Shown here piece by piece: positions 1-64,000 of a stretch of 64,000 nucleotides of DNA; the stretch's first letter is position 1; each line of letters opens with the position of its first letter. The notes beneath the pieces were generated by a model. The model made no database searches. It worked only from the letters and a program-made list of their open reading frames with translations, and had not been told where the DNA came from. The stretch spans positions 62,001-126,000 of the forward strand of contig NZ_CABFWF030000014.1 in NCBI RefSeq assembly GCF_902153245.2, given 5' to 3'. The position numbers and the translations under genes were made by a program. The stretch comes from Pseudorhizobium endolithicum. GTDB taxonomy: Bacteria > Pseudomonadota > Alphaproteobacteria > Rhizobiales > Rhizobiaceae.

Positions 1-130
1 GGCACTCCGCCTTCACGAAAACGCGCCGTCCGGCAATCTCGTCGAGGAAGGAAGAGGAGAGCAGGGGTGTTCGCCGCACCCGACCGGCCAAGCGGTCGCG
101 TGCGGCTTCTATCATCTGGATGTTCGTCAT
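1..130 (-). CDS. Serine/threonine dehydratase (PLP-dependent), N-terminal part
   Basis: Only the first 43 codons lie in the window and the gene runs off the left edge. From the ATG at 130 the translation begins MTNIQMIEAARDRLAG and continues with RRTPLLSSSFLDEIAG and VFVKAEC. This is the characteristic N-terminus of fold-type II PLP enzymes of the threonine ammonia-lyase / serine racemase group: a helix, then an RTPL..S..LD segment, then a strand before the PLP lysine, which lies outside the window. These enzymes deaminate threonine or serine, or hydroxyaspartate in some members. The start lies 40 nt downstream of the aldehyde dehydrogenase stop on the same strand, so the two are probably co-transcribed. 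The exact substrate cannot be inferred from this fragment. Confidence 0.8.
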   Translation of the reverse strand, partial: MTNIQMIEAARDRLAGRVRRTPLLSSSFLDEIAGRRVFVKAEC

Positions 131-170
131 TGGCAGACCCTGGTCAGGCGCCGATGACCGCCGCCTTTCG

Positions 171-1604
171 TCAGGGCAGCGTATAGGCAGTCTTCACCAC
201 AGTGAAGAACTCGGCGGCATATTTCCCCTGCTCGCGCGGACCGAAAGAGGATGCCTTGCGCCCGCCGAACGGAACGTGGAAATCGACGCCCGCCGTAGGC
301 AGGTTGACCATCACCATGCCGGCCTCGGAGTTGCGCTTGAAATGGGTCGCATATTTGAGGCTGGTGGTCGCAATGCCGGCCGAGAGGCCGAACGGCGTGT
401 CGTTGGCAACGGCAAGAGCCTCGTCATAGTCCTTGACGCGGATGACGCTCGCGACGGGGCCAAAGATCTCCTCGCGGGAGATCCGCATCTGGTTCGTGGC
501 TTCCGTGAACAGCGTCGGCTGCAGGTAGAAGCCGGGCGTTTCCCGTTCCAGCCGCTCGCCGCCGAAGGCAAGCTTGGCGCCTTCCTGCTTGCCGATTTCG
601 ATATAGTCCATGTCCTGCTTGAGCTGTTTCTCGTCAACGACGGGGCCGATATGGGTGCCCTGCTTCAAGGCATTGTCAACCGTCAGCGTCTTCAGCTTCT
701 CCGTGAGTGCCGCCACGAACCTGTCGTGGATGCCTTCCGTGACGATCAGGCGCGATGAGGCCGTGCAGCGTTGCCCGGTGGAGAAGAAACCCGAATTGGC
801 TGCAGCTTCGACGGCAATGTTGAGGTCGGCATCATCGAGAACCACCATCGGGTTCTTGCCGCCCATTTCGAGCTGGAACTTGCGGTTATGCTCGATGGAG
901 GCGAGTGCAACGCGCTTGCCGGTGCCAGTAGAGCCGGTGAAGGTGATACCGGCGAGGTCCGGGCTGTCGAGCATTGCCTGGCCGACGACGGAGCCGCGGC
1001 CCATGACGAGATTGAGGACGCCCTTCGGCAGGCCCGCACGATGAAGGATGTCGACGATTGCCCAGGCGCAACCCGGAACGAGATCGGCCGGCTTGAAGAC
1101 GACCGTGTTGCCGTAGCAGAGCGCCGGCGCGATCTTCCAGGCGGGGATGGCGATCGGGAAGTTCCACGGCGTGATGATGCCGATGACGCCGAGCGGCTCG
1201 CGGGTGATCTCGACGCCGATGCCGGGCCTTGCGGACGGCACCACTTCACCCGTCAGGCGAAGCGCCTCGCCGGCGAAGAAATCGAAGATCTGGGCCGCGC
1301 GGATGGTTTCGCCGATGGCTTCCGGAAGGGTCTTGCCTTCTTCGCGGGCCAGCAGCTTGCCGAGTTCTTCCTTGCGCAACAGGATCTCGTCCGCCGTCTT
1401 CTTCAGAATGGCGTGGCGTTCCAGAATGCCGGATTGCGACCATTTTGGAAATGCCGCCTTGGCAGCCACGATAGCCTGCTTCGCGTCATCGGCCGAGCCT
1501 TGGGCATAGGAGCCCACGACGTCGTTGGTGTCGGACGGGCTGATGTTGTTGGAGGCCTCGCTGCCCACCCATTCTCCGGCAATCAGGTTTTGATAGATGG
1601 TCAT
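171..1604 (-). CDS. NAD(P)-dependent aldehyde dehydrogenase, 2,5-dioxovalerate dehydrogenase-like
   Basis: A full-length ALDH-superfamily protein of 477 residues that oxidises an aldehyde to a carboxylate in the cytosol. The expected landmarks are present in order: ITPWNFPIAIPAWK, FTGSTGTGKRVA in the cofactor-binding region, LEMGGKNPMVV with the general-base glutamate, GQRCTASSR with the nucleophilic cysteine, and EIFGPVASV towards the C-terminus. The overall pattern resembles alpha-ketoglutarate semialdehyde (2,5-dioxovalerate) dehydrogenases used in sugar-acid and hydroxyproline breakdown, but succinate-semialdehyde or related substrates are possible. An AAAAGGAG ribosome-binding site precedes the ATG. 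A dehydratase gene follows on the same strand, which suggests a short catabolic operon for a hydroxy amino acid or sugar acid; that pathway assignment is inference. Confidence 0.85.
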   Translation of the reverse strand: MTIYQNLIAGEWVGSEASNNISPSDTNDVVGSYAQGSADDAKQAIVAAKAAFPKWSQSGILERHAILKKTADEILLRKEELGKLLAREEGKTLPEAIGETIRAAQIFDFFAGEALRLTGEVVPSARPGIGVEITREPLGVIGIITPWNFPIAIPAWKIAPALCYGNTVVFKPADLVPGCAWAIVDILHRAGLPKGVLNLVMGRGSVVGQAMLDSPDLAGITFTGSTGTGKRVALASIEHNRKFQLEMGGKNPMVVLDDADLNIAVEAAANSGFFSTGQRCTASSRLIVTEGIHDRFVAALTEKLKTLTVDNALKQGTHIGPVVDEKQLKQDMDYIEIGKQEGAKLAFGGERLERETPGFYLQPTLFTEATNQMRISREEIFGPVASVIRVKDYDEALAVANDTPFGLSAGIATTSLKYATHFKRNSEAGMVMVNLPTAGVDFHVPFGGRKASSFGPREQGKYAAEFFTVVKTAYTLP

Positions 1605-1673
1605 CGTCAGCTCCTTTTGTTCGTCGGTCGGGTGCTGCCTTACGACGTCGAGCCGTCACGTTCAATAGTATGA

Positions 1674-2516
1674 CTAAATGTTTTGAGACACGGCATCTTC
1701 GCCCGCTGCTTCCGCCTGAAGACGAATACGGGCCTTGATGGGCAGGTGATCCGAAGCAAGGCGGGCGAGCGGAGTATCATGCGCCATGACAGGCCCCAAA
1801 ATCTCCGGCCGGTTCGCCATGATGCGGTCCAGGGCCAGGACGGGCAGCCGTGACGGGAAGCTTGGCACCGCCGGCGGCAATCCGAAAACTGAGGCTAAGG
1901 TGTTCAGGGAAGATCGGTCCCCCAGCCGCCACTCGTTCAGGTCTCCCATCAGGATCGTCGGCTGCTCCTCTCGGGAGCTCAGGAGGTCGATGATCATCCG
2001 CGTCTGCTGGTGGCGCGACCGATGCAGAAGGCCCAGATGGGCAGCGATCACCCTGAGCGCCGTACCGCCTTTGACTTCGAGTTCCGTGATGAGTGCGCCG
2101 CGCGGCTCCAGCCCCGGCAGCCTGATCTGATGGACATCGCGCACCAGGCCTTCCCGAAAGAAGATGACGTTGCCGTGCCATCCGTGTGCCTTCGAGGCGC
2201 TCGACATCGGCACGGGGAGCAGGCCCGTCTCCCGCTCCAGCCAGTCTAGGTCCAGTAAGCCGCGCCTTTCCCCGAACCGGGTATCGGCCTCCTGGAGGGC
2301 GATGACATCGGCGCCGATCTCCTTGATGACCTCCTTTATGCGGTAAGGGTCGAACTTTCCGTCGACGCCGACGCATTTGTGGACGTTGTAGGAGGCAATG
2401 AGCACGCCGTCGCTTTCGTCCGGCGCGGCCGGTCCCGACGGTGACCCTCTTCGTCCCTTCCGATTCCGGATGGAGGCGAGAATGTTGGTGGGAAGTGTTT
2501 CGCGTTTCGTCCGCAT
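1674..2516 (-). CDS. Endonuclease/exonuclease/phosphatase (EEP) family protein
   Basis: A 280-residue EEP-fold metal-dependent hydrolase. Visible family motifs are IASYNVHKC at the start of the domain, IALQEAD (metal-binding Glu), the AAHLGL histidine segment, LMGDLNEW (Asp and Asn of the active site) and the C-terminal SDHLPIKARI (Asp-His pair). Residues 1 to about 35 are basic, low-complexity and lie outside the domain, so a later start is possible, although a GAGG motif sits just ahead of this ATG. It follows the cardiolipin synthase gene on the same strand with a 57-nt gap. That pairing suggests a membrane-lipid or phosphodiester role, but substrates of this family range from DNA to sphingomyelin and inositol phosphates, and nothing here decides between them. 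Confidence 0.85.
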   Translation of the reverse strand: MRTKRETLPTNILASIRNRKGRRGSPSGPAAPDESDGVLIASYNVHKCVGVDGKFDPYRIKEVIKEIGADVIALQEADTRFGERRGLLDLDWLERETGLLPVPMSSASKAHGWHGNVIFFREGLVRDVHQIRLPGLEPRGALITELEVKGGTALRVIAAHLGLLHRSRHQQTRMIIDLLSSREEQPTILMGDLNEWRLGDRSSLNTLASVFGLPPAVPSFPSRLPVLALDRIMANRPEILGPVMAHDTPLARLASDHLPIKARIRLQAEAAGEDAVSQNI

Positions 2517-2573
2517 GATCCTCTGTGCGGTATGCCCGTCAACATCGACCCATCGAATATATCCGACGGGAAT

Positions 2574-4034
2574 TCACAAGTAAGGCGATCCCAGCCAGAG
2601 GATGCGATCGAGGAGGCGGGCGGCAAAGGGCCTGTTCCTCAGGCTTTCCAGCGTCACCTGCCTCGCAGAGGAAATCGTGATGTCGATCCTTCGTTCCAAG
2701 CCCTGTGCAAAAGAAACATCCATCACCTCCAGGTCGACCTCGAAATTGAGACGTAGCGAACGGGGGTCCAGGTTGGAGGAGCCGACGAAGGCCCAACGCC
2801 CGTCGATCACCAGGAGCTTCGAATGGTCGAAGGGGCCGGAGGCCCGCCAGATCCGGCAGTAGTTCTTGAGCAACTGATCGAATTGGCCCGTCATTGCGCG
2901 ATCGACCAGTGTCAGATTATTGCTTTGGGGAACCACGATGTCCACTTCCACGCCGCGCCGCGCCGCGGTGATGAGGGCGGTAATCAGTTCTCTATCAGGG
3001 AGGAAGTAGGGGGAGACGATGCGGATCGTCCGGCGCGCGACGGAGAAGCCGCCCATCAGCATCTTGTGATTGGTTTCGACACTGCGGTCGGGGCCTGATG
3101 ATACGGCCCGGATCGCGACGGGCGAGCCCGGATCCGTCGCGGGCGGCAGGATCTGCCAGGTTTCGCCGTCCAGATCTTCGCCGGTCGCGAAACGCCAGTC
3201 TGCGGCCGCAACGGCGAAGAGATCCGCCACGACCGGTCCGCTGACTTGGAAATGCGTGTCGCCGGAACAGGCATCGCCATGGAACTGGCCGGAAAATCCT
3301 TCCCGGATGTTCATACCGCCCGTAAAGGCGACGGCTCCGTCGACGACCATGATTTTCCGGTGCGTCCTGAGGTTTGCATAGGGCAGACGCAGACCCATGA
3401 TGACATTGCCGTTGAACACATCGACGGTTACGCCGCCGTCGCGCAGCATCCCGAGTACGCTCGGTACCGAATACCGCGCACCGACAGCATCGATCAGTAC
3501 CCGCACCACAACCCCGCGCTTGACCGCAGCGATCAATGCTTCGGCAAAGCGGCACCCGATCCGGTCACGGTCGAAGATGTAGGTCTCCAGCAGGATCGAT
3601 CGCCTGGCACCATCGATCGCTCTGAGCATCGCGCGGTAGGCATCGTCGCCGGTCGTGAGCATTCCGATCGTGTTGCCGGTGGTAAGCGTATGGCTGGTCA
3701 CCCGGTCGCCGAGCGTCTTCATCGCGGCAAAGCGGCCGCCGAAACGTTCCGCCACCAGTTCGTCGGTCGCGTCGTAGCTGTCGAAGTGCTCGCGCACATG
3801 CCCCTGGAGCAGGAACCGGCGGTCTGCGATGGCGCTCCGCCGGATCCGGTTGATCCCCGCAATGAAGTAGAGCAGTGCACCTATGATCGGCGAAAGGATG
3901 ATGATGCCGACCCAGCCGATGGCCGATCGCACCTCTTCCTTCGTCATCGCCGCATGGATGGCTGCCGTCGCCCCCAGGAGGAGCGAGAGCAGGAACAGGA
4001 CGTGAGGCCAGTACGGCTCGATGAAGGTCAGCAT
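2574..4034 (-). CDS. cls: Cardiolipin synthase-type phospholipase D protein
   Basis: A 486-residue membrane enzyme that would condense two phosphatidylglycerol molecules, or PG with PE, into cardiolipin at the inner membrane. It starts with two hydrophobic segments (about residues 10-28 and 40-60, the second reading WVGIIILSPIIGALLYF), as in ClsA. Two HKD motifs follow: HRKIMVVDGAVAFTGGMN near residue 225 and HSKLLVIDGRWAFVGSSN near residue 405, the two halves of the PLD active site. The reading frame is open 12 codons further upstream, but the ATG at 4034 puts MLTFIEPYWP directly before the first membrane segment and is the more natural start. The EEP hydrolase gene follows on the same strand. 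Confidence 0.88.
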   Translation of the reverse strand: MLTFIEPYWPHVLFLLSLLLGATAAIHAAMTKEEVRSAIGWVGIIILSPIIGALLYFIAGINRIRRSAIADRRFLLQGHVREHFDSYDATDELVAERFGGRFAAMKTLGDRVTSHTLTTGNTIGMLTTGDDAYRAMLRAIDGARRSILLETYIFDRDRIGCRFAEALIAAVKRGVVVRVLIDAVGARYSVPSVLGMLRDGGVTVDVFNGNVIMGLRLPYANLRTHRKIMVVDGAVAFTGGMNIREGFSGQFHGDACSGDTHFQVSGPVVADLFAVAAADWRFATGEDLDGETWQILPPATDPGSPVAIRAVSSGPDRSVETNHKMLMGGFSVARRTIRIVSPYFLPDRELITALITAARRGVEVDIVVPQSNNLTLVDRAMTGQFDQLLKNYCRIWRASGPFDHSKLLVIDGRWAFVGSSNLDPRSLRLNFEVDLEVMDVSFAQGLERRIDITISSARQVTLESLRNRPFAARLLDRILWLGSPYL

Positions 4035-4103
4035 GGGGCGAAGATATAGGCCGGCCGCTGCGGGCCGCAATCAGCGACGGCGCGCCAACGCCGGCCCGTA
4101 CTG

Positions 4104-5492
4104 TCAGGCAGGTTCGATCTCCTTGGCGAAGGCGTCCAGCGACGCCTCGAACGTGTCGAAGATCGTGTTGATCTGCCGTTCGTCGACGATCAGCGGCGGG
4201 CAGAGCGCGATGCTGTCGCCGATCGCCCGCCCGATTACTCCCTTGTCCAGCATGAGGGCTGCGAATTTCGGGCCCAACTGGCCGGCCGCGAAACCGTCGC
4301 GAGGCTTGAGTTCCAGCGCGCCAATGAGGCCAATACCGCGCGCCTCAATGGCGAGTGGATGACTTTCGAGCGCTTTCAGTCGCTTCATGAAAAGCGGACT
4401 CAGCGCCCGGACATTGCCGACGAGGTCGCGTTCTTCGATGATCGCGAGATTCTCCAGCGCCACGGCCGCCGCAACCGGATGGCCGCTTGCCGTGAAGCCG
4501 TGGCCGAACGTGCCGATCTTTGCCGACTCATCGGCAAGCGGCCCGTAGACGCGGTCGTTGATCAGCAGGGCGGAAATGGGCTGGTACGAGGAAGAGAGCT
4601 GCTTCGATACCGTAATGATGTCGGGCTGCAGCCCGAAGGTGGTGGTGCCGAACATTTCGCCGGTCCGCCCGAAGCCGCAGATCACCTCGTCCGCAATCAG
4701 CAGGATATCGTACTTCCTGAGAACGTCTTGGATCGCTTCCCAATAACCCGCGGGCGGGACGATGACGCCGCCGGCCCCCATCACGGGCTCGCCGATGAAG
4801 GCAGCCACGGTTTCCGGGCCTTCCTGCAGGATGAGGTTTTCGAGGTCCTTCGCGCACCGTGTCACGAAGGCCTGTTCCGTCTCGCCTTCCTCGGCAAAGA
4901 CTCGATAGTGCGGGCAGGTCGTGTGCAGGACGTTGGAGAGCGGCAGGTCGAAGGAGCGATGGTTGTTCGGCAGTCCCGTCAGGCTGGCGCTGGCGATCGT
5001 CACGCCGTGATAACCTTTGACGCGCGAGATGATCTTCTTCTTCTCGGGCTTGCCGAGGGCATTCGAACGGTACCAGACCATCTTCATTGCCGTGTCGTTC
5101 GCTTCCGAACCCGAGTTGGTGAAGTACACCTTCGACATCGGCACGGGCGCCATCCGGACCAGCTTCTCGGCCAGATCGACGGATGGGCCATGTGTGCGTC
5201 CGGTGAAGGTGTGATAATAGGGCAGCGCGGACATCTGCCGCACGGCAGCATCAATCAGCCGCTTCTCCCCGAACCCAACGGCGACGCTCCACAGCCCGGA
5301 CATCGCCTCGATGTAGCGCTTGCCGTTGTTGTCATAGACATACACGCCTTCGCCCCGGTCGATGACAAGGGCGCCGTCACGCTCCAGCGCCCGCGCATTG
5401 GTATAGGAGTGCAGCTGGTAGGCCTGGTCGCGGGCTTCTACGGAATTGGGCTGAACGGTCACGGTCGTCTCCTGGATGAAATCGATGCGCAA
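4104..5492 (-). CDS. Class III pyridoxal-phosphate aminotransferase (omega-amino acid type)
   Basis: A 462-residue fold-type I aminotransferase of subgroup III, transferring an amino group from an amine or omega-amino acid to pyruvate or 2-oxoglutarate. Visible motifs include the substrate region GLWSVAVGFGEKRL, the phosphate-binding YFTNSGSEANDTAMKM, the aspartate in LLIADEVICGFGRTG that contacts the pyridine nitrogen, and the Schiff-base lysine in ITVSKQLSSSY. TFGHGFTASGHPVAAA follows. Such proteins are often called aspartate aminotransferase family, beta-alanine-pyruvate or putrescine-pyruvate aminotransferase; the substrate is not decidable here. The start could be some ten codons later, because alignable sequence begins near VQPNSVEARDQAYQ. 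It lies downstream of an M20 amidohydrolase on the same strand (53-nt gap), so amide hydrolysis followed by transamination is a plausible inference. Confidence 0.85.
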   Translation of the reverse strand: MRIDFIQETTVTVQPNSVEARDQAYQLHSYTNARALERDGALVIDRGEGVYVYDNNGKRYIEAMSGLWSVAVGFGEKRLIDAAVRQMSALPYYHTFTGRTHGPSVDLAEKLVRMAPVPMSKVYFTNSGSEANDTAMKMVWYRSNALGKPEKKKIISRVKGYHGVTIASASLTGLPNNHRSFDLPLSNVLHTTCPHYRVFAEEGETEQAFVTRCAKDLENLILQEGPETVAAFIGEPVMGAGGVIVPPAGYWEAIQDVLRKYDILLIADEVICGFGRTGEMFGTTTFGLQPDIITVSKQLSSSYQPISALLINDRVYGPLADESAKIGTFGHGFTASGHPVAAAVALENLAIIEERDLVGNVRALSPLFMKRLKALESHPLAIEARGIGLIGALELKPRDGFAAGQLGPKFAALMLDKGVIGRAIGDSIALCPPLIVDERQINTIFDTFEASLDAFAKEIEPA

Positions 5493-5545
5493 GTCTTAGC
5501 GCGAAGCCTGCCCGTCGTCAGCAATCGAAAGCGGCACCAAATGTC

Positions 5546-6985
5546 TCAGGCCCTATTCACGGTCATGGCGGCAACGGGCGGCTCCGCGCCGTCCGGAATG
5601 GGGCTGAGATACCGCTGCCCTTTGCGCCGCCGGTTCAGGTCCGCCCGGGCCGCCTCCCGCAGCTCCGCACTCTCCATTGCTGCCACGCCGGTCGCGGCCA
5701 TCACCTTGGCGGTCGCCACCATTCCCTTGTGCGCCAGCGGACTCTTGCCCTGCGCCACCACCTGCCACGTGTGAAGCTGCGTCCCGACCGCAAGCGTCGG
5801 TCCATAGGCCTGCACGGTAGGCACGACCCAGCTGACGTCGCCCACATCCGTCGAGCCGCCCATTTGCCGGACTTCATTGTGCGGCGGCAGGATGAAATCG
5901 GCGAGCGGGATGTCGCGCTGCTCCAGCCGTTCCTGATACCAGCTGGCGGCAATGTCATCAGCCGTCAGCGTTGCACGGATCTCCTCTGCGAAGGCGATAT
6001 CAGCGGCATCGAAATCGGGCGGGCCCAGGCTCTCCCAGATGCCCTGCATGGCATCCATCAGCGGGGTGTTGACGATGACGTTCGAGACGCCGGCGAGGAT
6101 GGTGCTTTTCATCCTCGTTTCCGTCATCAGCGCGGCACCCTCGGCGACCTTCCTGACCCTTTCGAGAAGCGCCAGGAGGCCTCCGAGCTCCGTTGCCCGC
6201 ACGACATAGCGCACCTTGGCGTAGGCCTGGACCACATTCGGCGAGATGCCGCCAGCGTCCAGGATGGCGTAGTGGATGCGATAGTCGGACGGCATGTGTT
6301 CACGCATATAGTTGACGCCGACATTCATCAGTTCCACCGCATCAAGGGCGCTGCGCCCGAGCTCCGGCACGGCGGCGGCGTGGGCAGCCCGGCCGAAGAA
6401 CTCGAAATCGATCCGGCAGTTGGCAAGCGACGTCTCCCGCTGAACGCCCGCGAAGTTGCTGGGATGCCAGCTGATTGCGATATCGACGTCATCGAAGGCA
6501 CCGGATCGCACCATGAAGGCCTTTGCGGCGCCACCTTCCTCAGCCGGACACCCGTAATAGCGCACGCGACCGGGGGTGCCGGTCTGGGCCAGCCAGTCCT
6601 TCAGCGCCGTGGCAGCAAGAAGGGAAGCCGAGCCGAGCAGATTGTGACCGCAGCCATGGCCGTTGGCGCCGGGCATGACGGGATCGTGATGGGTGACACC
6701 CGCCTTTTGGCTGAGGCCGGCGAGCGCGTCGTATTCGCCGAGAAAAGCAACAACCGGGCCGCCTTCTCCCGCTTCGCCAATCAAAGCCGTCGGGATGCCG
6801 GCAACGTTCTCGCTGATCCTGAATCCCTGCTCCTCAAGCACCGCACGATGCGCCGCAGCCGACTCCGCCTCCATGTAGCAGGTCTCCGGCGTCGCCCATA
6901 CGCGGTCGCTGAGGTGGAGGAAGGGTTGCTTCCTTTCCTCCACCATGTCCCAGATCATCGGATGATTTGGCTTCATTTCCGTCAT
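5546..6985 (-). CDS. M20-family amidohydrolase, AbgB-like (aminobenzoyl-glutamate/peptide hydrolase)
   Basis: A 479-residue metal-dependent amidohydrolase of the M20D group, closest in architecture to AbgB, the p-aminobenzoyl-glutamate hydrolase subunit B. It shows the metal-binding GHGCGHNLLG, the GCPAEEGGAAK segment with the catalytic glutamate pair, the dimerisation-domain segment FFGRAAHAAAVPE, and STDVGDVSW near the end. The frame extends upstream to a GTG at 7039 and an ATG at 7006, but the ATG at 6985 has a GAGG motif about 9 nt ahead and leads straight into MTEMKPNHPMIWDMVEER, so I chose it; 6976 is an alternative. It is transcribed away from the dipeptide ABC transporter operon and shares its upstream region. 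This suggests that an imported peptide or N-acyl amino acid is hydrolysed by this enzyme. Confidence 0.85.
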   Translation of the reverse strand: MTEMKPNHPMIWDMVEERKQPFLHLSDRVWATPETCYMEAESAAAHRAVLEEQGFRISENVAGIPTALIGEAGEGGPVVAFLGEYDALAGLSQKAGVTHHDPVMPGANGHGCGHNLLGSASLLAATALKDWLAQTGTPGRVRYYGCPAEEGGAAKAFMVRSGAFDDVDIAISWHPSNFAGVQRETSLANCRIDFEFFGRAAHAAAVPELGRSALDAVELMNVGVNYMREHMPSDYRIHYAILDAGGISPNVVQAYAKVRYVVRATELGGLLALLERVRKVAEGAALMTETRMKSTILAGVSNVIVNTPLMDAMQGIWESLGPPDFDAADIAFAEEIRATLTADDIAASWYQERLEQRDIPLADFILPPHNEVRQMGGSTDVGDVSWVVPTVQAYGPTLAVGTQLHTWQVVAQGKSPLAHKGMVATAKVMAATGVAAMESAELREAARADLNRRRKGQRYLSPIPDGAEPPVAAMTVNRA

Positions 6986-7451
6986 TCGCCGTTGCCTCTG
7001 CTCCATTGTCAACGGGCACGGACGGTACCGGTATTCCACGCCGGCCGCAAACCGAGCCGATCATTCGATCCGCATCTCCACGAAGTTTTCTCGAAGTTCA
7101 AAGCATCTCGACAAGCACGTCGTATTCGTTATGCTCCCGCGCCACGGTCCGGCCGCAATTTTCCAAGGTTGCGGCTAAAACGGGCAAAAACCTTGCGTAT
7201 TGTCGGCAGATCGAGGCAGACCGTTCCTCCTTTCGTGCCGATATGGCAAGAAAGCTCGTACGGGACGTGCAAAACGGGAGGCGGACTGAATATTCGGCCG
7301 CATCCGAAGGGGTTAAGCTTGATCGTCGAGGAGGAGAAACCGCCTCGACAGGAGGTGAAACAAAAAAGACTGACGGATGCGCCATAGCGCATCATCACCA
7401 CGTAGCAATCGGGTCCGGCCGGGGCCGGCCACAAGAACTGGGAGAATGCCC
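6986..7451. promoter_or_regulatory. Divergent upstream region of the amidohydrolase and dpp operons
   Basis: About 465 nt without a convincing gene separates the divergent amidohydrolase and dppA starts. Two short hairpins can be read in the dppA-proximal half: GTCGAGG (7325-7331) with CCTCGAC (7343-7349), and TGCGC-CATA-GCGCA (7378-7391). A GGCC-rich palindromic stretch lies near 7420-7432, and a GGGAG ribosome-binding site precedes the dppA ATG. Both promoters are presumably here; I could not single out convincing -35/-10 pairs. Short ORFs in this stretch have no RBS and no recognisable composition. Confidence 0.5.
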
Positions 7452-9047
7452 ATGAAGCACAAGATCACACTTGCCGCAGCGCTGCTGTCGGCGACCTTCT
7501 TCGCCAGCGCTGCCAGCGCCAAGACCTTCGTCTACTGCTCCGAAGGGTCGCCGGAAGGCTTCGACCCCGGCATGTACACTGCTGGCACGACCTTCGACGC
7601 CTCCGCTCATCCGATCTACAGCCGCCTGATGGAATTCAAGCCGGGCACGACGCAGGCAGAAGCCGGTCTCGCCGAGAGCTATGAAGTGAACGAAGACGGC
7701 ACCGTCTACACCTTCAAGCTGCGTCCGGGCGTCAAGTTCCACACCACGGATTTCTTCACTCCGAGCCGCGACCTGAACGCGGACGACGTCGTGTTCTCGC
7801 TCGAGCGTCAGCTCAAGGCCGATCATCCGTGGAACCAATATGTCGCCGGCACGTCGTGGGAATATGCCGCAGGCATGGGCTTCCCAGAACTGATCAAGAC
7901 GATCGAGAAGGTTGACGATCTGACCGTCAAGATCACGCTCAACCGGCCGGAAGCGCCGTTCCTCGCCAACCTGGCAATGCCGTTCGCTTCGATCGTCTCC
8001 AAGGAATATGCTGACAAGCTCGAAGCCGACGGCAAGAAGGAGCAGCTGAACCAGATGCCGGTCGGCACCGGCCCGTTCTCCTTCGTCGGTTACCAGCAGG
8101 ATGCAGTCATCCGCTACAAGAAGAACGCCGACTACTGGGGCGGCGCCCCGAAGATCGACGACCTGGTCTTCGCCATCACCACCGATGCCGCCGTCCGCTA
8201 CCAGAAGCTGAAGGCCGGCGAATGCCACCTGATGCCGTTCCCGAACGCCGCCGACGTGGAGTCGATGAAGGCCGACGAGAACCTCACGGTTCTCGAGCAG
8301 GAAGGCCTCAACGTCGCCTACCTCGCATACAACACGACGCAGGCTCCGTTCGACAAGGTCGAGGTTCGCAAGGCGCTGAACAAGGCGATCAACAAGCCGG
8401 CGATCGTCGATGCCGTCTTCCAGGGCATGGCCACCCCGGCCAAGAACCCGATCCCGCCGACCATGTGGTCCTACAACAATGCTGTCGAGGACGATGCCTA
8501 CGATCTCGATGCAGCCAAGAAGATGCTGGAAGAAGCCGGGGTCCAGAACCTCTCCATGAAGATCTGGGCAATGCCCGTTTCTCGTCCCTACATGCTGAAC
8601 GCACGTCGCGCCGCCGAAATCATCCAGGATGACTTCGCGAAGATCGGCGTCAACGTCGAGATCGTCTCCTACGAGTGGGCCGAGTATCTCGACCGCTCCA
8701 AGGCGAAGGACCGCGACGGTGCCGTCATCCTCGGCTGGACCGGCGACAACGGCGACCCGGACAACTTCCTCGACACGCTGCTGGGCTGCAACGCCGTCGG
8801 CGGCAACAACCGCGCCCAGTGGTGCAACGAGGAGTTCGATGCGCTGGTGAAGAAGGCGAAGGTCACTTCCGACCAGGCCGAGCGCACCAGGCTCTACGAA
8901 GAGGCGCAGGTCGTCTTCAAGCGCGAAGCTCCGTGGGCGACGCTCGACCATTCGCTGTCGATCGTCCCGATGCGGAAGGAAGTCTCCGGCTTCGTCCAGA
9001 GCCCGCTTGGTGATTTCACCTTCGAAAACGTCGATATTGCCGAGTAA
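7452..9047 (+). CDS. dppA: Dipeptide ABC transporter, periplasmic substrate-binding protein
   Basis: A 531-residue SBP of the peptide/nickel family (SBP_bac_5). It captures di- or oligopeptides in the periplasm and delivers them to the DppBC permease. The ATG at 7452 has GGGAG just upstream and begins a clear signal peptide (MKHKITLAAALLSATFFASA with cleavage after ASAASA). The mature part has the family pattern: CSEGSPEGFDPGMYT, then AESYEVNEDGTVYTFKLRPG, and later GTGPFSFVGYQQ. DppA-type residues such as the GWTGDNGDPDNF segment near the C-terminus favour dipeptides (or haem/ALA as in E. coli DppA) over long oligopeptides. It is the first gene of dppABCDF and is separated from dppB by a strong hairpin. 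Confidence 0.92.
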   Translation: MKHKITLAAALLSATFFASAASAKTFVYCSEGSPEGFDPGMYTAGTTFDASAHPIYSRLMEFKPGTTQAEAGLAESYEVNEDGTVYTFKLRPGVKFHTTDFFTPSRDLNADDVVFSLERQLKADHPWNQYVAGTSWEYAAGMGFPELIKTIEKVDDLTVKITLNRPEAPFLANLAMPFASIVSKEYADKLEADGKKEQLNQMPVGTGPFSFVGYQQDAVIRYKKNADYWGGAPKIDDLVFAITTDAAVRYQKLKAGECHLMPFPNAADVESMKADENLTVLEQEGLNVAYLAYNTTQAPFDKVEVRKALNKAINKPAIVDAVFQGMATPAKNPIPPTMWSYNNAVEDDAYDLDAAKKMLEEAGVQNLSMKIWAMPVSRPYMLNARRAAEIIQDDFAKIGVNVEIVSYEWAEYLDRSKAKDRDGAVILGWTGDNGDPDNFLDTLLGCNAVGGNNRAQWCNEEFDALVKKAKVTSDQAERTRLYEEAQVVFKREAPWATLDHSLSIVPMRKEVSGFVQSPLGDFTFENVDIAE

Positions 9048-9065
9048 TCGCCTCTAAAATGACGA

Positions 9066-9102
9066 AATTGCCGCGGGGCGCGTTGCGTTTCCCGCGGCAA
9101 TT
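9066..9102 (+). terminator. Strong intercistronic hairpin after dppA
   Basis: A perfect 12-bp stem, AATTGCCGCGGG (9066-9077) with CCCGCGGCAATT (9091-9102), has a 13-nt loop and no T-run. It starts 18 nt after the dppA stop and lies inside the operon. That is the usual position of an mRNA-stabilising or partly terminating structure that raises binding-protein over permease expression in ABC operons. Confidence 0.7.
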
Positions 9103-9125
9103 GCTTTATGAGCGCCTCAAAAAAA

Positions 9126-9143
9126 TGAAGTGAAACCACTTCA
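9126..9143 (+). other. Second small hairpin upstream of dppB
   Basis: TGAAGTG-AAAC-CACTTCA forms a 7-bp stem with a 4-nt loop. GCGC tetranucleotides flank it on both sides (9112-9115 and 9145-9148) and could extend the structure. It lies between the larger post-dppA hairpin and dppB and may shape the dppB leader. Confidence 0.45.
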
Positions 9144-9199
9144 AGCGCCGCGAGCGGGGTCCGATGCCTGCCGCGGTTCAAGACACAGAAGGTTTCCTA

Positions 9200-10204
9200 A
9201 TGTTTGGCTTTCTCCTGCGGCGTCTCGCCGTTCTGATCCCGACCTTTATCGGGGTCTCGATCATCGCTTTCTCCTTTATCCGGCTTCTGCCGGGCGACCC
9301 TGTCGCGCTTCTCTCCGGGGAACGTGTGATGTCGCCCGAGCGACATGCGCAGATCAGCGCCCAGCTCGGCCTGGACCGACCTCTCGTCGTGCAGTACCTG
9401 GATTATCTGGGGGGCGTGGTGACCGGCGACTTCGGCTCATCCATCGTGTCGAAGAGCCCGATCCTCGACCAGTTCCTGGCGCTGTTTCCCGCCACGGTCG
9501 AGCTTTCCCTCTGCGCGATCTTCCTTGCCGTCATCATTGGCATTCCTGCCGGCGTCATCGCCGCCATCAAGCGAGGGTCCTTCTTCGACCAGTCTCTGAT
9601 GGGCATCGCCCTTGTCGGCTATTCAATGCCGATCTTCTGGTGGGGCCTGCTGCTGATCATCCTCTTTTCCGGTATCCTGCAGTGGACCCCGGTTTCGGGC
9701 CGCATCTCCCTTATGTACTTCTTCCCGCAGGTCACCGGCTTCATGCTGATCGACTCGCTGCTGTCGGGCCAGAAGGGCGCCTTCATGTCCGCGCTCAGCC
9801 ACCTCGCGCTGCCCTCGATCGTGCTGGCAACGATCCCGCTCGCGGTCATCGCCCGCCAGACCCGCTCGGCAATGCTCGAAGTGCTCTCGGAGGACTATGT
9901 CCGTACCGCGCGCGCAAAGGGCCTGTCGCCGTTCCGCGTCGTCGGCGTCCATGCGCTGCGCAATGCCATGATCCCGGTGATCACAACGATCGGCCTGCAG
10001 ATCGGCGTCATGCTCGCCGGTGCCATTCTCACCGAGACGATCTTCTCGTGGCCGGGCATCGGCAAGTGGATGGTCGATAGCGTCTTCCGCCGCGACTACC
10101 CGGTCATTCAGGGCGGGCTGCTGCTGATCGCGGGCATCATCATGATAGTGAACCTCATCGTTGATCTGCTCTACGGCCTGATCAATCCCCGTATCCGGCA
10201 CTAG
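9200..10204 (+). CDS. dppB: Dipeptide ABC transporter, inner-membrane permease DppB
   Basis: A 334-residue permease of the BPD_transp_1 family. The N-terminus MFGFLLRRLAVLIPTFIGVS is typical of DppB/OppB, followed by RLLPGDPV and a long periplasmic loop, then the membrane core. The EAA-type loop that contacts the ATPases reads RTARAKGLSPFRV. The ATG at 9200 is used because the hydrophobic N-terminus starts there; the frame extends only a few codons further upstream. It forms a heterodimer with DppC and carries peptides delivered by DppA. The gene ends 14 nt before dppC, with the GAAGGAG ribosome-binding site of dppC in between. Confidence 0.92.
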   Translation: MFGFLLRRLAVLIPTFIGVSIIAFSFIRLLPGDPVALLSGERVMSPERHAQISAQLGLDRPLVVQYLDYLGGVVTGDFGSSIVSKSPILDQFLALFPATVELSLCAIFLAVIIGIPAGVIAAIKRGSFFDQSLMGIALVGYSMPIFWWGLLLIILFSGILQWTPVSGRISLMYFFPQVTGFMLIDSLLSGQKGAFMSALSHLALPSIVLATIPLAVIARQTRSAMLEVLSEDYVRTARAKGLSPFRVVGVHALRNAMIPVITTIGLQIGVMLAGAILTETIFSWPGIGKWMVDSVFRRDYPVIQGGLLLIAGIIMIVNLIVDLLYGLINPRIRH

Positions 10205-10218
10205 AAGGAGAAAATCCC

Positions 10219-11142
10219 ATGGCCGATACCATCAACGATATCGACAGCTCCCCGGAAGTCCTTTCCAGTGCCGCGCTGCGGCGCCAGATGTTCAAGGAGT
10301 TCTGGTTCTATTTCTCCGAAAACCGCGGCGCCGTGATCGGCCTCTTCGTTTTCATAGCGCTCGTCCTCGTGGCGATCTTCGCTCCGCTGATCGCACCGCA
10401 TTCGCCCTTCCAGCAGTACCGCGACGCGGTCCTGCTGCCGCCGGCCTGGCTGGAGGGCGGAAATACCAGCTACCTCCTCGGCACGGACCCTGTCGGTCGC
10501 GATATTCTCTCGCGCCTGATCTACGGCTCGCAGTATTCGCTGTTCATCGGCGTCTTCGTCACCACGCTGTCGCTGACCAGCGGCATCCTGATCGGCGTCA
10601 TCGCCGGCTACTATCGCGGCTGGATCGATACCGCGATCATGCGCCTGATGGACATCATCCTGGCCTTCCCGTCGCTGTTGCTGGCATTGGTCCTGGTCGC
10701 GATCCTCGGACCGGGCCTGACCAACGGCATGATCGCCATCGCGCTCGTGCTGCAGCCGCATTTCGTCCGCCTGACCCGCGCAGCCGTGATGGCGGAAAAG
10801 ACGCGCGACTATGTGACCGCCGCGCGCTTGGCCGGCGCCGGTCCGTTGCGGCTGATGTTCCGCACCATTCTGCCGAACTGCACGGCGCCCCTGATCGTCC
10901 AGGCGACGCTGTCCTTTTCCAACGCCATCCTCGACGCCGCGGCCCTCGGTTTCCTCGGCATGGGTGCGCAGCCGCCCGCTCCCGAATGGGGAACGATGCT
11001 GGCCGAGGCCCGCGAATTCATCCTGCGCGCCTGGTGGGTCGTCACCTTCCCCGGCCTGGCGATCCTCATCACCGTGCTTGCCATCAACCTGATGGGCGAC
11101 GGCCTGCGCGACGCGCTCGACCCGAAGCTGAAGAGGTCCTGA
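10219..11142 (+). CDS. dppC: Dipeptide ABC transporter, inner-membrane permease DppC
   Basis: A 307-residue permease paired with DppB. It has the DppC/OppC layout: a short cytoplasmic N-terminus containing FWFYFSENRGAVIG, a first membrane segment (residues about 35-57), the conserved LLGTDPVGRDILSRLIYG motif, then a membrane domain with the AARLAGAGPLRLMFRTILPN coupling loop. An AGAAGGAG ribosome-binding site precedes the ATG. The stop is 2 nt before the dppD start, which implies translational coupling. Substrate specificity is set by DppA and not by this subunit. Confidence 0.92.
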   Translation: MADTINDIDSSPEVLSSAALRRQMFKEFWFYFSENRGAVIGLFVFIALVLVAIFAPLIAPHSPFQQYRDAVLLPPAWLEGGNTSYLLGTDPVGRDILSRLIYGSQYSLFIGVFVTTLSLTSGILIGVIAGYYRGWIDTAIMRLMDIILAFPSLLLALVLVAILGPGLTNGMIAIALVLQPHFVRLTRAAVMAEKTRDYVTAARLAGAGPLRLMFRTILPNCTAPLIVQATLSFSNAILDAAALGFLGMGAQPPAPEWGTMLAEAREFILRAWWVVTFPGLAILITVLAINLMGDGLRDALDPKLKRS

Positions 11143-11144
11143 TC

Positions 11145-11999
11145 ATGGCGCTGCTGCAAATCGACAACCTCACCGTCGAGTTCGAGACCGCTTCGGGCTG
11201 GTTCCGCGCCGTCGACGGCGTCTCCCTCTCGGTAGAAAAGGGCGAGGTGCTCGCCATTGTCGGCGAATCCGGCTCGGGCAAGTCCGTGGCCATGCTCGCC
11301 GTCATGGGCCTTCTGCCCTGGACGGCGAAGATCACCGCCGACCGCATGCTCTTCGAAGGCCGCGACATCCGGAACATCAGCCCGGCCGAGCGCCGAAAGT
11401 TGATCGGCAAGGATATCGCGATGATCTTCCAGGAGCCCATCGCCAGCCTCAATCCCTGCTTCACCGTCGGCTTCCAGATCGAGGAGGTGCTGCGCATCCA
11501 TCTCGGGCTGGACAGACAAGCCCGGCGCGCCCGCGCGATCGAACTCTTCCGCCAGGTCGGCCTGCCCAATCCGGAGGAACGACTCAACCACTTCCCGCAC
11601 CAGATGTCGGGCGGGCAGTGCCAGCGCGTGATGATCGCCATCGCCATCGCCTGCAATCCGAAGCTCCTGATCGCCGACGAGCCGACCACCGCGCTCGACG
11701 TGACGATCCAGAAGCAGATCCTCGATCTCCTGATGTCGCTGCAGGCGAAGAACGGCATGGGCCTCATCATGATCACCCACGACATGGGCGTGGTGGCGGA
11801 AACCGCCGACCGCGTGGTCGTGCAGTACAAGGGCAAGAAGATGGAGGAGGCCGACGTGCTTTCCCTCTTCGAGAATCCCAAGAGCAACTACACCAAGGCG
11901 CTGCTCGCAGCCCTTCCGGAAAACGCCACCGGCGACCGCCTGACGACGGTTTCGGCCTTCTTCGAAGGTGCACCGGAAGCCGCGGAGACACGCGCATGA
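11145..11999 (+). CDS. dppD: Dipeptide ABC transporter ATP-binding protein DppD
   Basis: A 284-residue ABC ATPase that, with DppF, powers the DppBC permease. Walker A is GESGSGKS (near residue 42), the Q-loop region reads IFQEPIASLNPCFTVG, the ABC signature is MSGGQCQR, Walker B is LLIADEPTTALD, and the H-loop is ITHDMG. The C-terminal part is the shorter oligopeptide/dipeptide transporter extension. The start at 11145 is 2 nt after the dppC stop; longer frames upstream run inside dppC and are not credible. It overlaps dppF by 4 nt (ATGA). Confidence 0.92.
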   Translation: MALLQIDNLTVEFETASGWFRAVDGVSLSVEKGEVLAIVGESGSGKSVAMLAVMGLLPWTAKITADRMLFEGRDIRNISPAERRKLIGKDIAMIFQEPIASLNPCFTVGFQIEEVLRIHLGLDRQARRARAIELFRQVGLPNPEERLNHFPHQMSGGQCQRVMIAIAIACNPKLLIADEPTTALDVTIQKQILDLLMSLQAKNGMGLIMITHDMGVVAETADRVVVQYKGKKMEEADVLSLFENPKSNYTKALLAALPENATGDRLTTVSAFFEGAPEAAETRA

Positions 12000-12844
12000 C
12001 GACGACTGACAACACCATGCTCGAAGTCCGCGACATCAAGCGCGACTACGAACTGCCGGGCGGCCTCTTCAAGCCGAAGAAGATCATCCATGCGGTGAAG
12101 GGCGTTTCGTTCAAGCTGGAGCGCGGCAAGACACTGGCGATCGTCGGCGAATCCGGCTGCGGCAAGTCCACGCTCGCCCGCATGCTCACATTCATCGACG
12201 AGCCGACGGCCGGCGAATTGATCATCGATGGCGAGAAGATCGACACCCGGCCCGGCCATCTGACGGCCGAGATGCGCCAGAAGGTGCAGATCGTCTTCCA
12301 GAACCCCTATGGTTCGCTCAACCCGCGCCAGAAGATCGGCGACGTCCTGGGCGAACCGCTGCTGATCAACACGAAGATGTCTTCGGCCGAGCGGCGCGAC
12401 CGCGCCAACGAGATGCTGGTGAAGGTCGGTCTCGGGCCGGAGCACTACAACCGCTACCCGCACATGTTCTCCGGTGGCCAGCGACAGCGTATCGCCATTG
12501 CACGGGCGCTGATGCTGAACCCGAAGCTGCTGGTGCTCGACGAGCCGGTCTCCGCGCTCGACCTCTCGGTCCAGGCGCAGGTGCTGAATCTCCTGGCGGA
12601 CCTGCAGGATGAGTTTGGACTGACCTACGTCTTCATCAGCCACGACCTCTCCGTCGTCCGCTATATCGCCGACGAGGTGATGGTGATGTATTTCGGCGAG
12701 GCTGTGGAGTACGGCACTCGTGAGGAAGTGTTCTCCGATCCCAAACACGAATACACCAGGACGCTGTTTGCAGCGACGCCGCGGGCCGACGTGGAATCGA
12801 TCCGCGCCCGCATCGCCCGGAAGAAGGCGGCTACCGCCGCCTGA
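11996..12844 (+). CDS. dppF: Dipeptide ABC transporter ATP-binding protein DppF
   Basis: A 282-residue ABC ATPase and last gene of the operon. Walker A is GESGCGKS, the Q-loop region reads IVFQNPYGSLNPRQ, the signature FSGGQRQR, Walker B LLVLDEPVSALD and the H-loop ISHDLS. The linker YELPGGLFKPKKIIHAVKGV is typical of the DppF/OppF subfamily. It starts in an ATGA overlap with dppD. The stop codon abuts the stop codon of the convergent pbpC gene with no spacer and no visible terminator, so transcripts from the two operons may read into each other. Confidence 0.92.
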   Translation: MTTTDNTMLEVRDIKRDYELPGGLFKPKKIIHAVKGVSFKLERGKTLAIVGESGCGKSTLARMLTFIDEPTAGELIIDGEKIDTRPGHLTAEMRQKVQIVFQNPYGSLNPRQKIGDVLGEPLLINTKMSSAERRDRANEMLVKVGLGPEHYNRYPHMFSGGQRQRIAIARALMLNPKLLVLDEPVSALDLSVQAQVLNLLADLQDEFGLTYVFISHDLSVVRYIADEVMVMYFGEAVEYGTREEVFSDPKHEYTRTLFAATPRADVESIRARIARKKAATAA

Positions 12845-14929
12845 CTACTCCACAAAGATCCTGACGCTGGCGGCACGGCCGGCAGCGTCGATCACCGTCA
12901 GCGTCGCATAGCCCGCGCCGTCGGGCCACCATTCGCCGGTCCGCCGCCGCGACATCGTCTCAAGCGGCTTGCCGTTGGCAAGCCACCGGAACGGTGCGCG
13001 CCCGCCGTGCAGCTTGAGCACGAGCGGCGCCACCTCCGTACCGGTTCCCACGCCGAGATCGACCCTCGCCCCCTCCGGCGGATAGACGATCTGCGGCGCC
13101 GGCTCGCGGGCGGATGCGGAGACCAGTCCGGCAGCCGTGGTGGAGAATCGGCGCTGGGCGATCGGCAAATCCGACTGCCCAAGGCGCATGACCCCGGCCG
13201 GTGGCGGAGGCAGCGGAACGGGAGCAAGTCCGGATTTTGCGAAGGCGGCGAAAAGTATGGGCGCCGCAGTCTGGTAGCCGGAAATGCCGGGCACTGCGGC
13301 ATTGTCCGGCCGCCCGACCCACACCCCCAGCACATGGCGGCCGTCGAAGCCGATCGCCCAGGCGTCGCGATAGCCGTAGCTCGTCCCCGTCTTGTAGGCG
13401 ATGGCGAGCCTGCGGCTTCCCTGCGGCGGCAGCACATCCGACAGGATGTCGGTGACCTGCCAGGCGGCTTGCGGCTCCAGCAGCGGTTCGGCGCCGATCT
13501 CGCCGGGGACATCTCCGATCCCGTTGCCAAGCCTCACCGGCCGACCTTTCCGTGCGAGTGCGGCATACGCCTGCACCAGGTCCTTGAGCGTGATGCCGAC
13601 GCCGCCGAGCCCGATCGCCAGCCCCGGCGCTTCGTGCGGCGGCAGGACGGGACGTATCTCGGCGCGGCGGAACCGCACCATCAGGCGGCTCGGTCCGACC
13701 GCATCGAGAAGCCGCACTGCCGGCACGTTGAGTGACAGCTGCAGCGCCTGCCGGATGGAGACGTCGCCCTGGTAGCTCATGTCGAAATTCTTCGGCCGGT
13801 AACCGAAGAAATCCGCCGGGCGATCCTCGATGATGGTTTCCTGGGCCACCAGTCCCTGCTCGAAGGCAAGGCCATAGATGAACGGCTTCAGCGCCGATCC
13901 GGGCGAGCGGTTGACGCGAGTCATGTCGATCCAGCCTGATCGGCCGGCATCGAAATAATCGGCGGAGCCGATCTCCGCAATGATGGCGCCAGTTTCGGCA
14001 TCGGCCAAAAGCATCGCCACGGATACCTTCGGGTCGAGCCGCGCCGCCACCTCCCGCGCCACCTCCTCCAGCGCCTGCTGCACCGGACGCCTCAAGGTCG
14101 TGACGTGACGTGCCGCCTCCGGCCGAAGGCGCAAAGCGGTTTCGGCGAGATGGGCCGCATGGGCCGCCAGTTGCAGGCGGCGGACCGGCACCGCTTCCCC
14201 TGCCGCCGGCTCAAGCTCACCCTCCCCGGTCACCTGCGCAACAGCCGCACGGGACAGCACCCGGTCCCGAGCGTCCTTTGCTGCAAGAGGATGGCGATCA
14301 GGCCGACGCGCCTCCGGCGACTGCGGCAGCGCCACCAGCAGGGCAGCTTCCGCTATACTCAGCCGACGCGGCTCCTTGCCGAAATAGGCGAGACTCGCCG
14401 CACGTACCCCTTCAAGATTGCCGCCATAGGGAGCGTGGGTCAGGTAGATCTCCAGGATCTCCCGCTTGCTCAGCCGCCGCTCGATCTGGATCGCCCGCAC
14501 AGCCTGCAGCAGCTTCGCCGTGAAGGACCGCGTTTCCCGCGGTTCGATCAGCCGCGCCACCTGCATGGACAGCGTCGAGGCCCCCGACACCACCCGTCCA
14601 TTGGCCAACATCTGCAGAAAGGCCCGCCCCGCCGCCACCGGATCGACACCCGGATGATCGAAGAAGCGCCTGTCCTCGTAGGCAATCAGCATGTTGATAA
14701 ATCGCGGGTCCACGTCCGGGAGCGTCGTCTTCAGGCGCCAGCGTCCTTCGCGCGTGGCGAAGGCTCGCAGCAGCAGTCCATTGGTATCCAGCACCTCGAC
14801 CGAAGCCGTCGCAACCCGCTCGAGCGGCGGAGGATAGGCTCGGTCCGCGGCCTCCAGGCCGACCGCTAGCCCCGCCCCGAAAATGGCGGCCGCTGTCAGT
14901 CCCGGCGCGATGCGTCGTAAGGCTTTCAT
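12845..14929 (-). CDS. pbpC: Penicillin-binding protein 1C (glycosyltransferase/transpeptidase)
   Basis: A 694-residue bifunctional class A PBP of the PbpC type. A hydrophobic anchor (residues about 9-27) is followed by the GT51 transglycosylase domain with catalytic E85 in YEDRRFF, the ASTLSMQVARL segment and RRLSKREILEIYL. The transpeptidase domain has the SxxK motif S345-A-L-K348 in NRSPGSALKPF, an SLN-type second motif in QLSLNVPAVR and a KTG box in IAYKTGTSYGY. The C-terminal ~100 residues form the PBP_C domain of this subgroup. It begins 1 nt after the alpha-2-macroglobulin stop, which matches the conserved yfhM-pbpC pairing in E. coli and other Gram-negatives. That pairing is thought to link peptidoglycan repair to defence against periplasmic attack. 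Confidence 0.92.
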   Translation of the reverse strand: MKALRRIAPGLTAAAIFGAGLAVGLEAADRAYPPPLERVATASVEVLDTNGLLLRAFATREGRWRLKTTLPDVDPRFINMLIAYEDRRFFDHPGVDPVAAGRAFLQMLANGRVVSGASTLSMQVARLIEPRETRSFTAKLLQAVRAIQIERRLSKREILEIYLTHAPYGGNLEGVRAASLAYFGKEPRRLSIAEAALLVALPQSPEARRPDRHPLAAKDARDRVLSRAAVAQVTGEGELEPAAGEAVPVRRLQLAAHAAHLAETALRLRPEAARHVTTLRRPVQQALEEVAREVAARLDPKVSVAMLLADAETGAIIAEIGSADYFDAGRSGWIDMTRVNRSPGSALKPFIYGLAFEQGLVAQETIIEDRPADFFGYRPKNFDMSYQGDVSIRQALQLSLNVPAVRLLDAVGPSRLMVRFRRAEIRPVLPPHEAPGLAIGLGGVGITLKDLVQAYAALARKGRPVRLGNGIGDVPGEIGAEPLLEPQAAWQVTDILSDVLPPQGSRRLAIAYKTGTSYGYRDAWAIGFDGRHVLGVWVGRPDNAAVPGISGYQTAAPILFAAFAKSGLAPVPLPPPPAGVMRLGQSDLPIAQRRFSTTAAGLVSASAREPAPQIVYPPEGARVDLGVGTGTEVAPLVLKLHGGRAPFRWLANGKPLETMSRRRTGEWWPDGAGYATLTVIDAAGRAASVRIFVE

Positions 14930-14930
14930 C

Positions 14931-17900
14931 TCATGGCGCCGCCACGACCTCCATCCGGCCGGCTGCGGTACGGGCGGAGAATTGCGGACGATACATGTCC
15001 TCCACCTGCGCCGCCGGATGGTCGTAGACGCCCGGCGTTACCGCCCGAACGACATAAGCGAGGCTGATGTCGCGATTGTCGCCGGTATTGCGGTTGAAGG
15101 CGGCCACGAAGCGGTCGTTGCGGAACTCCGTATGCGCCGGCTCCACCTCGCCGATCCATTCGAAATTGGCGAGTTGCGCGCTGTCCACCAGGCTGGGGTT
15201 GTCGATCTCGAAACCGGCGGGCAGGAGGTCCTGGACGAGGATACGCGACGGCCAGTCGTTCGTCTCGGTGATCGTCAGCACCACGACATAGCGTTCGTTC
15301 TGACGCGCTTCGCTGACATTGGCGGGCTCGCCGCCAAGCGTGTAGTAGCTCCGGTCGATAGAGAACCCGTCGCCGCCTGCGGAAAGCGGCATGCTCGGCG
15401 CCGCAACAGTGGTCACCGTGGCCGACACGGGATCATTGCCGCTATTGGCGACCGTCAGCGGATGATCGAGAACGACGTCTCCCGCCATCCGCGTCATCAG
15501 CGCGCCACGGTGGGCGGCGCCGTTGACATCGAGCACAAGATCCTCGTCGCCCAGTTGCAACGCATGGGCTGCAAGCAGCATCCACGCCTGCTCCTGGGTG
15601 CTGGAAAAGTCCTTCTGCTCCCATTCCTTCGAGACGATGCCGGCAAGAGCCGGAACGATCGGTGGTACCGGCCGGCTTTCCGAGGCCAGTGCCAGAACGG
15701 CAGCCCCGTCCCTGAGCGGGGAGCCGTAGTCGGAACGGGCAAGGCTCACCTGCTGAAGTTGCGATTGTTCCGCCATCCCGAGCGCCTCGACGAAGACGTT
15801 GCGCGCTCGCTGCGCATCTCCGTAAAGCGCGAGTGCCGCGGCGACATGCGCTTTTGCAAGCGGCGTCGGGAATTCGTTCAGCATCGTATCGGCGTAGTAG
15901 CGCAGGTCGCTGATCGCGGCCTTGCGGTTACGCGCCAGCACGTAGAGCCCATAGGCGATCTCGTTGCCCTGGTCGCGGACATTGGTGGTATAGGCGAGCG
16001 TGTTCTGCAGACTGTCCAACGCCCGCACCAGCGCCTGCTCCGGAACGTCATACCCTTGTTCCCGGGCCCGCGTCAGGAAATCCGTGACGTAAGCGTCGAG
16101 CCAGAGATCGCCGCCGCCCGGCCCCCAGAGGCCGAAGCTACCGGCGGAAGACTGGTTGGCGAGGATGCGGCGGATCGCATCCTGGATCCGCCCCTTAACC
16201 GCTGCGTCGTCGGCCATTCCATTCTGGACGGCAAGCTCGCTGAGGTAGAGTAGCGGCAGCGCCCGGCTCGTCACCTGCTCCGTGCAGCCATAGGGGTACC
16301 GGTCGAGGCTCATCAGCAGCGCTGGAATGTCGAAGGCGCTGGAACGGCTGACATTGACGCTGACCGACGCGCCGGGAAGGATGCTGTCGGCCAGCAGGTC
16401 GCCGCTCACGGTCAGGCTGTTGCCGGGCGCCAGGGGAATGACGCGTCGCACAGTCATCGGCAGCGTTGCCGGCCGAACCGGGACAGCGAAAGTCTGCTCC
16501 AGCGACAGGCCGGAGTCATGGGTGAGGCGTAGCGCGATCTCGCCGTTGCCCGGTTCGATCGCCTTGAGCGGGATGGTCAGTTCCGCCTTTCCGGCCGCAT
16601 CGAGCTGGACCGGCCGAACCGGGTCGCCCTGCACCGAGAGTGCTTCACTGCTGTCGATCGCAAGCCGGTACTCACCGGCCGGCCCATCAGTATTGGCGAT
16701 GTCGAGGCGCAGGCGGCTTTCGTCGCCCGGCGCCAGGAACCGTGGCAGGCTCGCCGTCAGCACAACGGGATCGCGGATCACCACGTCCTTGACGGCATGC
16801 CCGACCCCGGTTTTCGACCAGGCGACCGCCATCACCCGCGCCGTGCCGTTGAACTGCGGAATGTCGAACGCCACCCGCGCCTTGCCTTGATCATCGAGAC
16901 GAACCGGCCCGGAGAAGAAGGCGAGCAGCTTTTCGGTCGGAGGATCGCCCTGCAGCGCCATGCTTCCACCATCGCCTCCGGTGCGGATGCGCCCCATGGA
17001 GCCTAACGAGCCATCGATCAGACGGCCGTAGAGATCGCGGATCTCCAGGCCGAGCCGTCGCTGGCCGAAATACCAGTCGTCCGGCGCCGGCGGCTCGTAT
17101 TTGGTCAGGTTGAGAATGCCGACATCGACGGCCGCGACCGTGACATAGGCCTCTTCGTCAGCACTCGCACCGGCCACTTGCACACCAATGTCGAGCGGCT
17201 GCCTCGGCAGCGTCCGATCCGGAGCCTCCAGGGAAACCCGCAGGTCGCGTTCCTCCGGGTCGACCTTGAGCCACGCGATGCCGATGGCCCGCATCGGCAT
17301 GCGGCTTTCCCGTGCATCGCCGGGCCGGAAGAGGGTGGCCGTCACATAGGCCCCCGCCCCCCATTCAGACGTCACCGGTATCTGAACTTCGCCACCGCCT
17401 TCCGGCAGGCTTTCGGTCTGTACCGCGACAAGCTCCTCCGAGCCTGCGGCGACAAGCAGTTCGCCCGCGTAGCGGGAAGCGATCTTCAGCTTCGCCGTCT
17501 CGCCAACCTTGTAGCTTTCCTTGTCCAGGGCGACCTCCAGCGCATCCGGCGTTTCCGCCGAAGCGGCAGTCACGAACCAGCCGGCATCGAACTCGACGCT
17601 GGATACCGCCCCGCCATCCTCACCGCTTTCCACCTCAAGCCGGTAGCGGCCCCAGGTTACCGGCACGGATATCCGTGCCCCCTCCGCTGCGAGATCCACC
17701 CGTCCATCGGAAACCTGACTGCTGCGGCTGACCGGCTCGTAGCGCCATGCGCTGCCCTCCCTGTACCATTGGTAGTCCTGCTCGATCTTCAGCAGCTTCC
17801 ACGAAAGCCCTTTTTCGGCGATGCGGTTTCCGTCGGGATCGAGTGCGACGACATGGAAATTGCCAACGGAGTTTTCGGCAAGATCGCCGGAAAATTCCGG

Positions 17901-20372
17901 CTTGATGCCGATCCGTTGCGATTCCGGCCTGACCGGCAGCGTCAGCGTTCGTTCCACAGCGCGTCCGCCGCCTTCGCGCATGCGGATGACGATATCGGCG
18001 GTCACGAGGCGCGTCGTGGTTGGAACCTCGTCCACCGCCACGTCGATGAGGGCCTTGCCCTCCTCGTCCAGCATCGGCAATGCATCAAGCGGCACGCGGA
18101 CGGCCTCGACCCCTTCTTCATCCGTCAGCCCGAACTGATAGCCCGGGAATCCGGCATGCTCCCCGGTCGGCCTCAAAACCACCTCGCCTTCCAGCGAAAG
18201 GCCGGCCGCCGGTGCTCCGTAGAGATAGCGGCCGTCGATCGCGACCTTGACGTTGCTGCCCGCCTCCACGTTCTTCGCCTCGCTACCGAGGTCGAACTCG
18301 ATGCGATCCGGAACAAAGTCATCCACCAGGAACGACGTCTCCCCGATCGGCGAGCCTTTGGGATCGGTGAAAACCTGTAGCGTCCACGTCCCGCGCATCG
18401 CGGTCTCGAGAAGCGGCAGTTGCAGCGCATAGCCGCCGACCGCACCGGTCTCCACCTTGCGCAGTTCCTCCACCCCGTCGGGCCTAAGGAAGGCGAAGGT
18501 CAGCGGCAGGTTCTCGATCGCATCGGCGTCGACATCGCGCGCCAGCGCGGAGGCATGCACGGTCTCCCCCGGCCGGTAGATGCCGCGCTCGGTCCACGCG
18601 AGGATATCGATGGCACCGGGTGCCGGACGGCCGGTGACGCCGCGGTCGGAAAGGTCGAAGCCGGCACGCGTCATGTCGAGGAAGACATAATCTTCTTCGC
18701 CATGTCGTGCCGTCAGAACTGCCGGAGCCATGGCGGCCGTGCCACGGGTAAGACCGGCCGAAAATACCGCGCGCCCGTCGGCACCGGTAGTGGCTGTGCC
18801 CAGCACCTCGTTGTTCTTTGCAAGCAGTTGCAGCTCGACCCCTTCCACCGTCTTGGCGGTGCCGAGCGCGCGCACGAAGACGTGCAGGCCGTCCGTACCG
18901 GCATAGGTGGAAAGGCCGATATCGGAGACGACGAACCACTGCGTCGCCTTGCTGTTCCAGTCCTGGCTGGCGGCATTGGCCGCTTCCGCCGTCATCACGT
19001 AGACGCCGGGCTTGCGCGCGGGGAGCGCCTGATCCACGGGGAAGCTGGTGACGACTTCGCGGTTCAGCTCCTGCCCAAGCTCGATCGAGCCCTCCCAGAC
19101 CAGTTCGCCGCTCTCCTGCTCGATCCGGGAGGCGTTGTAACCGTCCATCTGGGTCAGGAACTGCGAGTTGGTCAGCAGCGAGACGAGGTTCCGGTCGCCG
19201 ATCCGGTAGAGCTTGAGGTCGGCCCGTTCAGCATTGACGGAGACAAGCGGAATGCCTCGCCGCGCCGTGGCCGGCAGCACGAAGGCATCGCCGGTGAAGC
19301 GGACGGTCGGCGAGCGGTCCTTCACGTAGAGGTCGAGGTCGACCTGCGCCTCCAGAACCTCCTCCACAGAGGAGGGAAGACCACGTCGCAACGACAGCTT
19401 CAGTCGCTGCCCGTGCTGGAGCCCCTCGATACAGATCTGGTTGTCCTTTGCCTCCAGCGCTGCCGGCGCCTTGCCACCCACCATGACGAAGGGAGCATAG
19501 TCTGTCGTCTTCACCAGCGGTTCCGAAAACTGCACACAGGCTCGTACGTTGGCGCTGTCGGCATCGACAGTGTTGCCGACAACCCGGAAGCCCTGACGGT
19601 TGCGAAGGTCGTTGTAAGAGACCTGCACCGTCTGGGCCCGTACAAGCGTCAGGCTCTCGCGATAGGCGGTGAGGGCTGGACGATAGTTCTCCTGCTTTTC
19701 GAGAGCCGCGGCCAGCACGGCAAGCGCATCGGCACGGGCTGTCGCGGTTCGGCTCAACTGGTAGCCGTTGATGGCAGCAAGGACGGCCTCGCTCGCCATG
19801 CCGCCGTCGTTCAATGCGGTTCCCGCGGTTCGCGACAGCTCGATCCAGAGCGAGCCGTCCTCCGGCATCAGCGCCAGCGCCCCTTTGAGGTTATAGACGG
19901 CATTCTCGAGATTGCCTGCCAGCAGCTCGTCCTGCGCGATGGCTTTGAGCTCTTCGGCTCCATAGCCCTGCTGATTGTCGCCGAGCGCCAGCTCATCCTT
20001 CTGGTCACGCGCCTGCTGCAGCAGGTCCTGGCTCAGGAAAGCGAGCCGTGGCGGAACACCGAGGTCCGGCTCCGCCGCCACCTCGACGATGCGCCCCGCA
20101 ACGGCGCCGGGAAAAGCGTTGAGCCGGTTGAAGTCCGACTTGAGGAAGCACCAGCGGGCTTTGGTGTTGTAGGTGAACGCCTTGCAAGCCTGGTCGCCGA
20201 TGCAGGCGGCCTCGCATTGCTCCTGCGAGACGTTCTGCACCGCCCGGAGGTCGAAACCGAAATAGTCGCCGTCGGGGGAAACTTCCACACGGCGCTCCGC
20301 GGCCGTGAGCGGAGGCGCGAGCACGAGGCAGAGAAGGAGGAGAGGAAGACCGAATTTCGCGCGCCTAGACAT
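14931..20372 (-). CDS. Bacterial alpha-2-macroglobulin with intact thioester motif
   Basis: An 1813-residue periplasmic protease trap. A signal peptide (MSRRAKFGLPLLLLCLVLAP, cleavage near LTAAE) is followed by a PAN/apple-like Cys-containing segment (residues ~30-95: EQCEAACIGDQACKAFTYN and WCFLKSDFN), a helical/TPR-like stretch, then the macroglobulin domains and the A2M/complement-like core. The thioester motif C1363-T-E-Q1366 is intact in YPYGCTEQVTSR, followed by the alpha-helical toroid with QNTLAYTTNVRDQGNE and the receptor-like C-terminal domain. No lipobox is visible (LLLC is not a good LAGC match), unlike the membrane-anchored E. coli YfhM. The gene is followed by pbpC after 1 nt. 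Such proteins covalently trap proteases that breach the outer membrane, and the PBP1C partner would repair peptidoglycan; this role is known from the family and not shown here. Confidence 0.92.
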   Translation of the reverse strand: MSRRAKFGLPLLLLCLVLAPPLTAAERRVEVSPDGDYFGFDLRAVQNVSQEQCEAACIGDQACKAFTYNTKARWCFLKSDFNRLNAFPGAVAGRIVEVAAEPDLGVPPRLAFLSQDLLQQARDQKDELALGDNQQGYGAEELKAIAQDELLAGNLENAVYNLKGALALMPEDGSLWIELSRTAGTALNDGGMASEAVLAAINGYQLSRTATARADALAVLAAALEKQENYRPALTAYRESLTLVRAQTVQVSYNDLRNRQGFRVVGNTVDADSANVRACVQFSEPLVKTTDYAPFVMVGGKAPAALEAKDNQICIEGLQHGQRLKLSLRRGLPSSVEEVLEAQVDLDLYVKDRSPTVRFTGDAFVLPATARRGIPLVSVNAERADLKLYRIGDRNLVSLLTNSQFLTQMDGYNASRIEQESGELVWEGSIELGQELNREVVTSFPVDQALPARKPGVYVMTAEAANAASQDWNSKATQWFVVSDIGLSTYAGTDGLHVFVRALGTAKTVEGVELQLLAKNNEVLGTATTGADGRAVFSAGLTRGTAAMAPAVLTARHGEEDYVFLDMTRAGFDLSDRGVTGRPAPGAIDILAWTERGIYRPGETVHASALARDVDADAIENLPLTFAFLRPDGVEELRKVETGAVGGYALQLPLLETAMRGTWTLQVFTDPKGSPIGETSFLVDDFVPDRIEFDLGSEAKNVEAGSNVKVAIDGRYLYGAPAAGLSLEGEVVLRPTGEHAGFPGYQFGLTDEEGVEAVRVPLDALPMLDEEGKALIDVAVDEVPTTTRLVTADIVIRMREGGGRAVERTLTLPVRPESQRIGIKPEFSGDLAENSVGNFHVVALDPDGNRIAEKGLSWKLLKIEQDYQWYREGSAWRYEPVSRSSQVSDGRVDLAAEGARISVPVTWGRYRLEVESGEDGGAVSSVEFDAGWFVTAASAETPDALEVALDKESYKVGETAKLKIASRYAGELLVAAGSEELVAVQTESLPEGGGEVQIPVTSEWGAGAYVTATLFRPGDARESRMPMRAIGIAWLKVDPEERDLRVSLEAPDRTLPRQPLDIGVQVAGASADEEAYVTVAAVDVGILNLTKYEPPAPDDWYFGQRRLGLEIRDLYGRLIDGSLGSMGRIRTGGDGGSMALQGDPPTEKLLAFFSGPVRLDDQGKARVAFDIPQFNGTARVMAVAWSKTGVGHAVKDVVIRDPVVLTASLPRFLAPGDESRLRLDIANTDGPAGEYRLAIDSSEALSVQGDPVRPVQLDAAGKAELTIPLKAIEPGNGEIALRLTHDSGLSLEQTFAVPVRPATLPMTVRRVIPLAPGNSLTVSGDLLADSILPGASVSVNVSRSSAFDIPALLMSLDRYPYGCTEQVTSRALPLLYLSELAVQNGMADDAAVKGRIQDAIRRILANQSSAGSFGLWGPGGGDLWLDAYVTDFLTRAREQGYDVPEQALVRALDSLQNTLAYTTNVRDQGNEIAYGLYVLARNRKAAISDLRYYADTMLNEFPTPLAKAHVAAALALYGDAQRARNVFVEALGMAEQSQLQQVSLARSDYGSPLRDGAAVLALASESRPVPPIVPALAGIVSKEWEQKDFSSTQEQAWMLLAAHALQLGDEDLVLDVNGAAHRGALMTRMAGDVVLDHPLTVANSGNDPVSATVTTVAAPSMPLSAGGDGFSIDRSYYTLGGEPANVSEARQNERYVVVLTITETNDWPSRILVQDLLPAGFEIDNPSLVDSAQLANFEWIGEVEPAHTEFRNDRFVAAFNRNTGDNRDISLAYVVRAVTPGVYDHPAAQVEDMYRPQFSARTAAGRMEVVAAP

Positions 20373-20453
20373 GATGTCCTCCCAAACGCTGCCGATGTCC
20401 GGATCAGTCTTCTGTTTTGTTTGGCGGATGTCAACGAGGCTATAGGCAAGCCA

Positions 20454-21209
20454 TCAGACACTCATCAGACCGGCGGCGGTGAAGCCTCCGTCGACCGCGA
20501 GCACCTGCCCCGTCACGTAGGAGGATTGCCGCTCGTCGACGAGGAAGGCGATGGCCGCCGCCACTTCCTCGGGCGTTCCGTATCGCCGCAGCGGCACCGT
20601 GCGGTGCCATTCCTCGCGGGTCGCCGGCGTATGGGTTTCCTTCACCATCGGCGTCTCGATCGGCCCCGGCGCTATGGCGTTGACGCGAATGCGGTCATCG
20701 GCGAGTTCCACCGCCATGATCTTCGTCAGCGTCACGACGGCGCCCTTGGACGCGCCGTAGGCCGACCGCCCGAGGTTCCCCTTGATGCCGGAGACGGAGG
20801 CACTGTGAACGATGGAGCCTCCGCCGTTCTCGCGCATGATGGGCGCCAGCGCCTGCGACAGCGCGAAGGTTCCGACGACGTTGATGTCGTAGATGCGCCG
20901 CATCTGCTCCACCGTCGTCTCGAAGAACCTCGTGTTGGCACCGACACCGGCACTGTTGACCAGCGCCCGAATTGGCACCTCCGCACCGCGGCACCGGTCC
21001 GCCAGATTGCGGATCGCTTCCTCGTCGGTGACATCGAGGAGCACGGTCGTGATCGCGGAGACACCGCCGGAGGCTTCGGCCAGGAGCCGGTCGAGCCCTG
21101 CTTGGTCACGGTCGGCGGCGATGACATGCCAGCCGGCACCGGCGAGCAGTTCGACCGTCGCCCGTCCGATTCCGGAGGCCGCACCGGTGACCACGCACGT
21201 ACCCGTCAC
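20454..21209 (-). CDS. Short-chain dehydrogenase/reductase (SDR)
   Basis: A 251-residue classical SDR, probably NAD(P)-dependent 3-oxoacyl or hydroxyacyl oxidoreductase. Motifs are TGAASGIG (cofactor binding), LVNSAGVG (NNAG-type), the catalytic serine in IVHSASVSG, YGASK (Tyr-Lys pair) and PGPIETPM after the active site. The start is the GTG at 21209, which overlaps the stop codon of the upstream acyl-CoA ligase as GTGA; the frame upstream of this lies inside the ligase gene. It is the last gene of the TRAP/thiolase/ligase operon, so it presumably oxidises or reduces an acyl-CoA intermediate of the same pathway. Confidence 0.88.
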   Translation of the reverse strand: MTGTCVVTGAASGIGRATVELLAGAGWHVIAADRDQAGLDRLLAEASGGVSAITTVLLDVTDEEAIRNLADRCRGAEVPIRALVNSAGVGANTRFFETTVEQMRRIYDINVVGTFALSQALAPIMRENGGGSIVHSASVSGIKGNLGRSAYGASKGAVVTLTKIMAVELADDRIRVNAIAPGPIETPMVKETHTPATREEWHRTVPLRRYGTPEEVAAAIAFLVDERQSSYVTGQVLAVDGGFTAAGLMSV

Positions 21210-23710
21210 TGGCCCGCTCCTTCGGCGACGATCACCAGTTCGAAGGTGACGCCGACGGGGTTGTCTCCGCGCAGGAGGCGCCCATGGTGGATCGCGCCGG
21301 AGACATCGACGACGGCTGCATCGATCTGCACCCACATGCCATCCGCAGTGTTCTCGACCACCCCGTTTTCAATGGCGATTTCCGTCGCCAGGCAGGGGAC
21401 CCTCCGTCCGTCCTCGAAGACGGGTTCGAAGATGCTGCCGATGCCGTGGACCCGAGCCTTTTGAATGCCAAGCTCGGTACAGACCTCCTCGACAGCCGTG
21501 CAGACGTCTTCGTTCGGCCGCAGGCGCAGAAGGATGCCCTTGCCGCTTTCGCCTCCACCCTGAGGCGAGAACAGCGTGAAATTGGTTTCAATATCCGGGC
21601 GTGAGACGAAGGCCGCCGTCGGGCTGCCTGCGCCCTCCACCCGGATCGGTTCGCTGACGACGCTGTCGAAGGGCAGCATGTGTCCCATCCGCAATGCCCC
21701 TTCGCCCGTGTCCCAGATCCCGTGGCAGTGCAGGAAAGGCGCGTCTTCCCGTTCGCCGACGATGGCGGTGGCCCGAAGAAATCGCCCGCCCTCTGCAGGC
21801 GCAAAGGTCTCACTGTACCAGGCGGCATGCGCGGCATCCGGCGACAATGCCGGCAGGACGTATCGGAAGGGATTGCAGGCACCGGCACCGATGGTCAGGA
21901 AGCCGCCCCGGCAACCCGCCGCGCGAAACACGCGGGCAACTCCGTCCATGAACGTCTCGCCCGGCTGCAGCACGCCGCTGACCGGCTTCAGCTCCGTCCT
22001 TGCGACTTCCCGCCGCACGGGTGCGACCGGTCCCGGATGGACGATCCTCCGCGCTGAAATTTCCTTAGCCGGCTCACTCCCGTACTGGCCGCGAAGCTGC
22101 AATTCCTCCCGGATCATCTTCTTGGTGATCTTGCCATAAGCCGATTTCGGCAGCGCTTCCCAGAGGATGACCCGCTTCGGCAGCTTGTAGCGCGCCATCT
22201 TGCCCTCCAGGAATGAGAGAAGCTCCGCCTCTCCCACAGACGTGCCGGGACTGCTCACGCATACGGCGACGCCGACCTCTCCCCAGAGCGGATCGGGCAT
22301 GCCGAGCACCGCGACTTCGCTGATTGCCGGATGGGTGAGGATTTTTTCCTCGATCTCGCGGGGATAGACGTTGGAGCCGCCGGAGATGTACATGTCGGAT
22401 GCACGGCCGGTGATGTAGAGGAAGCCTTCCTCGTCCATATGGCCGAGATCGCCGGTCCGGAACCAGCCGTCGCGGAACGCCTTCTCATTGGCGTCCGGAT
22501 TGTCGTAATAGCCCGCGAAGACGGCCGGGCCGGCGCAGCAGATTTCGCCCGTTTCGTTCGGACCGACCTCCTCGCCGGCATCGTTCTGGACGGACACCTG
22601 CATGCCCGTCCGCTCGAAGCCGCAGGTGCCGATCTTGACGTGGTCGCCGTCTTCCGCCTCATGCAGCGCAGGCGGCAGGACCGTGATGGCACCCGTCACC
22701 TCCCCCAGTCCGAAATACTGCACCAGAACCGGGCCCAGCACCTTCAGCGCCCGCTTCTGGTCCTCCCGGTACATGGGTGCACCGGCATAGATCACATAGC
22801 GGAGCGACGAGTGGTCATAGGCCTCAACTGCCGGATGCTCCACCAGCATCTTGAGGATGGTCGGCACGGTGAACATGGTGGAGACGCGCCACCTCTCGAT
22901 CAGTGCCCAGGCGGCCTCGATGTCGAACTTCTCCGTCGGCAGCAGGATCGTCTTTGCCCCATGCGCCACTTGGGTCAGTTGGTGCACGCCTGCGCCGTGC
23001 GACAAGGGCGCGACTACCAGCGAGGCATCGTCCAAGCTGACGCCGGGCATCAGGTCGCAGAGATGGTTGTTGACGACGAAGGCCATCTGGCCGTGGGTCA
23101 GCACCGCTGCCTTGGGCCGGCCGGTGGTGCCGGAGGTGAAGAAGAACCAGCAGGGATCGTCGCGATCGACTGCGGCCTCGGCAGGGTTCCGCCCCATGAA
23201 CTCGGCCACCAGTGTATCGTAGGAGGGACCGAACGCGGCATCGCCGATCGCGATGCTGAACGTTATTTGCGGGTTCTCGTCCAAGGCCACCGCCGCATGC
23301 TGCGGAAAGGACGCATTGCAGATCATGCCGGTAGCGCCGCTCGCCTTGGCGAGGTAGGCGACCTCCTCCGGCGTCTGCCGGAAGTTCGTCGGCACCCAGA
23401 CCGCGCCGATGCGGAAGCAGGCGAACATCGATTCGAACATCTGGTTGCAGTTCTGCGACTGCACCAGGATCCGGTCGCCCTTGGAAACGCCGTATCTTTC
23501 CTGGAGGGCCGCGGCGAAGGCGTCGATGCGGGCGTCGAATTCTGCCCATGTCCAACTCTGCTCACCCCACACCAACGCGATCCCGTCGGGGTTGCGCCGC
23601 CGCGACTGCGTGACGAAGCGCGCCAGGTTCATCACCCGCGTGGAGCGGGGCGAAAGTCCGCCCCGCGGATCGGCAGGGCGTGCTGCATCGACGGAGGCCA
23701 CGGCGTTCAT
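21206..23710 (-). CDS. Acyl-CoA synthetase (AMP-forming) fused to two C-terminal PCC/DUF296 domains
   Basis: An 834-residue two-part protein. Residues ~25-545 are a complete ANL-superfamily adenylating enzyme: P-loop TSGTTGRPK (192-200), YFGLGEVTG (A5-like), WFRTGDLGHMDEEG (A7/A8 hinge) and the catalytic lysine K527 in PKSAYGKITK. After a linker, residues ~580-695 and ~725-830 each resemble the PCC (PPC/DUF296) fold. The first contains FLHCHGIWDTGEGALRMGHM and VVSEPIRV; the second contains KARVHGIGSIFEP, GAIHHGRLL and VTFELVIV. PCC proteins are small oligomeric domains of poorly defined function, seen in plant AT-hook proteins and stand-alone in bacteria. The gene starts in an ATGA overlap with the thiolase and ends overlapping the SDR start. 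The ligase should activate the carboxylate imported by the neighbouring TRAP system; the PCC role is unknown. Confidence 0.85.
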   Translation of the reverse strand: MNAVASVDAARPADPRGGLSPRSTRVMNLARFVTQSRRRNPDGIALVWGEQSWTWAEFDARIDAFAAALQERYGVSKGDRILVQSQNCNQMFESMFACFRIGAVWVPTNFRQTPEEVAYLAKASGATGMICNASFPQHAAVALDENPQITFSIAIGDAAFGPSYDTLVAEFMGRNPAEAAVDRDDPCWFFFTSGTTGRPKAAVLTHGQMAFVVNNHLCDLMPGVSLDDASLVVAPLSHGAGVHQLTQVAHGAKTILLPTEKFDIEAAWALIERWRVSTMFTVPTILKMLVEHPAVEAYDHSSLRYVIYAGAPMYREDQKRALKVLGPVLVQYFGLGEVTGAITVLPPALHEAEDGDHVKIGTCGFERTGMQVSVQNDAGEEVGPNETGEICCAGPAVFAGYYDNPDANEKAFRDGWFRTGDLGHMDEEGFLYITGRASDMYISGGSNVYPREIEEKILTHPAISEVAVLGMPDPLWGEVGVAVCVSSPGTSVGEAELLSFLEGKMARYKLPKRVILWEALPKSAYGKITKKMIREELQLRGQYGSEPAKEISARRIVHPGPVAPVRREVARTELKPVSGVLQPGETFMDGVARVFRAAGCRGGFLTIGAGACNPFRYVLPALSPDAAHAAWYSETFAPAEGGRFLRATAIVGEREDAPFLHCHGIWDTGEGALRMGHMLPFDSVVSEPIRVEGAGSPTAAFVSRPDIETNFTLFSPQGGGESGKGILLRLRPNEDVCTAVEEVCTELGIQKARVHGIGSIFEPVFEDGRRVPCLATEIAIENGVVENTADGMWVQIDAAVVDVSGAIHHGRLLRGDNPVGVTFELVIVAEGAGQ

Positions 23711-24876
23711 TTCACGCGCTCCAGAATGGAGACGTAGTTGGCGACTGCCGCGCCACCCATGTTGAAGATTCCAGCCTTCCCGGCATCCGGCACCTGCATG
23801 TCACCGGCCTCTCCGCAAAGCTGCATCGCCGCCATGACATGCATGGAGACGCCGGTCGCACCGACGGGATGACCCTTGGACTTCAGGCCGCCGGACGGAT
23901 TGACCGGCAGCTTTCCGCCTTTGGCGGTCAGCCCTTCACGGACGACCTTGTAACCTTCCCCCGGCTTGGCGAGCCCCATGGCCTCGTATTCGATGAGCTC
24001 TGCGATCGTGAAGCAGTCGTGGGTTTCGACGAAATCGAGATCGCCGAGAGCCAGTCCAGCTTCCTCCAGCGCCTTCGTCCAGGCACGTCGGGCTCCTTCG
24101 AAGGCGATCGGATCCCGGCGGGAAAGGGCCAGGATGTCGTTGACATGGGCGCGCGCCCTGAAGGCGACGGCCCGATGCATGCCCGCCGCGACATCCGGAT
24201 GTGCAAGTACGATGGCGGCCGCCCCATCGGATACCAATGAGCAGTCGGTGCGCCGCAGCGGCGCGGCAACATAAGGGTTCTTGTCGGACACGGTGTTGCA
24301 GAAGTCGAAGGGAAAATCCCGCTGCATGTGGGCATAGGGATTGGCCATGCCGTTTGCATGGTTCTTGGCGGCAATCATCGCCAGTTCAGCCGACCGGTCT
24401 CCGTAGCGCTGGAAATAGTGGCTGGCGATCCGTCCGAACAGACCCGCAAAGCCGCCCTCAATATCCGCCTCTTCCTCACGGAAGGAGGCAGATAAAAGCA
24501 CGTCGCCGGTCTCCTTCGTAGGCAGTGTCGTCATCTTCTCCGCACCGACCACGAGCGCGATCTTTCCGCGGCCCGAGGCAATGAAATCCAGCGCCGAATA
24601 AAGGGCCGCCGATCCCGTGGCGCAGGCGTTTTCCATGCGCACCGCCGGGGTGTGATCGAAGCCATCGGCGGCCATCGCAACCAGCGCGCCTTGGAAATCC
24701 TGCTTCGTGAAGCCGTTGTTGAAGACGCCGACGAAGATGCCGTCGACATCCTTCGCGTCGATACCCGCATGGCGTAGCGCCGGATTGACGACCTCGGCCA
24801 TCAGTTCGCGCGTGGTGGGCGCTTCCGACTTCCCGAACTTGGAGTGGGCCCAACCGACGATCTGTGCTGCTGTCAT
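23707..24876 (-). CDS. Thiolase/acetyl-CoA acetyltransferase, SCP2 (lipid-transfer) type
   Basis: A 389-residue thiolase-superfamily protein of the SCP2/nonspecific lipid-transfer group. It shows MENACATGSAALYSALDF with the active-site cysteine (about residue 85), VETHDCFTIAELIEYEAMGL, and NPSGGLKSKGHPVGATGV with the conserved histidine. The C-terminus GIFNMGGAAVANYVSILE lacks the usual second catalytic cysteine context of degradative thiolases, as is common in this group. The reaction is likely cleavage or condensation of a beta-ketoacyl-CoA. It lies between the IclR regulator (12-nt gap) and the ligase-PCC gene (ATGA overlap). Confidence 0.85.
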   Translation of the reverse strand: MTAAQIVGWAHSKFGKSEAPTTRELMAEVVNPALRHAGIDAKDVDGIFVGVFNNGFTKQDFQGALVAMAADGFDHTPAVRMENACATGSAALYSALDFIASGRGKIALVVGAEKMTTLPTKETGDVLLSASFREEEADIEGGFAGLFGRIASHYFQRYGDRSAELAMIAAKNHANGMANPYAHMQRDFPFDFCNTVSDKNPYVAAPLRRTDCSLVSDGAAAIVLAHPDVAAGMHRAVAFRARAHVNDILALSRRDPIAFEGARRAWTKALEEAGLALGDLDFVETHDCFTIAELIEYEAMGLAKPGEGYKVVREGLTAKGGKLPVNPSGGLKSKGHPVGATGVSMHVMAAMQLCGEAGDMQVPDAGKAGIFNMGGAAVANYVSILERVK

Positions 24877-24888
24877 TGCTCTTTCCTC

Positions 24889-25770
24889 TCAACCCTTACG
24901 GGGCAGGGCTTGCGCCAGCGGCAGCCCGTGTTTGTTGTTCCGCAACCCTGCGCCGTTCGAGGCGAACAAGCCGCTCAGCTTGGCCTCGACGCGGGCCACT
25001 TCCTCGCACAGCAAGGCGGCAAGCTCGGCCTGCCGCGCCTCCGCCATGCGGCTGTCGATTGCCGCGATCGACAGCGCTCCGGCAAGACGTCCATCGGGAA
25101 ACAGGATGGCCATGCCAATGCCCCAGGAACTGGAGATCACCCGTCCCGGATTGAGCGCATATCCCCGCTCGCGGGTCAGTCGCACGTCCTCGCGAATGAT
25201 CTCCGGCGTATAGCCCGGATACTGCTCTGCGATGACGCCTTCGGTCTTGTGCAGGATCGCGTCGATCTCGATATCGGAGAGGGCCGCCAGCATGGCGAGG
25301 GAACCCGCCCCGACCCCAAGCGGATTCTGGTCGCCCGTCTGCAGCGCATGGGTTCGCACCGGATGCGTACCCTCCTGCCGATGGAGGCAGACCGCATAGT
25401 CGTCACGCCGCATCGATACGAAGCTCGTATCGGTCGAGACGACCGACAGCCTTCGCAGGCTTTCCGCCGCCATTTCCAGCAGGCCGTGCCGCCGCGACGC
25501 CAGCATGCCGAGCACGTAGAGTTCGCCCCCCAGGTAGTACCGCCGGGTCAGATCATCCTGCTCGACAAGCCTCGACCGCATGAGCGCCATCAGCAGACGT
25601 CTCGCCGTAGGCTTGTTCAATCTGCTCTCGCGGACAATCTCCGCGAGAGGCATTCCGTTCTCCGCCCCCCTGCCGACCACCGACAGAAGCCTGAGCGCAC
25701 GTTCCACTGCCTGCGCCCCGGAAGCGGAAGCGACTTCCTGCATATGCATGTTGTGCAACAACCGGTCCAT
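24889..25770 (-). CDS. IclR-family transcriptional regulator
   Basis: A 293-residue regulator with an N-terminal winged helix-turn-helix (QAVERALRLLSVVG, then LAEIVRESRLNKPTARRLLMAL at residues ~16-70) and a C-terminal IclR effector-binding domain (RDDYAVCLHRQEG, GVGAGSLAMLAAL, SSSWGIGMAILFPDGRLAGA). The frame is open far upstream, but the ATG at 25770 has a GGAAG ribosome-binding site 7 nt ahead and lies just after the dctP stop. Its place inside the operon, between TRAP genes and thiolase, suggests it controls this operon in response to the imported acid or its CoA ester. Confidence 0.88.
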   Translation of the reverse strand: MDRLLHNMHMQEVASASGAQAVERALRLLSVVGRGAENGMPLAEIVRESRLNKPTARRLLMALMRSRLVEQDDLTRRYYLGGELYVLGMLASRRHGLLEMAAESLRRLSVVSTDTSFVSMRRDDYAVCLHRQEGTHPVRTHALQTGDQNPLGVGAGSLAMLAALSDIEIDAILHKTEGVIAEQYPGYTPEIIREDVRLTRERGYALNPGRVISSSWGIGMAILFPDGRLAGALSIAAIDSRMAEARQAELAALLCEEVARVEAKLSGLFASNGAGLRNNKHGLPLAQALPRKG

Positions 25771-25790
25771 GTGCCGCTTCCGCAGGTCCG

Positions 25791-26810
25791 TTAGCTCAAC
25801 TGCTTGCCCACTGCCTTCTCGAGGATCGCCCAGGCTTCGTCGCCGTACTTGCTCTTCCAGTCCGCATAGAAACCGGCGCTGCGCAGCTTGTCCTGGAAAA
25901 GCTTGGCGTCCGGCTCGTTGAAGGCCATTCCCTTGCTTTCCAGGTCGCTGCGCACCGTTGCGTTGAGATCCATGACATCCTTGCGCTGCAGTTCGGCCGC
26001 AGCGTTGAAGTGCTTCGAGACGATCTCCTGCAGGTCCTCCGGCAGCGCCTGCCAGGCCCGGCGGTTGAGCAGTATCCAGAAGCCGTCCCACATGTGGTTG
26101 GTCATGGAGACATATTTCTGGACTTCGTAGAGCTTCGCCGTCGAGATGATGGCGAGCGGATTCTCCTGGCCGTCGACGACGCCGGTCTGCAGCGCCGTAT
26201 AGGTCTCGGCGAAGTTAATGCTTGTGGGCGACGAGCCGAAGGCGGTGAACATCGACGTCCAGAGCGGGCTCACGGGGACGCGGATCTTGAAGCCTTCCAG
26301 GTTCGCCGGCGTCTCGATCGGTCCCCTGGAGGAGGTGATCTGGCGGAAGCCGTTGTCCCAGATCTTCTCGAGCGTCAGCAGCCCCTTCTGCTCGATCTGG
26401 CCACGGACATACTTCCCAAGCTCGCCGTCCATCGCCGGCCAGACCTCGTCATAGCTGCTGAAGGCGAAGCCGACGCCATTCAGCGACGAGTTCGGCACTA
26501 GGGTAGACAGGATGATCGGCGAAAGGCTGAACATCTCGACCCCGCCGGAGCGCACCTGGTTCAGCATGTCCGTATCCGCGCCGAGCTGGCTGGACGGGAA
26601 GATGTTGATGGCCATGCGGCCGCCCGACTCCTCCTGGATCTTCACCACAGCCTCCTTCGCGCGCACGTTCATCGGATGCGTCAGCGTCTGGTTGTTGGCA
26701 AACTTATAGGTGAACTCGGCGGCATTGGCCGGCCGAGTGCGGATTGAGAATGTTGTGGCGATGCCGGTCGCGGCTGCCCCCAGCATCAGCGTTCTGCGGT
26801 TGATGTTCAT
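25791..26810 (-). CDS. dctP: TRAP transporter substrate-binding protein (DctP family)
   Basis: A 339-residue periplasmic binding protein for an organic acid. The start at 26810 is preceded by a CGGAGGAGG ribosome-binding site and gives a Tat-like leader (NRRTLMLGAAATGIA, then cleavage near ANA-AEF). The DctP fold is visible: YKFANNQTLTHPMNVRAKEA, the SSQLGADTDMLNQVRSGGVE segment, the conserved arginine region GFKIRVPVSPLW that salt-bridges the carboxylate, and NPLAIISTAKLYEVQKYVS. It lies downstream of the fused TRAP permease (44-nt gap). The substrate cannot be named; the ligase and thiolase genes downstream suggest an acid that is activated to a CoA ester. Confidence 0.9.
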   Translation of the reverse strand: MNINRRTLMLGAAATGIATTFSIRTRPANAAEFTYKFANNQTLTHPMNVRAKEAVVKIQEESGGRMAINIFPSSQLGADTDMLNQVRSGGVEMFSLSPIILSTLVPNSSLNGVGFAFSSYDEVWPAMDGELGKYVRGQIEQKGLLTLEKIWDNGFRQITSSRGPIETPANLEGFKIRVPVSPLWTSMFTAFGSSPTSINFAETYTALQTGVVDGQENPLAIISTAKLYEVQKYVSMTNHMWDGFWILLNRRAWQALPEDLQEIVSKHFNAAAELQRKDVMDLNATVRSDLESKGMAFNEPDAKLFQDKLRSAGFYADWKSKYGDEAWAILEKAVGKQLS

Positions 26811-26854
26811 GAATCCCTCCTCCGTTGGTTCATTGGCATGCGGCCTCACGGCTT

Positions 26855-28744
26855 TCAGAGGAAAGCCGTCGAGAAGAAGGGCACCGCGGCGATCAGCAGC
26901 AAGCCGATCAGCAGGGCACCAATATAGGGCCAGATCGCCCGCATCGCCTCGTCGGGCGAGACGTTGCCGATCTTGCAGGCAATGTAGAAACCGATCCCGA
27001 TCGGCGGCGTCATCAGGCCGATGTTCATGGCCGTCACTACGACCATGGCATAATGCACGTCGTGAATGCCGAGCGAACGCGCCACCGGGAACATGATGGG
27101 CGCCATCAGCACGATCGCCGGCAGTCCTTCGAGCACGCAGCCGAGGACGAGGAAGATCAGGATCGTGACGCCCATGAACGAGAGCCAGCCCCCCGGCAGC
27201 CCCTGCACGCTCTGCACCAGCTGTGCCGCAAAACCTGTCTGGGTCAGCGCCCAGGCCATGGCCGAGGCGGCGCCGAGGATCATCAGGATCGCTCCGGACA
27301 AGGCCGCCGTTTCGACGAACATCGTGTAAAGCCGCCCGCGGCTGATCCCACCGTACAACACCATGCCGATAATCAACGCATAGAGGACGGCGATGGTGGA
27401 GACTTCCGTCGCCGTAGCAATGCCTTCACCGACCGCCGTACGGATGATGAAAGGGAGGATCAGGGCCGGAGCAGCAACCAGCAGCGTCTTCTTGATGACC
27501 GAGAGAGGCGCACGCCGCACGCCCTCCATTGCCTCGCGACGCGATTTCCAGCGCGCCAGCACCGCAAGCACCAGCAGGAGCACCATGGCGATGGCGAAAC
27601 CGGAGGTGAACAGGCCAGCGATGGAAACACCCGCGGCCGAGCCGAGCACGATCAGCACGATCGAGGGCGGCACGGTTTCGGCCATCGCCGCACCGGTCGC
27701 GAGCAGTGCGATCATTTCCGGCGGCTTGTGGCCGCGCCGCTTCATTTCCGGAAACAATGCCGGCGCCACCGTCGCCATGTCCGAGACCTTGGATCCGGAG
27801 ATGCCGGAGACGAGGAAGAGCGAACCAAGCAGCACATAGGACATGCCGGCCCGCACATGGCCGAGCAGCGACGCCAGGAACTCGACGATCGCCTTGCCCA
27901 TGCCGGTGGCGTCGAGAATGCAGCCAAGGAGCACGAAGATCGGCACCGAGAGGAGAACGATGCTCGACATGCCCTCGTCCATCCGCCCGATCATCACGAA
28001 GATCGGCACCGACGTACTGAACGTCAGGAAGGCCAATGTCCCGAGCCCGAAGCAGAAGGCGATCGGGATGCCGATGACCAGGAAGAAAGCGACGAAGCCG
28101 ACCAGGAAGATCGGGATATTCCAGTTGCCGATCTCTTTGAAGCCGGGAATCAGCAACCACAGCAGGCCGGTGGCTGCCGCGATGGCGACAACGGAGACGG
28201 CGACGTGCGGCAGGCTCGCGCCCCGCAGACCCCGGTAGAGGGCGAGCACCAGCATGAGCCCGACCCCGACCGGCAGGGCGGATGCCCGCCAGCTCATCGG
28301 GATGTTGAGTGCGGCCGAGGTGATGAAGGATTCCTCCATCGCATATTCGAATGCCGGCCGCAGCATGACGGCCAGAAAGAGCGCCACCAGCAGCATGCCG
28401 AACGTCTCCGCCAGCGTCCTCAGCTGCTCCGGCAGCAGGTTGACGAATAGGGTAAGCCGCAGATGCTCGCTGCGGTCGATGGCGAGCGCCGCACCCAGCA
28501 TGGCGAGCCACAGGAAGGAAATGGAAGCGACCTCGTCCACCCAGATGATGGGAAAGGAGAAGACGTAACGCGACACCACGCCGGTGAAGAGCAGCGCGAT
28601 GATGACCACGAGCAGGCAAGCCGCGACAGCCTCGAACGGACGCATCCAAAGCGACCCCGCCCGCGGCGGCTCGAGCGTTTCGAGCCCGCCCAGCAGGAAT
28701 TCCTCCGACATGTCAGCCGTCTTGTCAGCTACCGTCACGCCCAT
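26855..28744 (-). CDS. dctM: TRAP transporter permease, small and large subunits fused (DctQM)
   Basis: A ~629-residue membrane protein in which the small DctQ domain (residues ~30-185, with VVSRYVFSFPIIWVDEVASI and LAMLGAALAIDRSEHLRL) is joined to the 12-helix DctM domain (residues ~195-629, with GIPIAFCFGLGTLAFL, GSKVSDMATVAPALFPEM, AMAETVPPSIVLIVLGS and MTPPIGIGFYIACKIG). It uses the ion gradient to import the acid bound by DctP. Start choice is open: the ATG at 28744 is only 2 nt from GGGAGG, whereas the GTG at 28738 has better spacing; both keep the whole domain. It is the first gene of the operon that runs down to the SDR at 20454. Confidence 0.88.
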   Translation of the reverse strand: MGVTVADKTADMSEEFLLGGLETLEPPRAGSLWMRPFEAVAACLLVVIIALLFTGVVSRYVFSFPIIWVDEVASISFLWLAMLGAALAIDRSEHLRLTLFVNLLPEQLRTLAETFGMLLVALFLAVMLRPAFEYAMEESFITSAALNIPMSWRASALPVGVGLMLVLALYRGLRGASLPHVAVSVVAIAAATGLLWLLIPGFKEIGNWNIPIFLVGFVAFFLVIGIPIAFCFGLGTLAFLTFSTSVPIFVMIGRMDEGMSSIVLLSVPIFVLLGCILDATGMGKAIVEFLASLLGHVRAGMSYVLLGSLFLVSGISGSKVSDMATVAPALFPEMKRRGHKPPEMIALLATGAAMAETVPPSIVLIVLGSAAGVSIAGLFTSGFAIAMVLLLVLAVLARWKSRREAMEGVRRAPLSVIKKTLLVAAPALILPFIIRTAVGEGIATATEVSTIAVLYALIIGMVLYGGISRGRLYTMFVETAALSGAILMILGAASAMAWALTQTGFAAQLVQSVQGLPGGWLSFMGVTILIFLVLGCVLEGLPAIVLMAPIMFPVARSLGIHDVHYAMVVVTAMNIGLMTPPIGIGFYIACKIGNVSPDEAMRAIWPYIGALLIGLLLIAAVPFFSTAFL

Positions 28745-29009
28745 CTCCTCCCGTCGCACCATAACTGCACGCCGCGGGGCCGCGCGAACGATTGGCGCTC
28801 CTCAACACCAATGCCGGCCCGTCCATGGGCGCTCCGGCTCCGCTCGCCGACGGCTCCTCTTGCCGTCTCAAACGGTCCATTACCTGGACCTTCATCAGCT
28901 ATTTCCGTCGTAACTTTCGCTGTCACCGCCTCCGCTGGCAAGCAGAAAATTATCTATAACGAAATTTCGGCTGAAATGGGTTCATATGATGGAACCTCTC
29001 CCAGTACTG
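28745..29009 (-). promoter_or_regulatory. Promoter/operator region of the TRAP operon with nested palindromes
   Basis: This AT-richer gap between the upstream SDR and dctQM holds three nested inverted repeats: CGAAATTTCG (28960-28969), ATTTC-GGCT-GAAAT (28964-28977) and GGTTC-N8-GAACC (28979-28996). IclR proteins often bind imperfect palindromes of this GAAAT-type composition, so this is a candidate operator for the IclR regulator encoded in the operon; the assignment is inference. No ORF is credible here. Confidence 0.5.
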
Positions 29010-29816
29010 CTAAACACCAAGACTGCCGGAGACTGTCGCGTGCAGCCCCCCATCAACCGGCAGTTCGACGCCGGTAATGTACTTGGCCTCGTCCGACGCA
29101 AGAAAGACCGAGGCCCAAGCGATGTCCCAGCCGTCGCCTTGGCGTTTCATTGGTGAGAGCGCATCCCGTTTTGCCTTCATCTCCTCGGCGGAGCCGTAGT
29201 AACCGCTGATCTGCTTCTGGATATGCGGCGTATCCATTACCCCCGGCATGATGGTGTTCGCGCGAATTCCCTTCGCTGCGAATTCGATCGCGATCGCCCG
29301 CGTGAAGTGGTTCAGGGCCGCTTTGGATGCATAATATGAAACATACGGATAACCGGTCCACCGGATGGCCGCCAGCGAAGAGATGTTGACGATCGCCCCG
29401 CTCCCTTGACGCTCCATGACCGGCAGCACCGCCTTGCAGGTGAGGAAGGCACTGGTGAGGTTGACGTCCATCACGCGGCGCCAGCTCTCCTCCGTCGCCT
29501 CGGCCGCGCCACCGGGTGCATTGATGCCGACATTGTTGTGCAGCACGTCGATGCGGCCGAACCGTTCCACAGTCCGCTGCACGACGGCATCGATCTGCTC
29601 CGCCATGGTGACGTCGGCCGCCAGGGCAAGACCCTCGCCGCCTTCCGCCTCTATAACCCCAAGCGTGTTCTGCGCAGCCTCCGGATCGACATCGACGCAG
29701 ACAACCTTCCCACCTTCGCGCGCATAGGCTACCGCTGCTGCCTTGCCGTTTCCCCAGCCCGGCCCCACGGAGCCCGCACCGAAGACGAGCACCACCTTGC
29801 CATTCATCCTGTCCAT
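29010..29816 (-). CDS. SDR-family oxidoreductase with altered glycine motif
   Basis: A 268-residue classical SDR. The catalytic residues are present: S in IVNISSLAA, the YYASK Tyr-Lys pair, HNNVGIN (NNxG) and PGVMDTPHI. The cofactor motif is unusual: the standard TGxxxGIG is replaced by FGAGSVGPGWGNGKA, with three extra residues and an added tryptophan. That occurs in a subset of SDRs and may change cofactor placement. A GGGGAGG ribosome-binding site lies 9 nt ahead of the ATG at 29816; an internal ATG at 29807 is less well spaced. It is read in the same direction as the TRAP operon 265 nt further on and may belong to the same pathway. Confidence 0.87.
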   Translation of the reverse strand: MDRMNGKVVLVFGAGSVGPGWGNGKAAAVAYAREGGKVVCVDVDPEAAQNTLGVIEAEGGEGLALAADVTMAEQIDAVVQRTVERFGRIDVLHNNVGINAPGGAAEATEESWRRVMDVNLTSAFLTCKAVLPVMERQGSGAIVNISSLAAIRWTGYPYVSYYASKAALNHFTRAIAIEFAAKGIRANTIMPGVMDTPHIQKQISGYYGSAEEMKAKRDALSPMKRQGDGWDIAWASVFLASDEAKYITGVELPVDGGLHATVSGSLGV

Positions 29817-30029
29817 GCAGAAGATCCTCCCCTTCGGAACCGTAAGAAGAGAACGATGCGCCGTCCATGTCCAATGACGAACACGCTTTGTTCAAATCCG
29901 CACGGGCAAGCGAACCGGCGTGAGGAAGTCCTACCGCCGAGCCAACATTGACCCCGCCTTGCCTCTCCAGTAGAACGCCGCATCAAAGCTCCCGCAGACA
30001 GGGGGCGCAACGCTCCGGAGTTGAAGCGG
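29817..30029. other. Divergent intergenic region, no feature recognised
   Basis: This 213-nt gap between the SDR (minus) and a small membrane protein gene (plus) must carry their promoters. I saw no clear palindrome, RNA or conserved reading frame in it. Confidence 0.4.
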
Positions 30030-30437
30030 ATGGCGCTATTTCCGCCGGCGTCTCGGACAATGTCCTCTGAACGGCAGAGAAAACCGCAGGACTGGTGGCC
30101 CGGGCTGACGCTCGCGCTTCTTCTGGCCGCCTTTCTCGGGCTGGTTGCTGGTTCCGCCGACAGCGCCGCACCTCATTTTGCTGCCTTTCCGGGTGAGAAT
30201 ACGTCGGAGACGCCGCACCTCTCCAAGCGGGACCAGATGCGCGTCGTCGTCGCGGAAGCACGGCGCGATGGGGCGCCGGCCGCGGCAGGAGAACAGGGCG
30301 GAGGACTTCTACCCCGGTCGACGATGCCGCTGGCCGACATGCGGGGATCGCGCCCTCACCTCGTCTGGAACACGCGCGATCCGGCGCTCACCTCCGCGGC
30401 TCCGTTTCACCCCCGCGCGCCGCCCTTGCTGGCGTAA
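30030..30437 (+). CDS. Hypothetical protein with one N-terminal membrane segment
   Basis: I do not recognise this 135-residue protein. A GGAG ribosome-binding site (30017-30020) lies 9 nt before the ATG at 30030; a TTG at 30021 is in frame but sits on the RBS. After a basic N-terminus (RQRKPQDWWPG) there is one strong hydrophobic helix, LTLALLLAAFLGLVAGSA, that could be a signal anchor. The rest is polar, rich in Arg, Pro and Ala, and ends PFHPRAPPLLA. It ends 83 nt before secDF on the same strand and may be co-transcribed. Support is the RBS, the hydrophobic segment and the context; the coding status is not certain. Confidence 0.45.
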   Translation: MALFPPASRTMSSERQRKPQDWWPGLTLALLLAAFLGLVAGSADSAAPHFAAFPGENTSETPHLSKRDQMRVVVAEARRDGAPAAAGEQGGGLLPRSTMPLADMRGSRPHLVWNTRDPALTSAAPFHPRAPPLLA

Positions 30438-30520
30438 AGAGGCGCGGGACATTTCCCGCAGGGCGGGAACACAGCGCCCCGGCCGTTTGACAAGCCGGTT
30501 GGTTCAGCAGGAACAAAGAC

Positions 30521-33061
30521 ATGAGAAATTCTCCGTGGGTGGTCGCAACCTACGCCTTCATCATCTTCATCGGCACGCTGATCGCCTTGCCGAACGTGCT
30601 GCCTCAGGAGACCCTCGACCGGCTTCCTTCATGGTTGCCGCACGAACGGGTGTCCCTCGGGCTCGATCTGCGCGGCGGATCACACCTCGTTCTCGAAGTG
30701 GATCGCGCGGATCTGGTCAATGAGCGGCTCCAGAACCTGCTGCAGGACAGCCGCCGCGTCCTCCGCGACAACGGAATCGATCCCGCGGGCATCCGTCGCA
30801 GCGGCACCACCATCACCGTGACGCTCCGCGACCCTGCCCAGCGCGGTCAGGCGGTGACCCAGTTGGAGACCCTGGCAAATCCCGTCGGCTTCGGCACCGC
30901 TGTCGGGCAATCCGACCTGAACATCCAGACGCCGGCAGATAATACGATCACCTTGGCATACACGGAGGCGGGCATCACCTCCCATGGCAGCGCCGCGGTC
31001 GAGCAGAGCCTGGAAATCATTCGCCAGCGCGTTGACCAGGTGGGCGTTGCAGAACCCACCATCCAGCGCGTCGGCGATGATCGCGTCCTGGTTCAGCTCC
31101 CCGGCGAGCAGGATCCCTCCCGTCTGCGGCAGTTGCTCGGCTCCACCGCCAAGATGAGCTTTCACCTGCTCGGCAACCAGGGCGAACCCGGCGTCACCAT
31201 GCTCTCGGACGAGCAGGGTCAACAGTTCCCGGTGATGGATCGTGTAGAACTGTCGGGCGATCGCCTGACCGATGCCCGCGCCGCCTTCGACCCCCAGACC
31301 AACGAACCGGTCGTCAACTTCCGCTTCGACACGGCGGGGGCGAGCCGCTTCGCGCAGATCACCCAGGCCAATGTCGGCCGCCCCTTCGCGATCGTCCTGG
31401 ACGACAAGGTCCTGAGCGCCCCCGTCATCCGCCAGCCGATCACAGGTGGGTCGGGCCAGATCTCCGGCGGTTTCACGGTCGAGGAAGCCAATACGCTCGC
31501 CGCACTTCTGCGCGCAGGCGCACTGCCCGCCAAGCTTACCGTCATCGAAGAACGTACCGTCGGTGCGGATCTCGGCTCCGACGCCATCGAAATGGGCGTC
31601 TTCACCGGTGTCATCGGCTTCGTCCTCGTCGTCGCATTCATGTTCTTCCTGTATGGCGCCTGGGGCATTCTCGCCAACATCGCGCTGACCCTGAACGTCA
31701 TCCTGACCTTTGCCGGTCTTACCATGCTAGGAGCGACGCTGACCCTTCCGGGCATCGCCGGCATCGTGCTCGGCATCGGGCTTGCAGTGGACGCCAACGT
31801 CCTGATCAACGAGCGCATCAAGGAAGAAGCGCGCAAGGGCAAAAGCGCATTTGCCGCGATCGACGCGGGTTTCTCGCGCGCCTATTCCACGATCGTCGAC
31901 AGTAACGTGACGGCGCTGATTGCAACCGTACTGCTCTTCTGGTTCGGTTCCGGCCCCGTGCGCGGCTTTGCCGTTACCATGGGCATTGGTATCGCGATCT
32001 CGATGTTCACGGCGGTTTCCGTGGTTCGGGTCGCGATGGTGTTCATCGCCAACCGCTATAAGCTGAAGAAGATCAACATAAAGCCGCTGCTGCCGATCAA
32101 TCTCATTCCCGACGGCACGAGCATCAACTTCATGAAGGCCCGCTTCTTCGGAATCGGGGTATCGCTGGTGCTTTCCGCGGCTTCGATCGTGTTGTTCTTC
32201 ACGCCCGGCCTCAACTACGGCGTCGACTTCCGCGGCGGCATTCAGATGGAAGTGGTGACCGAGGGCGAGGCCGATCTCGCCGCCTTCCGCAGCCAGCTGG
32301 GTGAACTTGGATTGGGCGAAGTCGCGCTACAGGAGTTCGGCAGCGCCAACCACCTTCTGGTGCGCGTCGAACGCCAGCCTGGCGGCGAAGAGGCTCAGAC
32401 GGAAGCGGTGGAGCGGCTGCGGTCCGAGGTGGTCAAGATCGATCCCACCTCCAAGGTGGAGCGAACGGAAGTCGTCGGACCGAAGGTGAGCGATGAACTG
32501 GCGACTGCCGGCATCCTGTCCGTCGTGCTCGCCTCCCTGGCCATGCTCGTCTACATCTGGGTCCGCTTCGAATGGCCGTTCGCGGTCGGCGCGATCGCCA
32601 CGCTCGTTCTCGACGTAACGAAGACGGTCGGCTTTTTTGCCATAACCGGCCTGGACTTCAACCTGACCGCCATCGCCGCTTTGCTGACCCTGGTCGGTTA
32701 CTCGGTGAACGACAAGGTGGTCGTCTATGACCGTATGCGCGAGAACATGCGTCTCTACAAGAAGATGCCGCTGCGCGAACTGATCGACCGCTCGATCAAC
32801 GAGACACTGGCCCGAAGCCTTTACACCTCGGTCACCGCCTTCCTCGCCATGCTGCCCATGGCCATCTGGGGTGGCAGCGCGGTAGAAAGCTTCGCCATCC
32901 CGATGGTGTTCGGAATCGTGATCGCGGCCTCGTCCTCGGTGTTCATCGCCGCTCCGATTCTCCTCTTCCTTGGCGATTGGCGCACACGCCGCGCCAAGGC
33001 TGCGGCCGACGCCGCGGGGGAGTCGCTGGCGGAAGAAGGCGAGCGGCCGAGCAAGGCCTGA
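30521..33061 (+). CDS. secDF: Protein translocase subunit SecDF (fused SecD-SecF)
   Basis: An 846-residue RND-type membrane protein that uses the proton gradient to help complete protein export through SecYEG. The SecD half (residues 1 to ~520) begins with a transmembrane helix and the LGLDLRGGSHLVLEVD signature, followed by the periplasmic P1 domain and FTGVIGFVLVVAFMFFLYGAWG in the membrane. The SecF half (~540-830) carries GVDFRGGIQMEV, ITGLDFNLTAIAALLTLVGYSVND and DRMRENMR. Fusion of secD and secF is common in rhizobia and Bacillus, while E. coli has two genes. A strong terminator follows 19 nt after the stop. Confidence 0.95.
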   Translation: MRNSPWVVATYAFIIFIGTLIALPNVLPQETLDRLPSWLPHERVSLGLDLRGGSHLVLEVDRADLVNERLQNLLQDSRRVLRDNGIDPAGIRRSGTTITVTLRDPAQRGQAVTQLETLANPVGFGTAVGQSDLNIQTPADNTITLAYTEAGITSHGSAAVEQSLEIIRQRVDQVGVAEPTIQRVGDDRVLVQLPGEQDPSRLRQLLGSTAKMSFHLLGNQGEPGVTMLSDEQGQQFPVMDRVELSGDRLTDARAAFDPQTNEPVVNFRFDTAGASRFAQITQANVGRPFAIVLDDKVLSAPVIRQPITGGSGQISGGFTVEEANTLAALLRAGALPAKLTVIEERTVGADLGSDAIEMGVFTGVIGFVLVVAFMFFLYGAWGILANIALTLNVILTFAGLTMLGATLTLPGIAGIVLGIGLAVDANVLINERIKEEARKGKSAFAAIDAGFSRAYSTIVDSNVTALIATVLLFWFGSGPVRGFAVTMGIGIAISMFTAVSVVRVAMVFIANRYKLKKINIKPLLPINLIPDGTSINFMKARFFGIGVSLVLSAASIVLFFTPGLNYGVDFRGGIQMEVVTEGEADLAAFRSQLGELGLGEVALQEFGSANHLLVRVERQPGGEEAQTEAVERLRSEVVKIDPTSKVERTEVVGPKVSDELATAGILSVVLASLAMLVYIWVRFEWPFAVGAIATLVLDVTKTVGFFAITGLDFNLTAIAALLTLVGYSVNDKVVVYDRMRENMRLYKKMPLRELIDRSINETLARSLYTSVTAFLAMLPMAIWGGSAVESFAIPMVFGIVIAASSSVFIAAPILLFLGDWRTRRAKAAADAAGESLAEEGERPSKA

Positions 33062-33079
33062 CACCAAGACAGGAACGAC

Positions 33080-33109
33080 AAGGGGCGGGTGCTGCATCCG
33101 CCCCTTTTT
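33080..33109 (+). terminator. Rho-independent terminator after secDF
   Basis: AAGGGGCGG (33080-33088) pairs with CCGCCCCTT (33098-33106) as a perfect 9-bp stem, with a run of five T (33105-33109). This is a textbook intrinsic terminator. It lies between secDF and the YqaA-type gene, so the latter probably needs its own promoter or read-through. Confidence 0.85.
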
Positions 33110-33135
33110 CATGAGTAGCTATCCGGGAGGAAATA

Positions 33136-33564
33136 TTGGCCGCCTATACCGCGCTGTTTGCGGCCGCCTTCCTCGCCGCCACGATCCTGCCGATGCAGTC
33201 GGAAGCAATCCTCATAGGGCTGATTCTTTCCGGCGATTATTCGACAGGGGCGCTTCTGGCCATCGCCTCCATCGGCAATACCCTCGGCGCCGTGGTGAAC
33301 TGGAGCTTGGGGCGCGGCATCGAGCACTTCCGCGACCGTCGCTGGTTTCCCGCTCCTCCGGACAAGCTTGCGAAGGCGCAGGTTTGGTACCGGCGCTACG
33401 GCAAGTGGTCGCTTCTGCTGAGCTGGCTTCCGGTGGGTGGGGACGCGATCACCGTGCTTGCCGGCGTCCTGCGGGAACCGCTGCCGGCCTTCCTGCTACT
33501 GGTCTTCATCGGCAAGGCCGCGCGCTACGTGGTGCTGGCTGCCGCGACGCACGGCCTCCTCTGA
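33136..33564 (+). CDS. YqaA-family (DedA-like) inner-membrane protein
   Basis: A 142-residue membrane protein of the YqaA/SNARE-associated (DedA-related) group. It contains LPMQSEAILIGLILSGDYS, IASIGNTLGAVVNWSLGRG with the conserved glycine/asparagine reentrant segment, and the arginine-containing YGKWSLLLSWLPVGGDAITV loop. The translation starts at a TTG (33136) that has GGGAGGA four to five nt ahead; no in-frame ATG fits. DedA relatives act in lipid flipping and membrane homeostasis, but YqaA itself has no firm function. Its stop is 1 nt from the stop of the convergent alcohol dehydrogenase. Confidence 0.8.
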   Translation: MAAYTALFAAAFLAATILPMQSEAILIGLILSGDYSTGALLAIASIGNTLGAVVNWSLGRGIEHFRDRRWFPAPPDKLAKAQVWYRRYGKWSLLLSWLPVGGDAITVLAGVLREPLPAFLLLVFIGKAARYVVLAAATHGLL

Positions 33565-33565
33565 T

Positions 33566-34723
33566 TCACCAGGCCGCGCGGTAGATTGCCAGCGCATCTG
33601 CCTCCTGGAGTGGACGCGGATTGTTCACCAGGAGACGCGTCTGCTTCATGGCGTCCCCCGCCATGGCCGCCAGATGTTCCTCTCCGATGCCGACATCGCG
33701 AAGTCGTTGCGGCAGGCCGAGCTTTCGCGACAGCTCCGTTACGCAGTCGATGAAGGCGGCACAGCGAGCCCCCTCCTCCTCGCCGGCGAGATGGGGAAAG
33801 GCATCCGCGGCAATCTCCGCATATACAGACCCGGCCACAGGCGCGTTGAATCGCAAGACATGAGGCAGCACCAGGGCGTTCGAAAGCCCGTGCGGAACGT
33901 GGAAACGGCCGCCGATCGGGTAGGCCAGGGCATGCACGGCCGCGACGGGCGAATTGGCGAAAGCCTGCCCCGCCAGCATCGATCCGAGCAGCATCGCACC
34001 CCGCGCGTCCCGGTCGCCCCCATGGACGACGGCACGCTCTATATTGGCGCCCAGGAGCTGTAGCGCCTGCCTGGCCAGGATCCGCGACAGCAGATTGTTG
34101 TTGGCGTTGAGCGAGGCATAGGCTTCGATCGCGTGGACCATCGCATCGATTCCGGTAGCCGCGGTAATTGCAGGTGGCAGACCGAGTGTCAGTTCCGGGT
34201 CCAGAATCGCCATGTCGGGCAGAAGGATCGGTGACGACACGCCGCGCTTCTCGTCACCCTCTACCGTGATGATGGAGACCGGCGTCACTTCCGATCCCGT
34301 GCCGGCCGTGGTCGGCACCAGGACCAGCGGCAAACGCGGCCCCTTCGCGTTTCCCACGCCCCAGGCATCGGCAATATCCTCGCCGGAGCCCAGCAGCAGG
34401 GCGGCAATCTTTGCGACATCGAGGGAGGAGCCGCCGCCGAAGCCGACGACCCCGGTCACACCGGCGGCTTTGCCGACGTCCACCGCCTTTGCGACCGTGG
34501 CAAGCGATGGATCGGCCTCCACCGCGTCGAACACCGTCACCGCGACACCGGCCTCCGACAGCGACTGCAGCGCGGGATCGCAAAGACCCAGCCGCCGCAG
34601 GCCCGCATCCGTCACCAGCAGGATGCGATCGCCGCAGCAGCGGCCGACGATCTTGGCGATCTCGTTCGCGGCTCCCGGCCGGAAAACGATCCGGTTTGTG
34701 GTGGCGAAGACGAATGGTTCCAT
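33566..34723 (-). CDS. Iron-containing (group III) alcohol dehydrogenase
   Basis: A 385-residue Fe-ADH family enzyme that interconverts an alcohol and aldehyde/ketone with NAD(P). The Rossmann-like N-terminal half has GVVGFGGGSSLDVAK and TTAGTGSEVTPVSII (cofactor binding). The metal-binding half has ATGIDAMVHAIEAYAS and HGLSNALVLPHVLRFN with the iron-ligand histidines. GGGAGG lies 7 nt before the ATG. It is read in the same direction as putA, 97 nt downstream of it, and could be a co-transcribed accessory dehydrogenase; the substrate is not known. Confidence 0.88.
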   Translation of the reverse strand: MEPFVFATTNRIVFRPGAANEIAKIVGRCCGDRILLVTDAGLRRLGLCDPALQSLSEAGVAVTVFDAVEADPSLATVAKAVDVGKAAGVTGVVGFGGGSSLDVAKIAALLLGSGEDIADAWGVGNAKGPRLPLVLVPTTAGTGSEVTPVSIITVEGDEKRGVSSPILLPDMAILDPELTLGLPPAITAATGIDAMVHAIEAYASLNANNNLLSRILARQALQLLGANIERAVVHGGDRDARGAMLLGSMLAGQAFANSPVAAVHALAYPIGGRFHVPHGLSNALVLPHVLRFNAPVAGSVYAEIAADAFPHLAGEEEGARCAAFIDCVTELSRKLGLPQRLRDVGIGEEHLAAMAGDAMKQTRLLVNNPRPLQEADALAIYRAAW

Positions 34724-34755
34724 GCAGATGCCTCCCGTGCGATGCCGGAAGACCT

Positions 34756-34764
34756 CCCCCCCCC
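34756..34764. repeat. C9 homopolymer tract upstream of the alcohol dehydrogenase
   Basis: Nine consecutive C (G on the transcribed strand of the alcohol dehydrogenase) sit about 32 nt before its start codon, in the putA-adh gap. Such tracts can slip, and here slippage would alter promoter or leader spacing, not a reading frame. Confidence 0.6.
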
Positions 34765-34820
34765 GGCGCAGCCATCAAAGCCGCGCCGCGCGCCGAAGGC
34801 AAGGTGGGGACGATCCAGCG

Positions 34821-37800
34821 TCAGCCGATTGCCATCAGGCTGGCATTGCCGCCGGCTGCGGCGGTATTGATCGAGGTGGACACTTCCTCAAGCAGCCAGT
34901 TCAGGCAGTAGGCGTCGATCCGTTCCTCGAGTTCTTGCGTCATCGCAGCCTGCACCAGCACCAGTGGGCCAGGAAGACCTGCGATCCGCTGGTTGACCAG
35001 GCGGACCCGCTCCGCATCCCCCTCCACCAGGGCACCGGCATAAGGGCCGCTCGCTGCCCAGTCGGCGGACCAGGTCACGCGGGCGGATACGGAAGCCGGC
35101 AGAGCATCCAGCTCCGACCGCAGCCCTGTCTCCTCGTCGATAACGACATGATTGCCCGTTGCAAGCGCGGCTGAAAGCTGATGCAGGAGGCCGCTTTCCG
35201 TTTCCGGCGCAAGCAGGATACGGCCACGCGGGTGGAGGTCATAGAGATTGTTCTCGCCCACCGGCCCGGGGAGCTGGATATCCAGGCCGAGCGTCGAGGC
35301 ACTGCCCATGGCGGCCGCCGCTTCCGCCTTCTCGGCCCTGCCCGTTGCCTGCAACCAACGGACGTAGTCGAGCAGTACGGGATCGGTGTGGACGGAACTG
35401 TGCTGCGGTGGCACCGGCGGATTTTCGACCAGCCGCCCGAGATAAAGCGGTCCGCCGGCTTTCGGTCCGGTGCCCGAAAGCCCGCGTCCGCCAAACGGCT
35501 GCACACCCACCACCGCGCCGATGATGTTGCGGTTGACATAGAGGTTGCCGGCGCGGATGCGACTGGTCACGTGGGCGATCGTCTCGTCCAGCCGCGTATG
35601 CAGCCCGAAGGTGAGCCCGTAGCCCGTTGCGTTGATGTCGTCGATCAGCCGATCGAGTTCGCTGCGGCGGTAGCGGATCACGTGCAGCACGGGGCCGAAC
35701 ACTTCCCGCTCGAGGTCCTTCAGTGATTGCAGCTCGATGATCGTCGGCGACACGAAGGTGCCTGCTGCAGCTTCCGTCGGCAATTCCACCTGTTCGACCT
35801 TGCGTCCCAGGCTGCGCATCTTGTCAATATGCGCTTCGATATTCCCTTTCGCCTCGCCGGTTATGACGGGCCCAATATCGACGCTGAGACGATCCGTGCG
35901 GCCGATCGACAGCTCCTTCAGCGCGCCCTTGAGCATGGCGAGCGTCCGGTCGGCGACTTCTTCCTGCAGGCACAGGACGCGCAGCGCAGAGCAACGCTGC
36001 CCGGCGCTATCGAAGGCAGAGGCTATGACGTCACCCACCACCTGCTCTGCCAGTGCGGAAGAATCCACGATCATGGCGTTCTGTCCGCCCGTTTCGGCGA
36101 TCAGGGGGATCGGCTTGCCGTTCGGCAGGAGGCGGTCGGCGAACTGCCGCTGGATGAGGCGTGCCACCTCCGTTGACCCCGTGAACATCACGCCGGCCGT
36201 ATCGGCGGCGCCGACCAGCGCGGCACCGATGCGCCCATCCCCCGGAACGAATTGCAGCGCGCTCTCCGGAATGCCTGCGCCATGCAGCAGGCGGACCGCT
36301 TCCGCGGCGATCAAGGGCGTCTCCTCGGCAGGCTTCGCCAGCACCGGATTGCCGGCAACCAGTGCGGCAGCCACCTGACCCGTGAAGATCGCCAGTGGAA
36401 AGTTCCAGGGGCTGATGCAGACGATCGGCCCGAGCGGCTTGTGGGCTGCCCCGAACGTCCGCCGGGCCTGCTCCGCGTAGTAGCGGAGAAAATCAACAGC
36501 TTCGCGCACCTCGGCGATGGCATTGGGTAGCGACTTGCCGGCCTCGCGCATGATCAGCCCCAGCAGGATCGGCATGCGCTCCTGCATCAGCTCCGCCGCC
36601 CGCTCCAGGTTTGCGGCCCGCTCGGCAGGCGCAACGGCCGCCCAGGCCGGCGCAGCCGCAGCAGCAAACCGGACGGCCTCTCGGGCCTCCTGTTCGCTCG
36701 CCTCGACCACCTGGCCGACCACGTCCGCGTGATCCGCCGGGTTGAGCACTGAACGCGACGCCGCACCCGCGGACGAACCCGCGACCATCGGCGCGGCCTT
36801 CCAGTCCATGGCAGCGCTTCGCTGAAGTTCGGCACTCAATGCGGCAAGCGTGTTTTCGCTGGAAAGGTCAAGCCCCGCCGAATTTGGGCGAGCGTTGCCG
36901 AAGATGTCCCGCGGCAGGGCAATCTGGTCGTGCCGGGCGCCCGGATTGGCCATGGTACGGACGACAGCCACCGGATCGGCAACCAGCTCTTCGACCGAAA
37001 CCGATTCATCCGCAATCCGGTTGACGAAGGAGGAGTTTGCACCGTTTTCCAGCAGCCTGCGCACGAGATAGGCGAGCAGCGTCTCATGCGTGCCGACGGG
37101 CGCGTAGATACGGCAGGGCCGGTCGAGCTTGCCGGGGCCCACGACCTCCTCATAGAGGGGTTCGCCCATGCCGTGCAGGCACTGGAACTCATATTTGCCG
37201 ATGTGGAAATCCGGCCCCGCCAAATGGTAGATGGTCGACAGCGTCTGGGCGTTGTGCGTGGCGAACTGCGGGAAGACGAGATCGGTCGCGTTCAATAGCT
37301 TCCTGGCGCAGGCGATATAGGAGACGTCCGTGTGGACCTTGCGGGTAAAGACCGGATAGTCCTCCAACCCGTCCAGCTGGGCACGCTTGATTTCAGCATC
37401 CCAGTAGGCGCCCTTCACCAGCCGCACCATGACGCGATGGCCCGACCGGCGTGCAAGATCGATGATGAAGTCGAGCACGAAGGGGCAACGCTTGCCGTAG
37501 GCCTGCACCACAAACCCGATACCGTCCCAGCCGGAGAGATCCGGATCGAGGCACAGCTCCTCCAGAAGGTCGAGCGACAGCTCCAGCCGGTCGGCCTCCT
37601 CGGCGTCGATATTCAGCCCGATGTCGTAGCCCTTGGCGAGAAGCGCCAAGGCCTTCACCTTCGGCAGAAGCTCGTCCATCACGCGGGCCGCCTGCGACCT
37701 CGAATAACGCGGATGCAGCGCAGAAAGCTTGATGGAGATGCCCGGCCCCGCGTAGATCCCGCGCCTCGCGGACGCCTTTCCGATGGCGTGGATCGCCGTT

Positions 37801-38522
37801 TCGTAGTCCCGGAAGTAGCGCGCGGCATCCGCTGCCGTGGTAGCCGCTTCGCCAAGCATGTCGTAGGAGTAGCGGAAACCCTGCTCCTCCAGTGTGCGCG
37901 AGCGTTTCAGCGCCTCGTCGATCGTCTCGCCGGTGACGAACTGCTCACCCATCATGCGCATCGCCATATCGACGCCGCGGCGGATGACCGGCTCGCCGCA
38001 ACGGGCGATGAGCCGCGTCAGCGCGGCGGAGAGGCTGCGGTCGTTGACGGTAGCGGTCAGCTTGCCGGTGACGACCAGACCCCAGGTCGCGGCATTGACG
38101 AACAACGACCGCCCCCCGCCGACATGCGACTTCCAGTCGCCGGCCGAGATCTTGTCGCGGATAAGCGCGTCCCGCGTCGCCGTATCGGGAATCCGCAGCA
38201 GCGCTTCCGCGAGGCACATCAGCGCCACGCCTTCCTGGCTCGACAGCGAATATTCGTGCACCAGGCCTTCGACCCCGGATCCGGTATGCTTGGCGCGGAG
38301 CGCCGTGATCAACCGGCGGGCCGTATCCTTGATGTCGAGACGCATGGTTTCCGGCAACGTCGCATTCTCGAGAAGCGGCTGCAGGCACTCCGGTTCCGCC
38401 CGGCGATAGGCAGCGGTGATCGCCTGCCGCAGCGTAGTCTGCGGCCGGATCGGTGGCGCGAAATCGGCAAAGGGCGCTCTGACGGAGGACGCATCGGCAT
38501 GGAGTTGAGGCTGGCTGGTCAT
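34821..38522 (-). CDS. putA: Bifunctional proline dehydrogenase / L-glutamate-gamma-semialdehyde dehydrogenase
   Basis: A 1233-residue enzyme that oxidises proline to glutamate in two channelled steps. The PRODH barrel (residues ~80-480) shows GPGISIKLSALHPRYS, VRLVKGAYWDAEIKRAQ and RLLENGANSSFVNRIAD. The ALDH domain follows (~520-1000) with SPWNFPLAIFTGQVAAAL, MFTGSTEVARLIQ, ETGGQNAMIVDSSA and the catalytic cysteine in FDSAGQRCSALRVL. A further C-terminal domain (~1010-1233) is typical of long type PutA. There is no ribbon-helix-helix domain at the N-terminus (MTSQPQLHADASSVRAPFAD), so unlike E. coli PutA it cannot repress itself. The divergent Lrp-type gene putR fills that role in rhizobia and Agrobacterium. 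Confidence 0.95.
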   Translation of the reverse strand: MTSQPQLHADASSVRAPFADFAPPIRPQTTLRQAITAAYRRAEPECLQPLLENATLPETMRLDIKDTARRLITALRAKHTGSGVEGLVHEYSLSSQEGVALMCLAEALLRIPDTATRDALIRDKISAGDWKSHVGGGRSLFVNAATWGLVVTGKLTATVNDRSLSAALTRLIARCGEPVIRRGVDMAMRMMGEQFVTGETIDEALKRSRTLEEQGFRYSYDMLGEAATTAADAARYFRDYETAIHAIGKASARRGIYAGPGISIKLSALHPRYSRSQAARVMDELLPKVKALALLAKGYDIGLNIDAEEADRLELSLDLLEELCLDPDLSGWDGIGFVVQAYGKRCPFVLDFIIDLARRSGHRVMVRLVKGAYWDAEIKRAQLDGLEDYPVFTRKVHTDVSYIACARKLLNATDLVFPQFATHNAQTLSTIYHLAGPDFHIGKYEFQCLHGMGEPLYEEVVGPGKLDRPCRIYAPVGTHETLLAYLVRRLLENGANSSFVNRIADESVSVEELVADPVAVVRTMANPGARHDQIALPRDIFGNARPNSAGLDLSSENTLAALSAELQRSAAMDWKAAPMVAGSSAGAASRSVLNPADHADVVGQVVEASEQEAREAVRFAAAAAPAWAAVAPAERAANLERAAELMQERMPILLGLIMREAGKSLPNAIAEVREAVDFLRYYAEQARRTFGAAHKPLGPIVCISPWNFPLAIFTGQVAAALVAGNPVLAKPAEETPLIAAEAVRLLHGAGIPESALQFVPGDGRIGAALVGAADTAGVMFTGSTEVARLIQRQFADRLLPNGKPIPLIAETGGQNAMIVDSSALAEQVVGDVIASAFDSAGQRCSALRVLCLQEEVADRTLAMLKGALKELSIGRTDRLSVDIGPVITGEAKGNIEAHIDKMRSLGRKVEQVELPTEAAAGTFVSPTIIELQSLKDLEREVFGPVLHVIRYRRSELDRLIDDINATGYGLTFGLHTRLDETIAHVTSRIRAGNLYVNRNIIGAVVGVQPFGGRGLSGTGPKAGGPLYLGRLVENPPVPPQHSSVHTDPVLLDYVRWLQATGRAEKAEAAAAMGSASTLGLDIQLPGPVGENNLYDLHPRGRILLAPETESGLLHQLSAALATGNHVVIDEETGLRSELDALPASVSARVTWSADWAASGPYAGALVEGDAERVRLVNQRIAGLPGPLVLVQAAMTQELEERIDAYCLNWLLEEVSTSINTAAAGGNASLMAIG

Positions 38523-38649
38523 GGCTGCGATCCGGACTGGGTAACGGAAAGGCCGATGTTATCGCAAAGCGGGTCGGACATCAGACTTTTCAAAGGCGCA
38601 TATCGCAGCTAAAGATCCTATTATCCCTGATTCTGGAGCGAAATTTCCT
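38523..38649. promoter_or_regulatory. Divergent putA-putR promoter region
   Basis: This 127-nt gap holds both promoters and, by analogy with Agrobacterium PutR, one or more Lrp-family operators. The putR-proximal half is AT-rich (around 38590-38645), as expected for Lrp binding, but I could not define a clean palindrome. Confidence 0.55.
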
Positions 38650-39111
38650 ATGCATGTGCCCAAGGATAGCCATCTTGACCTGCATGACCGGAAGATCCTG
38701 GAAATCGTCTCCGAGGACGGGCGCATTCCGGTAACGGAATTGGCAAGCCGCATCGGCCTCTCCAAGACTCCTTGCGCAGCCCGCCTGAAACGCCTGATCG
38801 AAGAGGGCTACATCCTCGGTTTCCGAGCAATGCTCGATCCGCACAAGCTGGGGCTGGAGCATGTGGCATTTGCGGAAGTGACCCTTTCCGACACCCGGGA
38901 AAAAGCGCTGGCGGAATTCAACCAGGCCGTCCGCAAGATCAGGGAGGTCGAGGAGTGCCACATGATCGCGGGCCGCTTCGACTATCTCCTGAAGGTTCGC
39001 ACGCCGAACATCCGCCGCTACCGGGAGATCCTTGGCGAAAGGATCTCAAGCCTGCCCCATGTAGCGAGCACCTCCACCTCCGTGGCCATGCAGTCGGTGA
39101 AGGAACGCTAA
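38650..39111 (+). CDS. putR: Lrp/AsnC-family regulator of proline utilisation
   Basis: A 153-residue Lrp-type regulator: N-terminal HTH (LDLHDRKILEIVSEDGRIPV, then ELASRIGLSKTPCAARLKRL, residues ~9-50) and a C-terminal RAM/ligand-binding domain (EVTLSDTREKALAEF, VEECHMIAGRFDYLLKVRT). The divergent arrangement with putA is that of PutR, which activates putA in response to proline. The gene ends 4 nt before the stop of the convergent nnrU gene, so the put and denitrification regions meet here without a spacer. Confidence 0.9.
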   Translation: MHVPKDSHLDLHDRKILEIVSEDGRIPVTELASRIGLSKTPCAARLKRLIEEGYILGFRAMLDPHKLGLEHVAFAEVTLSDTREKALAEFNQAVRKIREVEECHMIAGRFDYLLKVRTPNIRRYREILGERISSLPHVASTSTSVAMQSVKER

Positions 39112-39115
39112 AGCC

Positions 39116-39805
39116 TTAGAGGCTGCGGATGAAGAGCAGGGGATCGCCGCCGAAAAGCCAGGCATGCCCTCCGGCCAGAAGCCAACCGACCAGGACAACG
39201 GAAGCGGCAAGGGCCAGAAGCATCGGCATGTCGAAACGCAGCCGTGCCCGCTTCTGCAGGATCCCCGCAAAGGGAACAATGGACGTGTCCGCTGCCATCT
39301 CAGCGAAGACATGACCATGCTTCTTGCGGCTGCGTTTCTCCATCATTGCCATGCTGCCGGCACTGAACACGGCAAAACCACCGAAAAGGAGCAGCGAGCG
39401 TAGATCGCCGTTCGGGGGAATGTGGCCGAGAGCCCAGAAGACGAAGCCCCACAGCACCGGATGGCGGGTCACCGCCACGATCGCGCCCGGCTCGCCGCCT
39501 CCCCGCCGCGCAGTGGTCGAGAACGGGTTGCGGCTGAGGAGCCCGGCCAGCACGAAGAAGAGCCCAAGCGGCGCCGCGGCGAAAGTGACATGCCCCTGCC
39601 AGGCAGCAGGCGCCCACAATTCGATATGGTCGACATTGAGGGCGGCATAGAAGAGCCAGGCCAGCGCCAGAAGCGAAACTGCGGAGTAGAGGGCGATGTA
39701 GGTGCCGTGCCCGAGGCGCGAAACCAGCGTTCCCCGGATCCGCGGAACCGCGGGGATGGAATGCAGCGCGACGAAAACGGTGAACGCCGCGAGAAAATGC
39801 GTCAT
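39116..39805 (-). CDS. nnrU: NnrU family membrane protein
   Basis: A 229-residue inner-membrane protein with about six helices. It shows the NnrU hallmarks LHSIPAVPRIRGTLVSRLGH near the N-terminus and VTRHPVLWGFVFWALGHIPPNGD in the middle; the His-Pro and His residues resemble those of isoprenylcysteine methyltransferase-like membrane proteins. NnrU was named in Rhodobacter for genes needed for nitric-oxide-related phenotypes and regulated by NnrR; its biochemical role is not established. It follows a 51-residue membrane protein gene by 27 nt, and the shared promoter carries a TTG-N8-CAA box. Confidence 0.88.
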   Translation of the reverse strand: MTHFLAAFTVFVALHSIPAVPRIRGTLVSRLGHGTYIALYSAVSLLALAWLFYAALNVDHIELWAPAAWQGHVTFAAAPLGLFFVLAGLLSRNPFSTTARRGGGEPGAIVAVTRHPVLWGFVFWALGHIPPNGDLRSLLLFGGFAVFSAGSMAMMEKRSRKKHGHVFAEMAADTSIVPFAGILQKRARLRFDMPMLLALAASVVLVGWLLAGGHAWLFGGDPLLFIRSL

Positions 39806-39832
39806 GACCGGCCCCTCATCTCCGGGAGGAGG

Positions 39833-39988
39833 TTATTGTTGCAGGAACAGCACCGCCGCGATCGCCACAGAAAATAGGACGGCGGCGAAGGAACTGTAGC
39901 CCTGCAGCACGCCCATTCTCTTGAGAGCGATCGCGAAGGCGACGATGATCGGGGTGGCGAGCGCAAGGCCGACTTGGGCATCAGTCAT
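39833..39988 (-). CDS. 51-residue two-helix membrane protein, possible NnrT
   Basis: A short gene easily missed by standard gene callers. From the ATG at 39988 it reads MTDAQVGLALATPIIVAFAI, then LKRMGVLQGYSSFAAVLFSV and a final hydrophobic stretch ending FLQQ. Two hydrophobic segments are separated by a basic turn (LKRMG). An AGGAT motif lies upstream, and the start is about 57 nt from a TTG-N8-CAA box. It precedes nnrU in an apparent two-gene operon. Small proteins called NnrT are reported next to nnrU in some denitrifiers, so NnrT is a reasonable guess, but I cannot confirm the homology from sequence alone. Confidence 0.65.
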   Translation of the reverse strand: MTDAQVGLALATPIIVAFAIALKRMGVLQGYSSFAAVLFSVAIAAVLFLQQ

Positions 39989-40038
39989 CTTGGAATATCC
40001 TTTTTGCGCGCATTCTAGGGAGCGAACCCGCCCCGTCT

Positions 40039-40052
40039 TTGCGATTTGACAA
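40039..40052. promoter_or_regulatory. NnrR/FNR-type box between the nnrU operon and norEF
   Basis: TTGCGATTTGACAA fits TTG-N8-CAA, extended to TTTG-N8-CAAA. Its centre lies about 62 nt from the norE start and about 57 nt from the start of the 51-residue gene, so one box could serve both divergent promoters. Confidence 0.75.
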
Positions 40053-40107
40053 AGAACAAGCCGCCACCGGAAGCCATTTTCGCTGCAACCGAAACTGGAG
40101 ATGACAA

Positions 40108-40659
40108 ATGGCGGACGTCCCGGCTTCCCATGTAGAGCCCGTCGACGAGGGAGGAGACCTGCTCCTCTGGATCCTGGTGTGGAGCGAGTTGATCACCTTC
40201 GGCATCCTGTTTGCCGGCTTCCTCGTCGTCTCGGTCTTTCAGCCGGCCGAATTTGCCGCCGCGAAACTCCAGCTCTCGACCCGCATCGCCGGCTTTAACA
40301 CCATCGTCCTCCTGGCGAGCAGCTGGACGGCGGCGCTGGCGGTGCATGCCGTTTCGAACCGCCGCCTGCAGCAGGCCTATCTGGCGGCGACGGCGGCGCT
40401 CGGATTCGGCTTCGTTGCGGTGAAGCTGGCGGAATATGCCGCCGAACTCCCGTCGGCCAGCGATCCCGCCTTCGGTTCCTTCTTCGAGCTCTATTTCCTC
40501 ATCACCGGTTTCCATCTGGCGCATGTGGCCTTCCTGGGACTGATCCTGCTCCTCATCGCCTGGAAGCCTCGGCAGTCGAACGTCGTGATGGCGACCACCA
40601 TCTGGCATGTCGTCGACCTCATCTGGCTGGTGATGTTCCCTCTTCTCTATCTCGGATGA
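40108..40659 (+). CDS. norE: NorE, cytochrome c oxidase subunit III-like protein
   Basis: A 183-residue five-helix membrane protein of the haem-copper oxidase subunit III family. Typical segments are LLLWILVWSELITFGILFAG, the LASSWTAALAVHAV helix, and FYLITGFHLAH-like sequence (YFLITGFHLAHVAFLGLILL). In denitrifiers NorE together with NorF supports nitric oxide reductase activity but is not part of the catalytic NorCB complex. Overlap with norF is ATGA. A box for NnrR lies 56 nt upstream of the start, so expression should follow NO. Confidence 0.9.
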   Translation: MADVPASHVEPVDEGGDLLLWILVWSELITFGILFAGFLVVSVFQPAEFAAAKLQLSTRIAGFNTIVLLASSWTAALAVHAVSNRRLQQAYLAATAALGFGFVAVKLAEYAAELPSASDPAFGSFFELYFLITGFHLAHVAFLGLILLLIAWKPRQSNVVMATTIWHVVDLIWLVMFPLLYLG

Positions 40660-40949
40660 ATGTCATGACCGCAAAGCAGTCCGCCCGCCTGTTCGCCAGC
40701 GCCAACTGGGTCATCATGCTGGCGGTGTTTGGCGCCCTCGTCGCCGCCCAATGGAAGCATGAGGCGATCCCTCTGGCGATCCTCGGCGCCCTTCTGGTCC
40801 TGACGGTGATCAAGGCACGACTGATCATCCTCGATTTCATGGGACTGCGCGATGCTCGTCCCGCCATGGCGGTGGCGCTCTGGACCTGGCCCGCGCTCTT
40901 CTCCCTCGCCGCGCTCGGCCGCGCCCTCGGCTCAATCTGGCTGGGCTGA
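40656..40949 (+). CDS. norF: NorF, small accessory membrane protein of NO reductase
   Basis: A 97-residue protein with three hydrophobic helices that matches the NorF / prokaryotic cytochrome oxidase subunit IV pattern: NWVIMLAVFGALVAAQW, IPLAILGALLVLTVIKARLI and DFMGLRDARPAMAVALWTW. The start is the ATG at 40656 overlapping the norE stop; an internal ATG at 40665 is possible. Mutants in other denitrifiers show lowered NO reductase activity, so it probably assists assembly or stability of NorCB. Confidence 0.88.
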   Translation: MNVMTAKQSARLFASANWVIMLAVFGALVAAQWKHEAIPLAILGALLVLTVIKARLIILDFMGLRDARPAMAVALWTWPALFSLAALGRALGSIWLG

Positions 40950-41047
40950 ATCTTCTCGAAGCAGCAGGCGCCTTCGTCGGCTCTCGTCCAGGGAGCCGGC
41001 GCTTCGCCATGCTCCGCTCACGCCTCCCGGAGCAACCGCTCCTGTAT

Positions 41048-41061
41048 TTGCCAAAAAGCAA
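41048..41061. promoter_or_regulatory. NnrR/FNR-type box upstream of norCBQD
   Basis: TTGCCAAAAAGCAA fits TTG-N8-CAA, extended to TTTGC-N6-GCAAA. Its centre is about 136 nt from the norC ATG, which leaves a leader of roughly 95 nt if the box is at -41.5. Confidence 0.75.
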
Positions 41062-41120
41062 AGAAGCACATCCGGAAAAACCGCACACACAGGATGGCCC
41101 ACCGAGTCCGATCTGACATC

Positions 41121-41170
41121 GCGTCGGTGGCCGCGACGCAACATGCTCGTCTGGGATCAGCCGGACGAGC
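41121..41170 (+). other. Two hairpins in the norC leader
   Basis: GCGTCG (41121-41126) pairs with CGACGC (41134-41139), and GCTCGTC (41145-41151) pairs with GACGAGC (41164-41170). The second stem ends a few nt before the AGGAAAGGGA ribosome-binding region of norC. They would lie in the transcript started from the upstream NnrR box. Confidence 0.5.
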
Positions 41171-41190
41171 GTTAGGAAAGGGACCTCGGA

Positions 41191-41643
41191 ATGTCAGAAC
41201 GCCTGACAAAGACCGGAGCGCGCAACGTCTTCTATGGCGGTTCCGCGTTCTTCTTCGCGATATTCCTCGGGCTGACGGCGCACAGCCATTACTACATGCG
41301 CACCACCTCCACCGACGAATCGACGCTGACGGACGCCGTCGCGCGCGGCAAGCACGTCTGGGAAAAGAACTCCTGTATCAACTGCCACTCACTTCTCGGC
41401 GAGGGCGCCTATTTCGCTCCGGAACTGGGCAATGTCTGGGTGCGCTACGGCGGTCGTGATGATCCCGAGATGGCACGCGAAACGCTGAAGGGATGGATGG
41501 CCTCCATGCCGACCGGCATCGAGGGCCGCCGGCAGATGCCGCAGTTCAACCTCACCGACCAGGAACTCGACGATCTGGCGGCCTTCCTGGAATGGACGAG
41601 CCGGATCAAGACGCAGAACTGGCCGCCGAACGACGCCGGCTGA
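41191..41643 (+). CDS. norC: Nitric oxide reductase, cytochrome c subunit NorC
   Basis: A 150-residue membrane-anchored c-type cytochrome that passes electrons to NorB. An N-terminal anchor (FYGGSAFFFAIFLGLTAHSH, residues ~14-33) is followed by the haem-binding C62-I-N-C65-H66 and the axial methionine M116 in RRQMPQFNLTDQELDDL. The sequence around NCHSLLGEGAYFAPELGNVW is diagnostic of NorC. The start has a strong AGGAAAGGGA stretch ahead. norB follows after 23 nt. Confidence 0.96.
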   Translation: MSERLTKTGARNVFYGGSAFFFAIFLGLTAHSHYYMRTTSTDESTLTDAVARGKHVWEKNSCINCHSLLGEGAYFAPELGNVWVRYGGRDDPEMARETLKGWMASMPTGIEGRRQMPQFNLTDQELDDLAAFLEWTSRIKTQNWPPNDAG

Positions 41644-41666
41644 CCTGAGGGAAAGGAAAGACCACC

Positions 41667-43010
41667 ATGAAATATCAAACCCAAAAGGTCGCGATGCTGT
41701 ATTTCTACGGCGCGCTCGGCCTCTTCGTCGCCCAGGTCCTGTTCGGCGTCCTCGCCGGCACGATCTACGTCCTGCCCAACACGCTCTCAGAGCTCCTGCC
41801 GTTCAACATCGTGCGGATGATCCACACCAACGCGCTGATCGTCTGGCTGCTGATCGGCTTCATGGGCTCCACCTACTATCTCCTGCCGGAAGAGGCGGAA
41901 ACGGAACTGTATAGCCCCAAGCTCGCCATCGCGCAGTTCTGGATCTTCCTTGTAGCCGCAGCGGTTGCCGTCGTCGGCTACATGTTCAAGATCCACGAGG
42001 GCCGCGAATTCCTGGAACAGCCCTTCATCATCAAGGTGGGCATCGTCGTCGTCTGCCTGATGTTCCTGTTCAACATCACCATGACGGTCTTGAAGGGCCG
42101 CAAGACGGTCGTCACCAACATCCTGATCTTCGGGCTGTGGGGCGTGGCGATCTTCTTCCTCTTCGCCTTCTACAACCCGGCCAACCTGGCACTCGACAAG
42201 ATGTACTGGTGGTACGTCGTGCACCTGTGGGTGGAAGGCGTCTGGGAGCTCATCATGGCTTCGATCCTCGCCTACCTGATGATCAAGCTGAACGGTATCG
42301 ATCGCGAGGTCGTCGAGAAGTGGCTCTACGTCATCGTCGGCCTGGCGCTCTTCTCCGGCATCCTCGGCACCGGCCACCACTTCTACTGGATCGGCGCCCC
42401 GGGCTACTGGCAGTGGATCGGCTCGCTCTTCTCCACGCTTGAAGTGGCACCCTTCTTCACCATGGTGATCTTCACCTTCGTGATGACCTGGAAGGCCGGC
42501 CGCAAGCATCCGAACCGCGCGGCGCTTCTGTGGTCGATCGGCTGCTCGGTGATGGCCTTCTTCGGCGCCGGCGTCTGGGGCTTCCTGCATACGCTGTCTT
42601 CGGTGAACTTCTACACCCACGGCACGCAGGTCACCGCCGCCCACGGCCACCTCGCCTTCTTCGGCGCCTATGTCATGCTGAATCTCGCCGTCATGGCCTA
42701 TGCCGTGCCGGAAATCCGTGGTCGCGCACCCTATAACCAGATGCTGTCCATGGTCAGCTTCTGGATCATGTGCACGGCCATGTCGGTGATGACCTTCGCA
42801 CTGACCTTCGCAGGCGTGCTGCAGGTCCACCTCCAGCGCGTGCTGGGCGAAAGCTACATGGACGTCCAGGAACAGCTCGCGATGTTCTACTGGATCCGCC
42901 TGGGCTCCGGTGTCTTCGTGCTGATCTCCGCCCTGATGTTCCTCTGGGCCTTGTTCGTGCCGGGTCGCCAGCGGCTTCCCTCCGCCTCGGCGGCGGTTCC
43001 GGCCGAATAA
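41667..43010 (+). CDS. norB: Nitric oxide reductase, catalytic subunit NorB
   Basis: A 447-residue, 12-helix haem-copper oxidase relative that reduces two NO to N2O in the inner membrane. By position the metal ligands are all present: H186 (VVHLWVEG), H237 and H238 (GTGHHFYWIG) for the non-haem iron FeB; H326 for haem b3; H53 (MIHTNALIVW) and H328 (AAHGHLAFFG) for haem b. Glutamates E190 and E260, conserved in NO reductases near FeB, are also present. With NorC beside it this is a cytochrome-c-dependent cNOR and not the longer quinol-type qNOR. Confidence 0.97.
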   Translation: MKYQTQKVAMLYFYGALGLFVAQVLFGVLAGTIYVLPNTLSELLPFNIVRMIHTNALIVWLLIGFMGSTYYLLPEEAETELYSPKLAIAQFWIFLVAAAVAVVGYMFKIHEGREFLEQPFIIKVGIVVVCLMFLFNITMTVLKGRKTVVTNILIFGLWGVAIFFLFAFYNPANLALDKMYWWYVVHLWVEGVWELIMASILAYLMIKLNGIDREVVEKWLYVIVGLALFSGILGTGHHFYWIGAPGYWQWIGSLFSTLEVAPFFTMVIFTFVMTWKAGRKHPNRAALLWSIGCSVMAFFGAGVWGFLHTLSSVNFYTHGTQVTAAHGHLAFFGAYVMLNLAVMAYAVPEIRGRAPYNQMLSMVSFWIMCTAMSVMTFALTFAGVLQVHLQRVLGESYMDVQEQLAMFYWIRLGSGVFVLISALMFLWALFVPGRQRLPSASAAVPAE

Positions 43011-43012
43011 GC

Positions 43013-43043
43013 GGTGCGGCCCCGTCACGACCGGGGCCGCACC
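43013..43043 (+). other. Strong hairpin between norB and norQ
   Basis: GGTGCGGCCCCG (43013-43024) pairs with CGGGGCCGCACC (43032-43043), a perfect 12-bp GC-rich stem with a 7-nt loop. It starts 3 nt after the norB stop and has no T-run. It may protect the norCB message or lower norQD expression relative to norCB. Confidence 0.65.
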
Positions 43044-43070
43044 CACCTCCTCCGTTGAAAGGATCCGACA

Positions 43071-43883
43071 ATGACCTTGCATCTTTCCGCCAAGGCGCCC
43101 AGCGAGGCGCAGGTGCCTCACTACATCCCGGCGGGCAACGAATGCGAACTGTTCGAGCTTGCCTGGAAGCGCAAGCTGCCGCTTCTCCTGAAGGGGCCAA
43201 CCGGCTGCGGCAAGACGCGCTTCGTCAGCCACATGGCCGCTCGACTTGGGCTGCCCCTCTCCACCGTTTCCTGCCATGACGATCTCGCCGCCGCGGACTT
43301 GACCGGCCGCTACCTCCTGAAGGGCGGCGACACGGTCTGGGTGGATGGTCCGCTTACCCGCGCCGTCCGTAACGGTGGCATCTGCTATCTCGACGAGGTC
43401 GTGGAAGCCCGCAAGGACGTGGCCGTCGTGCTGCATCCGCTGACCGACGACCGCCGCATCCTGCCGCTGGAACGGACCGGCGAAACGCTCGAGGCTCCGC
43501 CGGAATTCATGCTCGTCGTCTCTTACAACCCCGGCTACCAGAACATCCTGAAGGCACTGAAGCCCTCGACCAAGCAGCGCTTCGTGGCGATCGAATTCGA
43601 CTTTCTGCCGAAAGAGCAGGAGATCGCTATCGTCTCGGCCGAAAGCGGCCTCGAGGAACGCCATGTCGCTCCGTTGGTCAATCTCGCCCACCGGCTGCGC
43701 GCCATGAAGGGACACGACCTTGAGGAGGGTGTTTCGACCCGCCTCCTCGTCTACTGCGCATCCCTGATCGAAAGCGGCCTGAAGCCGTCCGAGGCGGTTT
43801 CGGCCGCCCTCATCGAGCCCCTGACGGACGACGCGGATGTGCGGCTGGCGCTGCGCGAAGTGGCGGCCGCGATCATCCCGTGA
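43071..43883 (+). CDS. norQ: NorQ, MoxR-type AAA+ ATPase for NO reductase activation
   Basis: A 270-residue CbbQ/NirQ/NorQ-family AAA+ ATPase. Walker A is GPTGCGKT (42-49), Walker B ICYLDEV (104-110), and the sensor/arginine region includes SYNPGYQNILKALKPSTKQRF. NorQ works with NorD to insert the FeB iron in NorB or otherwise activate cNOR, as shown in Paracoccus. It sits between norB and norD; norD begins 7 nt after the stop. Confidence 0.94.
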   Translation: MTLHLSAKAPSEAQVPHYIPAGNECELFELAWKRKLPLLLKGPTGCGKTRFVSHMAARLGLPLSTVSCHDDLAAADLTGRYLLKGGDTVWVDGPLTRAVRNGGICYLDEVVEARKDVAVVLHPLTDDRRILPLERTGETLEAPPEFMLVVSYNPGYQNILKALKPSTKQRFVAIEFDFLPKEQEIAIVSAESGLEERHVAPLVNLAHRLRAMKGHDLEEGVSTRLLVYCASLIESGLKPSEAVSAALIEPLTDDADVRLALREVAAAIIP

Positions 43884-43890
43884 GGCTATC

Positions 43891-45789
43891 ATGTTCGAGT
43901 TCCTGGAACTGGAAGAAACGGTCGGCAAGGCGTGGCACCGCCTTGTCGGGCAGACCCGAAGCATGCCGCGCTATCCGGAATATGCCGTCACCCTCGACGA
44001 GGTCTCCCCCGTGCTCGCCTCCTGCTTTCGCGGCTTCGGCGGCGAGAGCACATGCCAGCTGGTGCCTGCCGCGCAGAAGACGTCCGGTCACCGGCTGAAG
44101 CTGCGCCAGTTGGTGGGCCTTGGCGAGGAGCGGGTGGCGCGGATAGGCCGTGACTTCGCCCGCGTCATGCTGCCGACGGAGATCGACCTCTTCCCGGACC
44201 GGGCGCTCAACCGCAGCCTCTATATCTGGCTTACCGCCTATCTGGCGCTCGCGCCGTCGCGTGCGATCCAGGCTGATGATCCGCTCGCCCTCGACCTCGC
44301 CCGGATCGAGCGGGCGGAGGAGACGGTGCGCGACGTGCTGAAGGCTTTCCCTGGCCTTCGGGCGAGCTATCGCCGGCTCTGCGGGGCGATCGTAAGCGAG
44401 CGGAAACGGGGCAAGCTGCCGCCGGTGGAGCAACTGGTGGAAAACAGGATCCTCAGCATCCTGCGCCATGCGGCGGAACTGCACGATCCACTTCCTGCCT
44501 CGATCTTCCCGCGAAAGTCGCCTCCAGGCTATCAATCGATGATGGACGTGGCCCTCTGGCCCGAATTCTTCCACACGAACGAGACTGCGCCTAACGACGG
44601 GCACATGGACAGTCCACTCGGGGATGCAAGCACGCCGGGAGGCGGCAAGCGTTTCGTGGCCGAGCGGGAGGCGGTGGACGACAAGCGCCAGGAGCGCAGT
44701 CCCTTCATTCTGAACCGCTTCGAAAAGATCCTGGCAATGGCCGAGATGGTCAATGTCGATCGCCCCACCGACGACAAGGATGACGAGGACGGCAAGGCGG
44801 CTGACGATCTCGATGACATGGTTCTCGGGCGCCGTCGCGAACGCCCGTCCTCGCGCTTCCGCTTCGACCTCGACCTGCCGCCGGAAATGCTGGACATGAG
44901 CCGCATCGAAGCGGAGCTGAGCTATCCGGAATGGGATTACCGCAAGTCGACCTATCTCAAGGGCTACTGCCGGGTGCTTGCCGCGCCGGCCTCCGAAAGG
45001 GGTGACGCGTTGGAGACGAATGACGAGACGCGCCGCCTGGTAAAGAAGGTACGCCGCAAGTTCGAGGTCCTGCGGCCGCGCCACGAGGTGCTGAAGGCGC
45101 AGCTGGACGGCGCCGACCTCGACATGGATGCCGTCGTACGCTCCCGCACCGATCTCATCGCAGGCGGCCAGGGCAGCGACCGCATCCACCTGATGAGCCG
45201 GCCGCAGATACCTGACCTCGCCGTCACCATTCTTGTCGATGTTTCGCTGTCCACCGATGCCTGGATCGACAACCGCCGTGTTCTCGACGTGGAAAAGGAA
45301 GCGCTGCTGGTCCTGGCGCAGGGTCTGTCCGCCTGCGGCACCGACCATTCGATCCTGACCTTTACCTCGCGTCGTCGTTCCTGGGTGCGTGTCGAGACCG
45401 TCAAGGCATTCGACGAGACGATGACCACCGCGGTCGAGAATCGGATCGGCGCGTTGAAGCCGGGCTACTACACCCGTCTCGGCGCCGCTCTGCGCCATGC
45501 CACAGCGGAACTGCAGAAGCGTCCGAACCGGACAAAGCTGCTGCTGGTGCTGACAGATGGAAAGCCGAACGACATCGACCACTATGAGGGCCGCTTCGCG
45601 CTGGAAGACAGCCGGCGCGCAGTCCAGGAGGCTCGGCGCGACGGCACCAAGGTCTTCGCGGTGACCGTGGACCGGGATGCCCAATCCTATCTGCCGATCA
45701 TGTTCGGCCGTAACGGCTTTGCACTGGTCGGCGACATCTCGAAGCTGCCGGCGGCGCTGCCGGCCATCTATCGCGGCCTGACGACGTAG
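43891..45789 (+). CDS. norD: NorD, von Willebrand factor A protein for NO reductase activation
   Basis: A 632-residue cytoplasmic protein with a C-terminal VWA domain (~residues 440-630). The MIDAS motif reads VDVSLST, with VLTDGKPNDIDHYEGRFALE further on. The N-terminal and middle parts are the NorD/CbbO-specific region. The ATG at 43891 (MFEFLELEETVGKAW) is 7 nt after norQ; the frame extends upstream only into norQ. NorD is the partner of NorQ in chaperoning NorB maturation. A terminator hairpin follows. Confidence 0.93.
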   Translation: MFEFLELEETVGKAWHRLVGQTRSMPRYPEYAVTLDEVSPVLASCFRGFGGESTCQLVPAAQKTSGHRLKLRQLVGLGEERVARIGRDFARVMLPTEIDLFPDRALNRSLYIWLTAYLALAPSRAIQADDPLALDLARIERAEETVRDVLKAFPGLRASYRRLCGAIVSERKRGKLPPVEQLVENRILSILRHAAELHDPLPASIFPRKSPPGYQSMMDVALWPEFFHTNETAPNDGHMDSPLGDASTPGGGKRFVAEREAVDDKRQERSPFILNRFEKILAMAEMVNVDRPTDDKDDEDGKAADDLDDMVLGRRRERPSSRFRFDLDLPPEMLDMSRIEAELSYPEWDYRKSTYLKGYCRVLAAPASERGDALETNDETRRLVKKVRRKFEVLRPRHEVLKAQLDGADLDMDAVVRSRTDLIAGGQGSDRIHLMSRPQIPDLAVTILVDVSLSTDAWIDNRRVLDVEKEALLVLAQGLSACGTDHSILTFTSRRRSWVRVETVKAFDETMTTAVENRIGALKPGYYTRLGAALRHATAELQKRPNRTKLLLVLTDGKPNDIDHYEGRFALEDSRRAVQEARRDGTKVFAVTVDRDAQSYLPIMFGRNGFALVGDISKLPAALPAIYRGLTT

Positions 45790-45811
45790 GGGAAGGGGCG
45801 TCGGCCGCACG

Positions 45812-45848
45812 AAAGAGCCCGGCGGGACATCCCCCAGCCGGGCTCTTT
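45812..45848. terminator. Bidirectional terminator between norD and hemN
   Basis: AAAGAGCCCGGC (45812-45823) pairs perfectly with GCCGGGCTCTTT (45837-45848) over 12 bp, with a 13-nt loop. T-rich flanks on both strands suit termination of norD from the left and hemN from the right. Confidence 0.85.
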
Positions 45849-45871
45849 CTGTTCGGGATCGATCTTCGGGA

Positions 45872-47224
45872 TCAGGCGGCCTTGCTGTAGGTCCGCTCGG
45901 AGGCGCCGAGATAGGCGTCGAATGCCGCCGCGACGGCACGGATGACGAACCGATGTCTGTCGTCCACCTCGACCGTGCCGGCACCCCGGCGGATCAGTCC
46001 GTCGCTTTCCAGCGCGTCAAGCGCCTTGTTATCCTTCAGCAGGAGGTCCGCGTCGAAACCACGAGCGGCGCAGATTGCAGCCACGTCGACCGAGAAGTCG
46101 CACATCAGCCTCTCGATAACTTCAGCCCGGAGCCGGTCTTCCGACGTCAGCGCGTAGGTCTTGGCCGTGGGCAATTCGCCGGAGGAGACGCGGTTGGCGT
46201 AAAGGCCGGGCGGCACTTCGTTCTGATGGTATCCTTGGCCAAGCCTGCCGATCGCCGAAGCACCTAGGCCGACGAGCGTGTCACAGGTATCGGTGGTATA
46301 TCCCTGGAAGTTCCGGTGCAGACGCCCTTCGCGTTGTGCAACGGCCAGCTCGTCATCAGGCAAGGCGAAGTGGTCCAGGCCGATCTGTCGATAACCGGCC
46401 GCCACGAGCCTCTCCGCGATCGCCTCCGCCTGTGCGTGGCGTCCCTGGGCATCCGGAAGCGCCGCTTCGTCGATCAGTCGCTGGTGCTTCTTAAAGGTAG
46501 GGATATGGGCGTAGCCGAAAACCGCGAAACGATCCGGACGCATCTGCACGGCAGTGTCGACCGTTTCAACGCAGGATTCGACCGTCTGGTAGGGAAGCCC
46601 ATAGATCAGGTCAAAATTGATGGCGTGGATGCCATTCGCGCGAAGGCCATCCACGGCTTTTAACGTCGTCTCCGCGGTCTGGATTCGGTTGATCGCCTTC
46701 TGCACCTTCGGATCGAAGCTCTGCACGCCAAGGCTTGCGCGCGTGACGCCGGAACGTCCAAGTGCTTCCATCATCTCCGCCTGCAGCCGGCGGGGATCGA
46801 TCTCGACGGCCGTGTTGACCTTAGCAGCGAAGCCCAACTTCGTCCGCAATGCCTGCATCAGCGCTACGAATTCCTCGGGCTGTACGATCGTCGGAGTACC
46901 TCCACCGAAGTGGATCTCCCCGACATTCAGGCTGTCGTTCCGTTGGGCAGCGATCAGCTCGATCTCGCGGTGCAGGACGTCGAGATAGTCGAGGATCGGC
47001 TTGTCCTTCTCGGTGATCGTGGTGTGACATCCGCAATACCAGCACATGGACCGGCAGAAAGGGATATGGAGGTAGAGCGAAGTCGCCTGGTTCGCCGGGA
47101 TCGACTTCAGCCAGCTTGCATAGGTGCCCGGGACGACATCGGCGGTGAAATTAGGAGCCGTGGGATAGCTGGTATAGCGCGGCAACCGCGCCTCTCCGTA
47201 TTTTTCCACGATGGACTGCGACAT
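45872..47224 (-). CDS. hemN: Oxygen-independent coproporphyrinogen III dehydrogenase
   Basis: A 450-residue radical-SAM enzyme that makes protoporphyrinogen IX without oxygen, supplying haem for the anaerobic cytochromes of this island. The start at 47224 has an AAGGAAC motif 7 nt ahead. The SAM iron-sulfur cluster motif is C57-x3-C61-x2-C64, with the additional C66 typical of HemN. The N-terminus MSQSIVEKYGEARLPRYTSY and GGGTPTI are family-specific, separating it from HemW. A TTG-N8-CAA box is centred about 65 nt upstream, as in other alphaproteobacteria where hemN is under FNR/NnrR control. Confidence 0.94.
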   Translation of the reverse strand: MSQSIVEKYGEARLPRYTSYPTAPNFTADVVPGTYASWLKSIPANQATSLYLHIPFCRSMCWYCGCHTTITEKDKPILDYLDVLHREIELIAAQRNDSLNVGEIHFGGGTPTIVQPEEFVALMQALRTKLGFAAKVNTAVEIDPRRLQAEMMEALGRSGVTRASLGVQSFDPKVQKAINRIQTAETTLKAVDGLRANGIHAINFDLIYGLPYQTVESCVETVDTAVQMRPDRFAVFGYAHIPTFKKHQRLIDEAALPDAQGRHAQAEAIAERLVAAGYRQIGLDHFALPDDELAVAQREGRLHRNFQGYTTDTCDTLVGLGASAIGRLGQGYHQNEVPPGLYANRVSSGELPTAKTYALTSEDRLRAEVIERLMCDFSVDVAAICAARGFDADLLLKDNKALDALESDGLIRRGAGTVEVDDRHRFVIRAVAAAFDAYLGASERTYSKAA

Positions 47225-47282
47225 GGACTTGTTCCTTCTAGCACTTCCATCGATCAACTAGCCGCGATTGCCGGCTCGGTCT

Positions 47283-47296
47283 TTGCGCAATGTCAA
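47283..47296. promoter_or_regulatory. NnrR/FNR-type box for hemN
   Basis: TTGCGCAATGTCAA fits TTG-N8-CAA. Its centre is about 65 nt upstream of the hemN start on the minus strand, a spacing that matches the nnrU-side, norE and nnrS boxes. Confidence 0.75.
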
Positions 47297-47321
47297 CTGA
47301 TCGGCCCACCTGTGGGATTGT

Positions 47322-47335
47322 TTGTCGCACCACAA
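47322..47335. promoter_or_regulatory. NnrR/FNR-type box for the DUF2249 operon
   Basis: TTGTCGCACCACAA fits TTG-N8-CAA, extended to TTTG-N8-CAAA. Its centre is about 97 nt upstream of the plus-strand DUF2249 gene, 39 nt from the hemN box. Confidence 0.65.
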
Positions 47336-47425
47336 ATTGGAGCTCGATCCTCTGGGATAGGTTGATGATCGGGATGAGTTCGGCCTTCTCCCCCAAGTGA
47401 TCAACAAGGCCTTCGGAAAGAATAT

Positions 47426-47698
47426 ATGTCGAATAACGCTGAGATTCCGCTGATCGATGTCAGGGTCATACCGCCTGCAGAGCGTCACCCCCGCATTTTC
47501 GGCGTGCTCACCTCGCTCCAGCCGGGGAACTCGATGCACGTTGCAAGCGACCATGATCCGCGTCCCCTGCACTATCAGCTCGAAAGCCGCTATCCGGAGC
47601 AGTTTGACTGGAGCTACCTGGAGCAGGGCCCCGAAACCTGGCGAGTCCAGATCACCCGCGCCAAGGGTTCGGGCTGCGACTGCTGCTGCGGTCACTGA
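47426..47698 (+). CDS. DUF2249 protein with Cys-rich C-terminus
   Basis: A 90-residue soluble protein of the DUF2249 family, a small TusA/SirA-like alpha/beta fold. The fold is suggested by IDVRVIPPAERHPRIFGVL, then GNSMHVASDHDPRPLHYQLE and the FDWSYLEQGPETWRVQI strand. It ends in GCDCCCGH: four cysteines and a histidine within eight residues, which looks like a metal or cluster-binding tail. DUF2249 proteins are frequent in denitrification and NO-stress loci, often beside hemerythrins, but their function is not known. It is the first gene of a four-gene operon with an NnrR-type box upstream; the next gene starts after 11 nt. Confidence 0.82.
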   Translation: MSNNAEIPLIDVRVIPPAERHPRIFGVLTSLQPGNSMHVASDHDPRPLHYQLESRYPEQFDWSYLEQGPETWRVQITRAKGSGCDCCCGH

Positions 47699-47709
47699 CG
47701 GAGTGACCG

Positions 47710-49065
47710 ATGCAAGGCGCCTCGATTTCCCGCTGGACGATGTCGTATTTCGCGGCAGCGCTCGTCTTCCTCCTCGCAGGACAAGCGCTTCTCGCCGTCG
47801 GATTTGGCTATCCGGTGAAGCCGGTCGAGGCGCCTGAAACCCTGGTCATCGTCCATCTCCTGGCGGTCGGCTGGCTTGGGCTGCTGTTCTGCGGAGCCCT
47901 GCTCCAGTTTGTTCCGGTGCTGGTATCGAAGCCGCTCCATGCGCCCCACCTCGCGCTTCATGCGCTGGTGTTGCTGATCGGCGGCCTTTTGCTGCTCTGC
48001 TGCGGCTTCATTCACCTGGCTGGCTATGTGGAGGGCGGCCTTGTTCTTCTGCCGATCGGCGGCTTGCTTCTGGCCACCGGCTTCACGCTCATCGCCGTCA
48101 TGATCGGAGGCACGGTGCTGCAGGCGCGGCCGGTCGCGCTGTCGGCACGCTTCGTGGGCCTCGGCCTCATCTCTCTGCTTGCCACCGCGGGCCTTGGCCT
48201 TGCGTTTGCGCTCGAACTGTCCGGCCTCACCGACACCGGCTGGCTCCACGCCCTTATTCCGGGCGGGCTCTCGCTGCATGCCTATTTCGGCCTGATCGGC
48301 TGGATGAGCGCCAGTGCCTTTGGCGTCAGCTATCGTCTGATGACGATGTTCCTGCTGTCACCGGAAGCAGAGCGTACCACCAGCCGTACAGCCCTCGCCC
48401 TCCTCGCCGCAGGCATTGCTGCGGCAGCAGCCATCCTGCTCTCCCTCGCCCTGGGCAGGGAAACTTCAGTCGCAGTCCACCTCCCGCTCGGCCTTGCCGC
48501 GGCGGCCGCGCTGCTGTTCGGTTACGACGTCCTGACCATCTATAGAACCCGCAAGCGCAAGTCGCTCGAACTCAACACGATCATGAGCGCCGGGGCGGTC
48601 GCGGCACTGATGCTCTCCGTCCTGCTTTATCTCACCCTCGTGCTGACAGGCAGGCTGCAGGACGATATCGGCACCCTGGTCTACCTCGTCGGCTTCGGCT
48701 GGCTTTCCCTGCTCGGCCTGGGGCAGCTCTACAAGATCGTCGCCTTCATGACCTGGCTGGAATATTATGGACCGGTATTGGGACGCAGGCCGGTTCCGCG
48801 AGTACAGGATCTTGTCAATGAACGACGCGCCTCGGGATGGTTCTATCTGTATGCGGCAATGGTAGCCGTCGCGGTGGCATTTCTCCTTGCCGGCATTGCA
48901 TTCCCCGTCCAGGTGGCTGCTCTCGGACAGGCGATCGCAGCTGCCGGCTTGATGGTCGAGCTCGCCCGCACGCGCCATCTTTGCTATGTTTCAACCGAGC
49001 CGGCCGATTCCAAGGTCCGTCGGCATCCGCCGCTCTTCCTGCCAAACCCCGTCGAACGGAGCTGA
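47710..49065 (+). CDS. Polytopic membrane protein, possible haem-copper-oxidase-fold relative
   Basis: A 451-residue integral membrane protein with roughly 12 hydrophobic helices. I do not recognise it with certainty. Features: an early helix VIVHLLAVGWLGLLFCGALL with a histidine in the position of a haem ligand, ALIPGGLSLHAYFGLIGWMS with a second, LVYLVGFGWLSLLGLGQLYK, and a cytoplasmic KIVAFMTWLEYYGPVLGR. This pattern of His-containing helices recalls cytochrome oxidase subunit I / NorB-like proteins, but the paired histidines that bind copper or FeB are missing. It lies between two DUF2249 genes under an NnrR-type box, so it is probably NO-induced; a haem- or NO-related membrane role is inference. 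The next gene starts 2 nt after the stop. Confidence 0.8.
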   Translation: MQGASISRWTMSYFAAALVFLLAGQALLAVGFGYPVKPVEAPETLVIVHLLAVGWLGLLFCGALLQFVPVLVSKPLHAPHLALHALVLLIGGLLLLCCGFIHLAGYVEGGLVLLPIGGLLLATGFTLIAVMIGGTVLQARPVALSARFVGLGLISLLATAGLGLAFALELSGLTDTGWLHALIPGGLSLHAYFGLIGWMSASAFGVSYRLMTMFLLSPEAERTTSRTALALLAAGIAAAAAILLSLALGRETSVAVHLPLGLAAAAALLFGYDVLTIYRTRKRKSLELNTIMSAGAVAALMLSVLLYLTLVLTGRLQDDIGTLVYLVGFGWLSLLGLGQLYKIVAFMTWLEYYGPVLGRRPVPRVQDLVNERRASGWFYLYAAMVAVAVAFLLAGIAFPVQVAALGQAIAAAGLMVELARTRHLCYVSTEPADSKVRRHPPLFLPNPVERS

Positions 49066-49067
49066 TC

Positions 49068-49601
49068 ATGGCCATCGAATACAAGACACTGGACGTCCGG
49101 CCGATTCTCCTGTCCGGAGGCGAGCCCTTCCCGGCGATCATGGGCGCCGTCGACGATCTCATGCCCGGTCAGGGTCTGAAGCTCCTCGCTCCCTTCCGTC
49201 CCCAGCCGCTGTTCTCCGTCATGGAACGCCGCGGCTTCGACTATGAACTGGAGGAGATGGGGGGCGGCGACTTCGAGGTGCGCTTCCTGCCGAAGCAGCC
49301 ACAAGCAACCGTCGATGCCTCGGTCAACGCCAATGCCCCCGACCTCTGGCCGGAGCCGTCGGTGGATCTGGACCTGTCCGAACTCGATCCGCCGGAGCCG
49401 ATGGTGAGGCTTCTGGCCGAGGCCGAACGCTTGGAACCCGGCGAGGTCATATTCGCGGTGCTGTCCCGCGAACCCCTCTTTCTCTTTCCAGAGCTGACAC
49501 GACGCGGGCACCAATGGGTCGGTAACTTCGACACGACCGGCAGCTTCTACCGGATCATGATACGCGTCGGTGCGACGGAAGAGAGCAGTCATGGACGATG
49601 A
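49068..49601 (+). CDS. Tandem DUF2249 protein
   Basis: A 177-residue soluble protein with two DUF2249-like halves. The first spans residues ~1-75 (KTLDVRPILLSGGEPFPAIM, then GQGLKLLAPFRPQPLF and GFDYELEEMGGGDFEVRF). The second spans ~95-172 (LDLSELDPPEPMVRLLAEAE, then GEVIFAVLSREPLFLFPELT and GHQWVGNFDTTGSFYRIMI). It lacks the Cys tail of the first DUF2249 protein in the operon. The ATG at 49068 follows the previous stop by 2 nt; the frame extends upstream only inside the membrane-protein gene. Its last 11 nt overlap the MIP18-like gene. Function unknown; the operon context points to nitrosative stress or metallocentre maintenance. Confidence 0.82.
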   Translation: MAIEYKTLDVRPILLSGGEPFPAIMGAVDDLMPGQGLKLLAPFRPQPLFSVMERRGFDYELEEMGGGDFEVRFLPKQPQATVDASVNANAPDLWPEPSVDLDLSELDPPEPMVRLLAEAERLEPGEVIFAVLSREPLFLFPELTRRGHQWVGNFDTTGSFYRIMIRVGATEESSHGR

Positions 49602-49881
49602 ACCCACCGAACTCGTCCAGCGGATTCGCGACGCGCTGGCCGATGTGATCGATCCGGAACTGGGTCGCGACGTGGTGGGGCTCGGCCTGATCTATGCGAT
49701 CGAGGCGGACGAAGAAGATACGGTACGCATCACCATGACAACCACGACGGCAGGCTGTCCGGCCGTCGGCTTTCTCGTCGACGCGGTCCGCTTTGCCGCC
49801 ACCGAGGTACAAGGAGTGCGGTCGGTCGAGGTCCGGCTGACCTACGAACCGCGTTGGCGGCCGGAAATGATGACGGCCTGA
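49591..49881 (+). CDS. MIP18/DUF59-family iron-sulfur assembly factor-like protein
   Basis: A 96-residue protein of the MIP18 (SufT/PaaD/DUF59) family. The family motif DPELGRDVVGLGLIYAI (DPE at 21-23) is followed by the conserved Thr-rich and Cys segment TMTTTTAGCPAVG (C56), then SVEVRLTYEPRW. Members assist maturation or repair of iron-sulfur proteins. The start at 49591 is the ATG inside the last codons of the tandem DUF2249 gene (11-nt overlap), implying coupled translation. It ends the operon; a GC-rich hairpin (GCCGCC-TTGC-GGCGGC near 49921) lies between it and the convergent nnrS. Confidence 0.87.
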   Translation: MDDEPTELVQRIRDALADVIDPELGRDVVGLGLIYAIEADEEDTVRITMTTTTAGCPAVGFLVDAVRFAATEVQGVRSVEVRLTYEPRWRPEMMTA

Positions 49882-49943
49882 ACACGATCTCCCATACCGC
49901 CTTCCACGTGAGAATGGCAGGCCGCCTTGCGGCGGCCGCCGGA

Positions 49944-51158
49944 TCAGATGAGCTTTCTCCGGACCTTGGCAAGCATCGGTCCGTATTCGATCAGGAACAG
50001 GCCGAAGGCGGACAACCAGGCCGCACCGGACACCGTGTAGAACAGTTGCGCGTAGTCCGGCAGGATGTCGGCCAGAGGCCTCACCACGGCCGCCAGAATG
50101 ATTGCGCCATAGATGACGGAGGTCGTTCTCGATGCTGTAAGGACGCGGCCGGTGTGACCGCGGGTCGCGCGTGTCATCACGGCCAGCATCATCGAAGCTA
50201 CTGTTCCAACAGTCACAAGATGCAGCGCCGCCATTGGCGATAAGGCGTTCAGCGCACTCAGTCCTATCCCCAGGAAACCCAACGGCACGAACAGGTAGGC
50301 CATGTGAAGGACGGTCACCAGGTGCTCCTGCAATGTGGTCCATCCCCGCCAGCGCGCGAGGCGCACCGAATGCAGGAGGAAAGCGGTCCCCGTGACGAGG
50401 GCAACCACTGCTCCCTCGCCGATGAGCACCCAGGCCGCCAGAGCTGCGATGCCGGAGAGGATCGCAATGCTGTCGAAGGTGCTGTAGGGCGCCGGAAAAT
50501 CGGTTCGGCCGCTCTTGTTGATCCAGTTGCGGGTAAAGCTCGGAATGATCCGCCCGCCGATGATCATCACCAGGACGACATAAGCGGAGACCGCGAGCTT
50601 GATGGCGAGGTCCGGATGGAGATCCTGCAGCACCTGGACATGGAAGAGGATATTGCCGGCCGTCAGCGCAAGCAGGCCCCCGATGACCTTCAGGTCCTTC
50701 CATTTGCGCCCGGCAACAACTTCCCGCACGCAGATCAGCAGCAGGACAGGAAGAAACAGGCTATCGACGGCAGCCATCGCAGACGCGCCGACAACGCCCG
50801 GCGCCAGGAATATCACTCTTCCGGCGACCCAGACCCCGAAGAGCCAGAAGAGCGGCCAGCCTGAAACCGGTAGCCTTCCGGTCCAGTTCGGGACGGCCGT
50901 CAACAGGAAGCCGGCAAGCACCGCCGATGAGTAGCCGAAGAGCATCTCGTGTGCATGCCAGTGCGCGGGACCGTAATCTTCTGCCACGGTGGCGAGCCCG
51001 GCGAGGCTGGAGATCCACAGGATCATCGTAATGACGGCCCAGAAAGCCGCGCCCAGGAAGAAGGGCCGGAAGCCATAGGAAAAAAGCACCGGCGCGGTTG
51101 GCGACAATCCCCGCGGAATTCCGCCCTTCCGGGGTTGATCGACGGAACCTAAGGTCAT
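49944..51158 (-). CDS. nnrS: NnrS family haem-copper membrane protein
   Basis: A 404-residue membrane protein with about 12 helices, belonging to NnrS. Diagnostic segments are LFSYGFRPFFLGAAFWA near the N-terminus, WHAHEMLFGYSSAVLAGFLL with the conserved histidines, TAVPNWTGRLP and RIIPSFTRNWI, and MTRATRGHTGR later. NnrS binds haem and copper and is linked to relief of nitrosative stress, shown in Vibrio and Rhodobacter. A TTG-N8-CAA box centred about 63 nt upstream indicates NnrR control. It is divergent from nirK. Confidence 0.93.
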   Translation of the reverse strand: MTLGSVDQPRKGGIPRGLSPTAPVLFSYGFRPFFLGAAFWAVITMILWISSLAGLATVAEDYGPAHWHAHEMLFGYSSAVLAGFLLTAVPNWTGRLPVSGWPLFWLFGVWVAGRVIFLAPGVVGASAMAAVDSLFLPVLLLICVREVVAGRKWKDLKVIGGLLALTAGNILFHVQVLQDLHPDLAIKLAVSAYVVLVMIIGGRIIPSFTRNWINKSGRTDFPAPYSTFDSIAILSGIAALAAWVLIGEGAVVALVTGTAFLLHSVRLARWRGWTTLQEHLVTVLHMAYLFVPLGFLGIGLSALNALSPMAALHLVTVGTVASMMLAVMTRATRGHTGRVLTASRTTSVIYGAIILAAVVRPLADILPDYAQLFYTVSGAAWLSAFGLFLIEYGPMLAKVRRKLI

Positions 51159-51214
51159 GATTTTGCTCCTTCTGTATTTTGACCTTTGTCTATTCCGCAG
51201 GTGCTCGGGGGTCT

Positions 51215-51228
51215 TTGCGAATGCGCAA
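51215..51228. promoter_or_regulatory. NnrR/FNR-type box for nnrS
   Basis: TTGCGAATGCGCAA is a near-perfect palindrome (TTGCG-N4-CGCAA), the form reported for NnrR sites in Rhodobacter. Its centre is about 63 nt upstream of the nnrS start on the minus strand. Confidence 0.82.
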
Positions 51229-51247
51229 GGAAAATCGCTGGCAATAT

Positions 51248-51261
51248 TTGTCCCGGGTCAA
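51248..51261. promoter_or_regulatory. NnrR/FNR-type box for nirK
   Basis: TTGTCCCGGGTCAA fits TTG-N8-CAA, extended to TTTG-N8-CAAA. Its centre is about 86 nt upstream of the nirK ATG, leaving a leader of about 45 nt if the box is at -41.5. Confidence 0.78.
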
Positions 51262-51340
51262 AGATGCTTTTGCGAAGCACTATTAACTTCCAGCACAGAG
51301 AGACGGAGATGGCTCCGCCACTCGGTCTAGGAGAAAGACG

Positions 51341-52471
51341 ATGACACAGTTTAATTTGACCAGACGTTCGATGTTGGCCGGTGCTGCCATTGCCGGCGCC
51401 ATCGGTCCGCTCGTCCAGGCTTCTTTTGCCAAGGCGAACGAAGAAGTTGCCCCCGTAACCAACCCGACTGATCTTTCGACGCTGAAGCGCGTCAAGGTCG
51501 ATCTCGTCAAGCCGCCCTTCGTTCATGCCCACACGCAGAAGGCCGACGGCCCGCCGAAGATCGTCGAGTTCACGATGACCATCCAGGAAAAGAAGATGGT
51601 CATCGACGACAAGGGAACCGAGATCAACGCGATGACCTTTGACGGGTCGGTACCCGGACCGATGATGGTCGTCCACCAGAACGACTATGTCGAGCTGACG
51701 CTGATCAACCCCGATACCAACGAACTGCAGCACAACATCGACTTCCACTCGGCGACGGGTGCGCTGGGCGGCGGCGCCCTGACCATCGTCAATCCCGGCG
51801 AAAAGGCCGTATTGCGCTTCAAGGCCACCAAGGCAGGCGTCTTCGTCTACCATTGCGCACCTCCCGGCATGGTTCCGTGGCATGTGACCTCGGGCATGAA
51901 CGGTGCGATCATGGTCCTTCCGCGCGAAGGCCTGACCGACGGCCAGGGCAAAGAACTTGTCTACGACAAGGTCTACTACGTCGGGGAACAGGACTTTTAT
52001 GTACCCCGCGATGAAGCCGGCAACTTCAAGAAGTACGAAAGCGTCGGCGAATCTTACGCCGACACCCTGGAGGTCATGCGGACACTCACTCCGACGCACA
52101 TCGTGTTCAACGGTGCAGTCGGTGCCTTGACGGGCGAGAATGCAATGACCGCCGCCGTCGGCGAGAAGGTGCTGATCGTCCATTCGCAGGCGAACCGCGA
52201 CACCCGTCCGCACCTGATCGGCGGCCACGGCGACTATGTCTGGGCAACCGGCAAGTTCAACAACATTCCCGACCGTGACCAGGAAACCTGGTTCATACCG
52301 GGCGGTACCGCTGGCGCAGCCTTCTACACCTTCGAGCAGCCCGGCATCTACGCCTACGTGAACCACAACCTGATCGAAGCCTTCGAACTGGGTGCAGCAG
52401 CTCACTTCAAGGTCACGGGGGACTGGAACGACGACCTCATGACCGCCATCGTCTCGCCGACTGGCAGCTGA
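51341..52471 (+). CDS. nirK: Copper-containing nitrite reductase NirK (class I)
   Basis: A 376-residue periplasmic homotrimer subunit that reduces nitrite to nitric oxide. A Tat signal with twin Arg ([17 protein letters not shown]) opens the protein. By position, type 1 copper ligands are H131, C172, H181 and M186, and type 2 copper ligands are H136, H171 and H342. The catalytic Asp and His are D134 (HNIDFH) and H291. The segment [16 protein letters not shown] is that of class I NirK. A GGAGAAAGACG motif precedes the ATG. nirV follows after a strong hairpin. Confidence 0.97.
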
Positions 52472-52482
52472 GCCTGAAGCGC

Positions 52483-52508
52483 GAGGCGCGGGCTTCGGCC
52501 CGCGCCTC
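52483..52508 (+). terminator. UUCG-capped hairpin after nirK
   Basis: GAGGCGCGGGC (52483-52493) pairs with GCCCGCGCCTC (52498-52508) around a TTCG tetraloop: an 11-bp, exceptionally stable stem 12 nt after the nirK stop, without a T-run. It probably sets nirK expression well above nirV by protecting the nirK 3' end or by partial termination. Confidence 0.7.
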
Positions 52509-52564
52509 CACTCTCCATGACATGCTGACGGGCAGGTGCCCGGGTTTCGCCCAAGGAGGCGATC

Positions 52565-53473
52565 ATGTCCGCCGTAGAAAACAAGCCGGCTTTCCCGTTT
52601 CTTCAGACTGCCCTTCCCATAGCTTTGATCGCCACGCTCGCCGTCGGGGTTGCCCATCAGGTCGGTTTCCTCGCTGCAACGCCCCCCACTGCCGCTCTTT
52701 ACGAGCCCCAGACCATCGTCGTTGCTCCTCGTACCTTCCAATACCGGGCGGATGGCGAATTCATCCGCGGTGTTCATCCCGTCGACGCACCCATGTCCAC
52801 GGTCCGGCGAACCGACCCCCTGACCATGATGAAATACCAGGTGACGGTCTCGGAATACGATGCTTGCGTCATGGAAGGCGCCTGCGCTCCCTCGGCCGGA
52901 CCGGCCGCACCCGACGCTACCCTTCCCGTGACGGGGGTCAACTATGACGATGCGCTCGCATATGCCCGCTGGCTTTCGCAGAAAACCGGGGAATACTGGA
53001 CTCTCCCCTCGGACCAGGATCTCGCCTTTGCCGCCGGCAAGCGCTTCCCTGACGATGCCTCGGGTCTCGATCCGGACAACAAGAACCCCGCGCTGAAGTG
53101 GATCGCCGACTACGAACGGGAGGCGGCATCGCGCTCCAAGCGCGATCCTTCTCCCCGGCCCATCGGCAGCTTCGGAGAGAACGAATACGGCCTCTCCGAC
53201 TTCGGAGGCAATGTCTGGGAATGGACCACCACGTGCCACCGGCGGGTTCACCTCTATGCCAACGGCTCGCAGGAGGGGGTTGAGACCATCTGCGGCGTCA
53301 ATGTCACTGTCGGGCCGCACCGTTCGCCGATAAGCACGTTCATGCGCGAGCCCCGGGGCGGCGGCTGCTCGGTCGGAACACCCCCGGACAACCTCGGCTT
53401 CCGGCTCGTAAAATCGACCAAATGGTATGCGCCGCTCCTGCAGGCTCTTCGCCAGAGGGGGATCATCACGTAA
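52565..53473 (+). CDS. nirV: NirV, formylglycine-generating-enzyme-like (SUMF1 fold) protein
   Basis: A 302-residue protein with an N-terminal hydrophobic segment (TALPIALIATLAVGVAHQVG, residues ~12-32) and a C-terminal SUMF1/FGE-fold domain. Typical motifs are MMKYQVTVSEYDACV, PVTGVNYDDALAYARWLSQK, DFGGNVWEWTTTC and REPRGGGCSVG near the end. NirV accompanies nirK in many rhizobia and Rhodobacter; it is not essential for NirK activity there and its role is open. The hydrophobic N-terminus suggests export with NirK. The start ATG follows AAGGAGG. Confidence 0.92.
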   Translation: MSAVENKPAFPFLQTALPIALIATLAVGVAHQVGFLAATPPTAALYEPQTIVVAPRTFQYRADGEFIRGVHPVDAPMSTVRRTDPLTMMKYQVTVSEYDACVMEGACAPSAGPAAPDATLPVTGVNYDDALAYARWLSQKTGEYWTLPSDQDLAFAAGKRFPDDASGLDPDNKNPALKWIADYEREAASRSKRDPSPRPIGSFGENEYGLSDFGGNVWEWTTTCHRRVHLYANGSQEGVETICGVNVTVGPHRSPISTFMREPRGGGCSVGTPPDNLGFRLVKSTKWYAPLLQALRQRGIIT

Positions 53474-53555
53474 CCTGATGCCGCAGGTGCGGCTGGGCTC
53501 TTCCGACGGCGGCAGTGATCATGTATCCTCCCGCGCGATATCGGAGAGTGACAGA

Positions 53556-54251
53556 GTGAAGATCGACAAGAGCCTGGTCCGGGCGTTTCCGCTGTTCGAA
53601 AAGATGAGCGACGAAAGCCTGGAGAAGCTGCTGGCGCATTCCACCTCGCGGCGCATCCCCCCGGGCGAAGCGGTATTCGAGCAGGGAGCGCCGGCGACGC
53701 ATTTCTTCCTGCTTCTCCATGGACGTCTCAAGGTCACGCAGGTGACGGCGAGCGGGCAGCAGATCATCGTCCGCGTCGTTCATCCGGGTGACCTCTTCGG
53801 CTTCGCAAAGGCGCTGCAGCGTTCCGACTATCCGGGCACGGCGATCGCGGCTTCCGATAGCGTGGCGCTCAGTTGGCCCACGCATCTGTGGCCCGAGTTC
53901 ATCGATCACCATCCGAAGCTTGCCGTATCGGCGATGCACACGATCGGCCAGCGGCTCGAGGAGGCGCATACCCGCATCCGCGAGATGTCGACGGAGGAGG
54001 TAGAAAGGCGCGTGGCGCATGCCGTGCTACGCCTGACGAAGCAGGCCGGCAAGGCGGAGGGATCCGGCATCCGGATCGATTTCCCGATTTCCCGCCAGGA
54101 TATTGCCGAGATGACCGGCACCACCCTCCACACCGTGTCCCGCATCCTGAGTGCCTGGGAGAACAAGGGCCTCGTGGAAGGCGGACGGCAGAAACTTCTC
54201 GTCTGCGACATCAAAGGGTTGTCCGATCTCGCCGAGAGCTCCAAGGAATAG
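53556..54251 (+). CDS. nnrR: NnrR-type Crp/Fnr regulator (NO-responsive)
   Basis: A 231-residue Crp/Fnr family activator. The N-terminal cNMP-like sensor domain spans ~10-130 (FEQGAPATHFFLLLHGRLKV and HPGDLFGFAKALQ); the HTH is QDIAEMTGTTLHTVSRILSA, followed by WENKGLVEGGRQKLLV. Only one cysteine is present, near the C-terminus, so it cannot hold the oxygen-sensing iron-sulfur cluster of FNR; this fits the NnrR/DNR group that responds to NO. The GTG at 53556 is chosen because GGAG lies about 9 nt ahead and it starts the conserved domain; the frame is open further upstream. Located right after nirV, it is the obvious regulator for the six TTG-N8-CAA boxes of the island. Confidence 0.88.
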   Translation: MKIDKSLVRAFPLFEKMSDESLEKLLAHSTSRRIPPGEAVFEQGAPATHFFLLLHGRLKVTQVTASGQQIIVRVVHPGDLFGFAKALQRSDYPGTAIAASDSVALSWPTHLWPEFIDHHPKLAVSAMHTIGQRLEEAHTRIREMSTEEVERRVAHAVLRLTKQAGKAEGSGIRIDFPISRQDIAEMTGTTLHTVSRILSAWENKGLVEGGRQKLLVCDIKGLSDLAESSKE

Positions 54252-54403
54252 CGGAACTTGCAGGCATGGCCCGGACGTTTCCGTCCCTGTCGCGTCGCGT
54301 CCCGCCCCTACCAGCCAAGCGCGCTGGCCGATAAGAGTCTGTTCAGCGGGAGCGGTAGAGTTTCTCGACCCAGACTGGAGAGATCGAGAGAAGCACCCCT
54401 ACT

Positions 54404-54427
54404 GTCGCATGGCTCACGTCATGCGAC
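54404..54427. repeat. Perfect inverted repeat GTCGCATG-N8-CATGCGAC
   Basis: Eight-base arms at 54404-54411 and 54420-54427 are exact reverse complements with an 8-nt spacer. The size fits an operator for a dimeric regulator or a small RNA hairpin. It is isolated in the gene-free stretch about 150 nt after nnrR and 400 nt from bfr. Confidence 0.6.
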
Positions 54428-54763
54428 GTGGAAATACGCGCTGCAGGGAATCTCCGAGCTGCGTTCGCTACCTCACGGCTTTTCAGCACGCCAGTGTCGG
54501 GGCCGAGACGGCGGGTTCGCAGCAGGATCGATAAGTTCCGCGGCGCGGGAGAACGCGGGATGAACACCGGACGAGGCCGAAAGCATCGACCGAGGATACG
54601 CGTAACCGCCTCCGTCCGAAGATCGCGCGATGATGCAGCCACCCCCGTTCGCCTGATCTGGTCACTCACGCAAGGCCATTGCGGATCGGTCTCCGAACCG
54701 GGCACCTCCACCGCGTTTTGGAGCCGTGGAACTGAAATTGAGCGGCCTGTCGGGCCGGAATAT

Positions 54764-54791
54764 GCAGAAGGGCGCCACAGCGCCCTTCTGC
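54764..54791. terminator. Hairpin at the end of the bfd-bfr operon
   Basis: GCAGAAGGGCGC (54764-54775) pairs with GCGCCCTTCTGC (54780-54791): a perfect 12-bp stem with a CACA loop, 42 nt beyond the bfr stop on the minus strand. There is no good T-run on either side, so efficiency as an intrinsic terminator is uncertain. Confidence 0.6.
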
Positions 54792-54833
54792 TATCTATCG
54801 ACATGAGGACACAGGTCCTCAGCGATGGGTATC

Positions 54834-55319
54834 TTACTCCGCCGAGTCCGCCGGCTCTGCGTTGAGCAGGCCGTAACGCTCCTCGCCGATCTTGGCGAGC
54901 AGGTCGAGCTGGGTCTCGAGGAAATCGATATGTCCTTCCTCGTCGGCCAGAAGCTCCTCAAAAAGCTTCATGGAGACATAGTCTCCGGCGGCGTGACAGA
55001 TATCGCGCGATGCCTTGTAGGCGGTACGGGCGTCGTACTCGCCGGCGAGGTCCGCTTCCAGGACTTCCTTGACGTTCTGGCCGATGCGCAACGGCGCGAC
55101 CGTTTGGAGATTGGGATGGCCTTCAAGGAAGATGATCCGATCGATCAGCCGGTCGGCGTGATGCATCTCCTCGATGGATTCCTCACGCTCCTTCTTCGCC
55201 AGCTTAGCATAGCCCCAATCCGATAGCAGACGGTAGTGAAGCCAATATTGGTTGACGGCGCCGAGTTCGAGGAACAGAGCCTCGTTAAGCCGCTCGATGA
55301 CGCTGCTGTCGCCTTTCAA
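54834..55319 (-). CDS. bfr: Bacterioferritin
   Basis: A 161-residue haem-containing ferritin that oxidises and stores iron as a 24-mer. All di-iron ligands are at the canonical positions: E18, E51, H54, E94, E127 and H130. M52, which binds the inter-subunit haem, is also present (EEMHHADR). The start at 55319 overlaps the 3' end of bfd by 35 nt, which implies tight translational coupling. Placement next to a haem- and iron-demanding denitrification island is suggestive, but no NnrR box is visible upstream of bfd. Confidence 0.95.
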
Positions 55320-55596
55320 TGTCCGCTCTCCTGTTTTCTTCGTGGAATTGTCTCAGGCGGGACATATAATCAATAACTTCGGCCGACGTCGAGTGCCGCT
55401 CAGCGTGATATTCCTCGGTAGTCTTGATGATGATGTCGACGACATTGGGGAAGCAGCCGCAGCAGCGGCCGCGCTTGCCCATGGCATGATAGACCTTGGC
55501 AGGAACGATGAGCTGCCAGCAATCCTGATCGAGGAGCTCGACGATGACCTCGCGGATTTCCTTGTCGGTAATGTAATTGCAACTGCAGACCAGCAT
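55285..55596 (-). CDS. bfd: Bacterioferritin-associated ferredoxin (2Fe-2S)
   Basis: A 103-residue protein that donates electrons to release iron from Bfr. The [2Fe-2S] ligands are C4 and C6 ([14 protein letters not shown]) and C45 with C48 ([14 protein letters not shown]); C46 is an extra adjacent cysteine. The C-terminal part after residue ~60 is longer than in E. coli Bfd (64 residues) and highly charged. Part of this extension overlaps the bfr start by 35 nt. The upstream gap (55597-55771) contains a TTGACA element on the minus strand; no clear Irr (ICE) or Fur palindrome was found. Confidence 0.9.
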
Positions 55597-55771
55597 TTTC
55601 GGTCAACCCGTCAAACATGACCAATGTAATCCGCTTTTTGCGAAAGAGGACAGCTTCTGTCAAGTTGAATCCGAAAACAATTAGCATTTGCTTGTGCTCC
55701 ATCGCCGGCTCTGCGCGCAGATGTCGCACTACGCCAAGACCTCTGATGGCTGCTCGCTTCCACGGACCCGG

Positions 55772-58700
55772 TCAATGGAAGTTCCGTCCTTTCGGCATGA
55801 CGTCCTGCGGATGCGGCTCAGGGGATATTTTCCGCATGCGGTAGCTGCCACAGCCGGAACCCAACGTTTCATCGGACCGGGGAGCGCCGAAGCGACGCGC
55901 CTCCTTCTGGAGAAGGCCGAGCATATGGGTAATATCCTCGATGTCCTCGACGACCGTGTGGATGACACCGTTCACGCTCTGCAGCCGGCCGCGAATCTTC
56001 ACCATCCGGGCTCCCATGACGATCGCCCGGTACCGCTCGAACACCTTTGGCCAGACAATGGCGTTGGCAATGCCGGTCTCGTCTTCCAGCGTCATGAAGA
56101 TGACGCCTTGTGCCGATCCGGGGCGCTGGCGCACCAGCACCAGACCGGCGATCGTCACCCTTCGACCGTTGCGGACGTGCAGAAGATCGACGCTGCGGGT
56201 CACCCCCATCCCGATGAAGTCCTCGCGCAGGAAGGCCGCCGGATGCGCCTTTAGTGACAGCGACAGATAACGGTAATCCTCGATGACCTGTTCTCCTGGC
56301 AACATCTCCGGCAGATTTGCCACCGGTTCCACCTGCAGTTCTCCCTGCTTCACCTGGTCGAAGAGCGGCAGCTCGTCGGCAACCTTGCCGGCATCGAGAC
56401 CGCGTATCTGCCAGAGCGCCTCCCGTCGCGAAAGCCCCAGGGAGCCGAAGGCATCCGCATCCGCCAGCCGTTCGAGGTCCGTCTTGTCGAGCCCGGAACG
56501 CAGCCACAGATCGCGGATGGAGACGTAGCCGCCGCCACGGTTTTCGATCAGGCGCTCACGGATGCTGCGCTCGGACAATCCCTTGATCTGGCGAAAGCCG
56601 ACCCGCACAGCCTTTCGGCTCAGGATCACGTCCATCATCTGTCTGTGCCGCGGATCGATCCGGTCGCGCCGGAAATCTGCATCCTCCAGGCCGCTGTCCC
56701 AATCCGACAAATTGACATCGACCGGCCTCACCTCGACGCCATGCTCCCGTGCATCGCGCACAAGCTGGGCGGGAGCATAGAAACCCATCGGCTGGGAATT
56801 CAGCAGCGCCGTGCAGAAGACATCCGGATAATAGGTCTTGAGCCAGGACGAAGCAAAGACCAGGAGCGCAAAGGATGCGGCATGGCTTTCCGGAAAGCCG
56901 TATTCTGCAAAACCTTCGATCTGGCTGAAGCAGCGTTCGGCAAATTCCCGCGAATAGCCGCGCATCAGCATGCCGTTGACCATGTCGGCTTTGAATTCTT
57001 CAACGCGCCCGGAACGCTTGAAGGTCGCCATGGATCGCCGGAGCATATCTGCTTTGGCCGGCGTAAAGCCTGCGGCAGTAATCGCAATCTGCATCGCCTG
57101 TTCTTGGAAAAGAGGGATGCCCAGCGTGCGCCTAAGAACTTCTTCCAGTTCTGGGCTAGGATAAGTGATTTCTTTTCCTCGCCCCACCTCTTCTCGCCGC
57201 TTCAGATAGGGGTGTACCATGTTGCCCTGGATCGGTCCGGGCCGCACGATCGCAACTTCAATGACGAGATCGTAAAATACGCGTGGTCTGAGCCGCGGCA
57301 GCATGCTCATCTGCGCCCGGCTTTCGATCTGGAAGACGCCGATCGTATCTGCCCTGCAGATCATGTCGTAGACGTTCGGATCCTTGTTCTTCCTCATCAG
57401 GCTGGGAAGGCTCTCCTCCAATTTGTAATGCTGTTGCAGGAGGGAAAACGCCCTTTTCAGGCAACTCAACATGCCCAGCGCCAGAATATCGATCTTGAGC
57501 AGCTTCAGCGTGTCGAGGTCGTCCTTGTCCCATTCGATCATGTAGCGGCCCGGCATGGCCGTCTTCATGATCGGAACCACTTCATCAAGCCGATCACGGG
57601 TAATCAGGAAGCCGCCCACGTGCTGCGTCAGGTGGCGGGGAAAGCCCACCAGTTCCTTGGCGTGGGCGATGACCTTGCGGGTTGTTGGATTGGCGAGATC
57701 AAGGCCTGCCACCTTCGCTTCCCGTTCCGTAATGCCCTCCTCCGACCATCCCCAGACAGTGCTTGAAAGTGCCGCCTGCACGTCCTCCGACAGCCCGAAT
57801 GCCTTGGCGACCTCACGGCCGGCCATCCGGGTCCGATAGCTCGTGACCGCCGCCGTCAGCCCCGCATGGCGAAAACCATAATGCCCGTAGATGTACTGGA
57901 TGATCTCCTCGCGCCGCTCGTGTTCGAAATCGACGTCGATATCCGGCGGCTCATTGCGTTCGGTTGAAATGAACCGTGCAAAAAGGAGACTCGAGTCCCG
58001 AGGATCCACATCGGTGATGCCGAGGCAATAACAGACGGTTGAATTGGCGGCCGATCCCCGTCCCTGGCAGAGGATGTTCAACACATGACGAGCGTGCCAG
58101 ACGATGTGACGGACCGTTAGGAAGTAAGGCTCGTATCCCATCTGCCTGATGAGAGTGAGTTCCTCGCTTATCTGCGCGGCGACTTTCGTCGGCACTTCAC
58201 CCTCGAAGCGCTCCCTGGCTCCCTCCCATGTCAGCCTTTCCAAGGTCTCCGGCATGGTTTCGCCTGGAATGCTCTCATCCGGATAATTATGTTTCAGCTC
58301 ATCCAGCGAGAATTGAAGTTGGCTGAAGAATTTTTTCGTATTGGCAACGGCTTCCGGATAATCAGCGAACAGGCGCGTCATCTCCTGACCCGTCTTCAGG
58401 TGACGCTCGCCATTGGGCGCTAGCCGGAAGCCGGCCAGGGCGACCGGCACATGTTCGCGGATGGCCGTGACCACATCCGACAGAGAACGCCGCTCCGGTA
58501 GGTGATAGAGCGGCTGGTTGCTCGCCAAGAGCGGCACCCCATGGCTGGCTGCAATGGCGGCAAACGTCGAAAGGACAAACTTGTCCCGACCGTCATAGCT
58601 GGGCGAGAGGGCCAGGTAGACCACCCCCCCCAGCCTCTCCCTGAGCAGACCGATAACCTTCCCGAGCTTCTGGAGATATACCTCGTCATCGGCGCATGCG

Positions 58701-59149
58701 GGATCGGGAAGGACGGCCAGCATCATCTCCCCGCCCCATTCCAGAAGATCCCATTCCTCCAGGATACAGCTTCCCTTGTCCGCCCGCAGGTTTCCCCGAC
58801 TGAGGAGGCGGCAGAGATTTGCCCATCCTTTCCTGTTCTTCGGATAGGCGAGGACTTCAGGTGTACCGTCGGAAAAGACGAGGCGTGCCCCGGGCTGCAT
58901 GCGGCACGGATTGGGAACGCCCTGTTCCTCCGGATGACCTTCCTGCCTGCGCCGATATCTTTCCCGCAATTCGCCGACATGCGCATGGGCGCGAACTACG
59001 CCCGCCACGGAATTGCGGTCGGCGATGCCGAGGCCCGACAAGCCGAGAAGGGATGCCGCCAGCACCATTTCCTCGGGTTTCGACGCGCCTTCCAGGAAGG
59101 AGAAATTGGTGCGGGCACCAATCTCGAAAAAAGCACTTCCGGACATCAT
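55772..59149 (-). CDS. dnaE2: Error-prone DNA polymerase DnaE2 (ImuC)
   Basis: A 1125-residue C-family polymerase of the damage-induced mutasome. The N-terminal PHP domain begins [20 protein letters not shown]. The polymerase active-site aspartates lie in [40 protein letters not shown] and [17 protein letters not shown] are further typical parts, and a C-terminal OB-fold follows ([20 protein letters not shown]). The start is the ATG at 59149, in an ATGA overlap with the imuB stop; an ATG eight codons upstream is also in frame. It replaces the Pol V function with ImuA and ImuB, and is driven by the SOS box upstream of imuA. Confidence 0.95.
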
Positions 59150-60753
59150 GCAAAGATCCCGTGCATGTGCCATGTCGGCCGATGATCCATCCGGTAGCGC
59201 CCCTGCCGATAAACCCAGAAGCGATGGCCGGAAGCGACTTCCAGCCGAAAATAATCGCGCTCCTCGGCCACGTCATCCAGCCACCATTCCGGCGAGACCC
59301 GCTCCGGTCCTTCGGCACGGGCAACGTCGTGGAGCACGCGGCGCCACCGGAAGCGGCTGGGTGGACCGTCCGGAACGATTGCCGCGAACGCTTCCATGGG
59401 TTCAGGCCGTGGAAGCAGCCGCAAGGGTCGTTCCGCCCGCGTCATGGTCACGGGAGCTTCATCATTCCCGGCATCGGAAATATGCGAAAGGGCAGGCACC
59501 TGGACCACCGCCCGCTCAGGCACATGGCTTTCGCGGAACCGGAAGCTTTGCACCATTCCCTCACCCAGCCGCGCCGAAACCCGGTCGATCAGGTCTGGAA
59601 GCGATGCTTCATCTTCCTGCTTGCTTGCAATGCTGCCCTGAAGCACCTCGAAAGGATCATGGTGGAGAACGTTGAGCCGCAGCAGTTCGAACCCGAAGCC
59701 GGCATCCAGCTCGTCATGAACGGCCTTCAACCGCTCGGTGAAAAGTCCGGCGATCTTCCGGGCATCCCTCAGAGGACGGGACGCCCCGGCCGCAATCCTG
59801 AAAACACGACCGTCGACCCGAAACAGCACCAGTTCGAAAAACCGACCTCCCGCGCCGCGGCTCTCCAGGCCGAAGCAGAGCGACCGGGCAATGCGGGCGG
59901 TAAGCTCCAGGATATCCTCTTCCGCCTGGACGGCCTCCGCGAGCCTTCGCTCGACCGATAGAACACCCACCGGGCGACGGGGCGAAATCGGCTCCTCCTG
60001 ATGTCCGAGGGCCTGGTCGAGCCGAAGAAGGATATGGCTTCCGAACCTTTGCGCCAGGGGCGCCCGCGGCAGCGAGAACAGGTCTCTTACCCGCTTCAAT
60101 CCGAGTTTGTTCAATGCTGCGGCCGCTTCCGCGCCGATCCGCAGGCAGGCCACCGGCATGTCTTCGAGCGTCTCTTTTGCCGCACCTTCCGCGATCACCC
60201 CACCCGTTCCGAAGCGGCAAGCCGCCCAGGAAAGGCCGGGGGATCCGGAGATTGCTCCCTGTACCTTGAAGCCCATCCGGAACAGACGCAGCAGAATGTC
60301 GTCGAGAAGCGCCTGTTCTCCGCCGAACAGGTGCGTGCAGCCGGTGATGTCGAGGAACAGGCCGTCGCCGCCATCGAGCGCCACCAGCGGCGTATACCGA
60401 TCACACCAGTCCGCGATCCCTTCCAGAAGCGCTTTGTCGGCGACCGGATTCTCTTCGACAACATCGATCGCCGGATGCATGGCGCGCGCTTCGGCAAGAG
60501 CCTGTCCCTGCCTCAGCCCCAGCCCCACGGCCACTTCATCCACTGCCGTCAGACGGGTACCGTTGTCACGCCGTCCAGAACAGAGCAGGGGCGGATGGTC
60601 AGGACGCCCGATCGAACGCCAGGAGGCGCCCCACAGCCGGCGTGCGATCCGGTCCGTCGACAGATACGGGAAAACGAGTGCCAGGATGCGTTGCCGCGTG
60701 TGTGGAAAGGCGAGACGGTTCTGATCGCCGGGCATGGGAAAATTGACGGTCAT
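59146..60753 (-). CDS. imuB: ImuB, Y-family polymerase-like mutasome subunit
   Basis: A 535-residue DinB-like protein lacking polymerase activity that links DnaE2 to the sliding clamp. The N-terminus [20 protein letters not shown] carries F-P in place of the catalytic Asp-Met of true Y-polymerases. The palm continues with [20 protein letters not shown]. The C-terminal ~180 residues are the ImuB-specific region ending [11 protein letters not shown]. The ATG at 60753 has GGAG about 10 nt upstream; 60732 is an alternative. Either way the gene begins well inside the 3' end of imuA, and its stop overlaps the dnaE2 start. Confidence 0.92.
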
Positions 60754-61519
60754 GGGAATTCCACTCCAGAAGAAGGGAGAGGGGAGCCGGGTTGCGGCTC
60801 TTCTCGAGGATCAGACGAAAGACGGGAAAGCCGATGCTGCCGCCAAGCATGGCTCCAGTGTGAAGGACCCGCTCCGAAGCGGGCGCCGATGCGGCGTGAA
60901 AGCGAAAGAGAGCGCTGCTCGCCTCCTCCTCTCCCGCATGCCGCAGCAGCAAGATCGGTCGCCTCGCTGCCTTTGCCCTCAGGCTGAGCCGCCGGCTCTC
61001 CGACAAGCCGAAGGACGAGGGATTGCCTCTGATTTCAAGAATGGTTGCGGCCAGAGCGCCGCTTGCCGCAGCCGTCTCCGCAAGCCACAACGCATCCTCC
61101 AGCGTCCTGGGCGCCGCGTGGAGAAAGTGCTCCACCTGCACCCCATATTGCGCCAGGCCGACCGGATAGGGCAGCCCCGCCTCACCGTTTGAAACCCTGT
61201 CGCTGATCCAGAGCAGAGCAGAGGCTCCGGTCTGCTTCTGGATAAGGGCCGCCAGAGCCAGGACCAAACCGCTACCCGCACCGGCATCTCGCATCATGGA
61301 GGTGCGGACCTCCGTCATCCCATCGAGCGGAAGCCCTCCCTCCAGGGCCGCATCCACGTCTGCAATTCCAAGTGAAACCCTTCGGGACGTGAGGACGGCA
61401 GGATTTTTTCCCCTTTCCCGCTGCTCCTCCGCAACCAGCATGGGCGTCTTTCCCTCCAGTCTGGCAATCGTCTCACGCAGGGCAAAAAGTCTCTCCTGCG
61501 CCGTGGCATGTCCAGCCAT
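60599..61519 (-). CDS. imuA: ImuA, RecA-like SOS mutagenesis protein
   Basis: A 306-residue SulA/RecA-related protein, the first gene of the imuA-imuB-dnaE2 operon. It contains LGIADVDAALEGGLPLDGMT, SGLVLALAALIQKQTGASAL and FRLILEKSRNPAPLSLLLEW, typical of ImuA. The ATG at 61519 is preferred over the one at 61537: GGAG lies 8 nt ahead of it, while the upstream ATG sits 3 nt from the LexA box. The last ~50 codons overlap imuB by 155 nt in another frame, and this C-terminal tail (after [10 protein letters not shown]) is low in recognisable structure. ImuA helps regulate the mutasome at RecA filaments. Confidence 0.9.
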   Translation of the reverse strand: MAGHATAQERLFALRETIARLEGKTPMLVAEEQRERGKNPAVLTSRRVSLGIADVDAALEGGLPLDGMTEVRTSMMRDAGAGSGLVLALAALIQKQTGASALLWISDRVSNGEAGLPYPVGLAQYGVQVEHFLHAAPRTLEDALWLAETAAASGALAATILEIRGNPSSFGLSESRRLSLRAKAARRPILLLRHAGEEEASSALFRFHAASAPASERVLHTGAMLGGSIGFPVFRLILEKSRNPAPLSLLLEWNSHDRQFSHARRSEPSRLSTHAATHPGTRFPVSVDGPDRTPAVGRLLAFDRAS

Positions 61520-61539
61520 GGCGTCAGCTCCATCCATAT

Positions 61540-61554
61540 GTTCACTTTATGTTC
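61540..61554 (-). promoter_or_regulatory. LexA (SOS) box of the imuA-imuB-dnaE2 operon
   Basis: On the plus strand the bases read GTTCACTTTATGTTC, i.e. GTTC-N7-GTTC (GAAC-N7-GAAC on the coding strand). This is the direct-repeat LexA box of alphaproteobacteria. It lies about 20-35 nt upstream of the imuA start at 61519, where it would overlap the promoter. Confidence 0.9.
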
Positions 61555-61684
61555 TAATGGATTCCAGAGGTCCTACGCAGAGTCAACAACCATTTTGGAG
61601 CAAAGGCCCGCTTCTCAAGGAGCCCTATGAATCCTCTCGAAAATTTTCTGGAATAGCTTATATGAGCGTCAACAAGGAGCATCT

Positions 61685-62122
61685 ATGGCCCGTATTGACC
61701 AGACCGACGATTGGCGGGATCGCCACGCGCCGACCATCAGCGCCTTTGAATCGTTGGCCATCGAAGCCTATGGCAATCTGCCGGAAGAATTCCGGGCGCT
61801 GACCACGAACCTCATTATCGAGATCGAGGACTTTCCCGACGACGAAATCTTCGAGGACATGGCGCTGGAGACCCCTTTCGACCTGCTCGGCCTCTTCGAA
61901 GGGCGCGGCATTTCCGAGCGATTCACCATGGAAACCGGTGAGCTGCCGAACCGCATCCGGCTCTACCGCCGCCCGATCCTGGATTATTGGGCCGAAAACG
62001 AGGAAACGCTGGGCGACATCATCACCCATGTTCTGATCCACGAGATCGGCCATCACTTCGGCCTGAGCGACGACGACATGGAGCGGATCGAGGCAAGCGC
62101 CGAGGAAGCGACGGACCGCTGA
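61685..62122 (+). CDS. Zincin-like metallopeptidase family protein
   Basis: A 145-residue cytosolic protein of the DUF1025/zincin-like group. The zinc site is H-E-I-G-H-H-F-G-L-S-D at the C-terminal end (HExxHxxGxxD). The N-terminal half FESLAIEAYGNLPEEFRALT and IEIEDFPDDEIFEDM is typical of this family in alphaproteobacteria. Substrates are unknown. The upstream sequence AACAAGGAGCATCT gives a clear ribosome-binding site. The gene stands alone, divergent from the imuA operon. Confidence 0.88.
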   Translation: MARIDQTDDWRDRHAPTISAFESLAIEAYGNLPEEFRALTTNLIIEIEDFPDDEIFEDMALETPFDLLGLFEGRGISERFTMETGELPNRIRLYRRPILDYWAENEETLGDIITHVLIHEIGHHFGLSDDDMERIEASAEEATDR

Positions 62123-62137
62123 CCCGGCCGAAAGCCG

Positions 62138-62344
62138 CTATTGCTCGCCGAGCTTCATATCCGGGTGGTAGTCCTTGCCTTCCACGATCTTGGTTACTGC
62201 CTGCCCACAATACATCTTGTTCTCGGCAGCGTTGAAGCTGTGGCTTGGCGAGCCGTGAAGCTCCCATCCTTTGTTCAGCGCATCCGTGACCCGGTGGCAG
62301 AAGGAGGCATCGTCGGGCCCGGTGAGGAAACGATAGAGTCTCAT
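62138..62344 (-). CDS. DUF1737 family protein
   Basis: A 68-residue soluble protein of the DUF1737 family, recognised by YRFLTGPDDASFCHRVTDAL and NKGWELHGSPS. Related short proteins occur across rhizobia and other proteobacteria with no known function. The start overlaps the stop of the CitE-like gene (ATGA), so the two are translationally coupled. The gene ends 15 nt from the convergent metallopeptidase stop. Confidence 0.85.
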   Translation of the reverse strand: MRLYRFLTGPDDASFCHRVTDALNKGWELHGSPSHSFNAAENKMYCGQAVTKIVEGKDYHPDMKLGEQ

Positions 62345-63237
62345 GCTGTCCTCTTTCTTTCGGAGATCTGACGGGCCTTGGCCACCAGCCTTTCAGCCTG
62401 CTCCAGGTGAAGCCGCTCGACCATCTGCCCGTTCATGTTGATGACGTTGAGGTCCTGCGCCGCCGGATTTGCGAAAGCGGCGATGATCGCTTCCGCCTCC
62501 GCGACCCCCTCGGGCGACGGGCCGAAGCAGTCGTTGGCTACAGCGATCTGCGCCGAATGAATGAGCATCTTGCCGTCGAAGCCCATGGCACGGCCCTGCG
62601 CGCATTCGGCGACCAATCCGTTCGTATCGCGGAAATGGTTGAACACGCTGTCGATTACGTCGAGGCCATGGGCGCGTGCGGCCAGCACCACCTGCATCAT
62701 CCAGGGCAGCAGATAGGTCCTTCCCGGTTCCGGCTGAACACCCGTTTCCTTGCGCAGGTCGTTGAGGCCGAGCACGAAACAGTCGAGCCTTCCGCCCGCT
62801 TCCCGCCCGGCCGCTGCAATCGCGGCGGCATTCAGGATTCCTCGCGGCGTTTCCATCATCGCCCAAAGCCGCAGGTCTCCTGAGGCGGTGGCGAGCAAGG
62901 ACGCCACCTGCCGGATTTCCTGCGGCTCCTCCACCTTGGGAAGGAGCAACGCATCCGGCCGCAGATCCAGGATCAGCCCGATATCCGCCGCACGGAATTC
63001 CGAGGCCGCTGCATTGATGCGGATGACCGTCTCCCGCGCCGCAAGCGGCGTTTCTCGGAAGAAGCGGCGCAGATTGGCGCGCGCCTCCGCCTTCTTCTCG
63101 GGAAAGACCGAATCCTCAAGATCGAAAATTACCACGTCGCAATCCAGCGCATGAACCTTATCGAGCGCCCGCTGATTGATTGCAGGAACACTGAGGCAGG
63201 AACGACGAGGCGGAGAAAGGGACACAGGAACCGTCAT
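62341..63237 (-). CDS. HpcH/HpaI aldolase / CitE-like CoA-ester lyase
   Basis: A 298-residue TIM-barrel lyase of the CitE family, which cleaves or makes malyl-CoA, citramalyl-CoA or related esters. Key motifs: RSCLSVPAINQRALDK, VVIFDLEDSVFPEKK (metal-binding Glu/Asp), ETVIRINAAASE (substrate Arg), LLPKVEEPQEI, AMMETPRGILNA (catalytic Glu) and GFDGKMLIHSAQI. The ATG at 63237 opens just before the domain; a GTG at 63267 would add ten residues. The substrate is not decidable: malyl-CoA lyase, citramalyl-CoA lyase and beta-methylmalyl-CoA lyase are all possible. It is coupled to the DUF1737 gene by an ATGA overlap. Confidence 0.86.
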   Translation of the reverse strand: MTVPVSLSPPRRSCLSVPAINQRALDKVHALDCDVVIFDLEDSVFPEKKAEARANLRRFFRETPLAARETVIRINAAASEFRAADIGLILDLRPDALLLPKVEEPQEIRQVASLLATASGDLRLWAMMETPRGILNAAAIAAAGREAGGRLDCFVLGLNDLRKETGVQPEPGRTYLLPWMMQVVLAARAHGLDVIDSVFNHFRDTNGLVAECAQGRAMGFDGKMLIHSAQIAVANDCFGPSPEGVAEAEAIIAAFANPAAQDLNVINMNGQMVERLHLEQAERLVAKARQISERKRTA

Positions 63238-63346
63238 CGCGGTTTTGTGACAAGCTTTTGTTCGCACCGCAATAGATCAGCCAGGGAAAAGGCCTTGCAA
63301 GCCTGTTGATCAGGAGCCACATTCATACGGAGAAAGGTTCGAGACC

Positions 63347-63574
63347 ATGCAAAACATCCGTTCTTTCGTCCTGTTCACCACAGGTATCGCTCTGTTCACC
63401 CTGGCTGCCTTGCTGACCGCATCCCTCACGGTGGCATTCGCCGGCATCCTCGGTGTGCTCGCGGCCGGACGTCTTCTCTCCGCGCGGCTGAAGCCGGTAC
63501 CGGTCAGAGCGAAGGCCCGGAAGGAAGACATGCGGGTATGGAACGACGGCCGCGGCACGATCATCGATCTCTAA
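63347..63574 (+). CDS. Small membrane protein, function unknown
   Basis: A 75-residue protein with two hydrophobic segments, FVLFTTGIALFTLAALLTAS and VAFAGILGVLAAGRLLS, followed by a basic tail (RLKPVPVRAKARKED) and a C-terminus WNDGRGTIIDL. GGAGAAAGG precedes the ATG by about 8 nt. I do not recognise a named family. It stands alone between the divergent CitE-like gene and the structured non-coding stretch. The RBS, length and typical membrane composition support a real gene. Confidence 0.65.
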   Translation: MQNIRSFVLFTTGIALFTLAALLTASLTVAFAGILGVLAAGRLLSARLKPVPVRAKARKEDMRVWNDGRGTIIDL

Positions 63575-63584
63575 GGCCGGCGGG

Positions 63585-63673
63585 AAGCCCCTATTACAGG
63601 CATGGAAGAACGGACCGCCCCCTCGGGAGATGACGGGCAACCCGTATAACCAGGGTCGCCACCCTAAGGGCTT
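63585..63673 (+). ncRNA. Structured non-coding stretch with tandem tight hairpins
   Basis: AAGCCC (63585-63590) could pair with GGGCTT (63668-63673) as a closing stem. Inside lie ACGGG-CAA-CCCGT (63633-63645) and AGGGT-CGCC-ACCCT (63652-63665), two hairpins separated by 6 nt. The stretch follows the small membrane protein gene by 10 nt and lies in a 200-nt gap. It could be a small RNA or an attenuator on either strand, or the 3' structure of the small membrane-protein mRNA. I could not match it to a known riboswitch or RNA family. Confidence 0.35.
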
Positions 63674-63774
63674 ATAGCAGCGTCATTCAAAACCTCTTCG
63701 GCCACGAATGCTCAGCGGCCTGCAAAAGAGGCTGCGGCGCATCCGTGACCGATAGTCTATCCGTTCATACCTAC

Positions 63775-63876
63775 CTACCCGAACATGGAGTTCGGCAGGA
63801 AAAGCGCAATCTGCGGAAATATGATGATCAGCAGAAGTGCGACGATCATCGCGAGCAGGAATGGCATCGCTCCCGG
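63775..63876 (-). pseudogene. C-terminal remnant of a TRAP large permease (DctM)
   Basis: The last 33 codons before the stop read PGAMPFLLAMIVALLLIIIF and then PQIALFLPNSMFG. This is the characteristic C-terminal helix and FPQIALWLPN-like end of TRAP large permeases. Upstream, in the same frame to the window edge, the residues (VLQTMKPAVWRAGMQRLCHL and on) look nothing like the preceding DctM helices. The likeliest reading is a remnant of a disrupted or frame-shifted dctM gene; an intact gene with an unusual end cannot be excluded without sequence beyond 64000. Confidence 0.45.
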
Positions 63877-64000
63877 AAAATCGTGGCGAGCGGCGCTAGT
63901 CTCCCCCTCTCCTTGACAAGCCTGGTCCGGGAGGTGACAGAGACGCTGCATCCCTGCCCGCCATACCGCCGGCTTCATCGTCTGGAGCACCCTCTTTTGG

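Follow-up and report, generated by a model that had tools for sequence, protein, structure and literature searches.

The four-gene cassette described here recurs across a range of proteobacteria. Sequence comparison shows that it moves as a unit and that either NnrR-type or NsrR-type sites, both NO-responsive, stand upstream. From its parts and their neighbors we propose that the four genes form one NO-induced cassette, in which a complex of the membrane protein, DUF2249 proteins and an iron protein would insert or restore Fe-S clusters; we put this reading slightly short of an even chance.

The cassette and its genomic distribution

In the window (the whole 64,000-nt stretch of DNA analyzed), the cassette comprises:

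D1, 47426-47698, + strand: 90 aa; a single DUF2249 domain with a C-terminal GCDCCCGH tail and a putative small alpha-beta fold
MEM, 47710-49065, + strand: 451 aa; predicted 12-helix heme-copper-oxidase-fold protein with invariant H49 (helix 2) and H190 (helix 6), probably for a single heme
D2, 49068-49601, + strand: 177 aa; two DUF2249 domains, the second aligning with TusA
MIP, 49591-49881, + strand: 96 aa; Fe-S assembly protein of MIP18/DUF59 type, in which one Cys (C56) is invariant

The layout agrees with an earlier sequence-only reading of this DNA: four tightly packed genes on one strand, spaced by 11 and 2 nt and then overlapping by 11 nt, between a hemN (TIGR00538, above cut-off) and an nnrS (PF05940, 371 bits in Pfam). 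Pfam matches likewise confirm its two DUF2249 proteins and one MIP18 protein. D1 matches PF10006 (DUF2249) at E 5e-29 (100.4 bits versus a cut-off of 29.5), D2 matches it in two stretches at E 6e-33 (112.9 bits, same cut-off) and MIP matches PF01883 at E 6e-19 (68.6 bits versus 23.5). The Cys4-His tail read on one DUF2249 protein is the C-terminus of D1.

For comparison we kept the best 80 of 117 relatives and left one near copy (L085) of locus L084 out of the counts. The resulting 81 loci include 49 with the D1 Cys tail (tailed), 24 with a D1 lacking it (tailless, counting L076, whose D1 begins at the wrong place) and 8 without D1; because the loci are related, these counts are not independent. 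Within this set D2 is present in 81 loci, MIP in 78 (two of the three lacking it are on short contigs) and D1 in 73, mostly overlapping or closely spaced. All 13 strong MEM matches in a phylum sample, window included, have adjacent D2 and MIP genes. A nitrogen-oxide, nnrR-like or Rrf2 gene lies in the flank examined of 75 of the 81 loci, with none in that of the other six. On this sequence evidence, the same little-studied four-gene unit stands beside nitrogen-oxide respiration genes in a range of proteobacteria. One of them is Sinorhizobium meliloti 1021, where pSymA (L084) holds the cassette between hemN and nnrS, close to nirK and nor; it is present in strain ABS7 too.

The association with nitrogen-oxide genes that the earlier reading called for is also seen across genomes. 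In an order sample, NirK occurs in 6 of 8 genomes with MEM and 29 of 171 without (p 0.0008). For norB the expectation was only partly borne out, as cNorB occurs in just 4 of the 8 MEM genomes (p 0.03, or 0.09 without the window's own genome). The proposed tie to NO made by NirK is not supported: 10 of 33 genomes without nirK or norCQD near the cassette gave no NirK match, with the proviso that metagenome-assembled genomes (MAGs) among them may be incomplete. Thirteen genomes checked further had NarG in nine cases and NirS in one. Flank genes taken for norB in L010, L049, L053 and L060 proved to encode cbb3 oxidase (ccoN above cut-off).

Two types of probable NO-responsive site upstream of the cassette

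Upstream of D1 lie two boxes, neither assigned a strand:

47283..47296: TTG-N8-CAA box (NnrR/FNR type), lying 58 nt ahead of the hemN ATG and 129 nt ahead of D1
47322..47335: TTG-N8-CAA box (NnrR/FNR type), lying 90 nt ahead of the D1 ATG

The upstream TTG-N8-CAA motif noted earlier is therefore present, but as two boxes rather than one. The first probably serves hemN, and the second is the probable box of the cassette. The window contains 16 such boxes versus 8.9 expected (at least 16 in 1 of 100 shuffles), seven of which sit at four denitrification promoters. Relatives carry the box at a similar upstream place, as predicted for members of an NnrR regulon: it lies at most 300 nt from D1 in 49 of 49 tailed loci (3.2 expected; loci from the best 80 of 117 relatives), and the same box type is found in 7 of the 8 loci without D1 in place (0.5 expected) and in 3 of 24 tailless loci (1.6 expected). 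Many tailed loci also have an additional box farther off. The TTG-N8-CAA sequence matches the NnrR motif given in the available portion of PMC1274295.

The tailless loci carry a 23-bp palindrome, matching at 16 or more of 23 positions in 20 of 24 of them, in none of the 49 tailed loci and in 1 of 1200 shuffles (matrix scan with one strand listed). It fits the NsrR motif gATGyAT-N5-ATrCATc published in the same source (PMC1274295, available in part), often with A instead of G. An Rrf2 gene lies near the cassette in 13 of the 24 tailless loci and is absent from 11; one representative Rrf2 protein scored highest to NsrR, at 134.7, under the cut-off of 182. In the MEM tree, the NnrR-box loci L030, L036 and L046 are nested within the tailless group. 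Upstream sites of two unrelated regulator types, NnrR or NsrR, support the NO-type control predicted from the window.

A literature search by the SMa locus tags of S. meliloti returned nothing on the cassette operon. A 2006 paper by De Bruijn, going by its title, reportedly describes NnrR-dependent induction by NO of an operon in S. meliloti, not necessarily this one. The view that the cassette's function is undescribed was partly wrong: DUF2249 (COG4309) was predicted to belong to the NnrR and NsrR regulons in 2005 (Rodionov et al., PMC1274295, in the portion available). DUF2249 was still called a domain of unknown function in 2024 in the accessible text of PMC11218638.

As has been proposed for Thermus DrpA/DrpB, DUF2249 and MEM might instead form a sensor of nitrate or NO that adjusts transcription. 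The DUF2249 protein DrpA is encoded near nar, whose expression changes when DrpA or DrpB is lost (PMC6282519, excerpted text); in haloarchaea, DUF2249 genes are induced during denitrification (PMC11218638, likewise in part). Yet Pfam and NCBIfam scans found no DNA-binding or kinase domain in the cassette proteins, the cassette itself sits behind NnrR- or NsrR-type sites, and MIP18/Nfu_N, FdxA and LipA would have no clear place in such a sensor, which we regard as very unlikely.

DUF2249 proteins and the D1 tail

D2 also matches TusA (PF01206, E 5e-7), and TusA and TsuB are among the closest folds to the D1 model (pLDDT 86.6), all of whose structural matches are weak. These likenesses would favor a sulfur or thiol relay, with DUF2249 as a TusA-like persulfide carrier working with a membrane transporter, as TsuB does with TsuA. 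However, the second domain of D2 reads PPEP where TusA has CPEP: the Cys of the TusA/SirA CPxP motif is replaced by Pro in 82 of 82 sequences, P108 and P109 both being invariant there (best 80 of 117 relatives). D2 is thus predicted, with good support, to lack the sulfur-carrying cysteine of TusA. The structural matches of MEM, moreover, are oxidases rather than transporters, and we find a relay of this kind hardly credible.

The D1 tail tracks nir/nor islands closely. A flanking nirK or norCQD is seen in 47 of 81 loci: 47 of the 49 tailed loci, none of the 24 tailless loci and none of the 8 without D1. The Fe-S reading leaves this close match unexplained. It would suit an assembly or activity factor, in which MEM, DUF2249 and MIP18 mature NirK or NorCB by inserting heme, Cu or non-heme Fe and the D1 tail acts as a metal carrier; Rodionov et al. 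proposed a relevance of COG4309 for NO reductase (PMC1274295, available portion). Against this, only 8 of the 33 genomes holding the other 34 loci have a cNorB/qNorB-like match (E<=1e-30), and most of the ten without a NirK match have narG, with the same caveat on MAG completeness. We consider such a factor unlikely, if worth keeping in view.

MEM has a predicted oxidase fold and two invariant histidines

MEM has no significant match in Pfam or NCBIfam (best E 0.43 and 0.91), and its sequence finds no match in the PDB. Its predicted model consists of 12 long helices, in line with the roughly 12-helix protein read from the window, and takes the subunit-I fold of the heme-copper oxidase/NO reductase superfamily. 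Among the structures matched, cbb3 oxidase and NO reductase rank highest, with 10-15% identity among the top matches listed. This kinship rests on the structure model, since profile comparison with NorB or NnrS, sought as sequence proof, gave nothing significant (best E 0.0042, 8% probability, MEM helices 1-4 against the last part of NorB).

In heme-copper oxidases and NO reductases, six conserved His hold two hemes and Cu/Fe_B. Most MEM histidines are not conserved, so that the His-bearing helices noted earlier reduce to those of H49 and H190, the only invariant His in 82 of 82 sequences, window included (best 80 of 117 relatives). In the window's NorB, H237, H238, H326 and H328, presumably metal ligands, are kept in 45 of 45 sequences. 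With no further invariant His, MEM would have no canonical binuclear centre. Its conservation peaks in the cytoplasmic halves of helices 2, 6 and 10. We conclude, as a well-supported prediction, that MEM lies in the inner membrane, has the heme-copper-oxidase fold and keeps two invariant His, which would suffice for a single heme; the two histidines suggest that such a heme is bound.

A heme-bearing MEM might itself bind, reduce or oxidize NO, with the soluble proteins feeding it electrons or sensing its state. Its closest predicted folds, the NO-type regulation of the cassette and the 25 of 33 cassette genomes without a recognized NO reductase point this way. The two invariant His in helices 2 and 6, without a canonical binuclear centre, argue against it, as does the order sample, where nirK genomes without cNorB are not commoner with MEM (2 of 6) than without (18 of 29). 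Direct NO handling is, in our judgment, distinctly unlikely. We also dropped the idea that the cassette stands in for NO reductase: a NOR match is missing from many cassette genomes, but 20 of the 35 nirK genomes in the order sample lack cNorB anyway, and absence of NOR is therefore no signature of the cassette.

Hemerythrin recurs beside distant MEM relatives. Of 14 such relatives (from 39 distant phylum matches, those examined with wide flanks), 13 adjoin one gene family, whose proteins contain hemerythrin in 11 of 11 scanned and DUF2249 also in 8 of the 11. A MEM-D2 fusion in L036, considered as contact evidence, was set aside: the 632-aa joint frame (1 of 81 loci) keeps an AAGGA-like site and ATG before D2 and is treated as a stop loss or sequence error.

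Iron-sulfur links and a proposed mechanism

MIP combines its above-cut-off PF01883 score with a Cys, C56, present in 79 of 79 sequences, as for MIP18/DUF59 Fe-S assembly proteins. It falls below the cut-off of each named NCBIfam equivalog, PaaD included, and scores 82.6 bits for SUF_assoc (cut-off 143.4) and 60.7 for SufT (202.6). A solved relative is TM0487 (1uwd, E 5e-21). Pfam finds an Nfu_N-MIP18 fusion in 8 of 9 N-extended cassette loci and in L130, the ninth (L049) being judged by eye. FdxA and LipA (lipoyl synthase) genes accompany the cassette in four loci, one representative of each scoring above cut-off, and LipA there lies downstream in the same orientation. The Nfu_N and LipA links are limited to part of the group. 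Of the sensing, binding or repair of NO-damaged metal centres suggested earlier, repair gains indirect support from these fusions, the ferredoxin, lipoyl synthase and the hemerythrin-DUF2249 pairing. Against this stands that Fe-S delivery by the cassette is read from the names of its protein families.

In the Fe-S reading that we prefer, the four genes would be made as one cassette when NO is present. The DUF2249 proteins may bind MEM on its conserved cytoplasmic side and connect it with a partner that handles iron: MIP18 in this cassette, Nfu_N-MIP18 or a hemerythrin domain in relatives. MEM would pass electrons from the quinone/cytochrome pool to the complex, or bind NO and thereby gate it, and the complex would insert or restore Fe-S clusters in NO-sensitive enzymes such as the adjoining HemN or lipoyl synthase. 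A bolder version, which we think improbable though not negligible, is a membrane-coupled Fe-S repair machine of a new kind. There a single heme between helices 2 and 6 of oxidase-fold MEM would power or gate repair in the cytosol. DUF2249 proteins would act as the adaptors, the iron module could be any of MIP18, Nfu_N-MIP18 or hemerythrin, and NnrR and NsrR would be swapped as switches. To our knowledge, the pore between helices 2 and 6 is empty in known oxidases.

Nitrogen-oxide respiration produces NO that attacks Fe-S clusters, and we know of little work on the upkeep of enzymes like HemN under respiratory NO. If our reading is true, the cassette gives DUF2249 a context; MEM would add an oxidase-fold membrane family with no Pfam match, and the cassette a case of an exchanged regulator (NnrR/NsrR) with the NO signal apparently kept. 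S. meliloti 1021 is genetically tractable, so the cassette's role is open to testing there.

Comparison with known systems

NnrS and the HCO-homology (HCOH) proteins of Pei et al. (2014) would resemble MEM as NO-linked 12-helix membrane proteins of oxidase fold, and HCOH proteins reportedly have few conserved His. MEM differs in its accompanying DUF2249 and MIP18 genes, and has neither a profile match to NnrS (probability below 1%) nor a PF05940 match; the adjoining nnrS is a separate gene. From CcoN and NorB it differs in not keeping their catalytic His set and in having no PDB sequence match.

In the COG4309 regulons, too, a DUF2249 gene close to nor is assigned to NnrR control in rhizobia and to NsrR control in betaproteobacteria, whereas the available part of that paper names neither the membrane protein nor a MIP18 gene and assigns no Fe-S role (PMC1274295). 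Thermus DrpA/DrpB share a DUF2249 protein within a nitrate-respiration cluster, but DrpB is a 273-aa protein and the accessible text mentions no MEM or MIP18 gene (PMC6282519). The di-iron Fe-S repair proteins YtfE/RIC are likewise NO-regulated (dnrN under NsrR; PMC1274295, in part) and share the hemerythrin domain with the partner of distant MEM relatives; the window's cassette, however, has no hemerythrin, and the distant partner scores 29 bits versus a RIC cut-off of 205. SufT/PaaD-like MIP18 proteins and Nfu carriers have PF01883 in common with MIP and Nfu_N in common with the fusions of its relatives, whereas MIP, below the SUF_assoc, SufT and PaaD cut-offs, is grouped with an oxidase-fold membrane protein and DUF2249.

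The cassette is a conserved gene unit

Gene positions in the window agree with the four-gene layout between hemN and nnrS described in the sequence-only reading:

45872-47224 from its ATG, -, hemN, on one side of the cassette
47426-47698, +, D1, single DUF2249 protein with a Cys-rich tail
47710-49065, +, MEM, predicted 12-helix membrane protein
49068-49601, +, D2, two-DUF2249 protein
49591-49881, +, MIP, MIP18/DUF59 protein
49944-51158, -, nnrS, on the other side of the cassette

D1 and D2 both score above the Pfam cut-off for DUF2249, with two such domains in D2, and all three DUF2249 matches in the window's genome fall inside the cassette. Pfam assigns MIP to PF01883 (MIP18/DUF59). MEM has no significant Pfam or NCBIfam match; judging from its predicted structure, it almost certainly adopts a heme-copper-oxidase fold, and it probably holds a single heme. 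Homologues of this fold with few histidines were reportedly described by Pei et al. in 2014.

On the upstream side of the island, Pfam identifies NnrU, COX3-type, cytochrome c, COX1, CbbQ_C and VWA genes, the last five of which we take, from gene order, to be norE-, norC-, norB-, norQ- and norD-like. Downstream are nirK (TIGR02376) and, by Pfam, an FGE-type and a Crp-family gene, presumably nirV-like and nnrR-like on the same grounds. A ferritin-family ORF (PF00210; 54834-55319, -) lies near the nirK cluster. The window's genome has two more TIGR02376 matches (C15:173960-174859 and C11:119807-120694), above cut-off and well below the window's nirK, which are possibly other copper oxidases.

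Scanning genome contigs for MEM, we retained the best 80 of 117 relatives plus the locus on pSymA of Sinorhizobium meliloti 1021 (L084), 81 loci altogether. MEM is followed by D2 in every one, with MIP present in 78 and D1 in 73. The MEM-D2 junction is an overlap of up to 38 nt or a gap of at most 22 nt, the sole exception being one read-through frame. D2-MIP spacing is -14 to +5 nt in 68 of the 78 loci, the others comprising nine with a longer MIP gene and one with MIP displaced. Across a phylum sample, MEM matches occur in 52 of 398 genomes (13 strong, window included, and 39 distant), and D2 and MIP adjoin MEM in all 13 strong cases.

A ~90-aa gene family occurs in 17 loci (e.g. L010, 12163-12453), directly after MIP where order is listed, and sometimes precedes a DUF6522 gene; the one representative scanned had no Pfam or NCBIfam match. 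On the MEM tree (support by SH-aLRT only), gammaproteobacterial sequences nest among alphaproteobacterial ones (L064 and L075 from Rhodanobacter, L078 from Lysobacteraceae, and L067, an unplaced proteobacterium grouping with them), which suggests horizontal transfer of MEM.

Cassettes tend to accompany nitrogen-oxide genes

The proposed co-occurrence with nitrogen-oxide genes was borne out. An even sampling of the order yielded 179 genomes, 8 with MEM, 21 with DUF2249, 35 with NirK and 30 with cNorB. Treating genomes as independent of kinship, MEM genomes are enriched for DUF2249 (8/8, p = 9e-9), NirK (6/8, p = 0.0008; 5/7, p = 0.003 without the window's own genome) and cNorB (4/8, p = 0.03; 3/7, p = 0.09 likewise). 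By clusters, flanks of the 81 loci contain nirK or norCQD in 47, nar/nap in 25, nos in 6, an nnrS, nnrU or nnrR-like gene in 57 and an Rrf2 gene in 17. At least one of these markers is present in 75, and none was found by clusters beside L021, L052, L053, L060, L062 or L063.

The narrower proposal, a tie to NO made by NirK, was not supported. The 34 loci without flanking nirK or norCQD represent 33 genomes, of which 23 have a NirK match elsewhere (22 above cut-off) and 8 a cNorB- or qNorB-like match. We checked further 13 genomes without clear NirK, namely 11 of these 33 (G577, with sub-cut-off NirK matches only, was counted as such) plus G031 and G171 from the order sample; NarG is present in nine and NirS in one, some of these genomes being MAGs that may be incomplete. 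What cassette genomes have in common thus seems to be the respiration of nitrogen oxides, and not NirK or NOR as such, with the same caution about MAGs. At L132, a nirK-like gene and a qNorB-like one (domains COX1 and NorB cytochrome-c-like) are found on the contig that bears a cassette relative.

Two classes of upstream site fit NO control

We sorted the loci into three types according to D1: tailed, in which it ends in a Cys-rich tail (49 plus the window), tailless, in which that tail is missing (24), and no D1 in place (8). Flanking nirK/norCQD is found in 47/49, 0/24 and 0/8, respectively; because this association coincides with a split between lineages on the MEM tree, it leaves the odds given below unchanged. 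In the 300 nt upstream, 49/49 tailed loci have a TTG-N8-CAA box (3.2 expected from resampled sequence), as do 3/24 tailless loci (1.6 expected) and 7/8 loci without D1 (0.5 expected); a control stretch inside MEM contains one in 0/81 loci. PMC1274295 gives the alphaproteobacterial NnrR motif as ctTTGcgnnnncgCAAag, and PMC5596199 cites TTG-N8-CAAA. Since FixK-type boxes overlap with this pattern, we assign the class to NnrR/FNR rather than NnrR alone. Further boxes in the window lie at 40039-40059 (before the norE-like gene), 41048-41061 (before the norC-like gene) and 51215-51261 (between nnrS and nirK); with the cassette's own, four denitrification promoters thus share one box class.

A near-perfect 23-bp palindrome (at least 16/23 positions) occurs in 20/24 tailless loci, 0/49 tailed loci and 1/1200 shuffled sequences. 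A matrix derived from the palindrome finds 23 sites across all loci, one per locus, L044, L074 and L076 among them. Its spacing and outer bases agree with the NsrR motif in the literature, gATGyAT-N5-ATrCATc, with A frequently standing in place of G. An Rrf2-family gene accompanies 13/24 tailless versus 3/49 tailed loci, and this regulator is probably NsrR; we go no further because the one representative scored best against NsrR, below cut-off, with RirA close behind.

The MEM tree (SH-aLRT only) explains the three types with 6 changes, where shuffled labels need 28, and it puts L030, L036 and L046, which have NnrR boxes, within the tailless group. The regulator was thus probably swapped during the cassette's history, while both types fit NO. 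NO-type control of the cassette is very likely. Genome G575 carries two cassettes (L066 and L068), of which one has the palindrome of NsrR type and the other a box of NnrR type.

Iron-protein partners and relation to known systems

In nine cassette loci, MIP carries a ~100-aa N-terminal extension, identified by Pfam as Nfu_N in 8/8 scanned and alike by eye in the ninth (L049); L130, from a different sample, has it as well. FdxA ferredoxin, lipoyl synthase and a CMD protein follow on the same strand in L064, L075, L078 and L067 (families called on one representative each, presence per locus by clusters). Distant MEM relatives neighbor one gene family in 13/14 loci; hemerythrin domains are present in all 11 members scanned, eight of which match DUF2249 as well (E ≤ 0.01), five of these eight calls lying below the DUF2249 cut-off. 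The recurrent partners are thus iron proteins. At L116-L126 the pairing of a distant MEM relative with a DUF2249-hemerythrin gene recurs, and sets of these contigs share more conserved neighbors. hemN, which encodes a radical-SAM enzyme by Pfam, flanks 44/82 loci (L085 counted).

We tentatively read the cassette as an NO-induced, membrane-linked module, for which maintenance of Fe-S enzymes has slightly less than an even chance of being the role. Were that so, it is evenly balanced whether MEM would supply electrons rather than sense NO.

No account of the four-gene cassette was found in the literature searched, where most subscription papers fell outside reach. Its parts have precedents in three sources. 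COG4309 was placed in the NnrR and NsrR regulons by the predictions of Rodionov et al. (2005), who tied it to NO reductase (PMC1274295), and DUF2249 is the family of Thermus DrpA (PMC6282519). One of the DUF2249 proteins of Haloferax mediterranei bears the annotation P-loop Fe-S carrier, and denitrification induces all four of the DUF2249 genes there (PMC11218638).
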